Positions 1-64,000 of a stretch of DNA of 64,000 bases are shown one piece after another (positions within the stretch are counted from its first letter, which is position 1; the number at the start of each line of letters is the position of its first letter). The stretch comes from Rhododendron vialii. Its lineage: Eukaryota > Streptophyta > Magnoliopsida > Ericales > Ericaceae. The stretch is taken from contig NC_080569.1 of NCBI RefSeq assembly GCF_030253575.1, positions 21,450,001 to 21,514,000 of the forward strand, written 5' to 3'. The notes beneath the pieces are model-generated. The model had not been told where the DNA came from. It did no database searches and was given only the letters and a program-made list of their open reading frames with translations. A program made the translations under genes and the position numbers.

Positions 1-1
1 C

Positions 2-781
2 ATGAGGGGTAAAGAATTTTGTGAAAAAATCAATAAGTTTTTTTCTTCTTGTGGGGAAGGAGCGCTGAAAATTATACTCATCCAAAGCAAATCCTTCCAA
101 TGTTTGGAGACAGCGACGATGTTCTTGTTTGACATGCGCGTTGATTTTGTCAAGTTAAGATCGGAGGACTACACTGAGACTTGCGGTAGCAGCCGCGTTC
201 TTGGGGTGAAATTGGAAGAGGACGCATATCTAAGTGATCTTACCATTAACAGCTTGTTCTACAACATCAACACCACTTCAGTTGAAGATTTTACTGGAAA
301 AGGTATGAGAGACCTTAAATTCGGAAAAATAAGGACCCATTTAGATCCGAAGGAAACATTTTTGGATGATCCCTTTCGAGTTCTTTGAGCTATTCGATTC
401 GCTACAAGTCTTGAATTTGAGCTAGATGAAGAGCTACGAGCTGCATTAATGGATAGCAAAGTGAAAGCTGCCATCAAATGTCGATTCAGGAGAAACGTTA
501 TTTTGAAGGGAAACGTATTGGTGATGAAGTTGATCTTATGATGACATCTGCCAACGACAATCAACCTGTTGAGGGCAATAACAATGATTTGTGACCTGCA
601 GTTATTTTGGGATGTCTTCAATGTTTGTCCGCTTCGTTTTCGTGGTACTGTTGTGCCTCCAATTGATGATGGGTGTGATAGGCTTTGTGCCGCTTACATG
701 GATAATGCATGGCGACTAATGCAACGAGTTGGATTCTCTACCTTCAGTCCTGCGCAAGCTGTATTTCTAAACCCCTTTTAA
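2..781 (+). pseudogene. Decayed copy of tRNA CCA-nucleotidyltransferase (CCA-adding enzyme)
   Basis: The conceptual translation follows the plant CCA-adding enzyme, which adds the 3' CCA to tRNAs. It has a VDFVKLRSEDYTE-like stretch, then EEDAYLSDLTINSLFYN, an FLDDPFRVL segment at about 355-388, an FELDEELRAA segment at 415-445, and a CDLQLFWDVF...DGCDRLCAAYMDNAW segment at 590-720. The first block ends in a stop at 386-388, directly before AIRFA, where the family continues RAIRF. Later blocks lie in shifted frames around 480-500 and 565-590. The family's catalytic RRD motif reads LSD here. No introns separate the blocks, so this may be a processed copy, but the 5' part lies outside the window and no poly(A) tail is seen. 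It is probably non-functional. Confidence 0.8.
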
Positions 782-839
782 GCTTCTTGAGTTTGTACTT
801 CAATGAGTTTTAGCATCTTCCGCCAAAAATATGTTGTGG

Positions 840-1112
840 TGCCTAGCTAGAATACACTGAACTGAACTGAAAATTTTTCAGTGCCGAGCGGGTACCGTGT
901 GGTGCCCGCTCGCGCATCCAAGCCGTTTATTTCGTTTTTGAACGGCTCAAATTTGGAAAGAGAAAGTGTTTGAGGGAGAGGAGAGAGAAGGCTTCAATCC
1001 GAGCCGTCCAAAAGTGTATCGGACTGCTCGGATGCGCCGAGCGGATATCACGTGAGATATACCCGCTCGGCACTGAAAAATCTCTCGAACTGAGCTGCCT
1101 TGTGTCATTACA
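840..1112. mobile_element. MITE-like inverted repeat
   Basis: An inverted repeat brackets this segment. The left arm at about 868-912 runs from AACTGAAAATTTTTCAGTGC through CGAGCGGG. The right arm at about 1055-1100 carries CCCGCTCGGCACTGAAAAAT and CGAACTGAG in the opposite sense. An inner pair around GAACGGCTC/GAGCCGTCC is also inverted. Ends and TSD were not resolved. The element lies just 3' of the CCA-enzyme pseudogene. Confidence 0.5.
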
Positions 1113-1224
1113 ATCAATTCTTGGTTTTAGCGAGCGATCACATTATCCGTGCCGTGTGTTTAGGACACTTTAGACTTCATACGGTACCATAATTTATTTG
1201 ACCTTTTGCTCTTTTTGGATCCAG

Positions 1225-1314
1225 GAAGCAAACTACAAGTATGTGGGGCATGCTGGATTGGAGGAGGAAGTCGTCCGGAAAACCACCGGGCCTTCGAAGG
1301 ATGTTCTGAAATGA
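1225..1314 (+). other. Possible terminal exon fragment, unidentified
   Basis: A 29-codon open frame starts right after a good 3' splice-like site (pyrimidine-rich run, then CCAG at 1221-1224) and ends at TGA 1312-1314. It reads EANYKYVGHAGLEEEVVRK...KDVLK and looks protein-like, rich in Glu and Lys. I do not recognise the family. It could be the last exon of a broken gene, or chance. Confidence 0.25.
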
Positions 1315-2366
1315 ACAATTTCGCCTGGAGTGGTAGTGGTGGAACGGTTCGCTTCTATCACCGTTCCTTTTATTTATGTTAAGTTTACCTTGTGAATTAA
1401 TTTTGTCATGGATTATTATTAATCATGTTAGTATGGTTTGCTCTTGTCATGGCTTGTGTTTATTCTCTTGTTGATGAAGGCAAAGACAAGCTTGGAAATT
1501 AAGTCGCTCAAATCATAGGGATGTTAATTACTCGAATCTTTCATTGTACTGTAGGAACTAGTTGGCATGGTGGGATTTCATTTTAGTGCAAACTACCCCT
1601 GCACTATATATAGACATACTACATAAGATTTGTGTATAGTGGCGGTTCTTATTACCCTCTTTCATTTTTTTTTTTCCTTCCAATCATATTAAGCGGACAG
1701 AAAATATACCCCGAAACAAGGGCGGAACCAGGATTTGATTCTGTCCTGGGCTAATAAAAAAAAATCGGTGGGCAAAGTAGTGTATATAATATGCGTACGA
1801 TCAATTTCTAAGAAATAAGACTTGTAATCCAATTCATGCATCGCGCAGTGGTGTCTTTAACAAGCACAAAAAAATAAAATAAAATAAAATAAAAAGGCTC
1901 CCATAAAAACTCTTTTGACATCAACAAATCTCGAAAAACGTTACTTTTTTTTTTGTCCCATTATAATTTAAACCTGAAAAAGTAAGATAACGAACATTTT
2001 AAGCCAATTTAAGCAAATTAGCCAGGGTTCTGCATTAACTAAATCAGTACAAATCTAAGCACACCAACCTGTGCTCTGCATAACAAGGAAATACTTACGG
2101 AAGCCTCACAATTCAAGATATTGTCAGCTGAAATCATTTGGATGGTGGGTTAGGCTAAAATTACTTAGATTCAATTTTCCATATAGAGTGTTTTTTTTTT
2201 AGAAAATTAGAGGCCGCCCCTATTTGTTTAGGTTTGGTTTGAACCCAACCCTGAAATATTTTACCGAAGCTGGAAGGCTCGGATCAATTCCGTACCGACT
2301 TTTGTGCCCCTCACCCTCACCCTCTTTCTATTTTGCTCCTTTCACCCCACCTTGTAGAGAGAGAGA

Positions 2367-2747
2367 ATGGCAAACACAGACGTGGAAGCAGTGGACTTCA
2401 AGCCGGAGGATGACGATCTGATGGACGAGGACGCTGCCGTCGACGCCGATGCGGCTACCACCGATAGAGCAGCGCCGACCACCGCCACCGTTGCTGTCTC
2501 CTATCCAATGAGAATTCGCGTTCTTGTTGCCGTTTCTTGCAGTTGTCGGTATCTCCGCGACCTTTCTTCTTGTTGTGGTCATCTCCAATTAAAATCTGAT
2601 GACAACGAAATCAAACTTGATGACGACGAAATCGAACTGAACGACAGTGAAACTGACTTCCTCCCTAGCGGCTTCGACATCTGCACGAGCAGGCAGGTCC
2701 TGAAGATCAAGCGAAGGCCAGACGGTGCCAAGGAGATTGGGACTTGA
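2367..2747 (+). CDS. Hypothetical ORF with a Y14/RBM8A-like N-terminus
   Basis: This is a 126-codon ORF. Its first 25 or so residues (MANTDVEAVDFKPEDDDLMD...) closely match the N-terminus of plant Y14 (RBM8A), the RNA-binding exon-junction-complex protein. After about residue 28 the match ends. There is no RRM domain, no RGFRE segment and no arginine/serine tail. The rest holds a Cys-rich patch (CSCRYLRDLSSCCGH), an Asp/Glu-rich run and a basic KIKRRPDGAKE tail that I cannot place. A GA run and a TC-rich leader precede the ATG, as in a plant 5' UTR. It may be a 5' fragment of a Y14 gene joined to unrelated DNA. Whether it is expressed cannot be judged here. Confidence 0.4.
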   Translation: MANTDVEAVDFKPEDDDLMDEDAAVDADAATTDRAAPTTATVAVSYPMRIRVLVAVSCSCRYLRDLSSCCGHLQLKSDDNEIKLDDDEIELNDSETDFLPSGFDICTSRQVLKIKRRPDGAKEIGT

Positions 2748-2949
2748 TTTGTCGTGATTTTCTAGTGTTTAAATGAATCGATCCATTTGGCCAAGTGTGC
2801 ATGACTTATCTACTTGTGTAAGGAGTTACTAACACGTATGGAGTAGTTGAGAAAAAAGAAAAAAGAAAAAAGAGAGGGGATGAACAATGGTTCAACACTT
2901 TTTTCAGTTCCATTTGATTTTCTAATTTTCTACTATATTATTATCTCTT

Positions 2950-3902
2950 AGCTTGATTTTTTGGGAGAAGTGATGAACCGAGTTCACTCAGTGGTGATCC
3001 GGCCAAATTTATAATTGTGTATTTTCTATGCGAATTGTGTAATTGTCCATGAGAATTGTGTATTTTTTATGAAAATTGTGCATTTTCTGTGAGAACTATG
3101 TATTTTTCTATGAGAATTACGTATTTTCTATGAAAATTATCTATTTTAGTGTGTGGTGAGGCTATGTGAACTGTGTATTTTTTAGTTCACATAGCCAATT
3201 CTTTGTTCGTGTGTGTATTTTCTATGAGATCTGTCTATGAGAACTGCGTATTTTTTTATGCGAACTATATATTATTCATGAAAACTATTTATTAGAACCG
3301 TGTATTTTTTATGAAAACTATATATTTTTTTATGAGAATTGTGTATTTTAGTATATGGTAAAATTATATGAACTGTGTACTTTTCAATTCACATAGTCCT
3401 GCTCTCATAACCAGTTTACAAAGCTAATTTTCTATGAGAACAGTCACTTCTCATAAAACTGACTATGAGAATTGGCAATTCTCATAGCCAGTTCTTGTCA
3501 ATTCTCATAGCTCAGTTCACATAGCCAGTTCTTCTATGAGAACTGAGCAGTTCTCATAGAACTAACTATGAGACTTGACAGTTCACATAGCCAATGGTAT
3601 TTTTGTCTGAAATAATATGATTCAGAAATTGTTATTTTCTGTGAGAACTGTTATTCTCCATGATAATTATCTATGAGAACTGAATATTTTTCTATGGGAA
3701 CTGTCTATGAGAACTGTGTATTTTCTATGAGAATTGTATATTTTCTGTGAGAACTTCCTATGAGAATTGTATATTTTTTATGAGAACTGTCTATGAGAAC
3801 TGTCGTTGTCCATGATGATTGTCTATGAGAACTATGTATTTTTCTATGAGAATTATGTATTTTCTATGAGAACTGTGTATTTTATATAAGAACTGTATAT
3901 TT
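2950..3902. repeat. Degenerate minisatellite, left part
   Basis: Dozens of imperfect copies of a unit near CTATGAGAACTGTGTATTTT are spaced 20-35 bp apart. Around 3370-3600 the motif runs mostly in the opposite sense (AGTTCTCATAG, AGTTCACATAGCC), so both orientations occur. The array is cut by the solo LTR at 3903-6336 and resumes at 6337. Mixed direct and inverted subterminal motifs of this kind occur in CACTA-type DNA transposons, but no CACTA end was found. Confidence 0.75.
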
Positions 3903-6336
3903 TGTAACGCCCCGATTTCTCAAGGGATTTTGGAAGCATTAACCCTAAAATACACTGAATTTTACAAACTATTAGGCCCCTATTTACCCTTATACAAAAA
4001 TTACAATTTCAAAATAATACAAAAATCTATGTAACAAAAGCAACTCCAGAGCGACTCTAGTTTTGACACGAAATTCCAAGCAATGTTGGCCCAGACTCCG
4101 TTTCAGGGGTCCCACCTGTATCAACTGCTCCACTGTGGAATCCTGCACACTCTGGCAAATTGAACGCCGAAGCAAACGATTTGCCAGGATACAAACGTAT
4201 CCTGAGTGATAATTCACTAAGTAGAAATCCTAAAACCCAATACCACAATATGCAGATCAACAATATAATAATTCATAATACACCGAAGGTACAAAATAAT
4301 AACACATCGTCTTTTTCTTTACTATCCATCATCTTACATGAAATCTAAGGATCATCTCCACGAGATCCTTTCCTCCCACATCCACTAACTACAATCGTCT
4401 CATGGGTCCACCCTTCCTCTTGCTTATCCTGCACCAGGGTCCTAGGTGAGCGCATCTAAGTTATGTACCGAGTATGTTCTCACTTAAGACCATAACAGGA
4501 GGATCGAGTCATCCCATGACGTATCGTACATTAGGGTCGGACATCCACTACCCCACGCTAACTATAACCGTCTCATGGGACCCATTCTCTTTCTCCAAGA
4601 GAAACTTTCCATGACGTATCATACATTAACGTCTCACTAACTATAACCGTCTCATGGGACCCATTCTCTTCCTCGAAGAGAAACTTTCCATGACGTATCA
4701 TACGTTAGCGTCACAACACCGGGCCCCTCAGGTAACCCATTTCAACACAGGGCCCCATAGGTTACCCTTGCCATCACCATGGCTCAAATCACAATCCACA
4801 CAATCACACTTCCAACACTTTATCAATTTCCATTTACTTAATATCGTCTACATGAGTCACTACTCGTAACCACCCAGGGAACCTATTTGTCCAATCTACA
4901 GCCACAACAAAATATCACACGGTTCAACATTTCAACTAAAAGTACTAACAACATATAACCATGCGATAAAATTAATCATGTCATAGAATTTATCATGCGA
5001 GTAACAAAATAATATTCAGTCAAACAATTAATTACTATACTTAAAATTAAGTCTATTTCTCTCATTTAGAAATTTTATAAAACATTTCTACTATTTAAAC
5101 ATTTTCTTTAACTTTCATATTATTCATAGATTTTACAAACTAATTATTTTTATTGGAAAATACTTATTGCTAAATTTAGTATTTACTAACTATATTACAT
5201 ATTAATATGAGATTTTCATAAGAACAAAATTATGCGAGGCTATTCTAGTCAATATTTATTAGAGTTAAAGATTAACTAATATATAATCTAAAATATTTCT
5301 TGTTTACAATCTAAATAAATTTTTACTAGTAAAATATTCTTGTTAATATTTCATAAATATTTATCTACTCCAATAATTTATTAAACACGTAAACATCCAC
5401 TCAAATACAAATTAACAGTGCAACATCAATAACAATTTCACAATCAAACACTTGTTAAACGATCATAAATTTTCACAGGGTATAACACTAATCATTTCAG
5501 CACAACCGGACTAAATTTTAATATAAACAGAACTAAAAATAAATTAACAATTTAACAGCAAATCATCATCTTCAATAAACTTTAAATCTAAGTAACTCCA
5601 TTAAAATGCAGATAAAGGTTTTGGGTTTTCGGAAAACTACCTCAAACGCGATTCTAAGTTCGGATAAGTGTTATGCGGTGTCCGTAGATCGCCATGGTGG
5701 TTCTGAAATCTCGAGGCAGCGTCCGGCGGCACTCCAACAGGGCCGCAGCAGCGATGTGCCCACGAAACTCACGGTGTGCACACACCTATAGCCACGACTA
5801 TCTCTCTCTCTATTCTAGACTCAACAATAGAATTGGGAGTAAATTAATATACTGGTGTTCAATTTGCGGATTGTGTGGGTATGTATAATGAGAGAGAATA
5901 AGGTAGTGAGAAGGTGAGAGGATAAGTGTAGAAGTGGTGGAATGAGGAAGGAGAGTGATACTGATAATGATAAAAAGATAAGGGACAAGTGCCACATTTG
6001 GAGGGGTGTTTCAATTCTAATGTATGTGGACGCATGTATGTACAGGGTGAGAATGTATCTGGACGCTTTTATGTATAGGATGAGAGATAGAGAAGTGGAG
6101 AGTTAGTTTGAATAGAGTTCTACTTAGGGTTTAGATAGAAAAGATAAGAGATGAATATGAATCACTGATTCGTATATCTAAAGTTTAAATACATATCTTA
6201 TACAATAGTGTAAATAATATCAATTATACACATAATAATATATTTTAATTATTCAATCTAATTAATTATTGAATTAGAAATTTAACAATATGAATTTGTA
6301 TTAAAAAAAATTGGGTCAAAATCCCGGGTCGTTACA
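3903..6336. mobile_element. Solo LTR of an LTR retrotransposon (probably Ty3/gypsy)
   Basis: The element starts TGTAACGCCCCG and ends CGGGTCGTTACA, giving the TG...CA ends of an LTR. It is flanked by an exact 5-bp duplication TATTT (3898-3902 and 6337-6341). No second LTR or internal gag/pol region is seen, so it is best read as a solo LTR of about 2.4 kb. That long LTR and the TGTAACG start suggest a gypsy-type element. It is a fossil. The clean TSD suggests an insertion younger than the minisatellite it splits. A tandem repeat of about 85 bp lies inside it at 4515-4712. Confidence 0.75.
4515..4712. repeat. Tandem repeat inside the solo LTR
   Basis: There are two clear copies and a partial one of a unit of about 85 bp that contains AACTATAACCGTCTCATGGG and then AACTTTCCATGACGTATCAT. 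The copies start near 4557 and 4636, and partial 5' material lies near 4515. Confidence 0.7.
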
Positions 6337-6790
6337 TATTTTCTATGAGGATTGTGTTTTTTCTATGAAAACTGTGTTTTTTTCTATAAGAACTATTATT
6401 GTCCATGATAACTGTCTATGAGAACTGTGTATTTTTCTATGAGAATTATGTATTTTCTATTAGAACTGTGTATTTTAGTGTGTGGTGAGGCTATTTGAAC
6501 TATATATTTTACAGTTCACATAGCCATTTCACACGAGAAATGTCTATAAAAACTCTATTTTTTCTATGAAAATTGTGTTTTTTTCTATGAGAACTGTTAT
6601 TATCCATGATGATTATCTATAAGAACTGTGTATTTTTCTATGAAAACTATGTATTTTCTACGAGAACTATATATTTTAGTATATGGTGAGGCTATTTGAA
6701 TTGTGTATTTTCCAATTCACATAGTTCTCATAGAACTGACTATGAGAATTGGCAGTCCAGTTCACAGAATCAAGAGTATTTTTGTCCGAA
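6337..6790. repeat. Degenerate minisatellite, right part
   Basis: This continues the CTATGAGAACTGTG-type array of 2950-3902 after the LTR insertion. Both parts share larger blocks, such as GTGTGGTGAGGCTAT with a following AGTTCACATAGCC (3150-3200, 6480-6530) and ATTTTTGTC(T/C)GAAATAATATG (3598-3620, 6777-6799). The array is therefore built of higher-order units as well as the short motif. Confidence 0.7.
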
Positions 6791-6797
6791 ATAATAT

Positions 6798-7444
6798 GTG
6801 TCAGAAATTGATTCTGAAAATATAAATTTTACTAAAAATGGACAAGTAGACAAAAAATTAAGAAGAATGAGCAAAATAGTAAAAATGTATGAAAAGTCTA
6901 AAGAAAGGGCTAAAATAAAGAAGAAATATATTAGTCAGGACTATTTGAAGTCCGAACTTAGAAAACGAGGCCAGCCTAAAAATTCCCTTTTTTTTTTGGG
7001 TTTTCGTGATAGTGACATGGGCTACAGCCCATGGTAGCCTATGACTAGTTTTGTCCTTGCCCTAAAAAGATAAATCAATGGTATAGATATTACCGTATTG
7101 TTAAATTATCTTTTCGGGTATATTTTTTTGGGTACTTATTGGAGTTGCATTTCCCCTCTTTCCAGTTGGGTTATGGGTTCATTAATTGTTCATTGACATT
7201 TAATGGTCTCTAATTGGTCTCTTGGTACTTAATTGTTGGGGTTCTGCTTTTTTGTTTCATCGTTTCCGGATTATTTTGTTGAGTACCACAGATTATATGA
7301 AACTGCTGCTTGTTTTTTTTTTTTTTAAATAACTTTCTTTAAAAATATAGAATTCCGATAGGACTTCAAATTAGGGGAACACGAAATTGTTATTCTTCCT
7401 TTTAGTATATCTTAGGTAGGAATTGGGATAGGCCGGGAAAATGT
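6798..7444. other. AT-rich stretch without a clear gene
   Basis: A Lys-rich 79-codon frame at 6798-7037 (KKLRRMSKIVKMYEKSKERAK) is the only sizeable ORF. Base composition alone could explain it, and I recognise no family. The rest is AT-rich with poly-T tracts. Confidence 0.4.
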
Positions 7445-7960
7445 TGTAATGCTTCAATTTTCGGACACGTTATTTAAATATTTTTAAAATACTTAAATCA
7501 TTTAACAACAATTTTCTTCTTCAAAAGATAATTTGATCATAATTTGCAGAAGCATGTGGTCTAATACAAACCTAATTGTTAATCTAGAAATTTGGCCTCG
7601 GAATACGATTACATTTCAATTCCCAAAATATAGATTGACTTATCAAAAGAGCATCTAAGGGTACGGGTTCTGAGTTTGAACGAACTTCGGGTTAGCAATG
7701 GCGTCCTCATTCTGGAAGTATGGCCCTTCCATTCATTCTTTGATACCTGGTGTAAAATGTTGTGGGCCAAAAAATAACACCATGAATTTTAACACTCACA
7801 TTAAAAATAATTGAAGTATGAATAGAAGCATACAAATCTTGTTTCACTATCTAACCTTTAAATTAATTGAATTCTTACAAATCCTTACTTTCCATAATCA
7901 TTCTTACTCATTAATCATCGTACAACATTTGTGATGATTTGTCTAATCCCAATGTACAAC
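7445..7960 (+). mobile_element. Fragment related to the LTR family of 12.0 kb
   Basis: It begins TGTAATGCTTCAATTTTCGG and resembles the fragment at 12001 (TGTAACACTCCAATTCTCGG). It then shares the (A)GGGTACGGG(A/T)TC..., GATACCTRGTRT and GGGCCAAAAARTARCAC blocks with 12190-12330. It is an old partial LTR-type sequence, and the 3' limit is uncertain. Confidence 0.5.
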
Positions 7961-9034
7961 ATTTCAAAAGAGAATTTCTATGTTGTTTCTTCTAAAAAAT
8001 TTCCTTACTTTAAGGCTTTTTTATGTGCATCCATTAGGGTATCTTTGAAAGAGAGAACTCAGGGAGTTTTCAAAATTTAAAAAAAATTGTTGTGGTTTGC
8101 TGTCAAAATATAACTAAAATTTGGCTTAACCTTTTTTTGTATTACGTTTTTTTTCTTTTCTTCATTCGTTTTGTTGTCGAGTCAAATATTTTTCATCCCA
8201 GCAAGAGGAACGCACAAAATTAAGATTAAAAGTTTGAAAAATATTATTGAAAACAAAACCAATCTAAAAAAATATTGATTGTTTTTGTCTTTTCTGAAAG
8301 ATAAAAAAAAATGTACAATAATAAAGTACTTTAGCCAAATCACCCATAAAGTTTGTTCTTTATTTTAAGTGCGGTTGATAATTATTATGCACTTGGGTAA
8401 ATCGGAATAAATTACTGTTATTAAGGTTGTGCCGAATAGTTGCCTACAATATAATGAATGGAAGTTATCACCCATAAAAGTTTGTTCTTTATTTTCTTTT
8501 GTCGTTCATAAATAGTAATAAAAAAATAAATGTACTCCATTCGTCCCTATTTATTAGGCTGGCCCGTTTGGAGATTCTAATTTATTATGAAAATATCATC
8601 ATTGCACTTGTCATATTTTTTTCTTCTTTTTTTTGCCCTTAATAAAAACATCATCTTTGCTTGTACTTTATTCCAAACAATAGGGGTAAAATAATAAAAT
8701 AATCACTCTTTGCCCATTACTTTTCAACTGGGACAATATTTCTAAGACAATAAGCGATAATTGGAACCAAAAATTTGGAAAGGAGAGAGAAGTTGATATT
8801 GTCTCCTTAACTACCATCGCCAAAAATAATAAATAAATAAATAGCCTGACACTAACTTGATCTGTGAGGTTAAAAGAATACCGACCGTGAAATCAAACCC
8901 AGGACCTCATCCAGGTAACGGTAACTTTTTAACTTTTACACAAGTATTTTGAAAAATATCAAAGAAAAATTCAAAAGAATTATTTTTTTTCTTGAATATT
9001 TCTCAAAATAATTGTTTAAAAATCATAATTATAT
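7960..9034. other. AT-rich intergenic stretch with degenerate MITE pieces
   Basis: No gene is visible. At 8533-8560 the string TACTCCATTCGTCCCTATTT resembles a Stowaway end (CTCCCTCCGTCCC), but I could not define the other end. Two similar TCACCCATAAAGTTTGTTCT motifs lie at 8340 and 8468, which looks like a small duplication. Confidence 0.4.
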
Positions 9035-9150
9035 ACTTTTTCGATTCCTCTCGTCTTTACTCACCTATATCCCATAAAAATTTGGCGTAAAACTAACTAA
9101 CGCAAAAAAAACTTGGATAAACATAAAACTAAAAAATTGTGGTATATAAA
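9035..9150. repeat. Repeat shared with 60.27-60.40 kb
   Basis: The blocks CTTTTTCGATTCCTCTCGTC, AAATTTGGCGTAAAACTAAC and ACATAAAACTAAAAAATTGTGG recur, diverged, at 60270-60395. The motif GACGAGAGGAAT in the MITE at 45.0 kb is related. This points to one local MITE family. Confidence 0.5.
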
Positions 9151-9172
9151 TTAATCAGTAGCGTGAACGGGA

Positions 9173-9977
9173 GATCCGGGGGCTCTGCTGTCCAGAGGGG
9201 GCAGTAGCCCCAACCCACACTCGGGTAAACTGCTGGAGAGGAATAGAACGGCAACGTTATAGTGGGGAAAAAATTCCTTACCTCCTTCTTGCAATCCTAT
9301 GAAGCAGAAACGTGATTATGAGAGCTTTAAAGACAAAATTTGATTATGTCTCTTTAGAATAATATGATCAAAATAATAAGATCTTCACACCCGTTTAAAG
9401 CAGTGCAAAGATCTTATAATTCTTATCATATTATTCTAAATGATCATAATTAATTTTTGTGTATATTCCTCTCACAATCACATTTCTACTCCACAGGATC
9501 CTAAATAAAGAGCATATACTTAATATGAGAGTCATAAAAATAAAAAATTAAATTACAATCCTTTAGAATTATATGATCAGAATAACAAGATCTTTACACC
9601 GATTTAAATGGAATGAAAATTTGAACACTTAATTTTTTTACACTGTTTATATATTAAAAAATATAGTTAAAAAAATTAAGTACTTCAATTTTTAATCCGT
9701 TTGAACGGATGTGAAGATCTTATTATTTTGATCATATTATTCTAAAGAGACATAATCAAATTTTATCTTTAAAGCTCTCGTAATCACGTTTCTGCTTCAT
9801 AGGATTGCAAACAGAAAGTAATAAATTTTTTTGCCACCAAAACGTTTCCGTTCTGTCACTGTCACTGTTCTGTCACTGTCACTGCCACTGCTTCAGCAGT
9901 TTACTCTCAAAACGATGTTCATTTTGAGAGTGTGGGTTGGGGCTGCTGCCCCCTCTGGGCAGCAGAGCCCCCGGATC
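9173..9977. mobile_element. Mutator-like foldback element (non-autonomous MULE)
   Basis: The ends are GATCCGGGGGCTCTGCTG and its inverse CAGCAGAGCCCCCGGATC. An exact 11-bp duplication, CGTGAACGGGA, flanks it (9162-9172 and 9978-9988). A 9-11 bp TSD with long terminal inverted repeats fits the Mutator superfamily. A second, inner inverted pair (9297-9405 with 9705-9803) contains GAAGCAGAAACGTGATTATG and its complement, so the whole 805 bp can fold back on itself. No transposase is encoded. Confidence 0.8.
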
Positions 9978-9999
9978 CGTGAACGGGACAAGTTAACCT

Positions 10000-11054
10000 T
10001 TTGTTCACCGTTTTAAAAAAATCAAACTACTCAGTCCGGCCAGCCCCAAAACGTGTAATGGCCCATTGGAATGACACATGGCCAGAATAATTTAGAGCTA
10101 CTAGTAAAACTTAATGAACTGTCTAGTCCGTCCGTACGTACGATGACTAATCCTACACTTACGTGTCGACCTCAAGAAAATGAGAAGCAGTTGAATGATT
10201 CCGTTTTTATGTTTCAGTTTACAATTCAACACCCATTAGATTAGATTCCATCTCTTTATAGCTTTCACACTGCTAATATACTAGTAGTATTACTCAATAT
10301 ATATAGTACTACTAGGCATGCGTATTTCTTTACACAGTCGGCGGCGTTGTTTCACCAGCTCCATTAATTAAACGAGTGAAATTACTAATCCTATATAATA
10401 GTTCGAGTGTACCGTCATGTAATACTATGAACTACTTTACAATTATACATTTCTGTGAAAAAATAGTTGTTGACAATTGGGGAGCCATTGATACAAGAAA
10501 GAGTGAATTGATCTGATTAGCGCTCGTATTCGTTTTACATTGCTATTTGGAAATTTTGTCCCCACCCCCCGCCCCCGTGACTCAGTATATTTGGGTGCGC
10601 CTTATTAATCGAAACGTCGCCGTTTTGAGAGGACTATAACCCTGTGGTGACCTCCCTCACCACAAGCTCTTCAAGGCGGTCAGTATAGCTTATACTATGT
10701 CGACAAAAGCAATTGATGCCCTTAATTAGTATGAAACTGAAAATAAACCAATTTAGAGCTAGATCAAACTCTTAAACTCTCCTTAATCTGGGGAAAAAAA
10801 GGCTCAGAAATTCGGTCATAAGAATTTCCAGATGAGATAAATTAGAAGCCAAGCCGATCGAGCTAGTTATATAGCCTAGCCTAGCCTAGCTTCAAACCAG
10901 CTGAAGCTGCATGCCCCCACGTCCCCAGTAAATTGGTCAACCAACCACCTGAGTCACCTGACCAATATTTCCTTCCATTTGCCAAGTAAAACGCAGACCT
11001 CGTCATTTCCTCCCTTTCTTGATTAATTTTCCTCCCTCGATCTGGCTCTCTCGC
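10000..11054. other. Upstream region of the MGNC-protein gene
   Basis: I see no coding sequence here. The stretch has several TA-rich blocks and a CCTAGCCTAG run near 10877, and probably holds the promoter of the gene at 11242. Confidence 0.4.
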
Positions 11055-11063
11055 TATATATAT
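11055..11063 (+). promoter_or_regulatory. Probable TATA box
   Basis: TATATATAT lies about 180 bp before the ATG at 11242, just before a long CT run. Transcription from it would start within or near the CT repeat. Confidence 0.5.
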
Positions 11064-11079
11064 GCACACCTCCGTATAC

Positions 11080-11081
<2 letters not shown>

Positions 11082-11134
<53 letters not shown>
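11082..11134 (+). repeat. (CT)n microsatellite in a 5' UTR
   Basis: An uninterrupted CT dinucleotide run of about 50 bp lies between the TATA box and the ATG of the MGNC-protein gene. CT runs in plant leaders are common and can act as core promoter elements. Confidence 0.9.
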
Positions 11135-11135
<1 letters not shown>

Positions 11136-11241
11136 CTTTTATATATGCAGCAATAAAAGCCTCTTCAAGTACATCTCAGATCTTGTCAAAAGAAAAAAAA
11201 AAGTACATCTCAGATCAATCCGCTCGTATAATCAGTTCCTC

Positions 11242-11601
11242 ATGGGAAATTGTGCCGGACGTAATAAAGCATCGATGGTGTGGGCAAATGACGATGACTG
11301 GGAGTCTACAGAAGGATCAAAGGGATTTCCTAACAGGGCGAAACAAAGACTACTGGGTGAAAACTCATCATCGTCTGCATCTTCATCTTCATCTTCATCA
11401 TCAGAGCCATGTGGTAGAGAGGTGAAGATCAAGATTACAAAGAAGCAGCTGAGGGAATTACTAGGAAATGTTGATCACGTGCAGAGTATGCCTGTGGAAC
11501 AAGTGTTGTCTTCGTTGGTGGACCGTAGTGATCGGTTTGAGATCCAGCATCAACGGTCGTGGAGGCCGAGTCTACAGAGTATACCGGAAGTGGATCAATA
11601 G
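11242..11601 (+). CDS. Small N-myristoylated-type MGNC protein with a DUF4228/PADRE-like motif
   Basis: This is a single-exon gene of 119 aa. It starts MGNCAGRNKASMVW. Gly2 followed by Cys4 is a classic myristoylation/palmitoylation start, so membrane attachment is likely. Residues 51-60 are a run of serines. Residues 68-82 contain VKIKITKKQLRELLG, a motif seen near the C-terminus of plant DUF4228 (PADRE) proteins, many of which respond to stress and pathogens. The N-terminal PADRE part is missing, so this is a short relative. The open frame extends upstream through the CT repeat, but the ATG at 11242 fits the family start and lies after the TATA box and CT leader. Molecular function is unknown. 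Confidence 0.8.
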   Translation: MGNCAGRNKASMVWANDDDWESTEGSKGFPNRAKQRLLGENSSSSASSSSSSSSEPCGREVKIKITKKQLRELLGNVDHVQSMPVEQVLSSLVDRSDRFEIQHQRSWRPSLQSIPEVDQ

Positions 11602-12000
11602 AGGATTAGATTAGATTTAGAGGTAATCATGGCGTCACCAAATTCCAATGTTGGTCCTGGGCTTGGCTACAATGGAAATTAGGTTTTTTATGGGCGTTTT
11701 GTTTGTTTGTTTTGGGAGACTTTTCCTTGATTCGCATATGTACTCTCATCTTGTTTTTTCTTCTTATTCATCGGTTGGTGTACATGGAAGTTAGGTTCGA
11801 TTTTTGGACTACAATTATTTTGCGTTTAGTGTAAATTAAGAAGAACCTAATTAGCACTGTTTTTTGTAACGATCGGAAAATTCATGAGTTAGGGTGAGTC
11901 TAAATTGACTAAAGCCTGTGTTTTCACTGATTTATAGGCAAGTTATTTTTCTCACATACATCAACTAAAATAGCATTTTGTTAAAACAACTTGACTATTG

Positions 12001-12895
12001 ATGTAACACTCCAATTCTCGGTGGCATTATTTAACTAATTTTTAAAAATGATTAAGTTAATTAAAACAATCATTAAGTAGTCCCAATAATATAAAGCATA
12101 GTCAATTTTTAATGTGTACCCAAATTCAAAATACTCCTACTTATGTTTAGAGTTCAAATTACAATTACAACTGAATTTTAAAGAGAGTGATCAGAGCGCT
12201 CCAAGGGTACGGGATCCAAGTCTCTAAATACTCCTGTTCAGTTTCCACTCTCTCCTCATGTTGATACTATACTTCTTCTCCTTCCTCGATACCTAGTATG
12301 AAACACCAAGGGCCAAAAAGTAGCACATTAAGTGATTTACATTCAGTAGATAACTCATATCCCACTAACCCTTACATTATACAGAATTATACAAGGCAAT
12401 TCATAAACAACAAGGAACATCATGTCATAATACTAATTTCTTTAATAGTTGTTATAATATGTGATTTCTAGGATTCTCTTCCTTTGAGAATCTATTCATC
12501 CCTTTAACTCCAATGATGGCCATTGCATGATATAATTCCTCTCTTGGTTGTCCTGCACCAGGGTTCTAAGTGAATGTATCTAAATTACGTACTTAGTGAA
12601 TTCACCTACTACTATAGCAAGAGGTAAGTAAAGACCCCGCTCGTCGAAGATAATCATGTCGTGTCATACTCAGAGTTTCATCAATCTTTTTGTTAGAGTC
12701 CTTTCGACTGCCCCTCTCCTCGGAGGTCCGTTTATGTTGCTCTTAACCACGCCGAGTCCTCTGTCTTATTAACGTCTATTAGGCTAAACCAACAACATAC
12801 ACCACTTAGTGCCCATATTGTCCATTCTAAGTTTCATGTAGTAACAGAGTTCATTCGACAGTCCATAGGCAATCATAAGTCATCATTCGTGCTGA
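12001..12895 (+). mobile_element. LTR-retrotransposon-derived fragment
   Basis: It starts with TGTAACACTCCAATTCTCGG, like the LTR start at 3903. It also shares the internal block TCCTGCACCAGGGTYCTARGTGA and the following TATCTAARTTAYGTAC (12551-12590 against 4425-4470). It is an old relative of the solo LTR, lacking the 3' part. The right limit is approximate. Confidence 0.6.
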
Positions 12896-12898
12896 AAA

Positions 12899-13315
12899 CT
12901 ACTAGGGTCAATGTGTCACTTGTCCAAACTATGCGGAGGGGCAATTTATAATTTAGGAAACTGTAGAGGAAATGTAAAATTTGACAATCTATGGGCTCAA
13001 TGTGTAAATCGCCAATCTATTTTGGAAACAATAATTTTACGCAACCACTTACACACACTCACAAAAAAAGTGGGCCTCATACACACTGCACACATCCAGT
13101 GTGTGGGGCCCATCCCATTTGTGAGTGTGTGTGTGTGTGTGTAAGTATTTGTGTGTAGTTGTAGTATTGTTTTTTAAAACTGTACTAAAACTACTAGGCT
13201 CAATGTGTCACTTTTTCAAACTATGGGGAAGGCAATTTATAATTTAGGAAACTATAGGGGAAATGTAAAATTTGACAATCTATGGGCTCAATAAGTAAAT
13301 CATCAAACTATTGTG
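12899..13315. repeat. Two direct repeats of about 125 bp
   Basis: Blocks at 12899-13022 and 13190-13312 share CTACTAGGGTCAATGTGTCA and GGCAATTTATAATTTAGGAA, then AAATGTAAAATTTGACAATC. Between them lies a short GT-rich palindromic piece (GTGTGGGGCCCA near 13097 with GTGGGCCTCA near 13070). The layout could be a tandem duplication later split by a small insert. Confidence 0.6.
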
Positions 13316-13512
13316 GTAAAACTATACTCTAGTACATACTTTAATGTAACCCATCCATTTTGGGGGTTTTACTAATCTTTGCAATATTATAACCATTTCC
13401 AAAAAAAAAAAGTACATTTTAATAGTAAGTCATTTCCTAATCTCCTTAGAAAATAATATAGATTCAAAGTTTGAGTCTTCACAAAACCAATTTACTTCCA
13501 TAAAATGTTTAA

Positions 13513-14083
13513 CTTATGCTGTGTTTGGATGAGTTTTTGAGTAATGAGTAGAGGTAATGATTGGAGACAGATAATGAAAAAAATGAGAATGATGATTAGA
13601 GATAAGGGGAGTAATGATTGAAAGTATGGGTAATGAGTGTTTTTTGAGTTGATAATTTATTTTCAAAAAGCAATCCAAACAAAACATAATTCCTTAATTT
13701 TTTCTTAAATCTTCTGGTGCCGATTCAGTTCCGGCCAAATTTTCTGATACTGATCCCGACCAATTTTAAGAAGGAACCGGTACAAGTTCAGGGTGGGGTC
13801 CGTTGGGTTAGGGAATTCAGATTGATTAAAATGGGCCTAGTTGGGCCAAACTAAAAAAATTGATTGTGGACCAAACCCATCAATTTAAGAATTTTTTTAT
13901 ATAAAATACCAATCAAGAATGAATCATGTTTTTCCACCCACGTCCCTTTTCAAAAAGAATTTTTCAAAAAATTTCTCCTAGATTCTCCTTACTTCTAACA
14001 TTTCTCTCTCTATCTCTCTTCATTTATTACGCCTATTATTTTCCATAATAAATTTCAAACACCAATCCAAACAACCCATAAGG
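13513..14083. mobile_element. MITE-like element with TGTTTGGAT ends
   Basis: The left end CTTATGCTGTGTTTGGATGA and right end CCAATCCAAACAACCCATAAG are imperfect inverted repeats of the GTGTTTGGAT type seen in plant Tourist-like MITEs. No convincing TSD was found. A GC-richer stretch inside it (13720-13860) may be a second insertion. Confidence 0.45.
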
Positions 14084-14164
14084 CCCAACATGGTAAGGCA
14101 AATTATAAAGATCACACTAATGACAAAAAAATCCACAAATTAATCCTTGAAAAATAAATAAAAA

Positions 14165-15606
14165 ATTAGCCTAGGGTCCACTATAGCATGTTTCTAACCC
14201 ACTAGGTCCACTGATCAAGTTTCTAACCCACTAAGTCCACTAATATATATTTGGTAAGGCATAAAGTCCACTACATTTAAAAAGAAAATTATTGCTTGAC
14301 AGAATTACCCTTCCATTCAAATCCCATCAATTTAGCCCATTATCCTCCATTATCCCTTCTAGTTTTGCAAATCATGCCAATCACGAGTATCTCTCTCTCT
14401 TGTCTCTCTCTATTTGGAATGTTGATCACGCCAATCACGGATATACTAATCTTGATATAGATTCGTATGTAACGTTATTGTATTTATATAACGTTATATA
14501 ACAGTCGAAGATTCTCTTTTTCTGATACACTATATATAACGTTATTGTACATATATAACGTTATATATTCTCCTTTTTAAGAGTTACATATATCTTTGTA
14601 ACGTTGTACAGATTTTGATATATGACCATGTATTTCGATTATTTGATTTTTTTATTACTGAATAAAAATATAAGGTTATAATTGTGCTTTTCATCAATCA
14701 CTTATTGATTTGGTCCACACAGCGGCCTCTCTGACTTGCTTCTGATATATTTGGAATTTTTTGAATAAATATGTAAGGTTATATAACCTGTATCATCATA
14801 TAACCATATTAAAAAGCATACCACGTAGAACCATCTATTCACACACAGTTTAACCAACATTGATATATACTGTCAATCGACATTGATATAACCATATATA
14901 CTATCAATCGAATTCCTAACTTAATTCAACCATACCATACACCAACCTGTCAAATATATATAACCATATATACCCAGCGTTCGCTTTTAGTTTTCTAAGA
15001 AACATATAGAATGGATCGAATCAAACGGAGGAGATTGACGGCAATGGGGATGAACCGAAGGGTTTCGACGGCGACGAGGATGCAGAATGACGGAGATGAA
15101 TCAAACAAAATCGGAGATTGATCGACGGTGATGAGGATGTGAAACAAAGGTGAACAACTACGACGAGAATTTGACGACGATGGAGAAACAAAGCCGAACA
15201 ACTGCGATGAGCGCGACGGCGTCCGACTGAAACGAAGGGCAACAACGGCGACTATTGGTGAACGAGATCGACTGTTGGTGGACGATGGAGATCGTCTGAA
15301 GACAACGACAAAGAACGCCGACTACAACAGACGATGGAACGGAGGAGCAAACTGTCTCCATTTTTTTCCTCTCAGCCTGGTTTGTTTTGGAAACGGGGGG
15401 AGGGGTTTTATAATGGGGACTGAATTTTTTGGATAGAAATTTTTTGAAATGGCTAAAAAAATGGGGCAAAACGTTTTTGAAATGCAGGGGTATATTAAAC
15501 TAACCGGGGTTATTATATCTTTACTAATAGGTTAGTGGACTTAGGAGGTTATAGAATTTAGAAATGGACTTATGGGGTTTGGAAAGTGGTACAGTGGACT
15601 TATGAA
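14165..15606. mobile_element. Putative TIR element, ends rich in GTCCACT
   Basis: The left side has repeated TAAC-CCACTARGTCCACT motifs (14170-14275). The right side has the inverse AGTGGACTTA motifs (15534-15605). The interior holds many GACGGCGACGA-like repeats on the plus strand near 15000-15330, and reverse-strand frames of up to 103 codons that look like low-complexity translations. No transposase was recognised. The superfamily is not determined. Confidence 0.35.
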
Positions 15607-16470
15607 AAATTCCAGGCTTCAGGTAGCCATAATTAGAAAACAAAACCGCAAAAGAGAGTAACCAAGGCAAAGTACCGAAAACAACCGGGGTCGGTCTGGA
15701 CCAACCGGAAACCAAAAATTCACGTCGGTTTTCAGTCGGTTTGGATTTTTCGGTTATATTTTCATCCCTAGCTCGAACAATGAGTTCGGTGTGGTACTCC
15801 ACTTTATGTTGATGAAATAAAATGCTGGTAAGTTGGATGTTTGGCTGTGGTATTTGTGATGTTGCAGTTCTTATGTTGTTACTTTCAATTCTAATTCACA
15901 GAATGAGGTCATAGCTGATATAATCCAAGAAAAATATGTTTTACTCTGAAGGGAAAATTATGAAATGGAATGACTAGCTATATTTACAAATGTATGTAAA
16001 TTCAATTTCGGGTGTATAAACTTGCAATATTTACAAGAGCAATGCTACAACCACGCTCATTTACATACTCCTTAAGTACACACTTACAAGCGTGTTGGCT
16101 CCACGCACTCGATGCGTGTAGTTCCAAGGGGTTTTGATCACTCCCATCCTTTCTTCATTGGGGAGCCTGAGAGGTGTCGGCATTTTTGTCAAAAGCCTGT
16201 TGGGTGTTTGAATGCTGCCTAATAAGTATGTGTGAATACAAAGGATGAGATAAAACAGTGCGCAATCCAAGACATAGGCCAACTGTGAACAAACAATGAG
16301 TAAATGAAACAGTTACTAATTAATTGGCTATAGTTATTTCTCACATCCCCTGGACCATCAAAACTTTCATCAGACGGTTGAGGAGGGGCTGATTGATCTC
16401 AGTAGTCACAACCCTCGATTTTTCCTCTCAGTTCTGGTGGATCTCACAATTGACCCTGCTATCCCCTCTC
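15606..16470. other. Intergenic stretch upstream of the cysteine-rich peptide gene
   Basis: A CGGTT/AACCG-rich patch at 15655-15770, ending near TTTTCATCCCTAGCT, resembles the end of a hAT-like MITE. No gene is visible here. Confidence 0.35.
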
Positions 16471-16474
16471 TGCA

Positions 16475-16481
16475 TATAAAA
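16475..16481 (+). promoter_or_regulatory. TATA box of the cysteine-rich peptide gene
   Basis: TATAAAA lies 70 bp before the ATG at 16545. It would place the transcript start near 16505, after the in-frame ATGs at 16437 and 16494, which supports the start chosen for the gene. Confidence 0.6.
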
Positions 16482-16544
16482 GCTAAAGAGAATATGAGTA
16501 TTATTGCCATTTGCCAAAAGACCCTTGCTTTCCCTGTGATAAAG

Positions 16545-16856
16545 ATGGAGAAAATGAAGCACTCCAGTACCACAACAGCCTTGTTTATTCTGCTGCTGAT
16601 CACGGTGTGGATCATGAGCTCGCCAGTGCTGGGCTGCGCATCGGACGGCAGCCAGTGCAGGAACTGCATACTGGACCGGTTCAAGTACGACTGCCCGCCG
16701 TGCATGCCGATTCTGCGGTGCATGTCGCGGTGCTTGTGGGGCGGCTCGGCACGGGCCAAGTGTGTCAAGAAATGTGACTGCAACAGCGGGTACCCGAGGC
16801 TTTCGGATTGCAAGAAATGCATGTCCGAGTGCAAATGCAGCTGTGCTCAGGCTTAG
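16545..16856 (+). CDS. Secreted cysteine-rich peptide, 103 aa
   Basis: A hydrophobic signal peptide (TTTALFILLLITVWIMSSPVLG) is followed by a mature part of about 75 residues. It contains 15 cysteines in C-x6-C-x2-C-x8-C-x2-C-x5-C-x3-C spacing, then further pairs ending in KCSC. Prediction from the sequence is secretion and a disulfide-rich fold. I do not recognise a named family, and the spacing is not that of a defensin, LTP or snakin that I can recall. The open frame extends to 16437, but the TATA box at 16475 favours the ATG at 16545 (the ATG at 16554 is also possible). The GC content is higher than in the flanks. A signalling or defence role is a guess. Confidence 0.75.
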   Translation: MEKMKHSSTTTALFILLLITVWIMSSPVLGCASDGSQCRNCILDRFKYDCPPCMPILRCMSRCLWGGSARAKCVKKCDCNSGYPRLSDCKKCMSECKCSCAQA

Positions 16857-16899
16857 ATTGATTAGACCAGTGATAATATGGTACGGTTTAATAATCGGA

Positions 16900-17880
16900 T
16901 CGAAAATGCAATGCTTTGATTTTGCTTTCCTTATAATAGACATGGTATTTCTTCTGTGTGTCTGAATGTGGTGTGTGAGGGAGAGAGTGAGTAGGTGGTT
17001 CACATGTCTTCTTATTTTTCTGCTTTTTTCTGATGAATAATAATATTATACTCAATAAACACTAAGAAAATAAAAGTTTCGCTTACAGGGGTAGACCCAC
17101 AATTCAATTCAAGGAGAATAAAAGGAAGGAATTTTAAAGGAGAGGAGTCCAACTCTATAACAGGACCCGTTTGATCATCCACATTGCTTATTTACTTGGT
17201 GCTTAGAAATACATACCAAGCAAAATAAAAATAAGTAAAAAATCGTTTGACATTCACTCACCTTACTTGATACTAGCTATTTGCTCATTCAGTACAGAAA
17301 ATATTGGAATTCAGTTCAATCAGCTAATAATCAATCCCACCACACTAGCTTATCTACAACAAAACAAGAAGTGCATGAAATGAAACTAGTAGCGTCTAGC
17401 AGGGCAGGGGAATAGAAAGACTTAAACTGACCTTGGATGTCGTGACACGGAAGAATTTGGACTTACTAAATTTACTGAGTAAAAAAGTAGCTGCTCTGGA
17501 CAAAGCGCTCAATGGAAAAACATGATTCATGTAGCTGATCCCAATTGATTGGGATACAAGGCTCGATTTGGTTTGGTTAGTACTACTGTTAGAATATGTT
17601 CTATGAGCAATGCTACGGACAAAGATCAAAACGCACAATCTATGATTTTGTGTTCCAAACCGTCTGATGCACATGAATTGTACAAGGTAGATATTGAGCT
17701 CACATACATCTGACGATTTCGAACACGTCTGTATCCGAATCCATACAGTTTAGCATGTGTCCGCAGCATTTTTGTATGCTTCATTCTCCCAATTCCTAAG
17801 AAAGTAAAAGAAAAACTGACAGAGCTACAGTTGTCATCTTGATGCTAATTTACTAGTATTACTATATACCACCGACGACG
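16900..17880. other. Spacer between cysteine-rich peptide gene and BAG5
   Basis: No further gene is seen. The stretch should hold the 3' ends of the two convergent transcripts. An AATAATAATATTATA segment at 17037-17052 could serve polyadenylation of the plus-strand gene. Confidence 0.4.
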
Positions 17881-17881
17881 A

Positions 17882-18469
17882 TCACCATTGATCGCGAAGA
17901 AACCTCTGGAGACAACGAAACCCTAAATTCTCAGCACAAAACCTCTCCATCTCCTGCCCACCTCTCTCCCTACACACATCCTCCTCTATTTTCTCCAAAA
18001 CCTCGTCCCAACTCCTCAAAAACCCACATCCGAAATAATCCACCTTCGCGTCAGACACGGCGTCGAGTATCTCCTGCAGCCCCACGACCCGACGGCTAAC
18101 GCGCCTCCTCAGCTCCCTCACCGTCGGATCGACCCCGGGCACTTCATCCAGCCTCAGCAGCAGCCCCATCAGGGCCTCGTTCACCTTGATCCTCTCGCGG
18201 TCGTCAGTCCTGATCGCGTCCACGGTCTCCTGCCGCTGGATGAGGCGTTCGAGGCGGGTGGCTTCCGAATTGACGGCAGAGATCTTCTTGACGAGGGTCC
18301 GGATGAAGTGGGAGCGGTAGGCGGATTGTATCTTGACGGCGGCGGCGGCGGGTTGTGTGGGTATTGGGTGGTGTTTTGGTTGGGGGGTGGAGTGGACATT
18401 AGGGGAAGCGTGGGTGACTGTGGTGGTGAAGGATGAGTACGAGCGCGCTCTGCGAGAGGAGGGCTTCAT
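17882..18469 (-). CDS. BAG5: BAG family molecular chaperone regulator 5 (BAG5)
   Basis: This single-exon gene encodes 195 aa. An IQ calmodulin-binding motif (AAVKIQSAYRSHFIRTLVKK, about residues 43-62) is followed directly by a BAG domain (about 63-140: ISAVNSEATRLERLIQRQ...LRRRVSRRVVGLQEILDAV). The IQ-then-BAG order is the hallmark of plant BAG5-7 proteins. BAG domains bind Hsc70, and Arabidopsis BAG5 links calmodulin and Hsc70 in mitochondria. The N-terminus (MKPSSRRARSYSSFTTT) is basic and Ser-rich, fitting a mitochondrial presequence. The length is near that of Arabidopsis BAG5. A GA run lies in its 5' leader. It sits 3.8 kb from FAH on the same strand, as its Arabidopsis counterpart sits next to FAH. 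Confidence 0.9.
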   Translation of the reverse strand: MKPSSRRARSYSSFTTTVTHASPNVHSTPQPKHHPIPTQPAAAAVKIQSAYRSHFIRTLVKKISAVNSEATRLERLIQRQETVDAIRTDDRERIKVNEALMGLLLRLDEVPGVDPTVRELRRRVSRRVVGLQEILDAVSDAKVDYFGCGFLRSWDEVLEKIEEDVCRERGGQEMERFCAENLGFRCLQRFLRDQW

Positions 18470-18473
18470 TTCT

Positions 18474-18536
18474 AGAGAGAGAGAGAGAGAGAGAGAGAGG
18501 GAAAGAGAAGGGAAAGTTCTGGAGAGAGAGATCTGG
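18474..18536. repeat. GA-rich microsatellite in the BAG5 leader
   Basis: An interrupted GA run (CT on the BAG5 sense strand) lies a few bases upstream of the BAG5 ATG. Confidence 0.85.
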
Positions 18537-18783
18537 GGAGGTTTATTGAATTCACTTGGCGCGTATCACGCAAAAAAAGTGTGTTGGGTATAGACCGTTA
18601 ATAAAGGAGTAATTAAATATTCATCTCAATAAATCATCCCAAATAAGTCATTCCATGTAAATATTCATTTTGCCCATTTTTCGGAATTATGTTTTCATCT
18701 TTTCACATTGTAAACTATCTATCTTTCCTTTTTAATAAGATATTCATATGCATTTATATATTCATATTTTTCATGTAAGTATT

Positions 18784-19247
18784 TAAGGATGGCAATTACC
18801 TTCGATCCGCCCCCACCCCGATCCGAGTGGGTATTCTCCGATTCGATAGGCAAATGGGACGGGTATGGTGTTTGCTTCCTCCGCCCCGTTTTAACCCGAT
18901 CCGAACCCGATTATAGATATTTATATTTTTTTATGTATATGTCTAAATAAATTTCATTGTTTTGATATAATAAGAGCAATGTACCAATTAATAAAACGCT
19001 AATTTAAGTCTTTGTTTTTTTTATTTCTATTTTTTTCAACTCTCATCAATCATCAATATCTTGTTTTTTTTTTCAAAACACTCTAAAAAGAACAAAACTA
19101 GTCAAATTATTATGGTGAATGGGGACCCGATTTTTCCCCGACCCCAACACCTTCCCGATTTCCCCCGCTCCAACTCCGATCCGATATAGAACGGGGCGGG
19201 TTTGGGGGACGCAAAATCCGACCCGATTCGTCCCATTGCCATCCCTA
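18784..19247. mobile_element. hAT-like MITE with 8-bp TSD
   Basis: The left end is TAAGGATGGCAATTACC and the right end CATTGCCATCCCTA. An exact duplication TAAGTATT flanks it at 18776-18783 and 19248-19255. The interior has many short CCCGATCCG/CGGATCGGG motifs. An 8-bp TSD and a TAGGGATGGCAAT-type end fit the hAT superfamily. No transposase is encoded. Confidence 0.8.
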
Positions 19248-19259
19248 TAAGTATTCATC

Positions 19260-20400
19260 CCATCCATTTTTCGGGATTATGTAATCATCTTTTCACATAG
19301 TGAATTATTTATCTTGCCCTTTTAATAAGATATTCATATGCATTTATATATTGTCTTCCTAAATTAGTGGAATTGGATATATCTTCAATCATAATAATTA
19401 AGGGGTAAAAAAGGAAAAAGTTAAAAATTTCAAACATTCAAAATTAGTGGGATTTGATTTCTATTTTTTATCGATGAAATTTAAAACTCTAACATTTTTT
19501 TACAAAAAATTCCATAGTGATTCGTATTAAGTTCAAAAATCATTGATTCATGGTAGATTCATGTTACTTGGTCATCGTAAAGTTATTCAATTCATGGTAA
19601 ATATCATAGTGGTTCATGTTAAGTTTATCTACCATTATTTTGAAATTGAATCAAAATAAACCATGATACTCAAAACATTTTTTTTTTTTGGAAAATTCCA
19701 TAGTGATTCGTATTAAGATTAGAAATCATTGATCCATGGTAGAATCATGTAGTACTTGAATATATTATACGAAAGCTGTCATGTTTTGTAAACTTATGTG
19801 TTTGAAATATCATAGTATATTTTCCATGAAATGATTTGAACAAGCAGATTTCATGAAAAACTGTTCAAATAATTTACCATGAAATGAATCGAAAAAGCAG
19901 ATTTCATAATAACTGTTCAAATATATGAACCATAAAATGATTTGAACAAATAGATTTCATGGTAGACAGTACAAATAATTTATCATGAAATGATTGAAAA
20001 ACCAGTATAACTACGAATAATTTATCAAATGAACCACCCTAAAAAACACCCAAAGAAAACCTAACTAGAACCACAACAAAAGCCAAGCCATCCTATTACC
20101 CGGGGAAATCGAAAAGTGTTGAATACCTCTAAAAGCACCATATCATTTCTCTACTGCTAAGAGCCCATTCCAGAATATCTTCTTAAAAAATAAGTATTTA
20201 TTTCACATTTTTAAATTAAAAAAAATGTAAATGAAAAATAATTTTTTGATTTTTTTGCACCGTATTAAAGATCTCAATGAGATCTTTCAAACAAGATTCA
20301 TATTGCATATTTTTAGACTTCAATAAGCCCATCATTTTTTGAACTTAAAATTGTCTTCTTAAAAAAAATAAGTACTTATTTCACGTTCCGAAGCAGAGCC
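19260..20400. other. AT-rich intergenic stretch with degenerate repeats
   Basis: Diverged copies of a CATGAAATGATTTGAACAAGCAGATTTCAT-like unit occur between 19835 and 20000. A CCATAGTGATTCGTATTAAG motif appears at 19511 and 19701. A MITE-like AT-rich piece with AAATAAGTAYTTATTTCAC near each end lies at 20165-20390. There is no gene. Confidence 0.5.
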
Positions 20401-20930
20401 TAAATCTCTTTCACAGCAACAAAGCTAGCTCTTTCTGCTCTCCAATAAGGCAGCTCTCGACCGCCCTCTCCGGTGCTCCGTGCCTCCACCTCTAGCTTTA
20501 GCGTCCAACTCTAACTCCCACAAACTAAGACTGTTGCGCCGCCATTGACGAAGTCGGAACCACCATATCCCCAGGCGCGCAGCAAAGCTTCCGGTGGATC
20601 AGAGGGTGGGATGGAGAAGGGCAACGCAGATGCGAGGGATGGTGCCGGGGATGCAGAGTACGTCAATGAGGATGAGCGGTGGTATGGGGACGGATTTGTG
20701 GGCTGTGGCGGTGATGGGCGACAAGGTATTCGAACTCAAGTTTGTTTATGGATTCCAAACCTCATTTAAGAAATATTCAAATTTCTAATGGGGTTTTCAT
20801 TTTGTAGGAATGATGGGAGGCGTAATTCATGGGCCTAATTTATTCCTGGGACTTGAAATCTTAGGATTTCATAACAAATCTCGGTCTGTTTATGGATTCC
20901 AAACCTCATTTTAGTGGTTTCGGAGACCCC
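20400..20930 (+). other. GC-richer stretch, possible gene remnant
   Basis: Frames at 20545-20769 and 20594-20788 overlap. One reads MTKSEPPYPQARSKASGGSEGG. The stretch looks like a 5' UTR and first exon, but no family is recognisable. The phrase TTGTTTATGGATTCCAAACCTCATTT recurs at 20740 and 20887, so a local duplication is present. Confidence 0.3.
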
Positions 20931-20931
20931 T

Positions 20932-21445
20932 AAAAAAACCTCAAAATCCCCCCCCCCCTAAAGTTTCCTATCGAATTTTGATGATTCGAGCCGCTCAATA
21001 TAATCAGGATGTGATTTTAAAGGTATCCGCGAGAAATCAGCAAAAAAAATGACCGGAAAGAGCTTCATCCAAACAGTTTTTATTGAACATTATTAAACGG
21101 TTCAATAAAAAACTGCTTAAATCGAGCTCTTTTCGGTTATTTTTTTTAATAAAATGCGGGCCTCCCATTTTTCGATCGTATTTCGATGATCCGAGCCGCT
21201 CAATGTGTTCAGAATGTGATTTTAAGAGTACACGCGAGAAATCAGCAAAAAAAAAGACTGGGAAGGGCTTGATCCGAGCAGTTTTTGTTTTTTTTTATTG
21301 AACGGTTCAAATAAAAACTGCTCGAACGAAGCTCTTCCCGGTATTTTTTTTTGTTAATTTCTCGCAGTTACCCTCAAAAATCACGTTCTGAACATATTGA
21401 GCGGCTCGGATAATCGAAATTAGATCGGGAAATAGGAGAAATGAG
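20932..21445. repeat. Direct and inverted repeat cluster
   Basis: Blocks with ATGATTCGAGCCGCTCAAT and GCGAGAAATCAGCAAAAAAA occur in direct order at 20960-21055 and 21165-21255. The inverse set (ATTGAGCGGCTCGGATAATC, and AATTTCTCGC) is at 21350-21420. GTTTTTATTGAAC and its inverse lie in between. The cluster looks like nested or rearranged MITEs. Confidence 0.6.
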
Positions 21446-22282
21446 GAGGTCCGCATTTTAACTGAAATGAGGACCCCCTCATGGGAGTATATAAGTGCCT
21501 AAATTGAGCAGGATGAAAACTTACGAGGAGTGGGTACCGAGAATGATTTTTTAAGTCTCAGATTAATAAAAGGGACACTAGCTTTTGAATGAAGGTTTTT
21601 TTTTTTTTTTTTTCTCGACGGTCAAGAGTGCCCAAATGATTTTACGTACGTCTCGACTATTTTCCTCCCCGATCCAGTCAAATACCCAAGTTGTGATAAC
21701 ATCTGGTTTAGGAATGTTTAGATGCATTTGCCCATTTCACATTAAAATCGCGACATTTGCATAAAAATTCAAAACATTTCCCTGATAAATTCATTGTCTT
21801 CCTTCACAAAAGAAACCCATCATTGCCATAAGAAAATAAATTCATCCACTGCGTAAGATTCGACAAATCAACGATTTACCCGTAAGTTCGTTTGGTTGGA
21901 TATGAGCAGCGATTTGGACTATGTATTCAAGGGACATACTGTATTCGGTATTTGGTTACAATTCGTATGGCTCAAATTAAATATGCCTTGTATAATTGTA
22001 TGGAGCGTCAAAATTCCCATATAACTATTCACTATTAATCCCGTCAAGTAACGGGCCCTAAGAGCGTTTCCATATCAGGTATAAGATACTTCAACATGAT
22101 TCAAGGATGTAAATTCCTTATTTTCCAAAACAGAAAGTCGATAATATTGCAACAACTGGAAGGAAAACAAAAGGCATTTTAAAATGCAGGTTTCCAAGTT
22201 CGTCTACCCCCACCAGAAAAATCATTTGAGGTCACTGGAAGCCACACGAATCTAAAAGAAGAATAATACTCGTAATGGTTTC

Positions 22283-25200
22283 TCAAATTGGTGATGGAAG
22301 GATCTTCCCCGAGCAGGTCCCAAACCCAACATTGTAGCCATTGCCCTGCAGGCGAATTCAGACATCAACTATCAGTCCACGAAAACAAATAAAATCTGTG
22401 AAACCAAAACTATTTGAGAACATACAGTCGCACATAAAATGATTACAGTGGATGCACTTGTCTAAGAAATGGTAAGACCTTAACAACCCAATTGCAAATA
22501 TCCGAAGAACTGCCAAGAACTTATGTATTTAAGGTATCTAAATACCTAAAACTGGACTTCAAAGTACGAATTAACCCAAGAACCAAGAACAAAGAATAAC
22601 GCTCATTTAAATGCATCATGTTTGCATCTTTACTACTAATACTAATACCTTACAACTACAGCACACAGATTTACAGAAACTTCATGCCAGAGCGTACGAC
22701 CTATTACCCTTCCAGAACTTTCCTCAAAACAAACAAATACAGACTACATCATATGATCTAGATTGCAGAATCTTGGAACAAAGATGCTTAAATAGATGCA
22801 TGGCTTCCTCGAGTAGAAAAACTAAGTATTGCTGCAATTTGCTAAATAGAATAGAAGAGTGGAAATGTTGTTGGATAATAACCAACCTTGCTGCAACCAG
22901 TAATAACAACTTCATCTCCATCTTCTAGAAATTTACGAGTTGTTCCACCTAAAGACAGCTGTTTTTGTCCATTCCATGTTAATTCCAACAAGCATCCATA
23001 AGATTCTGGTTCCTGTTGGGAAATGAAACAGAAGCCCCACTTAAAGAAGAACAAATAATGCATCTCATTCGCAGGAGGATCTAGAACTTAAGCACCATGC
23101 GCTGATGAAATCATATACAAACCAAAGTTGAGAAAGCTTACAGGTCCGCTAATTGTCCCAGTCCCAAGGAGATCACCAGGCCTCAAGTTGCAACCGTTGA
23201 TGGTATGATGAGCAAGTTGTTGAGTCACTGTCCAATATCTATGGCATGAACACAAAAAAATCAACCAGCAAATTAAAATATGGCCTGTATTTTAGGAGCC
23301 GAGATTTGTTTTCATTCAAATCATCTCAATTCAGCAGTTGATGGTGGAAGTGTGAATGTACCAATATGGAAACGTATACAAATCTACTGAAAGTTTGAAC
23401 AGTTACTTTAAACAGTAAAAGAGTTGAAAGTATCATCATCAGTGACTATTGATAATCAAAAAGTTAAATTTTGTTTACCACCAAATAAATATGTCACACA
23501 GTTTAAGATTCTTGGACAGGTGAAATCCCACATCCCCATGAGCTAATTTTGGTCAAAGCATCAGCGTTAGTCAATTATCTTTCCCCACTTGAGACCAAAA
23601 AAATGTTAATGCAAGCAGCTCTTGCTAACTAAATGAAACTCTATTATTGATAATCAGAATTGGGGAGGAATTTGCATGATAAAGTGGATTCTGTTATTGA
23701 TAATCAGAATTGGATGAGGCCTAGGTCCAGAAACTCTATTACAAGGGAAATTATTCATCATACTCCTGCTTCACTTAGGCCTACCATAACTGAAGAGGAT
23801 ACTGTCAGGTGGAATTTGACTGCTAACGGGAAATTTTCAATCAAATCTGCTTGGAATGCAATTAGAAGGCAACTTCCTGAAGTAAGATGGGCCAAGGCAG
23901 TTTGGTTCAAGAATGGGGTGCCTAGATGGGCTATTATTCAGTGGATGACTGTGTTAGGCAGGTTATCAACCTTGGATAGGCTTCATAAGTGGGGGATTGT
24001 CCTAGATTCACAGTGTTTTTTTATGCAAAGCTGCTGTGGAGACTCATGAACACTTGTTCTTCCAGTGCTCATTCTCCTCTATGATCTGGCAAAATGTTCT
24101 GCACAAAAACAGGTCCCTTTGCCCTGCTCAAGAGTTAATCCCTATCATTGATTGGTTAATTCAACATAACCCTAAATCTCAATTTGAATGCCTGGTTTTT
24201 AAGCTCTCTCTAGCTGCAGTTTTGTACCACGTCTGGAGTGAAAGAAATAGCAGAATTTTTCGCCACCACTTGAGCAGTGAGCAGCAAGTGGAAACCAAAA
24301 TCATCACTGATGTCAGAGCATGTGTTAGTTCATGGGGGGGAGTTAAGAAATCTGATTGGAATCTGGTCCTAGCCTCTGCATGGAACTTTCCTGGTGAATT
24401 TTTGATAAGCCTTGATTCTTGTATGGTTGTCCATGTGCCTTATTGATTTTCATTTCTGATTGGCTCTAGGCAGGTTGTATACCTGAGCTAAATTCGAAAT
24501 GTTTGATTGTACTCAGTTTTCAGTTGATTGTATTGTTCCTGGGGAATGCCCCTGTGCTTGTGTAATGGGTTTTGTCGATAAAATTTTAACTTACCCAAAA
24601 AATAAAAATTAATAATTGCAAATCGGAGAAGGCAAAACCCTTACAGGTGCTTGAAGTTACTCTTTGTGACAACATGGGAATTTTCTTCTCCAGTAGGTTT
24701 AATCCGAACCTTGCATCAAGAAGTCAGATTGATCATCACAAGGATGCTATAACAATTCATTAAGAAAGCACAATAATTTGACTATCATTTGGTTTAGAAG
24801 AAAAAATCAATGGGGCCCAAGACATAATTGTGGCAGATTATTGTCCCAACAATAACAAGAAAAAACTTTTCAAATCCCTGCGTATAATAGACAGATGGCC
24901 AATGAAATGTGAGACAAACTATAAATGCAAGTACACAGCAGTGAAATAATACCTCCAAAGAAATGTCGTAGTTCTTTGATATCTTTTCAGCAAGATATGG
25001 CAATGGTTGAGGGTCCTGCAATTAACAGCATGCATGAATTCAGCACGTCAGATTTGAGAATTTTTCAAAAAAAAAAAAAGGCAAACAACAGAATACATGG
25101 TTTTCGGAAGCATAATTGAGAAAACCAACGGTTTCTAGAAATAATATAAGCTACCTGTTTGGGAGCATCACAGGCAAAAGGTTCGAGAGCATCTAAGGTC

Positions 25201-28200
25201 ACAATCCAAGGGGATACTGTTGTACCTGAAAAAACTCAAGACAGCAACTATGATCCGGACGCTGTAACCGAGAGGCTAGAGGATAAAAGATCTCACGCTA
25301 GAAATGAGATGCTTGGTTCACTGGAAGGGGAGAAATGGGAGCATGTGATTATGTCACACACCAAGGCAATGCTTGGTTCACTGGAATGAATGCTGCAATG
25401 GAATGGTCATTTTGATACTCCCTCCATAGTCCATCCCCATTTGTTGGTCTCAGCACTTTTTGCTATCCCAAAGAGATTGTCCCACTTCAAAATTAAATGG
25501 GTACTACTATTGAATAAATTTCCTCTTTCACACTTTCTTTTTTAAATAATTACTAAGAAAGTAAGAAAAGGTAATGATTGGAGGGTAAAAGTAAAAGTGG
25601 AAAATAAAATGATAAGAAATGTAGTGATTGTGTCCTCTTATTAAGTCGGAATCCCCAAAAGGGACCAACAAATGGGGACGGAGGGGGGAGTTGTTTTGCT
25701 GAAAAGTAGAAGACTTCCACTGCAAATGGAATCCTCATTCCAATTTTCGTCAGTGCTCAATTCTTTAGGAGGCAAGGAACGCTGATTCCATTCCTTTCCA
25801 AAAATCAAATCATTTCAACAAACCAAACACTGCCTAATTGCTGTTTATTCACTGATATGTAGCCTTTAATAACAGAAAACTCTACTTCCAGTGCAATAAA
25901 CACTTTTAATTTCTTACCGAAACTCTTCCCAAGAAATGGCCCAAGAGGCACATATTCCCATGCCTGAATATCTCTAGCTGTCAAACAAGTTCTAATTAAC
26001 ATGTCGTCCAAAATTACAACCAATAAGGAATGTGGTAACGAACCAGAGAGTTTCATGCATACCACTCCAGTCATTCATCAACACAAGCCCAAAGATATGA
26101 TCTGCAGCCTTATTTACATCTATAGGCTTTCCGAGTTCGTTCCCAGGACCAACTATAGCAGCCTAGAAGCAATACAATGGACAAACAATAGGTGAATACG
26201 CTGGGAAAAAAAGCTAACATGAAGGCAATTCCTTAGCCATAATAAACTAACATACAAGATAGAACAACTATTGAAGTCAACTTTCAGATTAAGTTAGAAT
26301 GAATGTGGCAAAAGCTAACCATTTCTAGCTCAAAGTCCAGCTTCACTGAAGGACCAAAATATGGAGAACCGCCATGTGGATGGCCCTGACCTCTGTGGTA
26401 GAAACAAACAGTATAAGCATGGAAAAAAATCCCATGATTTTATGACATAATAACAATATTGGACCCGAGTATGAAGAAATTTTTAATCATGACCCTTGTT
26501 GTTCTATATTGTACTCCCTCTGTCCCACTTTGTTTCGCCTGTTTCCTTTTTGGGACGTCTCAAAAAATTGTTTATATCTCACAATCTATAATATTTTATA
26601 TATCCAATATGGATCTTGGATCTTGTTTGATAGATCTCAATTTATTTTTTTAAACAAAGTTTTCGAAATCATAAATAACATTTTAGATTGTGAGATATAG
26701 ATAATTTTTTTGGACGTCCCAAAAAAGAAACAGGCGCAACAAAGTGGGACGGAGGGAGTAGCAACTATTCATGAGGACATGAAATTGCTGCACATTAACA
26801 GCAGCTCAATTTGGATGGCGAAAATCTTAAGAGGTAATGAGAATCTTGTTTACAGTTCCAATGATTCCCATCTTCAGAATGGAGATGGGAAAATAATCCC
26901 TTATCAGCAACTCAAGTTGGATTCATATCACTTTGACATGTCAGCTACACGGGAAATGTTGAAGGTTGCACAAATTACTCAAGGATCAAGAACTAGAAAA
27001 TTTCCAACGCAAGTCTCACTACATTATTGTAAGAAGACCAACCAAACTACTTTAAAACCATCACCATGGCTCCCATATCGCAGCAATCCCGATCAGTAGT
27101 GTTTCTAGTGTACACTTGAAGAATTATCAAAGATCGCAGTCATAAATTTTAAGGCAGTTTTAATTATGCTCCAAATGAGTAATATAAGATATCAAATGTT
27201 ACAGTTTCCAAAAATGCAAACTGAGACAGTTGAGCAAAGCTTCCACTGGGTTGGCCATACCTCTGCTATTGTTTTTTGGATGTCAACAATTTTGCAGTCA
27301 AATGCATTTACTCTTAAATCAAAGGGTCTCTGAGGAAGTACTTATCATTCAGCTCCACATGACATGCTGTAATTGAAGATGTAAAATGCTTCCAGGGAAG
27401 TTATCTCACCTTGGTCTCACAATGTCAGTTCCAGAAATAACAACGGATGATGCTCGTCCATGATATGCAATAGGAATATGGAACCTGAAAATTTATTGAA
27501 AGTTATGAATATGGAAAAGGAAAAAAAAAATGTTCATAATGAAAGAAAGACCAAGAACATATTTTCTCTGTTTTCCAAAATTCCCCCTGAATAGCGTGTA
27601 CATGACATGAACTCCAATATCAGCATACCAATTTGCTGGAATTGGATTCTCCGGTCCACGGAATATGGTCCCACAATTCTTTGCATGATGCATCGATGAG
27701 AAAAAATCGGTGTAGTCCCCTATTGCAATAGGAAGGAGCATTTCTACCTGGCCCTGAAGCATAGAGCACAACACAACAATTAGAATGGCAAGCAAATACT
27801 GCTAAACTACATATTCAGGACCCTCCCTATATCTTACCACAGGAGCAAGTGCAATCTGCCTCAAACTTGCATTGTCACGTAATTTTGGTTCAGTAGCTGC
27901 ATTGAAGAACGGTAGGGTTGTTAATTTGCAATGAATTTCATTTAAAATTAAGCTCCCAACTTTCAGATACAAACTACTATGCCTAGGTATGCAATTTCCC
28001 TGCCCCAACTTAAGGATCATAGTAATATTTCAAATCCACGGTAGTCTACTGCAGTTGTGAAAGAACAACTGCTAATAAAACTAATTGACAGAAAATTTTA
28101 GCATTACAGGCTACTTTTGCAATGATAGAAAGCCAGAATAAAAACCAAAAAATGATAAGTATGAGAAGTAGCATACATGACAGAAGATTTTGGATTGCTG

Positions 28201-29795
28201 CACGAGCTTCCTTCCATGCAGGGCGTCCCATAGCCAAGAACTTGTTCAGATTAGGCTGGCACCAGGACATGACAAATAGCGCAATAAACAAGTTAGAGAA
28301 TGGATATAAACATGCTTATATGGACTTCATTAGCTTCTTCATTCAAAAAGGCAGGAGAAAGACGGCAACATAAAGTGTGACCATAAACCTCAGGGGGGGG
28401 ACGTCAAGAGGCCTAAGGTGCATGTCCGGACGAAAGCCTGGTTTGCCCAGGCTGACGTCTAGCTCAAGAGGCTGGCAGGGTTCTCAGTCCCACATTGTTT
28501 GGGAACCCAAAGTTGGTTAGTATATCAGAAATACCCATCTGCTACCTGGCAGCCTGAGTTTACCTTTAGGCCGAATTTTGTGGCCCCATTGACCAGATTG
28601 ACTAGGGCAGTAGGTGCGTAAGCGGTTACATTTAAGGCATTCAAAGAAGGCTAAACCAATTATCAGTGATACGAACCAGGAAGGTAGCGAGCCATAGGAC
28701 TATGTTAGATATAAATGTACAAGAATGTGCATAGTCTAGCAGATAGGATAGGAGGTACTACTTCCATATCCTACATTTACTTTTAGGCTGTGTTTGGATA
28801 GATGGATTTCAAATGTATCATGATTAAGCTACCAAACCCATTATTGGACCCATACGTATGATACCAAATTTAAGTTTTTGAACTTTTCTAATTAAAGAAT
28901 AACTATAAACCCCGTCATTCAAAATCCACTGAAGATAGGTACACTACTTTTTTACACTATATATTTCGTGGGGCTCATTTTGGGTCTCATAAAAATCCAA
29001 AAAAATACCAATAAATTTTAAAATATTGTTTTATGAGGTCCTGTGAAAAAAATTAGTTCCAACGAATACAACGAATATCGGTAAGTATTACTTCTGGATT
29101 CGTATGGGTGAAACTGCTCAACTGCGCAGTTTCGCCACTACGAATCTAGAAATAATACTTACCGATATCCGTTGAAGCTGATTTCCGTTGAAGCTTTACA
29201 AAGCCCCATAAAATATTGAGTGACGTGCAGTGTAACTATGTAGTATACGTAGCATCTCTATTTAAAATCCCCACATATGCAAACGGAGCCTTAATTTATA
29301 GATGATTCAAGCATTTGAGTTTCCATTTTCCCTTTTTTAAAGTGAGATTCTGTAGAAGCTTCAAATTAATTGCGCAAGTGTAATCCAGTTTCACGCTTCC
29401 CAAAACCATCCAAAGCGTATAAAATATACGAACACTAAACCATATACAACACGAAACTATCCTCAATACTTCCAACAATTTCTCAGCAAACAAAATGAAA
29501 CTGATCAAATTAAAACCCAACAATCAAAACCCTGCAACTATAAATCTCCTCCAATTTAGCAATGAAACAGAGTTTTCAAAAAAAGACCCACCTGGTTGAA
29601 ACAATCGGAGCCCTTGAGGATCGGCCCATCGAACGTTCCGTGGGCAGCGATCACGGAGAGGTCCAACACGTATTCCCCGATCGCCACGCCAGGCCTGGGT
29701 TCGGAACCGGGTTGGGGCCTGAACACGCCATAGGGAAGGTTCTGAATTGGGAAGTGAGAGTCCGGGTGTACTTCAACGAACGACTTCAGACCCAT
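22283..29795 (-). CDS. FAH: Fumarylacetoacetase (FAH), 14 exons, 419 aa
   Basis: It hydrolyses fumarylacetoacetate to fumarate and acetoacetate, the last step of tyrosine breakdown. Exons (high to low): 29795-29592, 28255-28177, 27896-27838, 27753-27629, 27484-27410, 26392-26320, 26162-26063, 25977-25918, 25225-25155, 25015-24953, 24709-24645, 23238-23142, 23012-22887, 22345-22283. All junctions are GT..AG and in phase. Residues equivalent to the mammalian active site are present: D130, H137, E202, E204, D236, R240, K256 and E367, all shifted by three or four from mouse numbering. The protein starts [19 protein letters not shown] and ends SGKILPSPI. Loss of this enzyme in Arabidopsis (SSCD1) causes short-day cell death. 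Introns hold a LINE fragment and several MITEs. The gene looks intact. Confidence 0.93.
23640..24605 (+). mobile_element. LINE (L1-type) 3' fragment in FAH intron 11
   Basis: It lies antisense to FAH, between exons 11 and 12. Translations show the C-terminal zf-RVT part of plant L1 ORF2: [22 protein letters not shown] at 23800-23870, then [17 protein letters not shown] at 24037-24090 and [18 protein letters not shown] at 24234-24290. The two main frames are offset near 24035. The 3' end runs into CCCAAAAAATAAAAATTAA at about 24595. The reverse transcriptase and endonuclease are absent, so it is 5'-truncated and inactive. TTATTGATAATCAGAATTGG is duplicated at 23643 and 23695. Confidence 0.8.
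25418..25690. mobile_element. Stowaway-like MITE in FAH intron 8
   Basis: The left end is CTCCCTCCATAGTCCATCCC and the right end GGGGACGGAGGGGGGAG, with CATTTGTTGGTC inverted inside. The left flank has the expected TA at 25416-25417, but the right flank is TT, so the TSD has decayed. Confidence 0.7.
26514..26758. mobile_element. Stowaway MITE in FAH intron 5
   Basis: The ends are CTCCCTCTGTCCCACTTTGT and the near-perfect inverse ACAAAGTGGGACGGAGGGAG, with TA on both sides (26512-26513, 26759-26760). The inner arms also pair (CCTTTTTGGGACGTC with GACGTCCCAAAAAAG), giving a 245-bp hairpin. This is a typical Tc1/mariner-derived MITE. Confidence 0.9.
28391..28640 (+). other. GC-richer insert with an snRNA-promoter-like pair of boxes (FAH intron 1)
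   Basis: GTCCCACATTG at 28487-28497 resembles the plant snRNA upstream element (RTCCCACATCG). A TATATCA box starts 23 bp later at 28521, a spacing like plant Pol III snRNA promoters. The downstream sequence does not match U1-U6, U3 or 7SL as I know them. The same CCCACATTG string is also common in plant LTRs and TRIMs, so a retroelement relic is equally likely. Confidence 0.3.
28786..29290. mobile_element. Tourist-like (PIF/Harbinger) MITE in FAH intron 1
   Basis: The ends are GGCTGTGTTTGGATAG and inverse TGCAAACGGAGCC, flanked by TTA (28783-28785 and 29291-29293). An inner palindrome at 29060-29190 pairs CGGTAAGTATTACTTCTGGA with its complement. The 3-bp TTA duplication fits PIF/Harbinger. 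Confidence 0.75.
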
Positions 29796-29860
29796 AATTG
29801 CAAAAAGAGTCGTGTGACTGGCACTTTAGAAATAGCTACTACGGACGGCGAAGGCGAAAC

Positions 29861-30064
29861 TGTGGCTGAACTGAGAGAGAGAGAGAGTGAGAGGCGACGG
29901 AAATAGAGACGGGAAGGGGTCTATTGTAGGGAAACGTGAGTCATTTTAATACGGAGTATATATGTGGCTGAACTGTGAGAGAGAGAGAGAGTGAGTGAGA
30001 GGCGACGGAAATAGAGACGGGAAGGGGTCTATTGTTGGGAAACGTGAGTCATTTTAATACTAGT
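29861..30064. repeat. Tandem duplication of about 102 bp just upstream of FAH
   Basis: Two copies start at 29861 and 29963 with TGTGGCTGAACTG. Each continues through a GA run, GAGGCGACGGAAATAGAGAC, GGGAAGGGGTCTATTGT and AAACGTGAGTCATTTTAATAC. Both lie within 270 bp of the FAH ATG, so the leader or core promoter is doubled. Confidence 0.85.
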
Positions 30065-30348
30065 ACTACTATACTTTTATCTATTTTGGTGTGAGAATGT
30101 GGGGTTAAGGTTGGTAGAATTTCTGAAGGGTTCATCACGCGGTAGATGACCACCGGTTCTTCAAACCAATCATGGCCCGCGGCAAGTACCGCAACGGTAC
30201 CGACGTATCTTCTATGCAGTCCAAATGACGACGCAGCAGGGCCGGCTCTCTCAGAGGGGAAGCCAAGGAAGCTAGCTTCAAATTTTTTGGTCCGAGAAGA
30301 TCCTCAAAAAATATAGCTTATACCGGACTAGTAGTAAAGAGTTCCAAT

Positions 30349-30785
30349 TAGGGCTGCAAACGAAACGAGCCGAGCCGAGTTTTAGAGTGTTCGAGCTCGG
30401 CTCGGCAAAAATTTAGTTGGCTCGAGCTCGGCTCGAGCTCGTGACGAGCTGCAGGACTCGAGCTCGAGCTCGGCTCGATATGTATTTACGGAGCTCGAGC
30501 TCGGCTCGTTCGGCTCGTTTATGAAGCAAATATATATAAATATATATATATAAATAAATATAAATATGTAAATATATATATATAAATATATATATAAATA
30601 TATTATATAATCGAGCTCGCGAGCCAATTCGAGCCGAGTTTCGACTAGCTCGAGCTCGGCTTGTTTATGAAATGAGCCCAGGACTCGAGCTCGGCTCGTT
30701 TTTGTCTTGAACCGAGCCGAGCCGAGCCGTTATCGAGCCGAGCTCCGAGCCGCTCGCGAGCGGCTCGGATCGTTTGCAGCCCTAG
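30349..30785. mobile_element. hAT-like MITE with GAGCTCG-rich body and 8-bp TSD
   Basis: The ends are TAGGGCTGCAAACGA and TCGTTTGCAGCCCTA. An exact GTTCCAAT duplication flanks it (30341-30348, 30786-30793). The arms are filled with GAGCTCGGCTCG-type palindromic motifs and the centre is a TATAAATA run (30530-30610). No transposase is encoded. Confidence 0.88.
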
Positions 30786-30794
30786 TTCCAATAT

Positions 30795-30960
30795 CCTTCA
30801 AATGACTTCTACTTGGTAGTGTGGCAGTCGAAACTCTTTCATTGCTTAAGGATTTCATTTCTTAAGGATTTGGGTTCGAATCTCGGTCCCTTGAAATTTT
30901 TCTCAATCTTTTCAGCAAAGAATTCCTTCTCGCAATCATTATGGACAGAGTTGAACAGCG
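30795..30960 (+). mobile_element. Possible tRNA-related SINE remnant
   Basis: GGGTTCGAATCTCGG at 30872-30886 matches a Pol III B box (GGTTCGANTCC). A weak A-box-like region, CTTGGTAGTGTGGCAG, lies about 60 bp upstream. The ends are not defined. Confidence 0.3.
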
Positions 30961-30999
30961 TGCACTAGGCGCAATTTTTTCCTTTTTTAAAGTGTCAAC

Positions 31000-32740
31000 T
31001 AGCTCAATTATATCTTGTCACTAAATTTTGTTGAATTTCTAAGTAGAAGATGTTGAATTTTTCTAGAGTTTTTTTCATTAGACCTTTTAGTTTCTCTATA
31101 AAAGCGCAGGTCTTTCTATCATAAATTTTACTCTAAAATTTGAATTATTATTTTATTTATTTTTTGCAAATTTCTGCTCAAAGATGTATAATATTGGGCC
31201 TCATATTAGGACTTTGCTTTGGGCCTCCAATATTTTTGAGAGAACTGCAAGGACGGAGGAGAGGAGGGGACTCTCTAGTGCACTTGTGCATTATAGGGTT
31301 GTAGTACACCAGTAGGAAAAGGAATGTGATTACAAGGAATTAAATTTCTAAAAAAAAATTTAATTGAAATAAAAATATGATTACTAGAAATTAAATTACT
31401 AGTATAAAATATCTAAAGTAATTTCATTCCAGTGTATATTGATTTAGTAATCTTTTAAAAAAAATTATTTTGAAAATTATTTGAAGTCAACATTTTATTT
31501 TTTTTATTGATTGAGACAGGAATTCAAGATTCTCATATGGGGTAAGGAGGGTTCATATTTTCAATCAATTTGGAAATGTGATTCCTGATTGGATGTGTCA
31601 TCATGAATCACATTCATATTCATGTCTTTTCCAAACGTTAGAATCATGTTAATATGGCATCATATTCCTATTGTTGTCACTTTCAAATGTCGGAATTATG
31701 AAAGTATGACATCTCATTCTCATTCCTCCTCTTAAGATTTCTGCCATGCCTAAATGAAATTTGGCGTCAAGTCTCTCTAAAGCTACCGCTTATCAAATTG
31801 ATGATAAATCGTGATTGTCAAGGGGGAATTGCCTGAACCAGACTGCTCCTGTTTGTGTTCGAACCAATCCGGGATCCACACCACACTATGATGCTTCTCT
31901 TGGGGATTCTGTGGCGATTACAAAAGGATTTAAGATTTGTTTCATACCTGTGGTAACTAAAATGGTCTTTTTCTTCTTCATACATGTTCAGGGAAAAAAA
32001 AGAACTTGCGCATGTATAATGGCAGGAAAAGGGTAATAATTTAAGATAGCGATCCAACATGTACATGTTTTAGTTCATTCTTTGGTGACATGGAGAAGTG
32101 CAAATTTGGCAATAAATGTTTTGCTTTGTTGTATTGTGACAGTAAGGGCCAGAGTTCAGTCATTTGATTTTTGTTTGGGCAAATTCCGATTCTATTGGTT
32201 TGGCCGGGTTTTTTTGATTACTCGTGCTTTGGATGTATGTGTATGTGTATGTGTATGTGTGTGAGTGAATTGAAGATCAACTGAACTGAGGCCAATAAAA
32301 GAAAGAAAAAAAACCCAAGTGGGAACGAGAAATAAGCTAGTGATCCCCAGTGATTGCACTCACGTTTTAAGAAAACAAGACCAACTGATTCCACTCACTT
32401 TATCATTTTAGATCCATAATTGCAATAGCCTAATTTTGAAGATCTGAGACAAACCCAAAAAAAATTGATTGCTCAGTCAATTGACAATGCCAAGTGATAC
32501 TCCAAGAACAAATACAGATACATACTTTTACATATGTAAGTTTATTGGTGAATTGGTTTATTATCTGGTAGTTGATCGCCTTTTCTTCTAAAAAAAATCG
32601 TCTGGTCATAGGAGCCCTTCTCATTCATAGGGTTCAATATTTCCTTCTTTTTTTTTTTGTCTAACGGAAATATATATATTTCCTTCTCTGCAACATTGTT
32701 TTCTATACCACTCAGGTAACCAAGCAAGAATCCTGGTAAG
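31000..32740. other. Intergenic stretch without a recognisable gene
   Basis: It is AT-rich with short spurious frames. A GTGTATGTGTATGTGTATGT run lies at 32238-32268. ATGTGATTCCTGATT / AATCACATTCAT words around 31575-31700 suggest an old repeat. Confidence 0.4.
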
Positions 32741-32754
32741 ACCAGACCTATTGG

Positions 32755-32755
<1 letters not shown>

Positions 32756-32806
<51 letters not shown>
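32756..32806. repeat. (GA)n microsatellite
   Basis: This is a continuous AG dinucleotide run of about 50 bp. Confidence 0.9.
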
Positions 32807-32809
<3 letters not shown>

Positions 32810-33464
32810 TTCCAGCAAAATAACTAAATTTTTGGTTAAATAAAACAACCGAACCCAACCGGTACAGTTACAAAACCAAACCGATTTTTTTCTCCGTTTT
32901 TTATTTCACCCCTAAGAGCAACTCCAATGGAGATGTACAGTACATCCGGATGAATAGTTGTTTTAGATGAAAAAAATCGTTAAAAGTTAGTTGGATGTAA
33001 ATTAGAAATGAATATTTAACTAATTTTTCCTCCATCTTATTTTCCCCCAACTTTCTCAACCCTAATTCAAGTACTATTTCCATTAAAAATTAATTATGGT
33101 ATCCGGTAATCGAGGACTTAAAAACAAAATTAATTTCGCATTTTTTTTTACTTCCGTCCAAAAATAGCTTCAATTTTGACACCAACTCCCATCCATTTCA
33201 ACTACACCATTTAGTCCATCAACTCTCAACCACATCATTTACTTTAGCCATATACTCTCAACTCTCATCCAATCTCAAATGCATCATTTACTTCAGTCAT
33301 TTACTCATATCCACTCTTAACTACACCATTTACTTTAGTCATGTACTCGCATCCACTCTCAACTACACCATTTACTTAAACCATCTATATATAGACATAT
33401 CCTCCCCATTATCCATTCTCACACTCAAATCTATATTCAACCTTCTCTTTAAAAAAGAATCATC

Positions 33465-33772
33465 ATGAGCAATTTAACCCAAAGAATATTACTAGGAGAA
33501 TTTGACAGATCTTCCTCCAATGACGAGGAGATTGCAATGGCGCAACTGATTATGGCAGGCAGTACCGAAAAATGCAAAGAAAACGCCAACAAGGAGGTCA
33601 TGTTGGTTCTACAAGCGGTCGAGCTTGTATCCCCTGTGACAGAGTTGCTACCGACCAACGAATCAATGCTGATTACTTTTATAAGTATTCACTCTATGAC
33701 GAAAAGCTGTTTCGCCAACATTTTCGAATGAGTCGACCCTTATTTCACAAGATCTTGGGTCAACTCCAGTAA
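33465..33772 (+). pseudogene. Harbinger transposase N-terminal part, left arm
   Basis: It starts MSNLTQRILLGEFDRSSSND and continues, after a frame change near 33590, as GRACIPCDRVATDQRINADY and then LYDEKLFRQHFRMSRPLFHK, the N-terminal region of ALP1-like/Harbinger transposases. A stop follows ILGQLQ at 33770-33772. Further homologous sequence (SGIQKMTAGLRMMAYG) follows in another frame up to about 33915. Confidence 0.75.
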
Positions 33773-33924
33773 CATAACATGACGTTCGTCCAAATGAATG
33801 ATGCAATGCGCTGCAGGTCTTTCTGGCATCCAAAAGATGACAGCAGGTTTGAGGATGATGGCATACGGGACGCCTGTTGATAGTCTTGATGCATATCTCA
33901 AGATAGGAGAAAGTACAACAGTTG

Positions 33925-34610
33925 ACTTGGCATGCCAAATCCACAAATCATACGATGCAACTGCTTCAAGTATGAGAGTGGGTTTTCCAATGCGCCTACT
34001 GAAGAAGCCATGGTAAGTAGTTGGACATTTGTCCCACTGCCAGTGCATACAATCCAAACTGCCTAGCATTCTAGGAAAACCACGTTAGTTGCCCACATGT
34101 GCAGTATTTGCTTCATTTGGTTTTCTCAAGTATTCTGCTTTGAAAAGAGTCAACTGTTGTACTTTACCCAATTTTAAGATACTCATGACTATCAGCAAGC
34201 ATCTCGTATGCCATCATTCTTAGAGCTGTCGTCATCTTTTGGATGCCAGAAAGACCTAGAGCTCCCGTTGCATCATTCCTTTGGACGTACGTCACGTCAT
34301 GTTGCTGGAGTTGACCCAAGATCTTGTGAAATAAGGGTCGACTCATTCGAAAACGTTGGCGAAACAACTTTTCGTCATAGAGCGGATACTTAGAAAAGTA
34401 ATCAGCATTGATTCATTGGTCGGCAACAACTCTGTCACGGGGGATCCAAGCTCGACCGCTTGTAGAACCAACATGACCTTCTTGGCATCTTCTTTGCATT
34501 TTTCGGTACGAGTACGGCCATGATCAATTGCACCATTGTAATCTCCTCGTCATCGGAGGAAGATCTGTCAAATTTTCCCAGTAATATTTTTTGAATTAAA
34601 TTGTTCATGA
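33925..34610 (-). pseudogene. Harbinger transposase, right arm with partial DDE domain
   Basis: On the minus strand the right arm carries the N-terminal region, then MFRQRFRMSRPLFHK and LSGIQKMTTALRMMAYEMLA (34367-34164). Lower down comes MLGSLDCMHWQWDKCP...EAVASYDLWIWHA (34069-33925). The Asp of SLDCMHW corresponds to the first catalytic Asp of DDE_Tnp_4. The remaining catalytic part is absent where the inverted left arm begins. The gene is broken. Confidence 0.75.
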
Positions 34611-35719
34611 TGAATTTTTTTTAAAAGAGAATACTGTATATAGATTTGAGTGTAAGAATGGATAATGGGAAGATAAGTCCATATATAGATGGCTTCAAGT
34701 AAGTGGTGTAGTTGAGAGTGGATGTAAGTAAATGATTGAAGTAAATAATGTAGTTGAGAGTTGATATGAGTAAATGACCAAAGTAAATTGTGTATTTGAG
34801 AGTGGATGAAAGTTGAAAGTAAATGGCTAAAGTAAATGATGTTGAGAATTGATGGGAGTAAATGGATGAAGTAAAATAGTGTAGTTAAAGTGGATGAGAG
34901 TTGATGTCCAAATTGCTTCTATTTTTTGATGGAAGTAAAAAAAAAAATGCAAAATTAATTTTTTTTTAAAGTCCTCGATTACCCGATACCATAATTATTT
35001 TTTAACGAAAGTAGTACTTAAATTAGAGTTGAAAAAAGTTGGGGGAAAATAAGATGGAGGAAAAACTAGTTAATTATCTATCCCTATTTTACATTTCACC
35101 ATTGGAGAGGGATGGGTTCTATTTTACATCCTACTAACTTTTAACCACTTTTTTCATCTAAAATAACTATCCATCCGGATGTATTTTACATCTCCATTGG
35201 AGTTGCTCTAAGGGATTTGGGACATCAGGCCTGATTCACAATCCGACCACTCATTTTATAAGGCTCCAAATTAATTGAGTATTGATAGCAACATAAGGAA
35301 GACATCCATTTATTTAAAATCCATTTATCATTAGATGTAGCTACCAATATTTGAACAACTTGAATTTTCAGATGGGCATAAAACCTCAGACCTGGGACTC
35401 TACAACCCAATAATAGTGCTTTGGGGCAGGGTTCCCGGATCCAGTGGGTAGCTTGATGCCCAACTATGCATCACTTAGACTAAGATAACAATATCGTCCG
35501 TTCTAGTGATTTCAAAAACAGGGAAAAGAGCAAAGAGAATGTATAAGGTAAACTGGATAGTAAGCATAATGCCAGAGAGTTTAGTAGTTGTCCATGCAAG
35601 ATCGGAAATACAAAATGCTAACCCGGTACTTGTCTTTTATTTTGTCTTTGAAAGGAAGACGCAAAAATAGATAATATAGTTTCAATAGTGCTAAGCATCC
35701 ACAGGCATCTGATTCTGAT

Positions 35720-39576
<3,857 letters not shown>

Positions 39577-39856
39577 ATACCATAACACAGGATATTAGGT
39601 TTAATAGTGGTGGCTTTGATTATTCAGTGTGGTAGCGATGTTCAGACACTTTATTGTACAAGTATCACCTACGCCATCAGATTTGTTGACTTCTTGATGG
39701 ACGGCTGCCGTTAAGGGTGGTATAACTTTTCCGAGACCTCGTTGCTCTTCATGTAGGAATAATATGCTCCGGGTTGCACCATAACATTTTCTTTCGCCCT
39801 CTTTCTTCTTCCTCTTATCTGGGTTTTGGATGTCTTGAGAAACAGTGTCCAGAAAA
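39577..39856. promoter_or_regulatory. Divergent HINT2-SRX promoter spacer
   Basis: Only 280 bp separate the start codons of HINT2 (-) and SRX (+). The spacer must hold both leaders and core promoters. No clear TATA box is seen for either side. The arrangement suggests shared or coupled control. Confidence 0.6.
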
Positions 39857-39917
39857 ATGGCCAGTTTATTTCTGCGAGTTCCAACCAGGAACTTCTATGT
39901 TTCAGCTTCTTCTAATG

Positions 39918-39969
<52 letters not shown>

Positions 39970-40296
39970 TGGTTATAGATTATATACATATCGAAACTTA
40001 GGTCTCCCTCTCTATCTGGAAGGTTCTGAAAGTTTTCTTTTAAAATTGAGCTCTCTGTCTTTGTGGATTGTATATACAGGACTAAAAATACACGTTCATA
40101 CTTTTGTAAGTCACTCAAGTGGAAATCAATTGTATTTTTTTGTTAAAATTGGGCTCTTCTTTGTATAAGTAAGAGCATCTCCAGCGTTCACCCTTTGTTT
40201 TACCCAATTTTGAGTCGAAATCTGGGTAAAAACTCAATTTGGGTAACGCATGGTAAAACCCATTTTCAAACTGGAACCCACTTTTCTCCCAGACCA

Positions 40297-40352
<56 letters not shown>

Positions 40353-43170
40353 GGCTGTCGAGAAAGAGAGAGAGAGGACCGAGAGAGAGAGAAGGAGCTG
40401 GTGAAGGTGGCGATCAGTGGTGGTGGCGACCAGAGATTGTGATGGAGGGGAAAGAGAGGGGTTGCAGAGATTTGAGGAGGAGGATGAGGAAGCCCCAACT
40501 TTGAACTCAAGCACAGAGCTGTGGTGGAGGTGGCCGGAGATGGCAATGGAGGGCTTTCATGCTTCTCTTTGTCCAGCCGCACTCACAAGCACAGAGCAAG
40601 AACCTGATCTGAAACCCTAGCTAGTAGCTATGGTGACCATCTCAACTCGCCTCTCTCCCTCTCTCTCTCTCTCTCTCAAATGAGCCGCTTGAAAAAATGG
40701 GGATGGGTTTGGGTTGTTCGTCATTTGGGCGAAGAAATGGGTAAAACCCAAAATGGGGAGAGATTTGGGCAAAGCATTTGAATTTGGGTCTTAAAATGGG
40801 TAATGATTGGAGATGGTCTAATACCTCTTTCATGTGAGAAGGTCTGTAACATGGGTTGATTTTCGGTTTAGGTGCTCCTCCCGGTGTGCCTCAACAAGGA
40901 GGACCAGTGATTCTGGAAATTCCCCTTGACAAAATACGGAGGCCACTCCTGCGGACAAGATCCAACGACCCACTGAAGGTGAAGGAACTCATGGACAGCA
41001 TTGCCCAAATTGGCCTTCAAGTTCCGGTAAAGCCACAAACCCTCAAACTCCCTTCTTTTGATCTAGGGCTATTTCTAATCGGATCTTAAGTATATTCCTC
41101 TTTTGGAATCGTTGTGCGATGGAGAAACTGCAAATGTGATTGATCACCTATGAGGTGTTTTGAAACCTCTGAGTCTAATGCAATATGCTTACCATCTTGC
41201 AATAAAATTGGCTGCACATCATTAGATTACTTGCATTCATTTTAATTGGATCCTTAAATTCTCTTCTTTTGGAATGGTTGTGAGATTGAGAAAATTCGAA
41301 TGGGGCTAAGCTCCTGTTGCTGGTTTTCAGAGCGTTGTTGGTACAAGATTCAAAATTCTATACGAGCCCAATGTAGCATGTTAAACAAATTGTGATTAAA
41401 TTGGTGTGTACAGTAGCTGCAAGCCTGCAAGTCCCAAGATCTTTGATTGCTCAAGAGAATACCATGAAGCCATTGTATTCTAGAAAATAATTTACCAGAC
41501 TTGTTGTTGAGGGGCCGAGCTAGTTGGTGGGGCGGTGGGCACGGCCCACCCTTGGTTTCGAGAAAAATATTATTTTACACTAATGGATTAGACACTTACC
41601 AGTATCTAATCAACTTGATTCTTCACACAAATGATGAAGGCGATCTAAAAGAGGAAGGGTTTGGATTAGTAAAAAAAATTTCCCAATGACTTCCATTTAA
41701 AGACCACGGGAGAATTGAATCAAGCAGCGTAGGATAAAGCATGATTTTTCACTTAACATTTCTCTTCATATTGTTACTGAAAAATATGCAACAATTCCAG
41801 TGGACTCCCATTAAATAGCTACACTCGCGAACCAAAATCCTTGCTCCACCATTGTTGATGCTTATGGATGATCTAATCAGCTAATGTAGAGAGACGTTGA
41901 AGTATCGAATTATTGAACGAAGTATATGTAATGTGAAAATGATAGTCTACTAAATTATCTGACCTTGAGTGGGATGTCCACTAGCGCTGTTTTATTTCTG
42001 CCTCGTTTCTCCTTCTTTGCATTACAGCTCAAGCGTTCAAGATCAATAGTTGACTGGGTATATCCAATCCTGGCAAATTTCTCCGTTTCAAAAGTTTCAC
42101 TCAATTTGTAATTACTTTATGTATCTGATGGTTTAGTATATTCTAACATCACCAGATAAACTTGTATGTTGTGCTTTGATATTGGCTTGTCCTGATGTTC
42201 CTTACGATACATAATACGCTAGCAATTTACAGTTGGAGATTTATATGTTTACTGGGACCCTTTTTTCCCTCTTCCCTGCAATGTGTTTACCTTTGTTTTT
42301 TATGCTTTCAGTTGTATACTAATTATGCGGGAAATTTGTCCTTCTCTTTTAAAAATGACGGAAAGAAGTCTGAGGCTTGTGTGACTTGTGTCCATGTTGC
42401 ATTTTGTAGATTTCTGTCGTTGAAAAGTAGGGACTGTGAATACAGTGGAATAGTGGATCCCTTGTTTTGTCAAATTTAGCATCATGAATGGTTTGTAAAA
42501 CAGATAGAATGTTTTGGTGAAAAAGTGGAACAAAAATTTGAATTTTAAGATGCATTGCAACAACTAAAATTGATTTGACAGCAATATGACTAGACGAGGA
42601 GGGGGCCATTAAAATGCAAATAGTTAGAGATGAACGAGTGCACAAGACAATTGATTTAAGTCAAATTGAAGTCACTCCAAGGTGGTGGCAAACTGTTTTG
42701 TACTTTGATTGAAGCAGTAAAAACGACCTTTACAGCCACTTGCCCAAAACCAAAATTGTTCAGGTAAGCCTACGTGGTTGACATTTATGGCTTCCTGGAG
42801 TTGAACTGAGTAGAATTAGGGAGCAATGTCTCAGGGTTCTCTTGTAAAGGTTCTTTCATTTGCAATATTTCGTCGTCTCTCTTTTCTGGATGCGGAGTTT
42901 ATTCAGTGTTGTTCTCCTGCAATAATGATTCACGAATAGTAATTTGAACTTTTGTACTTAATACATATTGCAGATTGATGTGCTCGAGGTTGAGGGAGTA
43001 TACTATGGTACGTGCTGATTTAGTTTTCCCATACTAAATTATTACCAATTGGAGATCAAAAAATATTATACCAGTTTTTTCTTCAACAGTTTTTAGTTCC
43101 TGTAGAGCATGACTATAGTATCTGGGAAAAAGTTACGTGCCTTCTAATTGGCTCCTAGAATAATCAAGTT

Positions 43171-43233
<63 letters not shown>

Positions 43234-43339
43234 CCATATCTCCACAGGTTTCTCTGGTTGTCACAGATTTGAGGCTCACCAACGACTAGGCCTCCCAACA
43301 ATACGTTGTAAAATTCGGAGAGGAACAAAAGAAACTTTG

Positions 43340-43372
<33 letters not shown>

Positions 43373-43384
43373 AAAGAAACTTTG

Positions 43385-43429
<45 letters not shown>

Positions 43430-43544
43430 TACATCTGCGTGTGTGTGTCCATCTGCCTACCTCTGTTATGTTTTACAACGTTTGCCTTTCACCATACAAA
43501 TATTTTCATTTTCACTTTTGTCTTGCAGGCATCACCTCCGTTGA
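39857..43544 (+). CDS. SRX: Sulfiredoxin (SRX), 5 exons, 119 aa
   Basis: Sulfiredoxin uses ATP and a thiol to reduce over-oxidised (sulfinic) 2-Cys peroxiredoxins in plastids and mitochondria. Exons: 39857-39917, 40872-41026, 42974-43007, 43248-43341, 43529-43544 (360 nt in phase). The N-terminus MASLFLRVPTRNFYVSASSN is a transit-peptide type. The ParB-like core runs ILEIPLDKIRRPLLRTRSND, KVKELMDSIAQIGLQVP, IDVLEVEGVYYG. The catalytic motif is FSGCHRFEAH with Cys88, and the tail is RGTKETLRHHLR. All conserved residues I can check are present. Intron 1 starts GTA(CT)n and holds a Tourist-like MITE. Exon 4 is bounded on both sides by CT repeats. The gene looks functional. Confidence 0.93.
39921..39966 (+). 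repeat. (CT)n at the start of SRX intron 1
   Basis: The CT run begins two bases after the GTA of the splice donor at 39918-39920. Confidence 0.9.
40173..40818. mobile_element. Tourist-like MITE in SRX intron 1
   Basis: The ends are GAGCATCTCCAGCG and GATTGGAGATGGTC, flanked by TAA (40170-40172 and 40819-40821). Inner arms repeat TGGGTAAAACC and its inverse. A GT-then-GA compound microsatellite (40301-40352) and several GA/CT runs fill the centre and create long spurious frames. The TAA TSD fits PIF/Harbinger. Confidence 0.75.
41027..42973. other. SRX intron 2
   Basis: It shows no coding sequence. A stretch near 41501-41590 (GAGGGGCCGAGCTAGTTGGTGG) resembles a degenerate repeat end of the GGGCGGTGGGCACGGCCCACC type, which forms a short palindrome. 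Confidence 0.4.
43171..43231 (+). repeat. (CT)n in the polypyrimidine tract before SRX exon 4
   Basis: A CT run of about 60 bp ends 17 bp before the AG acceptor at 43246-43247. Confidence 0.9.
43343..43424 (+). repeat. Two (CT)n runs after SRX exon 4, with a copied exon end between them
   Basis: The first CT run starts immediately after the donor G (43342). Then AAAAGAAACTTTGAG (43373-43387), a copy of the last bases of exon 4, is followed by a second CT run. The copy lacks a GT donor (GAG followed by CT). Confidence 0.9.
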
Positions 43545-44920
43545 ATTGTTGAGAGCTATTTGTATGGAGTTGAGCCAAGTTGGCAGCTTTCTAGATTTGA
43601 TACTCCATGCTGGGCCTGTTAATGGTTTGGTGGTTATGGGAGGTAGTTGTAAATAGTTTGCATATACTGGTGGATCAACTTGCCAATTACCATAGGGAGT
43701 GTTACCATATGTTGCGCAATCACCGACTAAATGTGCTTGCATTATGATTCTTCTAGATTAGAGAGCTGGAAGCTTGTGTCAAAATAATAGAGACAGGTTC
43801 TCTTATTTTCGTGTTATAGATGTTTTTTTATTGCTTGTTGGGTTGTTTTATTAGTATATGTTGGAACTTTGGTTTGTATTTGTAAAACATTGTGTTTTTT
43901 CTAGTCCCACTTTGCTAAGTCACAAAACTTCTATCTACTTTAAATGACTTTGCACACAAATGGATTTGTGAATAAAGACCCAAGAAGAGGTTTTGCGTGC
44001 TCAGGAAAATAGGCAGCAATTTGGAAAATTGATTCGGAAATTAGTTAACTGAGTGCGCGTCACTAGTTATTCGCGCAGGGGGGTGCAAATTCGGGATTTG
44101 AGCCTTGCGCACGTACTAGTTAAAGTCCACATTTTTTGCTAAAATTCTGAAACACGTTTTTTTGTTACAGAATATTCAGTCAATCAAAAATCCTTTTCCA
44201 AATGGAAAGCTTTGGCTGATTAACGAATTGATTAAAAACGTGTGCATAATCAGTGGGATCTGATTTGTTGCTGATTAACGGATTGATTAAAAAAAACGTG
44301 TGCATAATTAGCGGGATTTGATTGTTTTGTTTTCCAAAACTGTGGCCACAGCCCGCTCCTCCTACTCCTATGAATTCAAAGTTTCAGAATTGGTTTTTAC
44401 ACAAGAAAAAAACATCTCTCTCTCCCTCCACAAAAATGGTTTGGTTTCTGTTGAGTTCGAGCAATAGGTAGAATTGTGTTTTGTTTTTCAATTTTCTTCT
44501 GTGCAAAGAAGGCTGAGTAGAGGTGGTGAATTCTGGGTTGTTTTATCGTGGGGACGGCGTGGTACTCAACAAACTGCTTGCACAATCTGGACAGAGCCGC
44601 GAAACGTCTACCTAGTCCGCAACTCAACCCAACCGTCGTTCTTCATTTTGGTATTCTATATTTCAGTAGCAGATTCTGAGGTAATACATTTTTGTTTTAC
44701 AGCAGTTAATTGTCTTCATATCTAGGGTTACAAACACATTTGTAATGACCCACGGTCAGCTAACCTGTTAACCTTTAGTTTAATCACGTGGTTCAAAAGG
44801 TTAACCTCAAATTGTACAATAATTGTTCACAAATTTTTATATACCTCTTCCATTTCCAATTCCCACCCGATGTCACGATGTGAGACGTAGCCATAGATTG
44901 TTATAATCTTCCCCATTTAA
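43545..44920. other. SRX 3' region and intergenic stretch
   Basis: Two direct copies of CTGATTAACG(A/G)ATTGATTAAAAA(A)..CGTGTGCATAAT lie at 44215-44255 and 44271-44310. A frame at 44474-44725 has no recognisable family. I found no gene. Confidence 0.4.
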
Positions 44921-45188
44921 GGGGGTGTTCGGATAAATAAGCCAAAGTGGCTTATTTTTTGTCCTTATTCAAATTTTTTCCATATCACTTGGCTTATTCT
45001 CATTTTTTTGGGGATTATTGCATCTTCATGACGAGAGGAATCTAAAAAGTATAAAATTTTGATCGAAATCCAATATTTTTTGAATAAAGACAGAAAAAGT
45101 GGCTTATTGGCTTATTTTTGTTTTTATGTGGATTTGTTTGGCTTATTTTTGGCGGGAAAGCCAATAGCTTTTTTGTCCGAACAAGCCC
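44921..45188. mobile_element. Tourist-like MITE with TGTTCGGA ends
   Basis: The left end is GGGGGTGTTCGGATAA and the right end TTGTCCGAACAAGCCC, with TAA on both sides (44918-44920, 45189-45191). GTGGCTTAT(T) motifs recur near both ends. It contains GACGAGAGGAATC, which is related to the repeat at 9.0 and 60.3 kb. Confidence 0.7.
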
Positions 45189-45275
45189 TAAGATCGCAAT
45201 GACTTTGTTGTCCTCCTTGATCTAACAACTTTTTTTCGGTCAAACGGAAATTAATGGTCTAACAATTTTGACCCG

Positions 45276-46440
45276 TTGGACAAGTGCCCATTTAAGCACG
45301 TGGGACCAAGTCATGGGTTCTCACAATCTCTCAAAGAGTCACTGGTAAGGACTGTGTTCAATAGTAGGGATGCTGAACAAATCCTCTGCTTGCCTTTGAG
45401 CATGACTGATAAATCAGACAAGCGACCTTGGAGGGGTACAGTAAATGGGAAGTTCTCGGTCAAGTCAGCGCATGTGCTAGCATAACAGTTGGGGCATCAC
45501 ACTTTAAACCGCAGTGGGGATCGTGGACAAACCAGTGGAAGCAGTAGTGATGAAGATAAGTGGAAAAGGATATGGCAAATCCAAGCTCCTAACAAACTCA
45601 AGCTTTTTCTGTGGCGTAGTTTGCACAATATTCTACCTGTCAACAAGATGCTAGCCCAATGGAAAGTGCCTGTGGCGTTGGCTTGTCCAGTTTGTGGAGT
45701 AGTCGATGAAACCACAACTCATGTACTTATGGGCTGTGAACGTTCTAGCAAAGTGTGGTTACTCTCACCATTTCGTTTGAGACCGGAGACCTTATCTACT
45801 AGTACTTTTTTGTTTTTGATCATACCTTATCTCCGTACTTAGAGCATCCGCAATGGTACTAATCAAAATCAATAATCAAAATGTGTCACGTCAGCATTTG
45901 ATTATTCATTTAGTCCATAATCAAATTTAACAACATCTACCTCCATATTGATTATTTTTTAATCTCTAACAAAAAAAAACCCCACAATACACAATGCACA
46001 TTCGTCCAATCGCAACGAGTTTTAATCACGTACCCGACCACATCAAATTATTCGTCACGATGAGACGATTCCAATATGAGGTATTTTTAAGTTATTGAGT
46101 TTTGAATTTAATTGTTGAGTTTGATTATTGAGTTTTTGTTATTGGTAAAAATTGTTAAGTTTGGTTATGGAATGGGTGGAATTTGGTTATTTACTAAAAG
46201 ACTTGTAACTTTGGTTATTACAATGTGGGGTGTTTTTTGAGTATTGTTGTTAAATTTATTTATTCACATCCATTTGCTTATCCATTTGCTTATTACAATG
46301 TGAAATGCTCTTAGTCTGGGGAAGTTTGGACGAACCTGGGATCTAATACTAATGGTGTCCATAGAAGAGAGCTACTGGGTCTCTTTGCTTTTAATATTGA
46401 ACAGTACGAAAAGTTTGACGATGGGAGCTAGATCCGTCCG
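45276..46440 (+). mobile_element. LINE (L1-type) zf-RVT fragment split by a MITE
   Basis: Frames read PWRGTVNGKFSVKSAH, WKRIWQIQAPNKLKLFLWRS and CPVCGVVDETTTHVLMGCER, the zf-RVT C-terminus of plant L1 ORF2. A stop at 45483-45485 interrupts it after SAHVLA. At 45842 a Tourist MITE enters. After it, 46314-46430 (GTCTGGGGAAGTTTGGACGA...) may be the continuation. There is no reverse transcriptase core, so the fragment is inactive. Confidence 0.75.
45842..46310. mobile_element. Tourist-like MITE inside the LINE fragment
   Basis: The ends are GAGCATCCGCAATGG and the inverse-type AATGTGAAATGCTC, flanked by TTA (45839-45841, 46311-46313). This fits a PIF/Harbinger MITE of 469 bp. Confidence 0.75.
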
Positions 46441-46489
46441 TTAAAATAAGGATCTCATTTAACGTGCTTAGCTTTCTTGTTCACGGTCT

Positions 46490-46690
46490 TTGTCTGCAAG
46501 GATGGAGCCAGGGCACAAGTGACATTGTTTGCAAGGATGGAGCGACATTGTCTGCAAGGATGGAGCCAAGGGACAAGTGACAGTAGCCGTCATGACAAGA
46601 ATTTTAGAAATGCAATAATTATATGTTAAAAAAGAATTACCGGATTTTAGAAATGCAATAATTATATGTTAAAAAAGAATTACCTCCGAC
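46490..46690. repeat. Short tandem duplications
   Basis: TGCAAGGATGGAGC occurs three times (46495, 46528, 46553) with GGGACAAGTGACA-type tails. The 42-bp unit ATTTTAGAAATGCAATAATT plus ATATGTTAAAAAAGAATTACC is repeated in tandem at about 46601 and 46645. Confidence 0.8.
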
Positions 46691-47333
46691 CTATATAGAT
46701 CTAACACTACTAGATTTTTTTTTTTTAAGAAAATGGAGACCAAAAAATGTAGTAGTATTTCAAAATTAAATTCAATAGGCCAAAGTAAAGTATTATAAAA
46801 GATAAGATAGTTTTCTGGTAAGTTTCTTAATCACATATATTGAGAAAGACATAGCTAGAAATTTTAACCCCGATTCTATCATTTATGCTTTTAACGACAT
46901 GAAAGAAAGGGCGTCAAGCACAATTCAAGATACTTCACTTTAGTAGATGAATTAAATTAAAATTAGTCTTATTTGATGCGTTATGTGCATATCACAAATA
47001 TCATTTACAATAGTTTTTATTATATAATTTTAATTTTTCCTAGGTTTAATGACTTTTCATATGCTAGTTCATCTTTTTAATTTTTTCTGCTAGGATAAAA
47101 TATCCCGGCTCTATTTCGGTTAGGAGATAAATGGGGATAAAAAAAAACTAAATTAACCCCAACACAAAACTATAAAGTGGGAGGCAAACAAACGGGACAC
47201 CGTTCAAAGGGTTTCGTGGAATTCCTTAATCGAAGCTAGTCTCTTTTGTTACCTGCTGTAAACCTAATTTGTGTCCCTATTAATTTCGTGTCTAATTTTG
47301 CGTGTGTACGTAATTCAGTAGGGGGCAACAGTA
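46690..47333. other. Upstream region of the TFIIF-alpha gene
   Basis: AT-rich stretch without an ORF of note. It should hold the promoter and 5' UTR of the gene starting at 47334. No definite TATA box was assigned. Confidence 0.4.
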
Positions 47334-50300
47334 ATGTCGTTTGATTTGGTGTTGAAGCCGTGTTGTGGCGGCTGTGGATCGTCTAAGGATCTTTATGGAA
47401 GCAATTGCAAGCACTTGACTCTGTGCTTCGCTTGTGGCAAAACCATGGCCGAGGACGGTGGTAAATGCTGCGAGTGCGGCGCCACCATCACTCGCTTGAT
47501 TCGGGTTCGTTTCTCGCACCAAGCGGGCGCATGTTTTGTGCACATGTCCATATTTCACTTTGTTTGGTTTAAATGTTACTCTCTCCGTCCCAAAATAATA
47601 GTCACCTATCAATATTTTCGGATAAAAAATTAAGTATACATATGTTTTCAAATTTCTTCGGACCTAATGAAAGGTATTAGTTCTTTAATTTGTGCAAAAA
47701 AAAAAAAAAAAAGATCGAAAAATTACGAGCGGATGTATTTTTTCATTCGAAAATTGCGTCTTTTGTAGGTGACTATCAAATAGGGGGAGTATTTGGAATT
47801 GGAATTTGACCTACTGTAAGGGAATGTCATATACATAAATTGGGCCACAAGGATTAATAACATCACCGAATTGGTCCACAAAAGACAAAATCTCATATCT
47901 TTAACAGGGATACAAGAGGTTACCACGTTATTATTTGGAATTCTCTAGTTATTCATATGGATTTTTTACTAGAGAGGATGTTTTATCATTAGATTTTTGC
48001 ACTGTTTGGTAGATTACTATGCTGGAAGATGATACTGGGATGGATTTCGGAGTGGTGTTTTTGTTTGCGTGCATGGTGGATACTGCGCGCATTTGAAAAT
48101 ATCCGGTGTGCTCGTTGCTGTTATAAAAGTGGAAGTAACAATTTAATAAATTTCATAGAAATGATTTCGTACGAAATATCAATTTCTCTTAGAAGTAACT
48201 TCTATTTTTTCTTGGTTGTAATTACATTGGCCAACCCGCGGTCTACTTCCTGGCTTCGTCCCTGTTTATTTTGTTGTATAACCACATTCCATTTAGAGTT
48301 GGAATTATGGATATGAAGCAATACAAAGGATATATGAAAATTGTGTCCATTCGTATAATAGTTTTGTTGGGTGATGTGTTTTATCTTCTTGTTGCATCAT
48401 TTTGTTCATGATCTTGAGCATCACTGGGGACGAATTTACAATTCGTGGAGGTTTACTGTTGTAAAATATTGTATGCCAAGTATGTCGAGTGCTGGGTCAA
48501 ATCCTGAAAACTGAACTGCTATGTATTCTCTCAGGAATATAAAATCCGGGCATGTTCCAGCAGCGACAAGAACTTCTTCATTGGTAGGTTTGCTACGGGT
48601 TTACCAATTAGTATTTCAAGCAAGCGGAATGCCCAGAACAAATGGTCTCTCCTGAAAGAAGGATTACTAGGTCGCCAACTAACTGAAGCTTTGCGGGTAG
48701 CCACGACTTAGCTTATTGATTAATTTATTGGTTTACTCATTGTTTGCTTTTTAATCAACTACGACACATTTTTCTATGTTTCTGCTCATCATTGAGGAGT
48801 TGAAGTTGTTGCATGCTGTTTGAATTTATGGAGAGCTTACTCCTTATCTTTTGACACATGCCTAAGATAAGTACATGTATCCATTATTGATGTAAATTTT
48901 GTCCATTTATATGAAGTATAGATGCATCCTTAACTTATTACCAAAAATGAAGAATTCTGCATGATGTACTTGGTGTGGTTCTTTATTCCTTATCGTTAAC
49001 GTCTATTTTTTTCAGGACAATAAATGCTTGTCTCCTTTATTCTGTTGATGCCTTGTGAGTCTAAAATCAAAATGTTTTTAGTTCAATACACAGTTAGAGG
49101 CCCGAGCAATTACCTTGTAGAATGACCTTTGTTAGAGCGCGCACAAACCTGCATACTTGCTGCATTGTTCCTTGATCGTATTCGAACTTATGCTTGAGGA
49201 AATGGTTAATATTAACCCGCTAAAGTGGATTTAATATTTGTGCATATTTTGCTGGTGTCTATTTGACTAGGTTTTTGCAAGATGTTTAACAGGTTTTTCA
49301 GTTCTCTGGTCTTTCACTGCTTTATATTTTGCTTAAATCGATCTACTACTCAAGCTGCTCTTTATTGCTCACAGAATTCACTTCTGATCCCCTATTTTAC
49401 CAGCTGCATCATTTGTAATTTTGTTGTGCAGGAGAAATACAAGAATAAACCTTGGCTATTGGTGAACGAAATGGGCCAATCTCAGTACCATGGTTACCTT
49501 GAGGGTGCACCATCTTCATCTTTCTACCTGCTAATGATGCAGGGGAAGGAGTTTGTTGCTATTCCTGCAGGTTCTTGGTATGCATGGCATATATGTTGTG
49601 TTATGTCTTGTCTACCTGCACCTCACAAAACACCACATTTCCACTGTCTCATTGATCACCTTGTCTTCGAGGGAACAGTACAAGCAGTTTTTGATGCTTG
49701 TCAAAATAAGTTAGACTTTGCTTCTTTTTTCTAAAAGAAAGAAGGAAAGAAAGAGAAAAAGAGAGCCTTGTGTTTTGCTTTTCAGATAATGATATGATAA
49801 TCTCGCGTTGCGAGACTGTGGTGGTAGTTGTTGAATACGTCTCAAACTCAATGCTATCTTATTTCACTTCTAGGTACAACTTTAACAAAGTTGCACAATA
49901 TAAGCAACTTACCTTGGAGGAAGCTGAAGAGAAAATGAAAAATAGAAGAAAAACTGCAGATGGGTATCAAAGATGGATGATGAAAGCTGCGAACAATGGA
50001 CCTGCGGCATTTGGTGAAGTAGAAAAGATTGATGATAAGGAACGTGGGGCTAGTTGTGGAAGAGGACGTAAAAAACCTAGAGGGGATGATGGTGAAGCTA
50101 ATGCTTCAGATAATGGAGAAGATGATGAAGAGGAACAGGAAGAGGCAGCGAGAAACATTACAGGTGGTGGGCTCTTCAGAAGAGGCAATAACGACGACGA
50201 AGAAGGTACAAGAGGAGGTGACCTTGATCTGGATGATGACGATTTTGAGAAGGGTGAGCATTTGCCTTGTATCCTCTATTTATGGTATTCAGTACAAGGA

Positions 50301-53300
50301 TTATGTTGACTTCTGGTTGGTTGCTTTTATCTCAATTTCATATAGGGTGGAATGTTGATTAACTATGTAGTAATGTTTTCTTTTTCCCATACACGTGAAG
50401 AATTGGTTACGAAAGGAATTTGCATTTTAGATGCAAGTAATTCGACCAAATGTTTTGTTGTCTATTTTCCCTGCTTAGTTCACGTGCAAGATCTGAGATT
50501 CTGAATACTAGTTCTTTGAAGATCTGTTGTTCTTGGCATCCTCTAACAGTACTCTATTTGTAGGCCTCACCATTGTCCATCCTTTTTTGTTTAAACGTTG
50601 TGTTTCTCACGTTAGTTGCAAATTCCTCTTTGCATGCCTTATTTATGAGGATTATTCATTTCTTTAGGTGATGATTGGGAGCATGAAGAGACCTTTACTG
50701 ATGATGATGAAGCTGTGGGTAATGATCCCGAGGAACGAGAAGATTTAGGTCCAGAGATTCCTGCCCCTCCAGAAATTAAACAGGTTTTATTACTTTTAGC
50801 CTTTTGCTAAGTGATATACTTGTAGTGTTGATGTACTCTGAGTTCATGGGTATAACTTTCTAAAATCCTTGAACATGTAAATGGTGATCCTATGCTTGAC
50901 AAATTTGACTGAGGTTCTGTGATATAAGGGTTAGAAAGAGAGGGAATCACTAGGTGAGAAGTGTTAGGGAGTAAAAATTGTTTAGAGGAATTGTTTAGTG
51001 GAGGAAAAGACCATAAAGTAAGCAGCGCCAGTGATGTATATCATCCATGGAGAACAAAATTTCTTTTTTTCCTTTTGTTGAAAGATAGTATTGCATTGTT
51101 CAAAATTCTCGGTGGGGATTGTACGTCATACCAAGACTGTGGCATGGTGTGAAATACCATAGCTGGGGTTTTTCGAGGCCTTGTATTCTTAGGAGTGCAG
51201 TTCTTTCTGTACCTCAAATGTTGTGCTTACTAGTACTCGTGTTGCTTTCCTCTATGGCATCTCAATGGAGTCAGAAATTAAAAGAATTATTAGGCAGTCA
51301 GATATATATCCATCTGCATAGGAATGATACTTCTGATCTTACAGGCATAAAAATGTGAAACTTCAAATCGACTATGTTAGTGACGGAGAAAATCTGTGTG
51401 AACTCCTCTGGTATAAACCTGCTGGTGAAACAAATAGATTAGATGAGGTCCGACATCTCATGTTACTGAGAAGCCCCTTGTTGCATTCTTCGTATTTTTA
51501 AAGCTCATAGCAGGAGATACTCCCGGAAGCTTTTGTTGCATTATATTCATATGTATTACGCTATCTCACTCTTGTAGTAGTCTTATCGGGGTTTTTTTTT
51601 TTTTTTTGTATTTGCTTTTCGACAAATTTCTTTTTTTTGCCTTGTTTTCTTTCGCTCCTACTCTTGTTTGATTGTAGTTGTCAACCATATTAAAACATCA
51701 AGTATGCAATTTTTGTCTTGGTTAACATAATCTACTCGAAGCCAGGGCAATAACTTTCCCGCTGTCTTCTCAATCTGCAAGTTTGTCTCTGTATTCTCAA
51801 TCTGCATGGATTAGCCTAGCTGTTACTTGTGGTTGTTTGACTTGAAAAAATGCCATTTGAAATAATGGTCATGTCCCTGCATTTCCATGCACTGCAGGAT
51901 GAAGATGAAACAAATGAAGAGGAGGGAGGATTGAGCCAATCTGGAAAAGAGTTGAAGAAGCTGCTCGGGCGAGCTTGTGGTTCGAATGTTATGGTTGTAG
52001 AGGGTGACGATGGCAATGATGATGTAAGTAACTATGGGAAGGCGGGCTCCTTACCATTTTTATGTGCTGTACTAAGAAAGTAAGAAACTATGGTCAATTG
52101 GTCATTAATTCTATTTTGGGAGCTTCCCTCTATCTCTTATTTATCCAAACATACCTGCTACTTGTTCTTGCCATGTAATTATTTGCTTTGTTTGGCTTTT
52201 CCAGATAAATGATGATATTTCACCGGTGTTGGCTCCCAATAAGAAAGATGCTCTGAAAGAAGGACCTGCCAATAACATCAAGGGAACCCCAACTATCTCC
52301 AAGTCAGCAAAGGGAAACAGAGAACTTAATCGTGAGGATGCAAAAGCTAGTGATGGTGCACCTCCAAAAAAAGTGAAGACAGAAAATGTACCTCGTTGCC
52401 AATTTAACGTCGTCATTTTTGGCCAAAACTGATGATCCTGCCAAAACTGTGCCCAATGTGAAACCAAGTTTGGGCCAAATTTAATACCCAACACCATTCA
52501 AAACTGTTTTTTTCCGACTTGGGGAGAGAGAAAACCACATCACATGAGATTTATCTTTGTGGTCACTTTCTGGATGATATCATTTCCATGGTACTTGAAG
52601 GAATTAAATTCATTTTGCGGGTGTATTGTTTTCGAAATGAGGTTGCTGACGCCTTTTAACGTATGTAGTTACTATGTTTGTTAATCCAGTCAAAAGCACG
52701 TAGCTTTGAGTTGAGTAACTGCCTTGATCTCCCAAATGTGATTAACTGGATAGGGGGCTGGGGTTCCGGTTTTTGCCAAAATGATGCCGCTTTATCTTTC
52801 AGCTTCAAACCCCATTTCCTTAACCTGCTTGTTTTCGATGCTGTTCAAAAAAACCTGCTTGTTTCAATATAACGCACAAGTTTTATATTGAAGTATGAGT
52901 TTCCTTGATATTCCAAAGCTTACTCTAGACGTATCTTATTTTCATTTTTCTTTCGTGTTGGAGCAGGAGGCGAAATCTTCGAAAGATAAACCTTCGTCAT
53001 CTTCGAAACATGCATCGACTGATTCATCTGCTGGACCTGTCACAGAAGATGAAATCCGGGCTGTTCTATTGCAAAAGTCTCCTGTGACTGCTAAGGATCT
53101 TGTCAATGTGTACTTCAAAGCAAGACTACGATGTGACAAGGTATGCCTTTCTTGTTTTGTAAGGTTCTTCGTCTATGTTTACCATATGCAATAAAACTCA
53201 GAAAACTTGAACTGTCTTTATTTGAAATATCACAAGAGACCTGATAAGTTCCTCCCTTGACATTTTAGTTTCATAAAATTCATTTGAAGAGTCTTTTACA

Positions 53301-53724
53301 AGTACATATTGTTGATAGTAGGCTTTACCCTTTTAGAAACAGAGATCCTTCATGGTGTTGATAATGTAGCAATAATGCAAAGTTTTCACAACATGACAAC
53401 TCGCGGATTTATTATAGGAACTAATCGACGAATGTATTGGTTTTTTTCTTTTCCGGTGCCAAAAGATTTAGCTATCTTTTTGTTGTCTGTTGGATAATTT
53501 TTGTAATTGAGGCGACGTATATCTTTGCTCCCACTGAATGAAATTTCTGACTCTACAACTGGTTGGCTTATATTGTCGTCTTCTTTCAATAACCAAATGG
53601 AGTTCTCATGCAGGATAAGGATGCTTTCAAGGCTATATTCAAGAGGATTTGCAAGATCGAACAAACAGATGGGCAGAGCTATGTAGTTTTGAGCGAAAAA
53701 GGCATGTCCAACAAAGCAGTTTAG
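47334..53724 (+). CDS. RAP74: TFIIF alpha subunit (RAP74), 9 exons, 522 aa
   Basis: TFIIF-alpha pairs with RAP30, brings RNA polymerase II to promoters and supports elongation in the nucleus. Exons: 47334-47504, 48535-48696, 49432-49577, 49874-50253, 50668-50783, 51898-52023, 52205-52387, 52967-53140, 53614-53724 (1569 nt in phase). The plant-type Cys-rich N-terminus is seen (C10, C11, C14, C25, C31, C34, C45, C46, C48). The dimerisation region includes EFVAIPAGSWYNFNKVAQYKQ and KNRRKTADGYQRWMMKAANN. The acidic middle includes RGGDLDLDDDDFEKGDDWEH. The C-terminal winged helix starts PVTEDEIRAVL and ends near QSYVVLSEKG. The length is close to Arabidopsis RAP74. The exon 7 end is the least certain join. 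Confidence 0.92.
47579..47789. mobile_element. Stowaway MITE in TFIIF-alpha intron 1
   Basis: The ends are CTCTCTCCGTCCCAAAATAA and TATCAAATAGGGGGAG, with TA on both sides (47577-47578, 47790-47791). AGTCACCTA and TAGGTGACT pair near the ends. The element is 211 bp. Confidence 0.85.
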
Positions 53725-54265
53725 TATGATAACTTGTTTTATGTTTCTGCACTCTCCCTCCAAAAGGGATACAGAGGGGAAAAAATAGGGGCAAGAAGTG
53801 TGCTTTAAGCCCTATACATCTGATAGGTTAAGATAGGTTAATTTTCTGACACTGAATTAGGATTTAGGACACGGTATGAACTTGCTGAATTAGGACACTG
53901 ATGCAGTAGTTTGAGCTTTTGAAATGTGTGTTGATTTCTCTCTTTTTTCTTGTTATGCCTCGTGATTTGGGAAGCACCGGAGAGCGTGAACCCATTTCAT
54001 GAGGGGGTGCGGAGAATATGATAATAAATAGTTCCAGTAACTGGTGAAGAATAACTTACTTGTTGGTAACATGGGTTCCCGCCGTCGAAGAAGACAAAAA
54101 AATGGAGTCCGTTTCTTAGATCAAAGCAGATTCTTTTCTCTTTCAACTGAATAACCTGCTGGTAGTGGTGGGTTGTAATGGAGTTAAAAAGGGAGCACAA
54201 GTTAAACGAACCATGCTAGTTTTTGTTTTGGCTGTTAACCACAGTAGTTTAACAGGCCTCTCTTG
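53725..54265. other. TFIIF-alpha 3' region and spacer
   Basis: No further gene is seen here. The transcript end is not marked by a clear AATAAA. Confidence 0.35.
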
Positions 54266-54870
54266 GTTCACGTGACTTTCCAAAGCCTTTAAAGGCAATT
54301 TCTAAGTTGTGGCACATTAATTGGTGGGCGGAAATGGGGGGTTTCCTGATCAGCCGGATAGAATTTATTCTCATTGATTTTTAGATGACCATATTATGTC
54401 GACGATATCAACTGTTTTGGAATTAATTGTTTAGTTTGGCTAATTTTGTATGCATTGAATTTTCTTGATTTGGTTCAAAATGCTATTTTTACGATTAGTC
54501 TAGATGAGAGTAATTTGAGACAAAAAAAAGTTTTGACTGAAAACTTTAATAGATTAATAATTTTTGCAATTCAAAATGTTTTGGTTTGACGTAAAAATAA
54601 ACGCACCTTTCCTTTTTTTTCCAGTTTACTTGTTGAAGCAAATCAATTTTACAAAGGGAAAGTAATTCCATTCAAAAGAGTGGGGATGTAATGGAATGAC
54701 CAACTTTAGTTAAAATAACCACAATACTTGTACAGACTTTTGTTTGTGCACGTGACTTTTCCAAGCCTTTAAAGGCAATTTCTGAGGTATTGCAATGTCG
54801 CGCATTAATTGGTGGGGCTGGAATGGGGGGTTTACTGATCAATCGGACATAATTTATTCTCAATAGGAAA
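54266..54870. repeat. Direct repeats of about 110 bp
   Basis: Blocks at 54266-54385 and 54747-54865 share GCCTTTAAAGGCAATTTCTRAG, CRCATTAATTGGTGGG and GGAATGGGGGGTTT-CTGATCA, then AATTTATTCTCA. Spacing is about 480 bp and the intervening DNA is AT-rich. This is an old segmental duplication or paired element ends. Confidence 0.75.
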
Positions 54871-55364
54871 TTAGAAGGTGGATTTAGTCCAAAAATCACA
54901 TGGGATTATATGGTCATGGCCAAACCTTAGAAGGGTATAGTCCACCCGACCCAAACCACGAAGGGGGAATAGATTTTTTCCTTTTGTCCCTTTTTGGCTA
55001 GATATCATATTAATTTCATTGCAAGTGACCATTCGAAGAGAAAAACACAACCCCTTGCAACCACCATTTAAAACTTCAAAATGTTTACCTCTAGTGGCTA
55101 TTGTGTCAAATTGAATTGACAAAACCTTTGTAAAAAACTCAAGTCAATTTCGATTTGCCATCACCAACCTCTTCAACAAGAGCATCTTCAGCTCTGATTT
55201 AATCTAAATTCAAGATGTAAGTTGAAACTGTTAGATTTACACAATCGCAAGCCCTTATTTGTTGCTCCAATTTATAGCATGTAAAAATAAACTTAGCAAA
55301 CTGCTGCTAACTGCTAAGAGATTGAACCAAGTGCCAAAACCACAAACCACAGACAACATTCTTC

Positions 55365-55399
<35 letters not shown>

Positions 55400-56754
55400 A
55401 GAAGAAGAAGAAGAAGCTGCTGCTGCTACCCTCTTTCCTGGTGTTCTCTAGAGTGTGTGTTTTAGTGAGCCAAACACATATATATAGGATGAGGGTAGGA
55501 TACTCCTCTTATGCCTAATAAAATGGCCCAGCCAATTATGGACCCAAATTAAACTTATAGCACTAGGCCCACACTTAACAAAATACATACTAATAAAATT
55601 AAGTGCATCAAAATGACCCATTACAAAAGGTGATCACTAATCAAACAGGTCTAAACAAATACTTTGATAAATTTGATAGTCGAACTAATATGGAACTTTT
55701 AACATAAATGAGAATATGCTAGTCCAAAAAATATGGAATAAATCTAACCGAATCCCCTTTTATTTACTGTATTTATTTACTCGAATTTATACTAAATGGA
55801 GTTTTGCTTAAATTTTGGCTTAATTACATATTGCCCCCTAAACTATATCACTTTTTCAAAACCCTACACTCAAACACCTTGAACTATATAAACCTTTCAA
55901 CTTGCCCCATTAGTCGCTGCTCATATAGTAGCCGTTAAAGAGCCTCGAATATTACTTCTCTTGAAACGTGACGAGAATGTTCAAAACGATCGATATACAA
56001 ATAAACTCGCATGTCTAAGAAAACCAAAGACCAGATCTTTGCATTAATAGCCTTCTTCCATTCACTCCCATCCATCAATTTCTCTCTCTTTCACCTCAAT
56101 AACACTTCTTTTTACCCTAGCATCATCAAACCATCAAGTTGTCATTTAGCTCTTCATGTAAAAGTGATCAAGACGAAGATCCAATCTATGATTTCATTAA
56201 ATATGCAATCTTATTTTGTCATTGAGAAAATAAATCTTATGAAATGAAAATTTTTACTCAAGCACCGTTTTTGCTATTTTTTCATGTATAACTTATTGTC
56301 AAAAGTAAAATTGTTTCGCCTACTCTAAAACTTTTTCCACAACTATTTTGTTTTCTTTTGACCTCTGCTATACCATCTTTAAGTTATAATTTAGTATAAA
56401 CAACTTGACTACAAAGTATTACAAGAAATAGTCTATAACTTTTAACTTAGCATAAACGTCTTCTCAATATATGAGTAAATGTTTGACCAGGGTTCGGAAA
56501 TGCTTTATCGCAGACAACAAGAGTAGCAACCAAAGTTACACATTAGTTCGATAAATAAAAAATAAAAACCTTACAAATTAGTGGATTGGGATGCTATATT
56601 GCACCCCCAACATAACAACGATGTAATGCGGCAAAACAATACATAATTTTGCCCACATTGAAACTGTTTAGAGCATACAAGGTTTGAAGGTTTCAATCAT
56701 GTTTTAAGGATTGCAGCAAAACTTTCAAAAGTTCGCTTACAAAGTTTTCCTTCA
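54871..56754. other. Intergenic stretch with a compound microsatellite
   Basis: No gene is recognised. At 55368-55425 a GA run turns into GAA/AGA triplets and then CTG triplets. This produces an Arg/Glu-rich spurious frame. Confidence 0.45.
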
Positions 56755-59578
56755 TTACAGGCCCTGATTGATGAGATGGCAAAGCAATATTCCAACAAAA
56801 AGTAGATAAGAGAGTCCACTGATACGTGTTGAGGCAGAAGGGGATGCGGGCGCATCGGCGGTGGCCCCAGCAGAGCCCTCCGACGTAACAACAGCAGAGA
56901 TGTGGTGGTGTTTTGCTTGAGGTTGTACCTCCACATGTAGCCTCAACCCGTTCTTGCAACTCTCGGGCTTTCCGCTTGCGAAGTAACGAATCCCTTCCTC
57001 TTCAAGAGGGACATTATCTAAGCCGTTGGTGTACATCTTAATGGGGTTGCTCACATCACACGCCTCGTACTCTTCCTTGCTTTTGAGCTCCACGATGTTC
57101 TCCTGTGCTGCCGAGTAAGTGAACCCTGCCCAAGTACACAGCCAGAATGACTTGCAATGAGCGCAAGCCATCTTAAAAAATGGCTAAAATCAATTCGAGC
57201 GCAGCAAGTTCTAGCTAGAAGGTACAACGTATTACCCGTCTACCCCAAAAAAAATTCTCTCCACCCCTAGCGTATGCTTTTGGCGAAAAAAGAAAAGGGA
57301 GAACTTGTTTGGTTGTTGCAAAAGTGTTAGAAAAGGGAGATTCAACTCTAATCTTAGCTTATCCATGACTGGATTGGGATCGAAACATCTCCATTGGCAT
57401 CTTAAAGCTAAAAGCTCCAGTGTCAGTGTATCCTTATTTAGCAATAATACTTTGGTTCTTAAAGAGAGAAAGAGACGCGAAATCTAGCTTGGACAAAACT
57501 TTATGCCAAATTTTTCATATAATTCGGCACAAACTATAATTTGGTTAGGGTCCTAGGGATTTGACTTAAGATTGTAGATGATTTTTGATTTGTGAAGTTC
57601 TTCAAAATTCCGATTTTTATCAAGAAAATGGCTTAGGAACTCCAAAACTAGTCTCAAGTTCTCAACAACCAAACGAGGAATATGACATTTACCAAAAGCC
57701 GTCCAAAAAGTCACTCGAAATAAAAACCACCCTAGTGGGGAATATGCTAATATAAAGTCAGTTGAAGAAGATAAGCCGTCCAAATTAATTAATACTTTCT
57801 GTCACTATTATGTGATCTTCAGGGCGTTTCCACTAAAATTTTTGGACTACAAGTTATTACATTTTGCATATCGTTCACTCTAACCCACAACTTCTTCCTC
57901 TTCAATTCCCCCTCTATTTTTTTCATTTACTTTTCTTTTTAGTGCTTTCACCCACCCATATACCTTCTACAACTTATATGTTAGTGGAAATAATTTGATA
58001 TTTTTTGGACAACACGAAGTTGTCCATAACTTATTGGCCAGGGAAAACGCCCCTAAAGTACTACTCCTATGACAAACAGGAGCATTAACTTAAGTGACCT
58101 TTTCAATAGGGGTTAGTTGCCCTGTTAAGTAAAGTGAGGTGTTCACTCTTTCAGGAAAAAGAAGCAATGCTTGTCTTACTCCCTACGTTTGCATGGCTCA
58201 GGTCTCTCTAAACATGTGACTCTGTAGACTTTTGAGGTGCACCATATAGTACTAAATCAACAACAAATTATTTGGTGGCTTGTGATACTACGTGACAGTG
58301 TCTAAGACTGGTCCAAACCAACCTTGCACCGTAGGTAATTGCCGTTGATCCATTGGTATAGAACAAATCAATGGTCCAAAACAAGCTGACCATGCATTAA
58401 TTAGTGTTTTTTCTTTGTGCGTTTCGGCTTTTTAGTTACTGTTTGAGCTAATTTCCTCACCAATACAGCTTCTCTCGAAAACAATATGGTGCTAGTATGA
58501 ATCGGAGACATCATGAGTCCTTTATATTATAGAGAGCATCTTTATTGAATAGGTAAATTTACTATGAGAGAAATGTGATACAAGAGAGACCATTTATTGA
58601 AAATTTATTCATTAATTGTCTAATGTTGCGTTTACTCACACGAAATTGGATCATAAAAATTCCCGTGTTTCGGCTGATGAGAAAAGAATTGATTATGTCA
58701 CTCCCTCTTTTGTTAATGTCACTTTTCTTCTCTCACAAAACAAATCATCTAATAAAGAAACAAAGGGGGTGACATTAACAAAAAGGGGAATGGCAAAATC
58801 ACTCCCCAAATTAAATTATATATTGGCCTAATTAAGAAGTCATCAGTTGCAAGGATTTTGAGTATTTTGTTTTGGACTCCTTTCTTCTTGATTGGAATAA
58901 AATTGTGATTTGAACAAATTATTCAAACGCATTGGGCTGAGTCTAGCTACTAGCTAAGTACAGATCTCAACCCAAGAGATTGGTCCAGTAGTCAACGTTG
59001 GCATTTTTAAGGGTTTGGCCGGTTTGCACTCTCCTATTATTTCAAGTTCGAAACAAAAGTGCTAGGTACAAAAAAAAAAAATATCGCAAAATTATCCCGA
59101 ATACAATTTTAGAGGTACTTATTTATGACCGTTAATAGATTTTTATTAGCGGTAAAAAATCCCTATCCTGGGTAATTTCGGGATATACTTTCATTGTACC
59201 TAGCATTCCTCGGATCGAAAACCCAAACCTCTCTATCAACTCCTTTTGGGACTAATCCATACCTAACAAATAATTTGGCAGTAAGATTGTTTTCCCAAAA
59301 TTAATCGAAATGCGCATAACTTGACTGAGACACATTAAGTATGGAAGAAATTTACAGAGATAACCGATCATAGAGAAAGAAGGGGGGTAGGGTAGCTTAC
59401 AGATTTTATCTCCGACGGAGAAGATTCTGGTGGAGGCCCAAAAAGGGATGTCGGAAGAGGGGTCCCACCCACGGTCACCTCCAACCACATGGTGAATTTG
59501 GGCACCAACCCATTGGCCTCTTCCAATGGCAACCGAGAAAACAATCATAGCTATCAACAGCTTTGAGTTTCCTCCCAT
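56755..59578 (-). CDS. Phytocyanin / early nodulin-like protein, 2 exons, 182 aa
   Basis: Exons are 59578-59401 and 57125-56755, joined at a split Trp codon (GDKI-W-FTYSAAQ), the usual phytocyanin intron position. A signal peptide (LLIAMIVFSVAIGRGQWVGA) comes first. The plastocyanin-like domain follows (HHVVGGDRGWDPSSDIPFWASTR through SCKNGLRLHVEV) with two Cys for the structural disulfide (EACD and ESCK). Next is an Ala/Ser/Pro-rich arabinogalactan-like linker and a hydrophobic tail (LSYLLFVGILLCHLI) typical of a GPI signal. The copper His in the Ala-His-Asn-Val position is Gln here (AAQENIV), and no His follows the second Cys. It is therefore probably a copper-free, early-nodulin-like member at the plasma membrane or wall. 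Confidence 0.88.
57126..59400. other. Phytocyanin intron with small foldbacks
   Basis: The 2.3-kb intron holds a foldback at about 58690-58790 (GTCACTCCCTCTTTTGTTAA against TTAACAAAAAGGGGAATGG, with GTGACATTAAC) and the MITE at 59060-59205. No other gene is seen. Confidence 0.5.
59060..59205. mobile_element. Small hairpin MITE in the phytocyanin intron
   Basis: The perfect terminal repeats TGCTAGGTACAA and TTGTACCTAGCA are followed by inner pairs such as AATTATCCCGAA with GGTAATTTCGGGAT. No TSD is evident. The element is 146 bp. Confidence 0.65.
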
Positions 59579-62026
59579 CTGATCTCCGCAGAAGCTCTCT
59601 CTCTCTCTCTAGAAGTGCGCCCACGGAGAGAGAGAGAAGAATACAAGTAATGTATGGGGGAAAGCAAACACGCTCCTTTACTTTTGGGTACTAGTGGAGC
59701 GGAGTAGTATAGTCGCATTTATTCCGCCGAGGGTGGTCTCTTTCCAAGCTCTTCCTAGTTTGCCTTGCTTGAGAAACGTTCAACAGGGACTGACTGTGAT
59801 TTGCAATTTTTAAGTTTAAAAATAATATTTTATAAAAATAATTTTTTAATTTTTATTCATCATTTAAAATCAAACAAAATTCATATTATATTTTTTAGAT
59901 TTTAGTAAGCTTATTATTTTTTATTTTGAAAATTTATTTGAAAATAAGTATTTATTGGATGTTCTAGAATAGGCTTGTTCATTTTTTAACTCTGACTTAT
60001 TTAAAAGTGTAGTATTTGTTTTATATTTTTACTAACTAATAAGTTGTAGATCATAATTTTTGATTTTGTCCTTATTCAAATTTTTTTCGCATTTGTTAGT
60101 TTTGTACCAAACTTTTATGCACTATTTGTTTGTCTTGATGAAAGAAATTGCAAACGTAAAAAATTATACTACTAACTTTTATACATATATTTTGAGAAAT
60201 ATACAAGGAAAAGCTCAGAAGGTTGATTTTTTGGGCTTTTTTTTAGATATTTTCAAAAGTACTAGTTTAAAAATCATAATTTTTTACTTTTTTGGTTCCT
60301 CTCGTCGAGACGAATCAATAATACATAAAAGTTTGGTGCAAAACTAACAAACAAACAAAAAATTGAATAAAGACAAAACTAAAAAATTATGGTTCACAAC
60401 TTGTCAGTTAGTGTAAACACCCACTAAAAAGATCAAAAGCTGAAGTATAAAACCCACCTTTTTTTCCCCTTGTGTTCTGAATTAAAGGAACAATTCTTGA
60501 AAGTTGAAGGATAAATCTTGAAAAGTTAAAGATCATCATTCTCTTAAAAAAAATTTATGTTGCAAGAAATGAATAAACAAATTGGAACAGATATTGAAGT
60601 ATATTGTAATAATGTTGTAACAATTTTGTGGGAGGGGTTTATCAGGCCATGCTATTTGTGTGTCAAATGAATATTTGACTAGAACTGGTGTCACTTGCGA
60701 TGTGTGTACCACATCAAACGTGATGGCTTTCCAATAAATTATCAAGTTTTCAAGCAAATTTTGAATTCTTTGCAGTCCACTTACGTGGATGGGACTATAC
60801 GATTTGAGCTTGTTGAGTTAAACGAAATCATTACTATCCATACATAATCACATTCACACATAATTCTACGAACTTACATACATGCATGTCTGAGTTTCAC
60901 ATTCGCTACATCACCAATGTATATAGAGTCGTGGATTAATTACCATGGGCGCGTGAATGGGATTGTATGGTTTGCGCCATGGGCTAAGGGCCCAGAGTTC
61001 GTTACCTTAGAGTCCCCAACAATCTCAAAAAGGGCCTAATTATTCTAGGAAAAATGACAGCTCATGACGTGTTTGGATAATTAATACACATCAAGAACAT
61101 GCTAAGAACATTTGTTAATATTGAAAATGTCCTTGGCGTGTATTAATTATCAAAACACGTCATTGGCCATCATTTTCCCATTATTTTAGTACCCAAGATA
61201 TAAGTCTAACAAAATTTCTTTTTTTATAACACTCGTGGACCCAAATTTACCCAAACAATCCATTTTAAACTTAAGGGTCACGGGCCGTACTTCTTCCCAA
61301 ATGAGAGGGGGGGAAAGTAAGTTGGGCTGAGGACTACAGTGAGGGCCTGTGATCAGATGTGGTGGACACATCATTTGAGTTTGGTGCATCATTTTTCATG
61401 GGAAAATGATAGGATTCATGAAAGGAAAACATAAAAGAATTTTGAACGGTTCAGATTCTTTCACGGAGAGTTTAATGTTTTTTTTTTTCATGTATTGTGT
61501 CATGCCTCTTTCTTTAAAAATTCGTGCTTTACAAACTCCCCTCTCCTTTTGTTTTAGACTATCAAGAAAGAGAGGGGAAGAACACGAGCCAAGAAAACAA
61601 AAAAACGAAAAAAACAAAGATGAACTAGAGATGAAGGGAGGGTAAAAACAAAAATAGAGATTAAGAGAGACAAGGTATTAACATGCTTTTGAAATCATGC
61701 AAGATTAGATCTTTTATGGGGGTTTTTCATCTTGAATACATGCATTTGTGCGTTTTTAAAAAGTTCAATTGTGCCTCCGAAATGTCAAAGTCCAATTTTC
61801 GATGTCCGTCTTAGGCTCTCAAAATGTTAGGGCCAATCTTGCATGAGCTTTGTGTACTGATGATCACCCACTGTGTACATATATTTATATGTGTGCACGC
61901 ATATTGATTTGATACTCGTAATCACATGATTTCTTGAATTTTGTCATTCAAAATCCACTGGATTTTTCGTACCAAACATGGAATTAGGTTCCGATTTCTC
62001 TTTGGGACTGATTATTTTATCAGAAA
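59579..62026. other. Intergenic stretch, AT-rich, with MITE remnants
   Basis: It starts with the GA-rich leader of the phytocyanin gene (59590-59635). A MITE-like AT-rich block spans about 59960-60425 (GTCCTTATTCAAATTTTTTT on the left, TTGAATAAAGACAAAACTAA on the right, inverted). Its right part matches 9035-9150. GAACATGCTAAGAACA and GTCCTTGGCGTGTATTAATTA at 61060-61160 mark another small inverted pair. There is no gene. Confidence 0.45.
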
Positions 62027-62028
62027 GT

Positions 62029-62852
62029 CTACTGGTACAGACAAAAAATCTGTACCAGTGGGTATAAATCCCTTTTTGGGTAGAGCTGGGCAACGGATAC
62101 GAGACACGATAACACGACACGAACCGGACACGAAGTTAGCGGGTTAGGGTTGAACATTTCTGACACGAAAATGACACGACTCGAGAACACGAATTCTAAA
62201 AGGGTTGGTTTCGGGTTAAACACGTGAGACACAAAATTGACACGATTAACACGGTTACTAATCTGTGTCACCCATTAACACAAACGTATATACATAATAT
62301 ATGGTATATCTGTAATTCTATATAGAGTTGGGCAACAGACACGATAACACGGCACGAACCGGACACGAAGTTAACGGGTTAGGGTTGAGCATTTCTGACA
62401 CGAAATACGAAAATGACACGACTCGAGAAACACGAATTCTAAATGGGTTGGGTTCGGGTTGGGTGATTTATGACACGAACCCGACTAACACGATACGAAC
62501 ACGACCCGACACGACCTATTACCCAGGTCTAATTTTGGGTCTAAAAAAAATGATCGGAGTCGCTCATTTTGTTTAAAATACTTTGCTTATGGTCCCTACA
62601 AAAAATAAGATTAATCCAATATCGGTAAGAGTATTTACGAAACATCCAAACTTTACTCTAGAATTCAATAGAGCAAAGTTTGGATGTTTCGTAAATACTT
62701 TTATCGATACCGGATTAAGCTTATTTTTTGTAGGGACCATAAGTAAAGTATTTTAAACAAAATGAGCGACTCCGATCATTTTTTTGGGACCCAAAATGGA
62801 ACAAAAAAGGAATTTGTACCCACTGGTACAGATTTTTTGTCTGTACCAGTAG
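62029..62852. mobile_element. Palindromic foldback element split by a hAT-like insert
   Basis: Each end is itself a hairpin: CTACTGGTACAGAC, an A/T loop, then a copy of GTACCAGT. After removing the nested insert (62081-62531), the rest pairs almost completely around a centre near 62660. For example AATGATCGGAGTCGCTCATT pairs with AATGAGCGACTCCGATCATT, and ACGAAACATCCAAACTTTAC pairs with its complement. No TSD or coding capacity was found. Confidence 0.75.
62081..62531. mobile_element. Nested hAT-like MITE, internally duplicated
   Basis: The ends are TAGAGCTGGGCAAC and the inverse-type ATTACCCAGGTCTA. The 8-bp flanks are TTTTTGGG (62073-62080) and ATTTTGGG (62532-62539), one mismatch. A second copy of the left part (TAGAGTTGGGCAACAGACAC, then CGGACACGAAGTTAACGGGT) starts at 62323, so the element is doubled inside. 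Confidence 0.75.
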
Positions 62853-62939
62853 CACAATTTATGCAAGTCAAAACACAGTTTTCTTCACTTTCAAGTTTGG
62901 TCACATACTCACGTGTCTAATCCTGTAAATCCAATCGCC

Positions 62940-63950
62940 CATCAACCAATTGGGATAATTCAGTTGGCTAGAAATCCTAGCCGCCGCCGCCGTCGCTCGG
63001 GGGAGGAGGTTTCCGCCCCCCTCTCCTCCTCCTCCCCCCTTTTCGTCCCCCCTCCTCGCCTCGTTGTCTCTCGCCGTTTGGTTCTCGTGCTCATAGTTTG
63101 GGGCGTTCATTTCGTTGGTCTAGCTTGGTTCCCCCTTGCAACCGGTGGTGTCCAAGAGTCCGATGGCCCGTACGGCAGTTTCAGATCTATTCTGCTCGGG
63201 GTTGTCGACATGGTAATAAGGTGTGCGGTTGGGCCGGGGTGGGTTTCTTTTTCTTCTGGTCTTAGTTTGCCGGCGTCAATTTGGTAGTCTTCTGGTCTAG
63301 GTTCCTTTAGATCTGGCCTATGCTGGTCTGGGTTTCCCCCAGGTTCGGCGGTTTAGGTGGTGGGCGTAATAAGGTAGTTAGGGTTTGGTGGGTGGTCGGA
63401 GTGAGGAATGCGATGGTCGATGGTTGTGTCAGTGGTGCTTCTTGGGGGTTTCCGGTAGTGGTAGTAGCAGTGGCACCGTTGTTTGGAGTGTTCTGGTAGC
63501 AGCTCGGGCCCTGTTTGTTTACCGACGTTGTTTCCTTGTTCTGGGCTGTCAACAACAGTTTTAGGCGCGAAGCAGTGTTTGATCTCCGGCAAGGGATTAG
63601 ATTTCTTTTTTCGCTCGTGTGTTGTTTGTTGTTTTGATTACATTTGTTATTATTGTGTACTGGTTTGTACTGGGATTTCATTTGATTTCTCTTTGCCTAG
63701 TCCCGGATGGGATTCTCATATCGGCACGTAGTGTTGATTTGCTTTTGCAGGGTGTTCTATAATCCCGAAGTAGGTAGTTTGGTGCATTCCTGTATTTTGC
63801 GAAGTAATCTTTGCCTTCGGGCTTGAATGAATTGACTGATTCAAAAACAAAAAAAAAAAAAAGGTTGGCCAGGACTCTTGCGTTTCACTAGAAGGTTAGG
63901 AGGTCGAGTCTCCCTACCTGCGTGTGGGTGTTCTTCCCTTACAACGTTTT
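62940..63950 (+). mobile_element. tRNA-related SINE-like sequence, split by an insertion
   Basis: The left part 62940-62971 contains GGGATAATTCAGTTGGC, an A-box-like segment. The right part from 63864 continues GTTGGCCAGGACTCTTGCG and then GGAGGTCGAGTCTCC, a B-box-like segment. Reading across the insertion gives a contiguous tRNA-like head with A and B boxes about 35 bp apart, as in plant SINEs. The 3' body after CTCCCTACCTGCGTG is T-rich. Ends are approximate. Confidence 0.55.
62972..63863 (+). mobile_element. Short poly(A) retroelement (non-autonomous LINE-like)
   Basis: A GC-rich start (GCCGCCGCCGCCGTCGCTC near 62982), G+T-rich body and a 3' poly(A) (63846-63862) after TTGAATGAATTGACTGATTC resemble short deletion forms of plant L1 elements. 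Likely target duplication: GTTGGCTAG (62963-62971) and GTTGGCCAG (63864-63872), one mismatch. Frames inside (e.g. 62913-63287) show no reverse transcriptase or endonuclease motif. It sits inside the SINE-like sequence. Confidence 0.6.
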
Positions 63951-64000
63951 TCCTTTATTTCGTTGTCTCTACCCTGTATGGGCTTGTTTATTATATTGGT

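Follow-up and report, generated by a model that had tools for sequence, protein, structure and literature searches.

Mu killer (Muk), an inverted derivative of MuDR in maize, is a well-known spontaneous hairpin that initiates heritable transposon silencing. To our knowledge, there is little documentation of how frequently hairpins of this kind emerge in natural genomes and how long they last. Both TIRs of Muk come from the transposase-side end, and the locus has two partial copies of the transposase that terminate in an inverted duplication (PMC3440606). Muk has been described as a perfect 2.4-kb hairpin that yields 26-nt siRNAs (PMC2563033). In plants that silence MuDR, short antisense transcripts driven by a promoter inside the Muk locus are reported, and read-through sense Muk transcripts accompanied a failure to silence (PMC3440606). 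This contrast suggests that internal transcription may matter more than read-through.

Internally deleted members of PIF/Harbinger have been ascribed to abortive gap repair in a study of Medicago, whose section 7 describes inversions of internal regions but mentions no 5'-5' transposase palindrome (PMC2213677). Maize contains thousands of PIF-Harbinger elements, yet under half, with a miRNA-like structure, and hairpins as such are frequent among transposons (PMC10760457). A transcribed inverted duplicate whose halves diverge is one proposed route from a long hairpin to a miRNA-like locus (PMC10004981). Among the literature matches listed, no title or abstract opening concerns a PIF/Harbinger hairpin of the 5'-5' transposase type.

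The element described here lies in a 64,000-nucleotide window of the Rhododendron vialii genome, the whole stretch of DNA that was analysed. Like Mu killer it has two transposase-side ends, arms of about 1-1.3 kb each and a position near genes. Unlike Mu killer it belongs to PIF/Harbinger and not to Mutator, and its arms are 12% diverged instead of perfect, so that the hairpin looks old and not newly arisen. Furthermore, Mu killer silences by a known transcript and siRNAs, whereas for the present hairpin transcript, siRNAs and silencing are hypothetical. With PIF/Harbinger deletion derivatives and Tourist-like MITEs it shares a 3-bp TAA/TTA duplication and short TIRs, but ordinary derivatives have one 5' and one 3' end (as in the related loci L035 and L036), whereas the hairpin has two 5' ends and forms a kilobase palindrome. 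It also resembles the proposed origin of plant MIR and siRNA genes in being an inverted duplicate that is drifting apart, but here the founder is a transposase gene.

Architecture of the element

The PIF/Harbinger derivative spans 2,293 bp (32916-35208) with TAA on each side, and the TIR GAGCAACTCCAATGG is found at 32916 (+) and 35208 (-), 15 bp being exact and similarity running on inward (Table 1). It consists of two mutually inverted arms, 1,012 bp on the left and 1,061 bp on the right, each of which begins at the terminal repeat and contains the transposase start codon. The coding frames are disrupted in both arms alike, and the element lacks its 3' half, ORF1 and the greater part of the catalytic domain. 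A preliminary description had read this region as one set of terminal repeats and one TAA duplication enclosing two inverted arms of about 1 kb, each with the transposase N-terminal region, and had likened the layout to Mu killer. Sequence and alignment confirm these points, including the Mu-killer-like arrangement of two transposase-side ends around inverted partial transposase copies.

The degree of identity between the arms, which that description had left to be checked, was determined from a full-length alignment of the left arm with the reverse-complemented right arm. The two are identical at 884 of 1001 aligned positions (88.3%), or at 889 of 1007 when the alignment is extended six bases into the flanks, and they differ by 80 transitions and 37 transversions (Kimura distance 0.129) as well as by indels, among them stretches of 35 bp and 14 bp in the right arm that are absent from the left. 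Two non-overlapping local matches between the arms have E values of 0 and 6e-31, and the arm-arm similarity is far above chance. An assembly artefact was rejected on the 12% arm difference and the many indels, and an ordinary MITE palindrome on size, transposase content and the two 5'-type ends.

Table 1 Features of the inverted element and the adjacent gene end (positions in the window)
Feature	Position	Strand	Basis or remark
TAA, left target-site duplication	32913..32915	.	sequence
Left arm, transposase-side 5' end	32916..33927	+	TIR, leader with ~42-bp subrepeats, N-terminal coding region, frame broken
Left TIR, GAGCAACTCCAATGG	32916..32930	+	sequence
TATATATA, putative transposase TATA box, inward-facing	33386..33393	+	label inferred; also 5' of the ATG in L043 and L024
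Left-arm transposase start codon and first open stretch	33465..33731	+	alignment to intact L045 transposase
TG, extra bases at the inversion junction, within the palindrome TTGGCATGCCAA	33928..33929	.	
Spacer, continued right-arm transposase, first DDE residue region (Plant_tran PF04827)	33930..34147	-	
Right arm, inverted second copy of the transposase-side 5' end	34148..35208	-	
Right-arm transposase start codon	34606..34608	-	
TATATAT, putative right-arm TATA box, inward-facing	34681..34687	-	label inferred
Right TIR, likewise 5'-type	35194..35208	-	
TAA, right target-site duplication	35209..35211	.	sequence
HIT-domain gene, last exon and stop	35720..35785	-	PF01230 E 7.5e-12, two exon peptides joined by hand

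On the minus strand, the 220 nt in the centre (33928-34147) code for the beginning of a Plant_tran DDE domain (PF04827, E 1.2e-22). The preliminary description had regarded this segment as a short loop with a partial DDE; the partial DDE is present, but the segment is not a separate loop, as it continues the right arm. In single copies elsewhere in the genome the same 220 nt are the stretch of transposase that comes after the right-arm portion and is colinear with it, and the left arm terminates about 220 nt earlier than the right-arm copy, which places the turn at ~33927/33930. The extra TG at the turn, which sits inside a 12-bp palindrome, matches neither side in the aligned relatives.

Further copies of the inverted form were sought in the same genome (532.6 Mb, 13 contigs), the best 40 of 197, 45, 134 and 184 candidates being scored in the respective searches. 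A junction query (33848-34008) found a full match at its own locus only among the 40 of 45 candidates scored, and the remaining matches were halves that end at ~33927 or begin at ~33930. A scan of the 45 loci L001-L045 for self-inverted repeats of at least 200 bp, in which the flanks of L002-L030 were 1.5 kb, revealed no second inverted form, the positives L001, L027 and L028 all being the hairpin locus itself. Likewise, no inverted form of the family was detected in L054-L059 with a threshold of at least 100 bp; L059 has an unrelated 142-bp inverted pair outside the element. The scans thus covered L001-L045 and L054-L059, leaving out the short junction loci L046-L053. The preliminary description had called for a search for other copies of the inverted form, and none was found among the loci scanned and the 40 of 45 junction candidates. 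As far as searched, the hairpin is single-copy among the loci and candidates covered, and mobility of the inverted form is hypothetical.

Relatives, family position and age

The assignment to Harbinger made in the preliminary description is upheld by the partial PF04827 domain in the spacer, and other hallmarks of PIF/Harbinger agree with it. The 3-bp TAA/TTA duplication is present as TAA/TAA (the 5' flanks of 33 relatives comprise 16 TAA, 14 TTA and 3 other), and the 15-bp TIRs fall within the 14-25 bp typical of the short TIRs in this group. The second ORF (ORF1) is lacking, as the element stops before the ORF1-like region of L045, and this does not speak against membership because such a loss is expected in a non-autonomous derivative.

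L045, which occupies the same place as L054, encodes an intact 432-aa transposase (PF04827, E 6.1e-102; DDE_Tnp_4) and contains ORF1-like pieces with a NAM-associated domain (E 6.3e-15) and Myb-like matches under the Pfam cut-off. Full-length relatives are represented by L054 (4,144 bp, TAA/TAA), L055 (TGA/TGA) and L059 (TAA/TAA). L003, L004, L005, L006 and L008 are 99.85-100% identical across 1,359 bp, and L010, L011, L012 and L016 are 99.6-100% identical, the members of each group residing at different chromosomal places. These near-identical young copies indicate that the family was active recently, and the recent Harbinger copies whose presence the preliminary description had wished to see checked therefore exist. 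The two near-identical groups with at least one intact transposase point to a recent, perhaps ongoing, transposition burst. The arms of the hairpin are 84-86% identical to the young copies at aligned positions, or 78-80% by the figure of the search tool.

A tree of 41 rows was built from the two arms and 39 single copies; L001/L027/L028 and the duplicates L014, L020 and L003 were left out, and loci fetched after tree building are absent from it. The arms group with L035, L037, L036 and L039 (100/98), apart from the young copies, and within this group the arms form an inner set with L035 and L037 (99/98). All of these relatives are short, L035 and L036 being deleted elements of 603 and 973 bp, respectively, and the 5' terminus is missing from L037 and L039. 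The tree places the hairpin in an old subclade whose members are short and deleted. The left arm (LA) and the right arm (RA) are joined as sisters with a weak support of 89/21. Sites shared by LA and RA, by LA and a third copy and by RA and that copy number 5/5/7 with L037 and 4/2/2 with L035, a star-like pattern; the same counts with more distant relatives are 15/2/2 for L036, 22/4/3 for L038 and 13/4/2 for L039. The best long match of LA is RA (1028 versus 932 bits, best 40 of 134 candidates) and that of RA is LA (1088 versus 1032 bits, best 40 of 184 candidates). Together, the star-like counts, the tree and the mutual best matches suggest that the arms separated at about the time when the old subclade spread. 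The weak sister support and the star-like counts also mean that the arms could be two separate copies that were joined later, in which case the joining could be younger than the divergence of the arms.

The three codon positions contribute about equally to the differences between the arms (18/21/15), and likewise to the changes private to LA (10/7/8) and RA (8/13/7), with one unclear site left out. Changes common to both arms relative to the majority of six relatives amount to 7/1/7, and second positions thus account for 1 of 15 shared versus 20 of 53 private changes (Fisher p 0.026; small counts). Within the limits of these small counts, the pattern suggests that the arms diverged after the loss of transposase function, without coding constraint. 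At assumed substitution rates of 7e-9 and 2.5e-9 per site per year the arm distance translates into ~9 and ~26 million years. Provided that divergence took place in arms that already formed one unit, the hairpin long predates the recent burst; with a later joining its age may be lower.

Predicted hairpin and genomic surroundings

For an inner transcript of 1,291 nt the predicted folding energy is -839 kcal/mol, compared with -325 to -337 kcal/mol for five mononucleotide shuffles, and in the predicted fold 469 of 520 aligned arm positions pair with their own homologue. By this prediction a crossing transcript would still fold strongly into long dsRNA, in agreement with the preliminary description. 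Both arms contain an inward-pointing TATATAT box ~70 nt 5' of the start codon, a putative promoter element. In addition, the 3' end of a HIT-domain gene located ~510 bp to the right is directed at the element, and read-through from this gene into the element is possible.

On the other side, exons at 28046-28315 and 29556-29825 (-) encode a fumarylacetoacetase N-terminal domain (PF09298) and likely belong to a host gene with its 5' side toward the element, ~3 kb off. The window also contains long AG/CT microsatellites at 32758-32805 (~110 bp left of the element), 11083-11135, 39921-39966 and 43171-43230, and several short palindromes or inverted repeats that appear MITE-like and are 75-92% self-complementary at 62532-62797, 9245-9854, 21162-21438, 60031-60412, 26506-26768 and 29069-29174. 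Fragments with zf-RVT similarity (PF13966) at 23654-24446 (+) and 45486-45842 (+) are probably relics of non-LTR retrotransposons.

Origin and present state

The bases at the termini bear directly on how the inverted form arose. In the old subclade the 5' ends, where readable (L035, L036 and L038), start with GAGCAACTCC, and the 3' ends read GAGCATCCCC in the three of five copies in which they are readable (L035, L036 and L039). In the hairpin, GAGCAACTCC stands at either end, and the similarity of the arms extends well past the terminal repeat. Judged by these bases, both ends of the hairpin are the transposase-side 5' end and true termini. Two 5' ends are compatible either with the transposition of one 5'-5' unit or with a deletion that fused two opposed insertions. 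L036 is flanked by TAA on both sides and L035 by TAA and TAT. The TIRs of L035 and L036 are unlike each other within each element, and the young full-length copies L054, L055 and L059 have GAGCATCCCC at both ends.

The locus is probably an old inverted 5'-5' PIF/Harbinger derivative that now persists as a mostly decayed relic and would not act as a working family-wide killer. This estimate refers to the present state; the alternatives considered below mix function and origin, and their odds need not total one. A relic is the likeliest state because of the divergence of the arms and the recent burst of the family, and the hairpin may perhaps make weak siRNAs today. It is proposed that a donor was converted into a 5'-5' palindrome, with fold-back or template switching in the course of aborted gap repair as the most probable mechanism. 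The palindrome could then have been mobilised once, landing between the TAA copies, a single mobilisation being feasible because both ends are true transposase-side termini. Transcription from either of the inward putative promoters, or read-through from the HIT-domain gene, would generate an RNA that folds into an imperfectly paired hairpin with arms of up to ~1 kb. Dicer cleavage of this hairpin would yield siRNAs directing methylation of the element and of its nearest old relatives, and their action on the young subfamily would at best be partial.

The locus may instead never have been a single inverted transposon, having formed from two independent opposed insertions of one old subfamily followed by a deletion in which both 3' parts were lost. 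The exact 5' ends at both outer sides agree with such an origin, the distance between the arms is about the same as their distance to L035 and L037, and tandem or nested opposed insertions are described as a recognised route to transposon hairpins (PMC11624286). Going by the 33 flanks, ~41% of such pairs should agree in their outer trinucleotide, and the shared TAA therefore does not decide whether a single unit moved. The preliminary description had reasoned from the outer target-site duplication that the inverted form itself seemed to have moved; the TAA copies do lie at the outer ends, but the step from there to movement is a weak one for the same reason. However, two insertions require that two members of a small subclade came to lie close together and opposed, each arm is best matched by the other among the candidates scored, and LA with RA is the favoured, if weak, pairing in the tree. 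An origin of this kind is possible but rather unlikely.

A working silencer comparable to Mu killer, transcribed now and diced into siRNAs that restrain the Harbinger family in trans, is distinctly unlikely. The architecture is that of Mu killer, recent and apparently autonomous family members are available as targets, and inward TATA-like boxes in both arms as well as a gene end directed at the element could provide transcription. Windows of 21 nt with at most two mismatches number 395 of 992 in the left arm and 536 of 1259 in the right arm plus spacer for L054 (40-43%), and 349 of 992 and 532 of 1259 for L059 (35-42%), with 0 or 1 in shuffled arms, so that partial action in trans on the young copies is possible as far as sequence goes. 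However, exact 21-mers in common with the young L045 amount to only 43 of 992 in the left arm and 93 of 1259 in the right arm plus spacer. The longest perfect duplex measures 49 bp and there are seven runs of at least 21 bp, in contrast to the perfect 2.4-kb hairpin RNA described for Muk (PMC2563033). The near-perfect hairpin, identical to the active element, that characterises Mu killer is thus not found here, the arms being 88.3% identical to each other and 84-86% identical to the young copies. In addition, the young groups (99.6-100% identical) have multiplied lately, and, provided that the arms diverged in place, this multiplication postdates the hairpin. The suggestion in the preliminary description that such a locus silences its family is not supported by these figures: the arms differ by 12% from each other and by 14-16% from the recently multiplied young copies, with few exact 21-mers, even though about 40% of windows match with at most two mismatches.

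An inverted duplication in place, within an element already inserted at the locus, would account for the single copy and the retained TAA duplication, but it is very unlikely. An internal inversion in place should leave a 3'-type terminus, and from a source with unlike termini such as L035 or L036 the right end would read GAGCATCCCC, whereas it reads GAGCAACTCC. This disfavours the other option in the preliminary description, namely that the inverted form arose after insertion. The argument does not apply to a source with 5'-type bases at both termini, from which an inversion in place would be possible, and matching termini do occur in three young full-length copies. Least likely of all is that the hairpin is a long-lived, naturally fixed analogue of Mu killer whose siRNAs once shut down the old subfamily so that only short, deleted members were left, the young subfamily having escaped by diverging in most windows too far for siRNAs to recognise it.

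Significance

The architecture of Mu killer, judged from a close structural match, is found here in another superfamily of transposons. The occurrence of this hairpin and of young full-length kin in one genome would make the locus a concrete and cheap test case for hairpin-triggered silencing.
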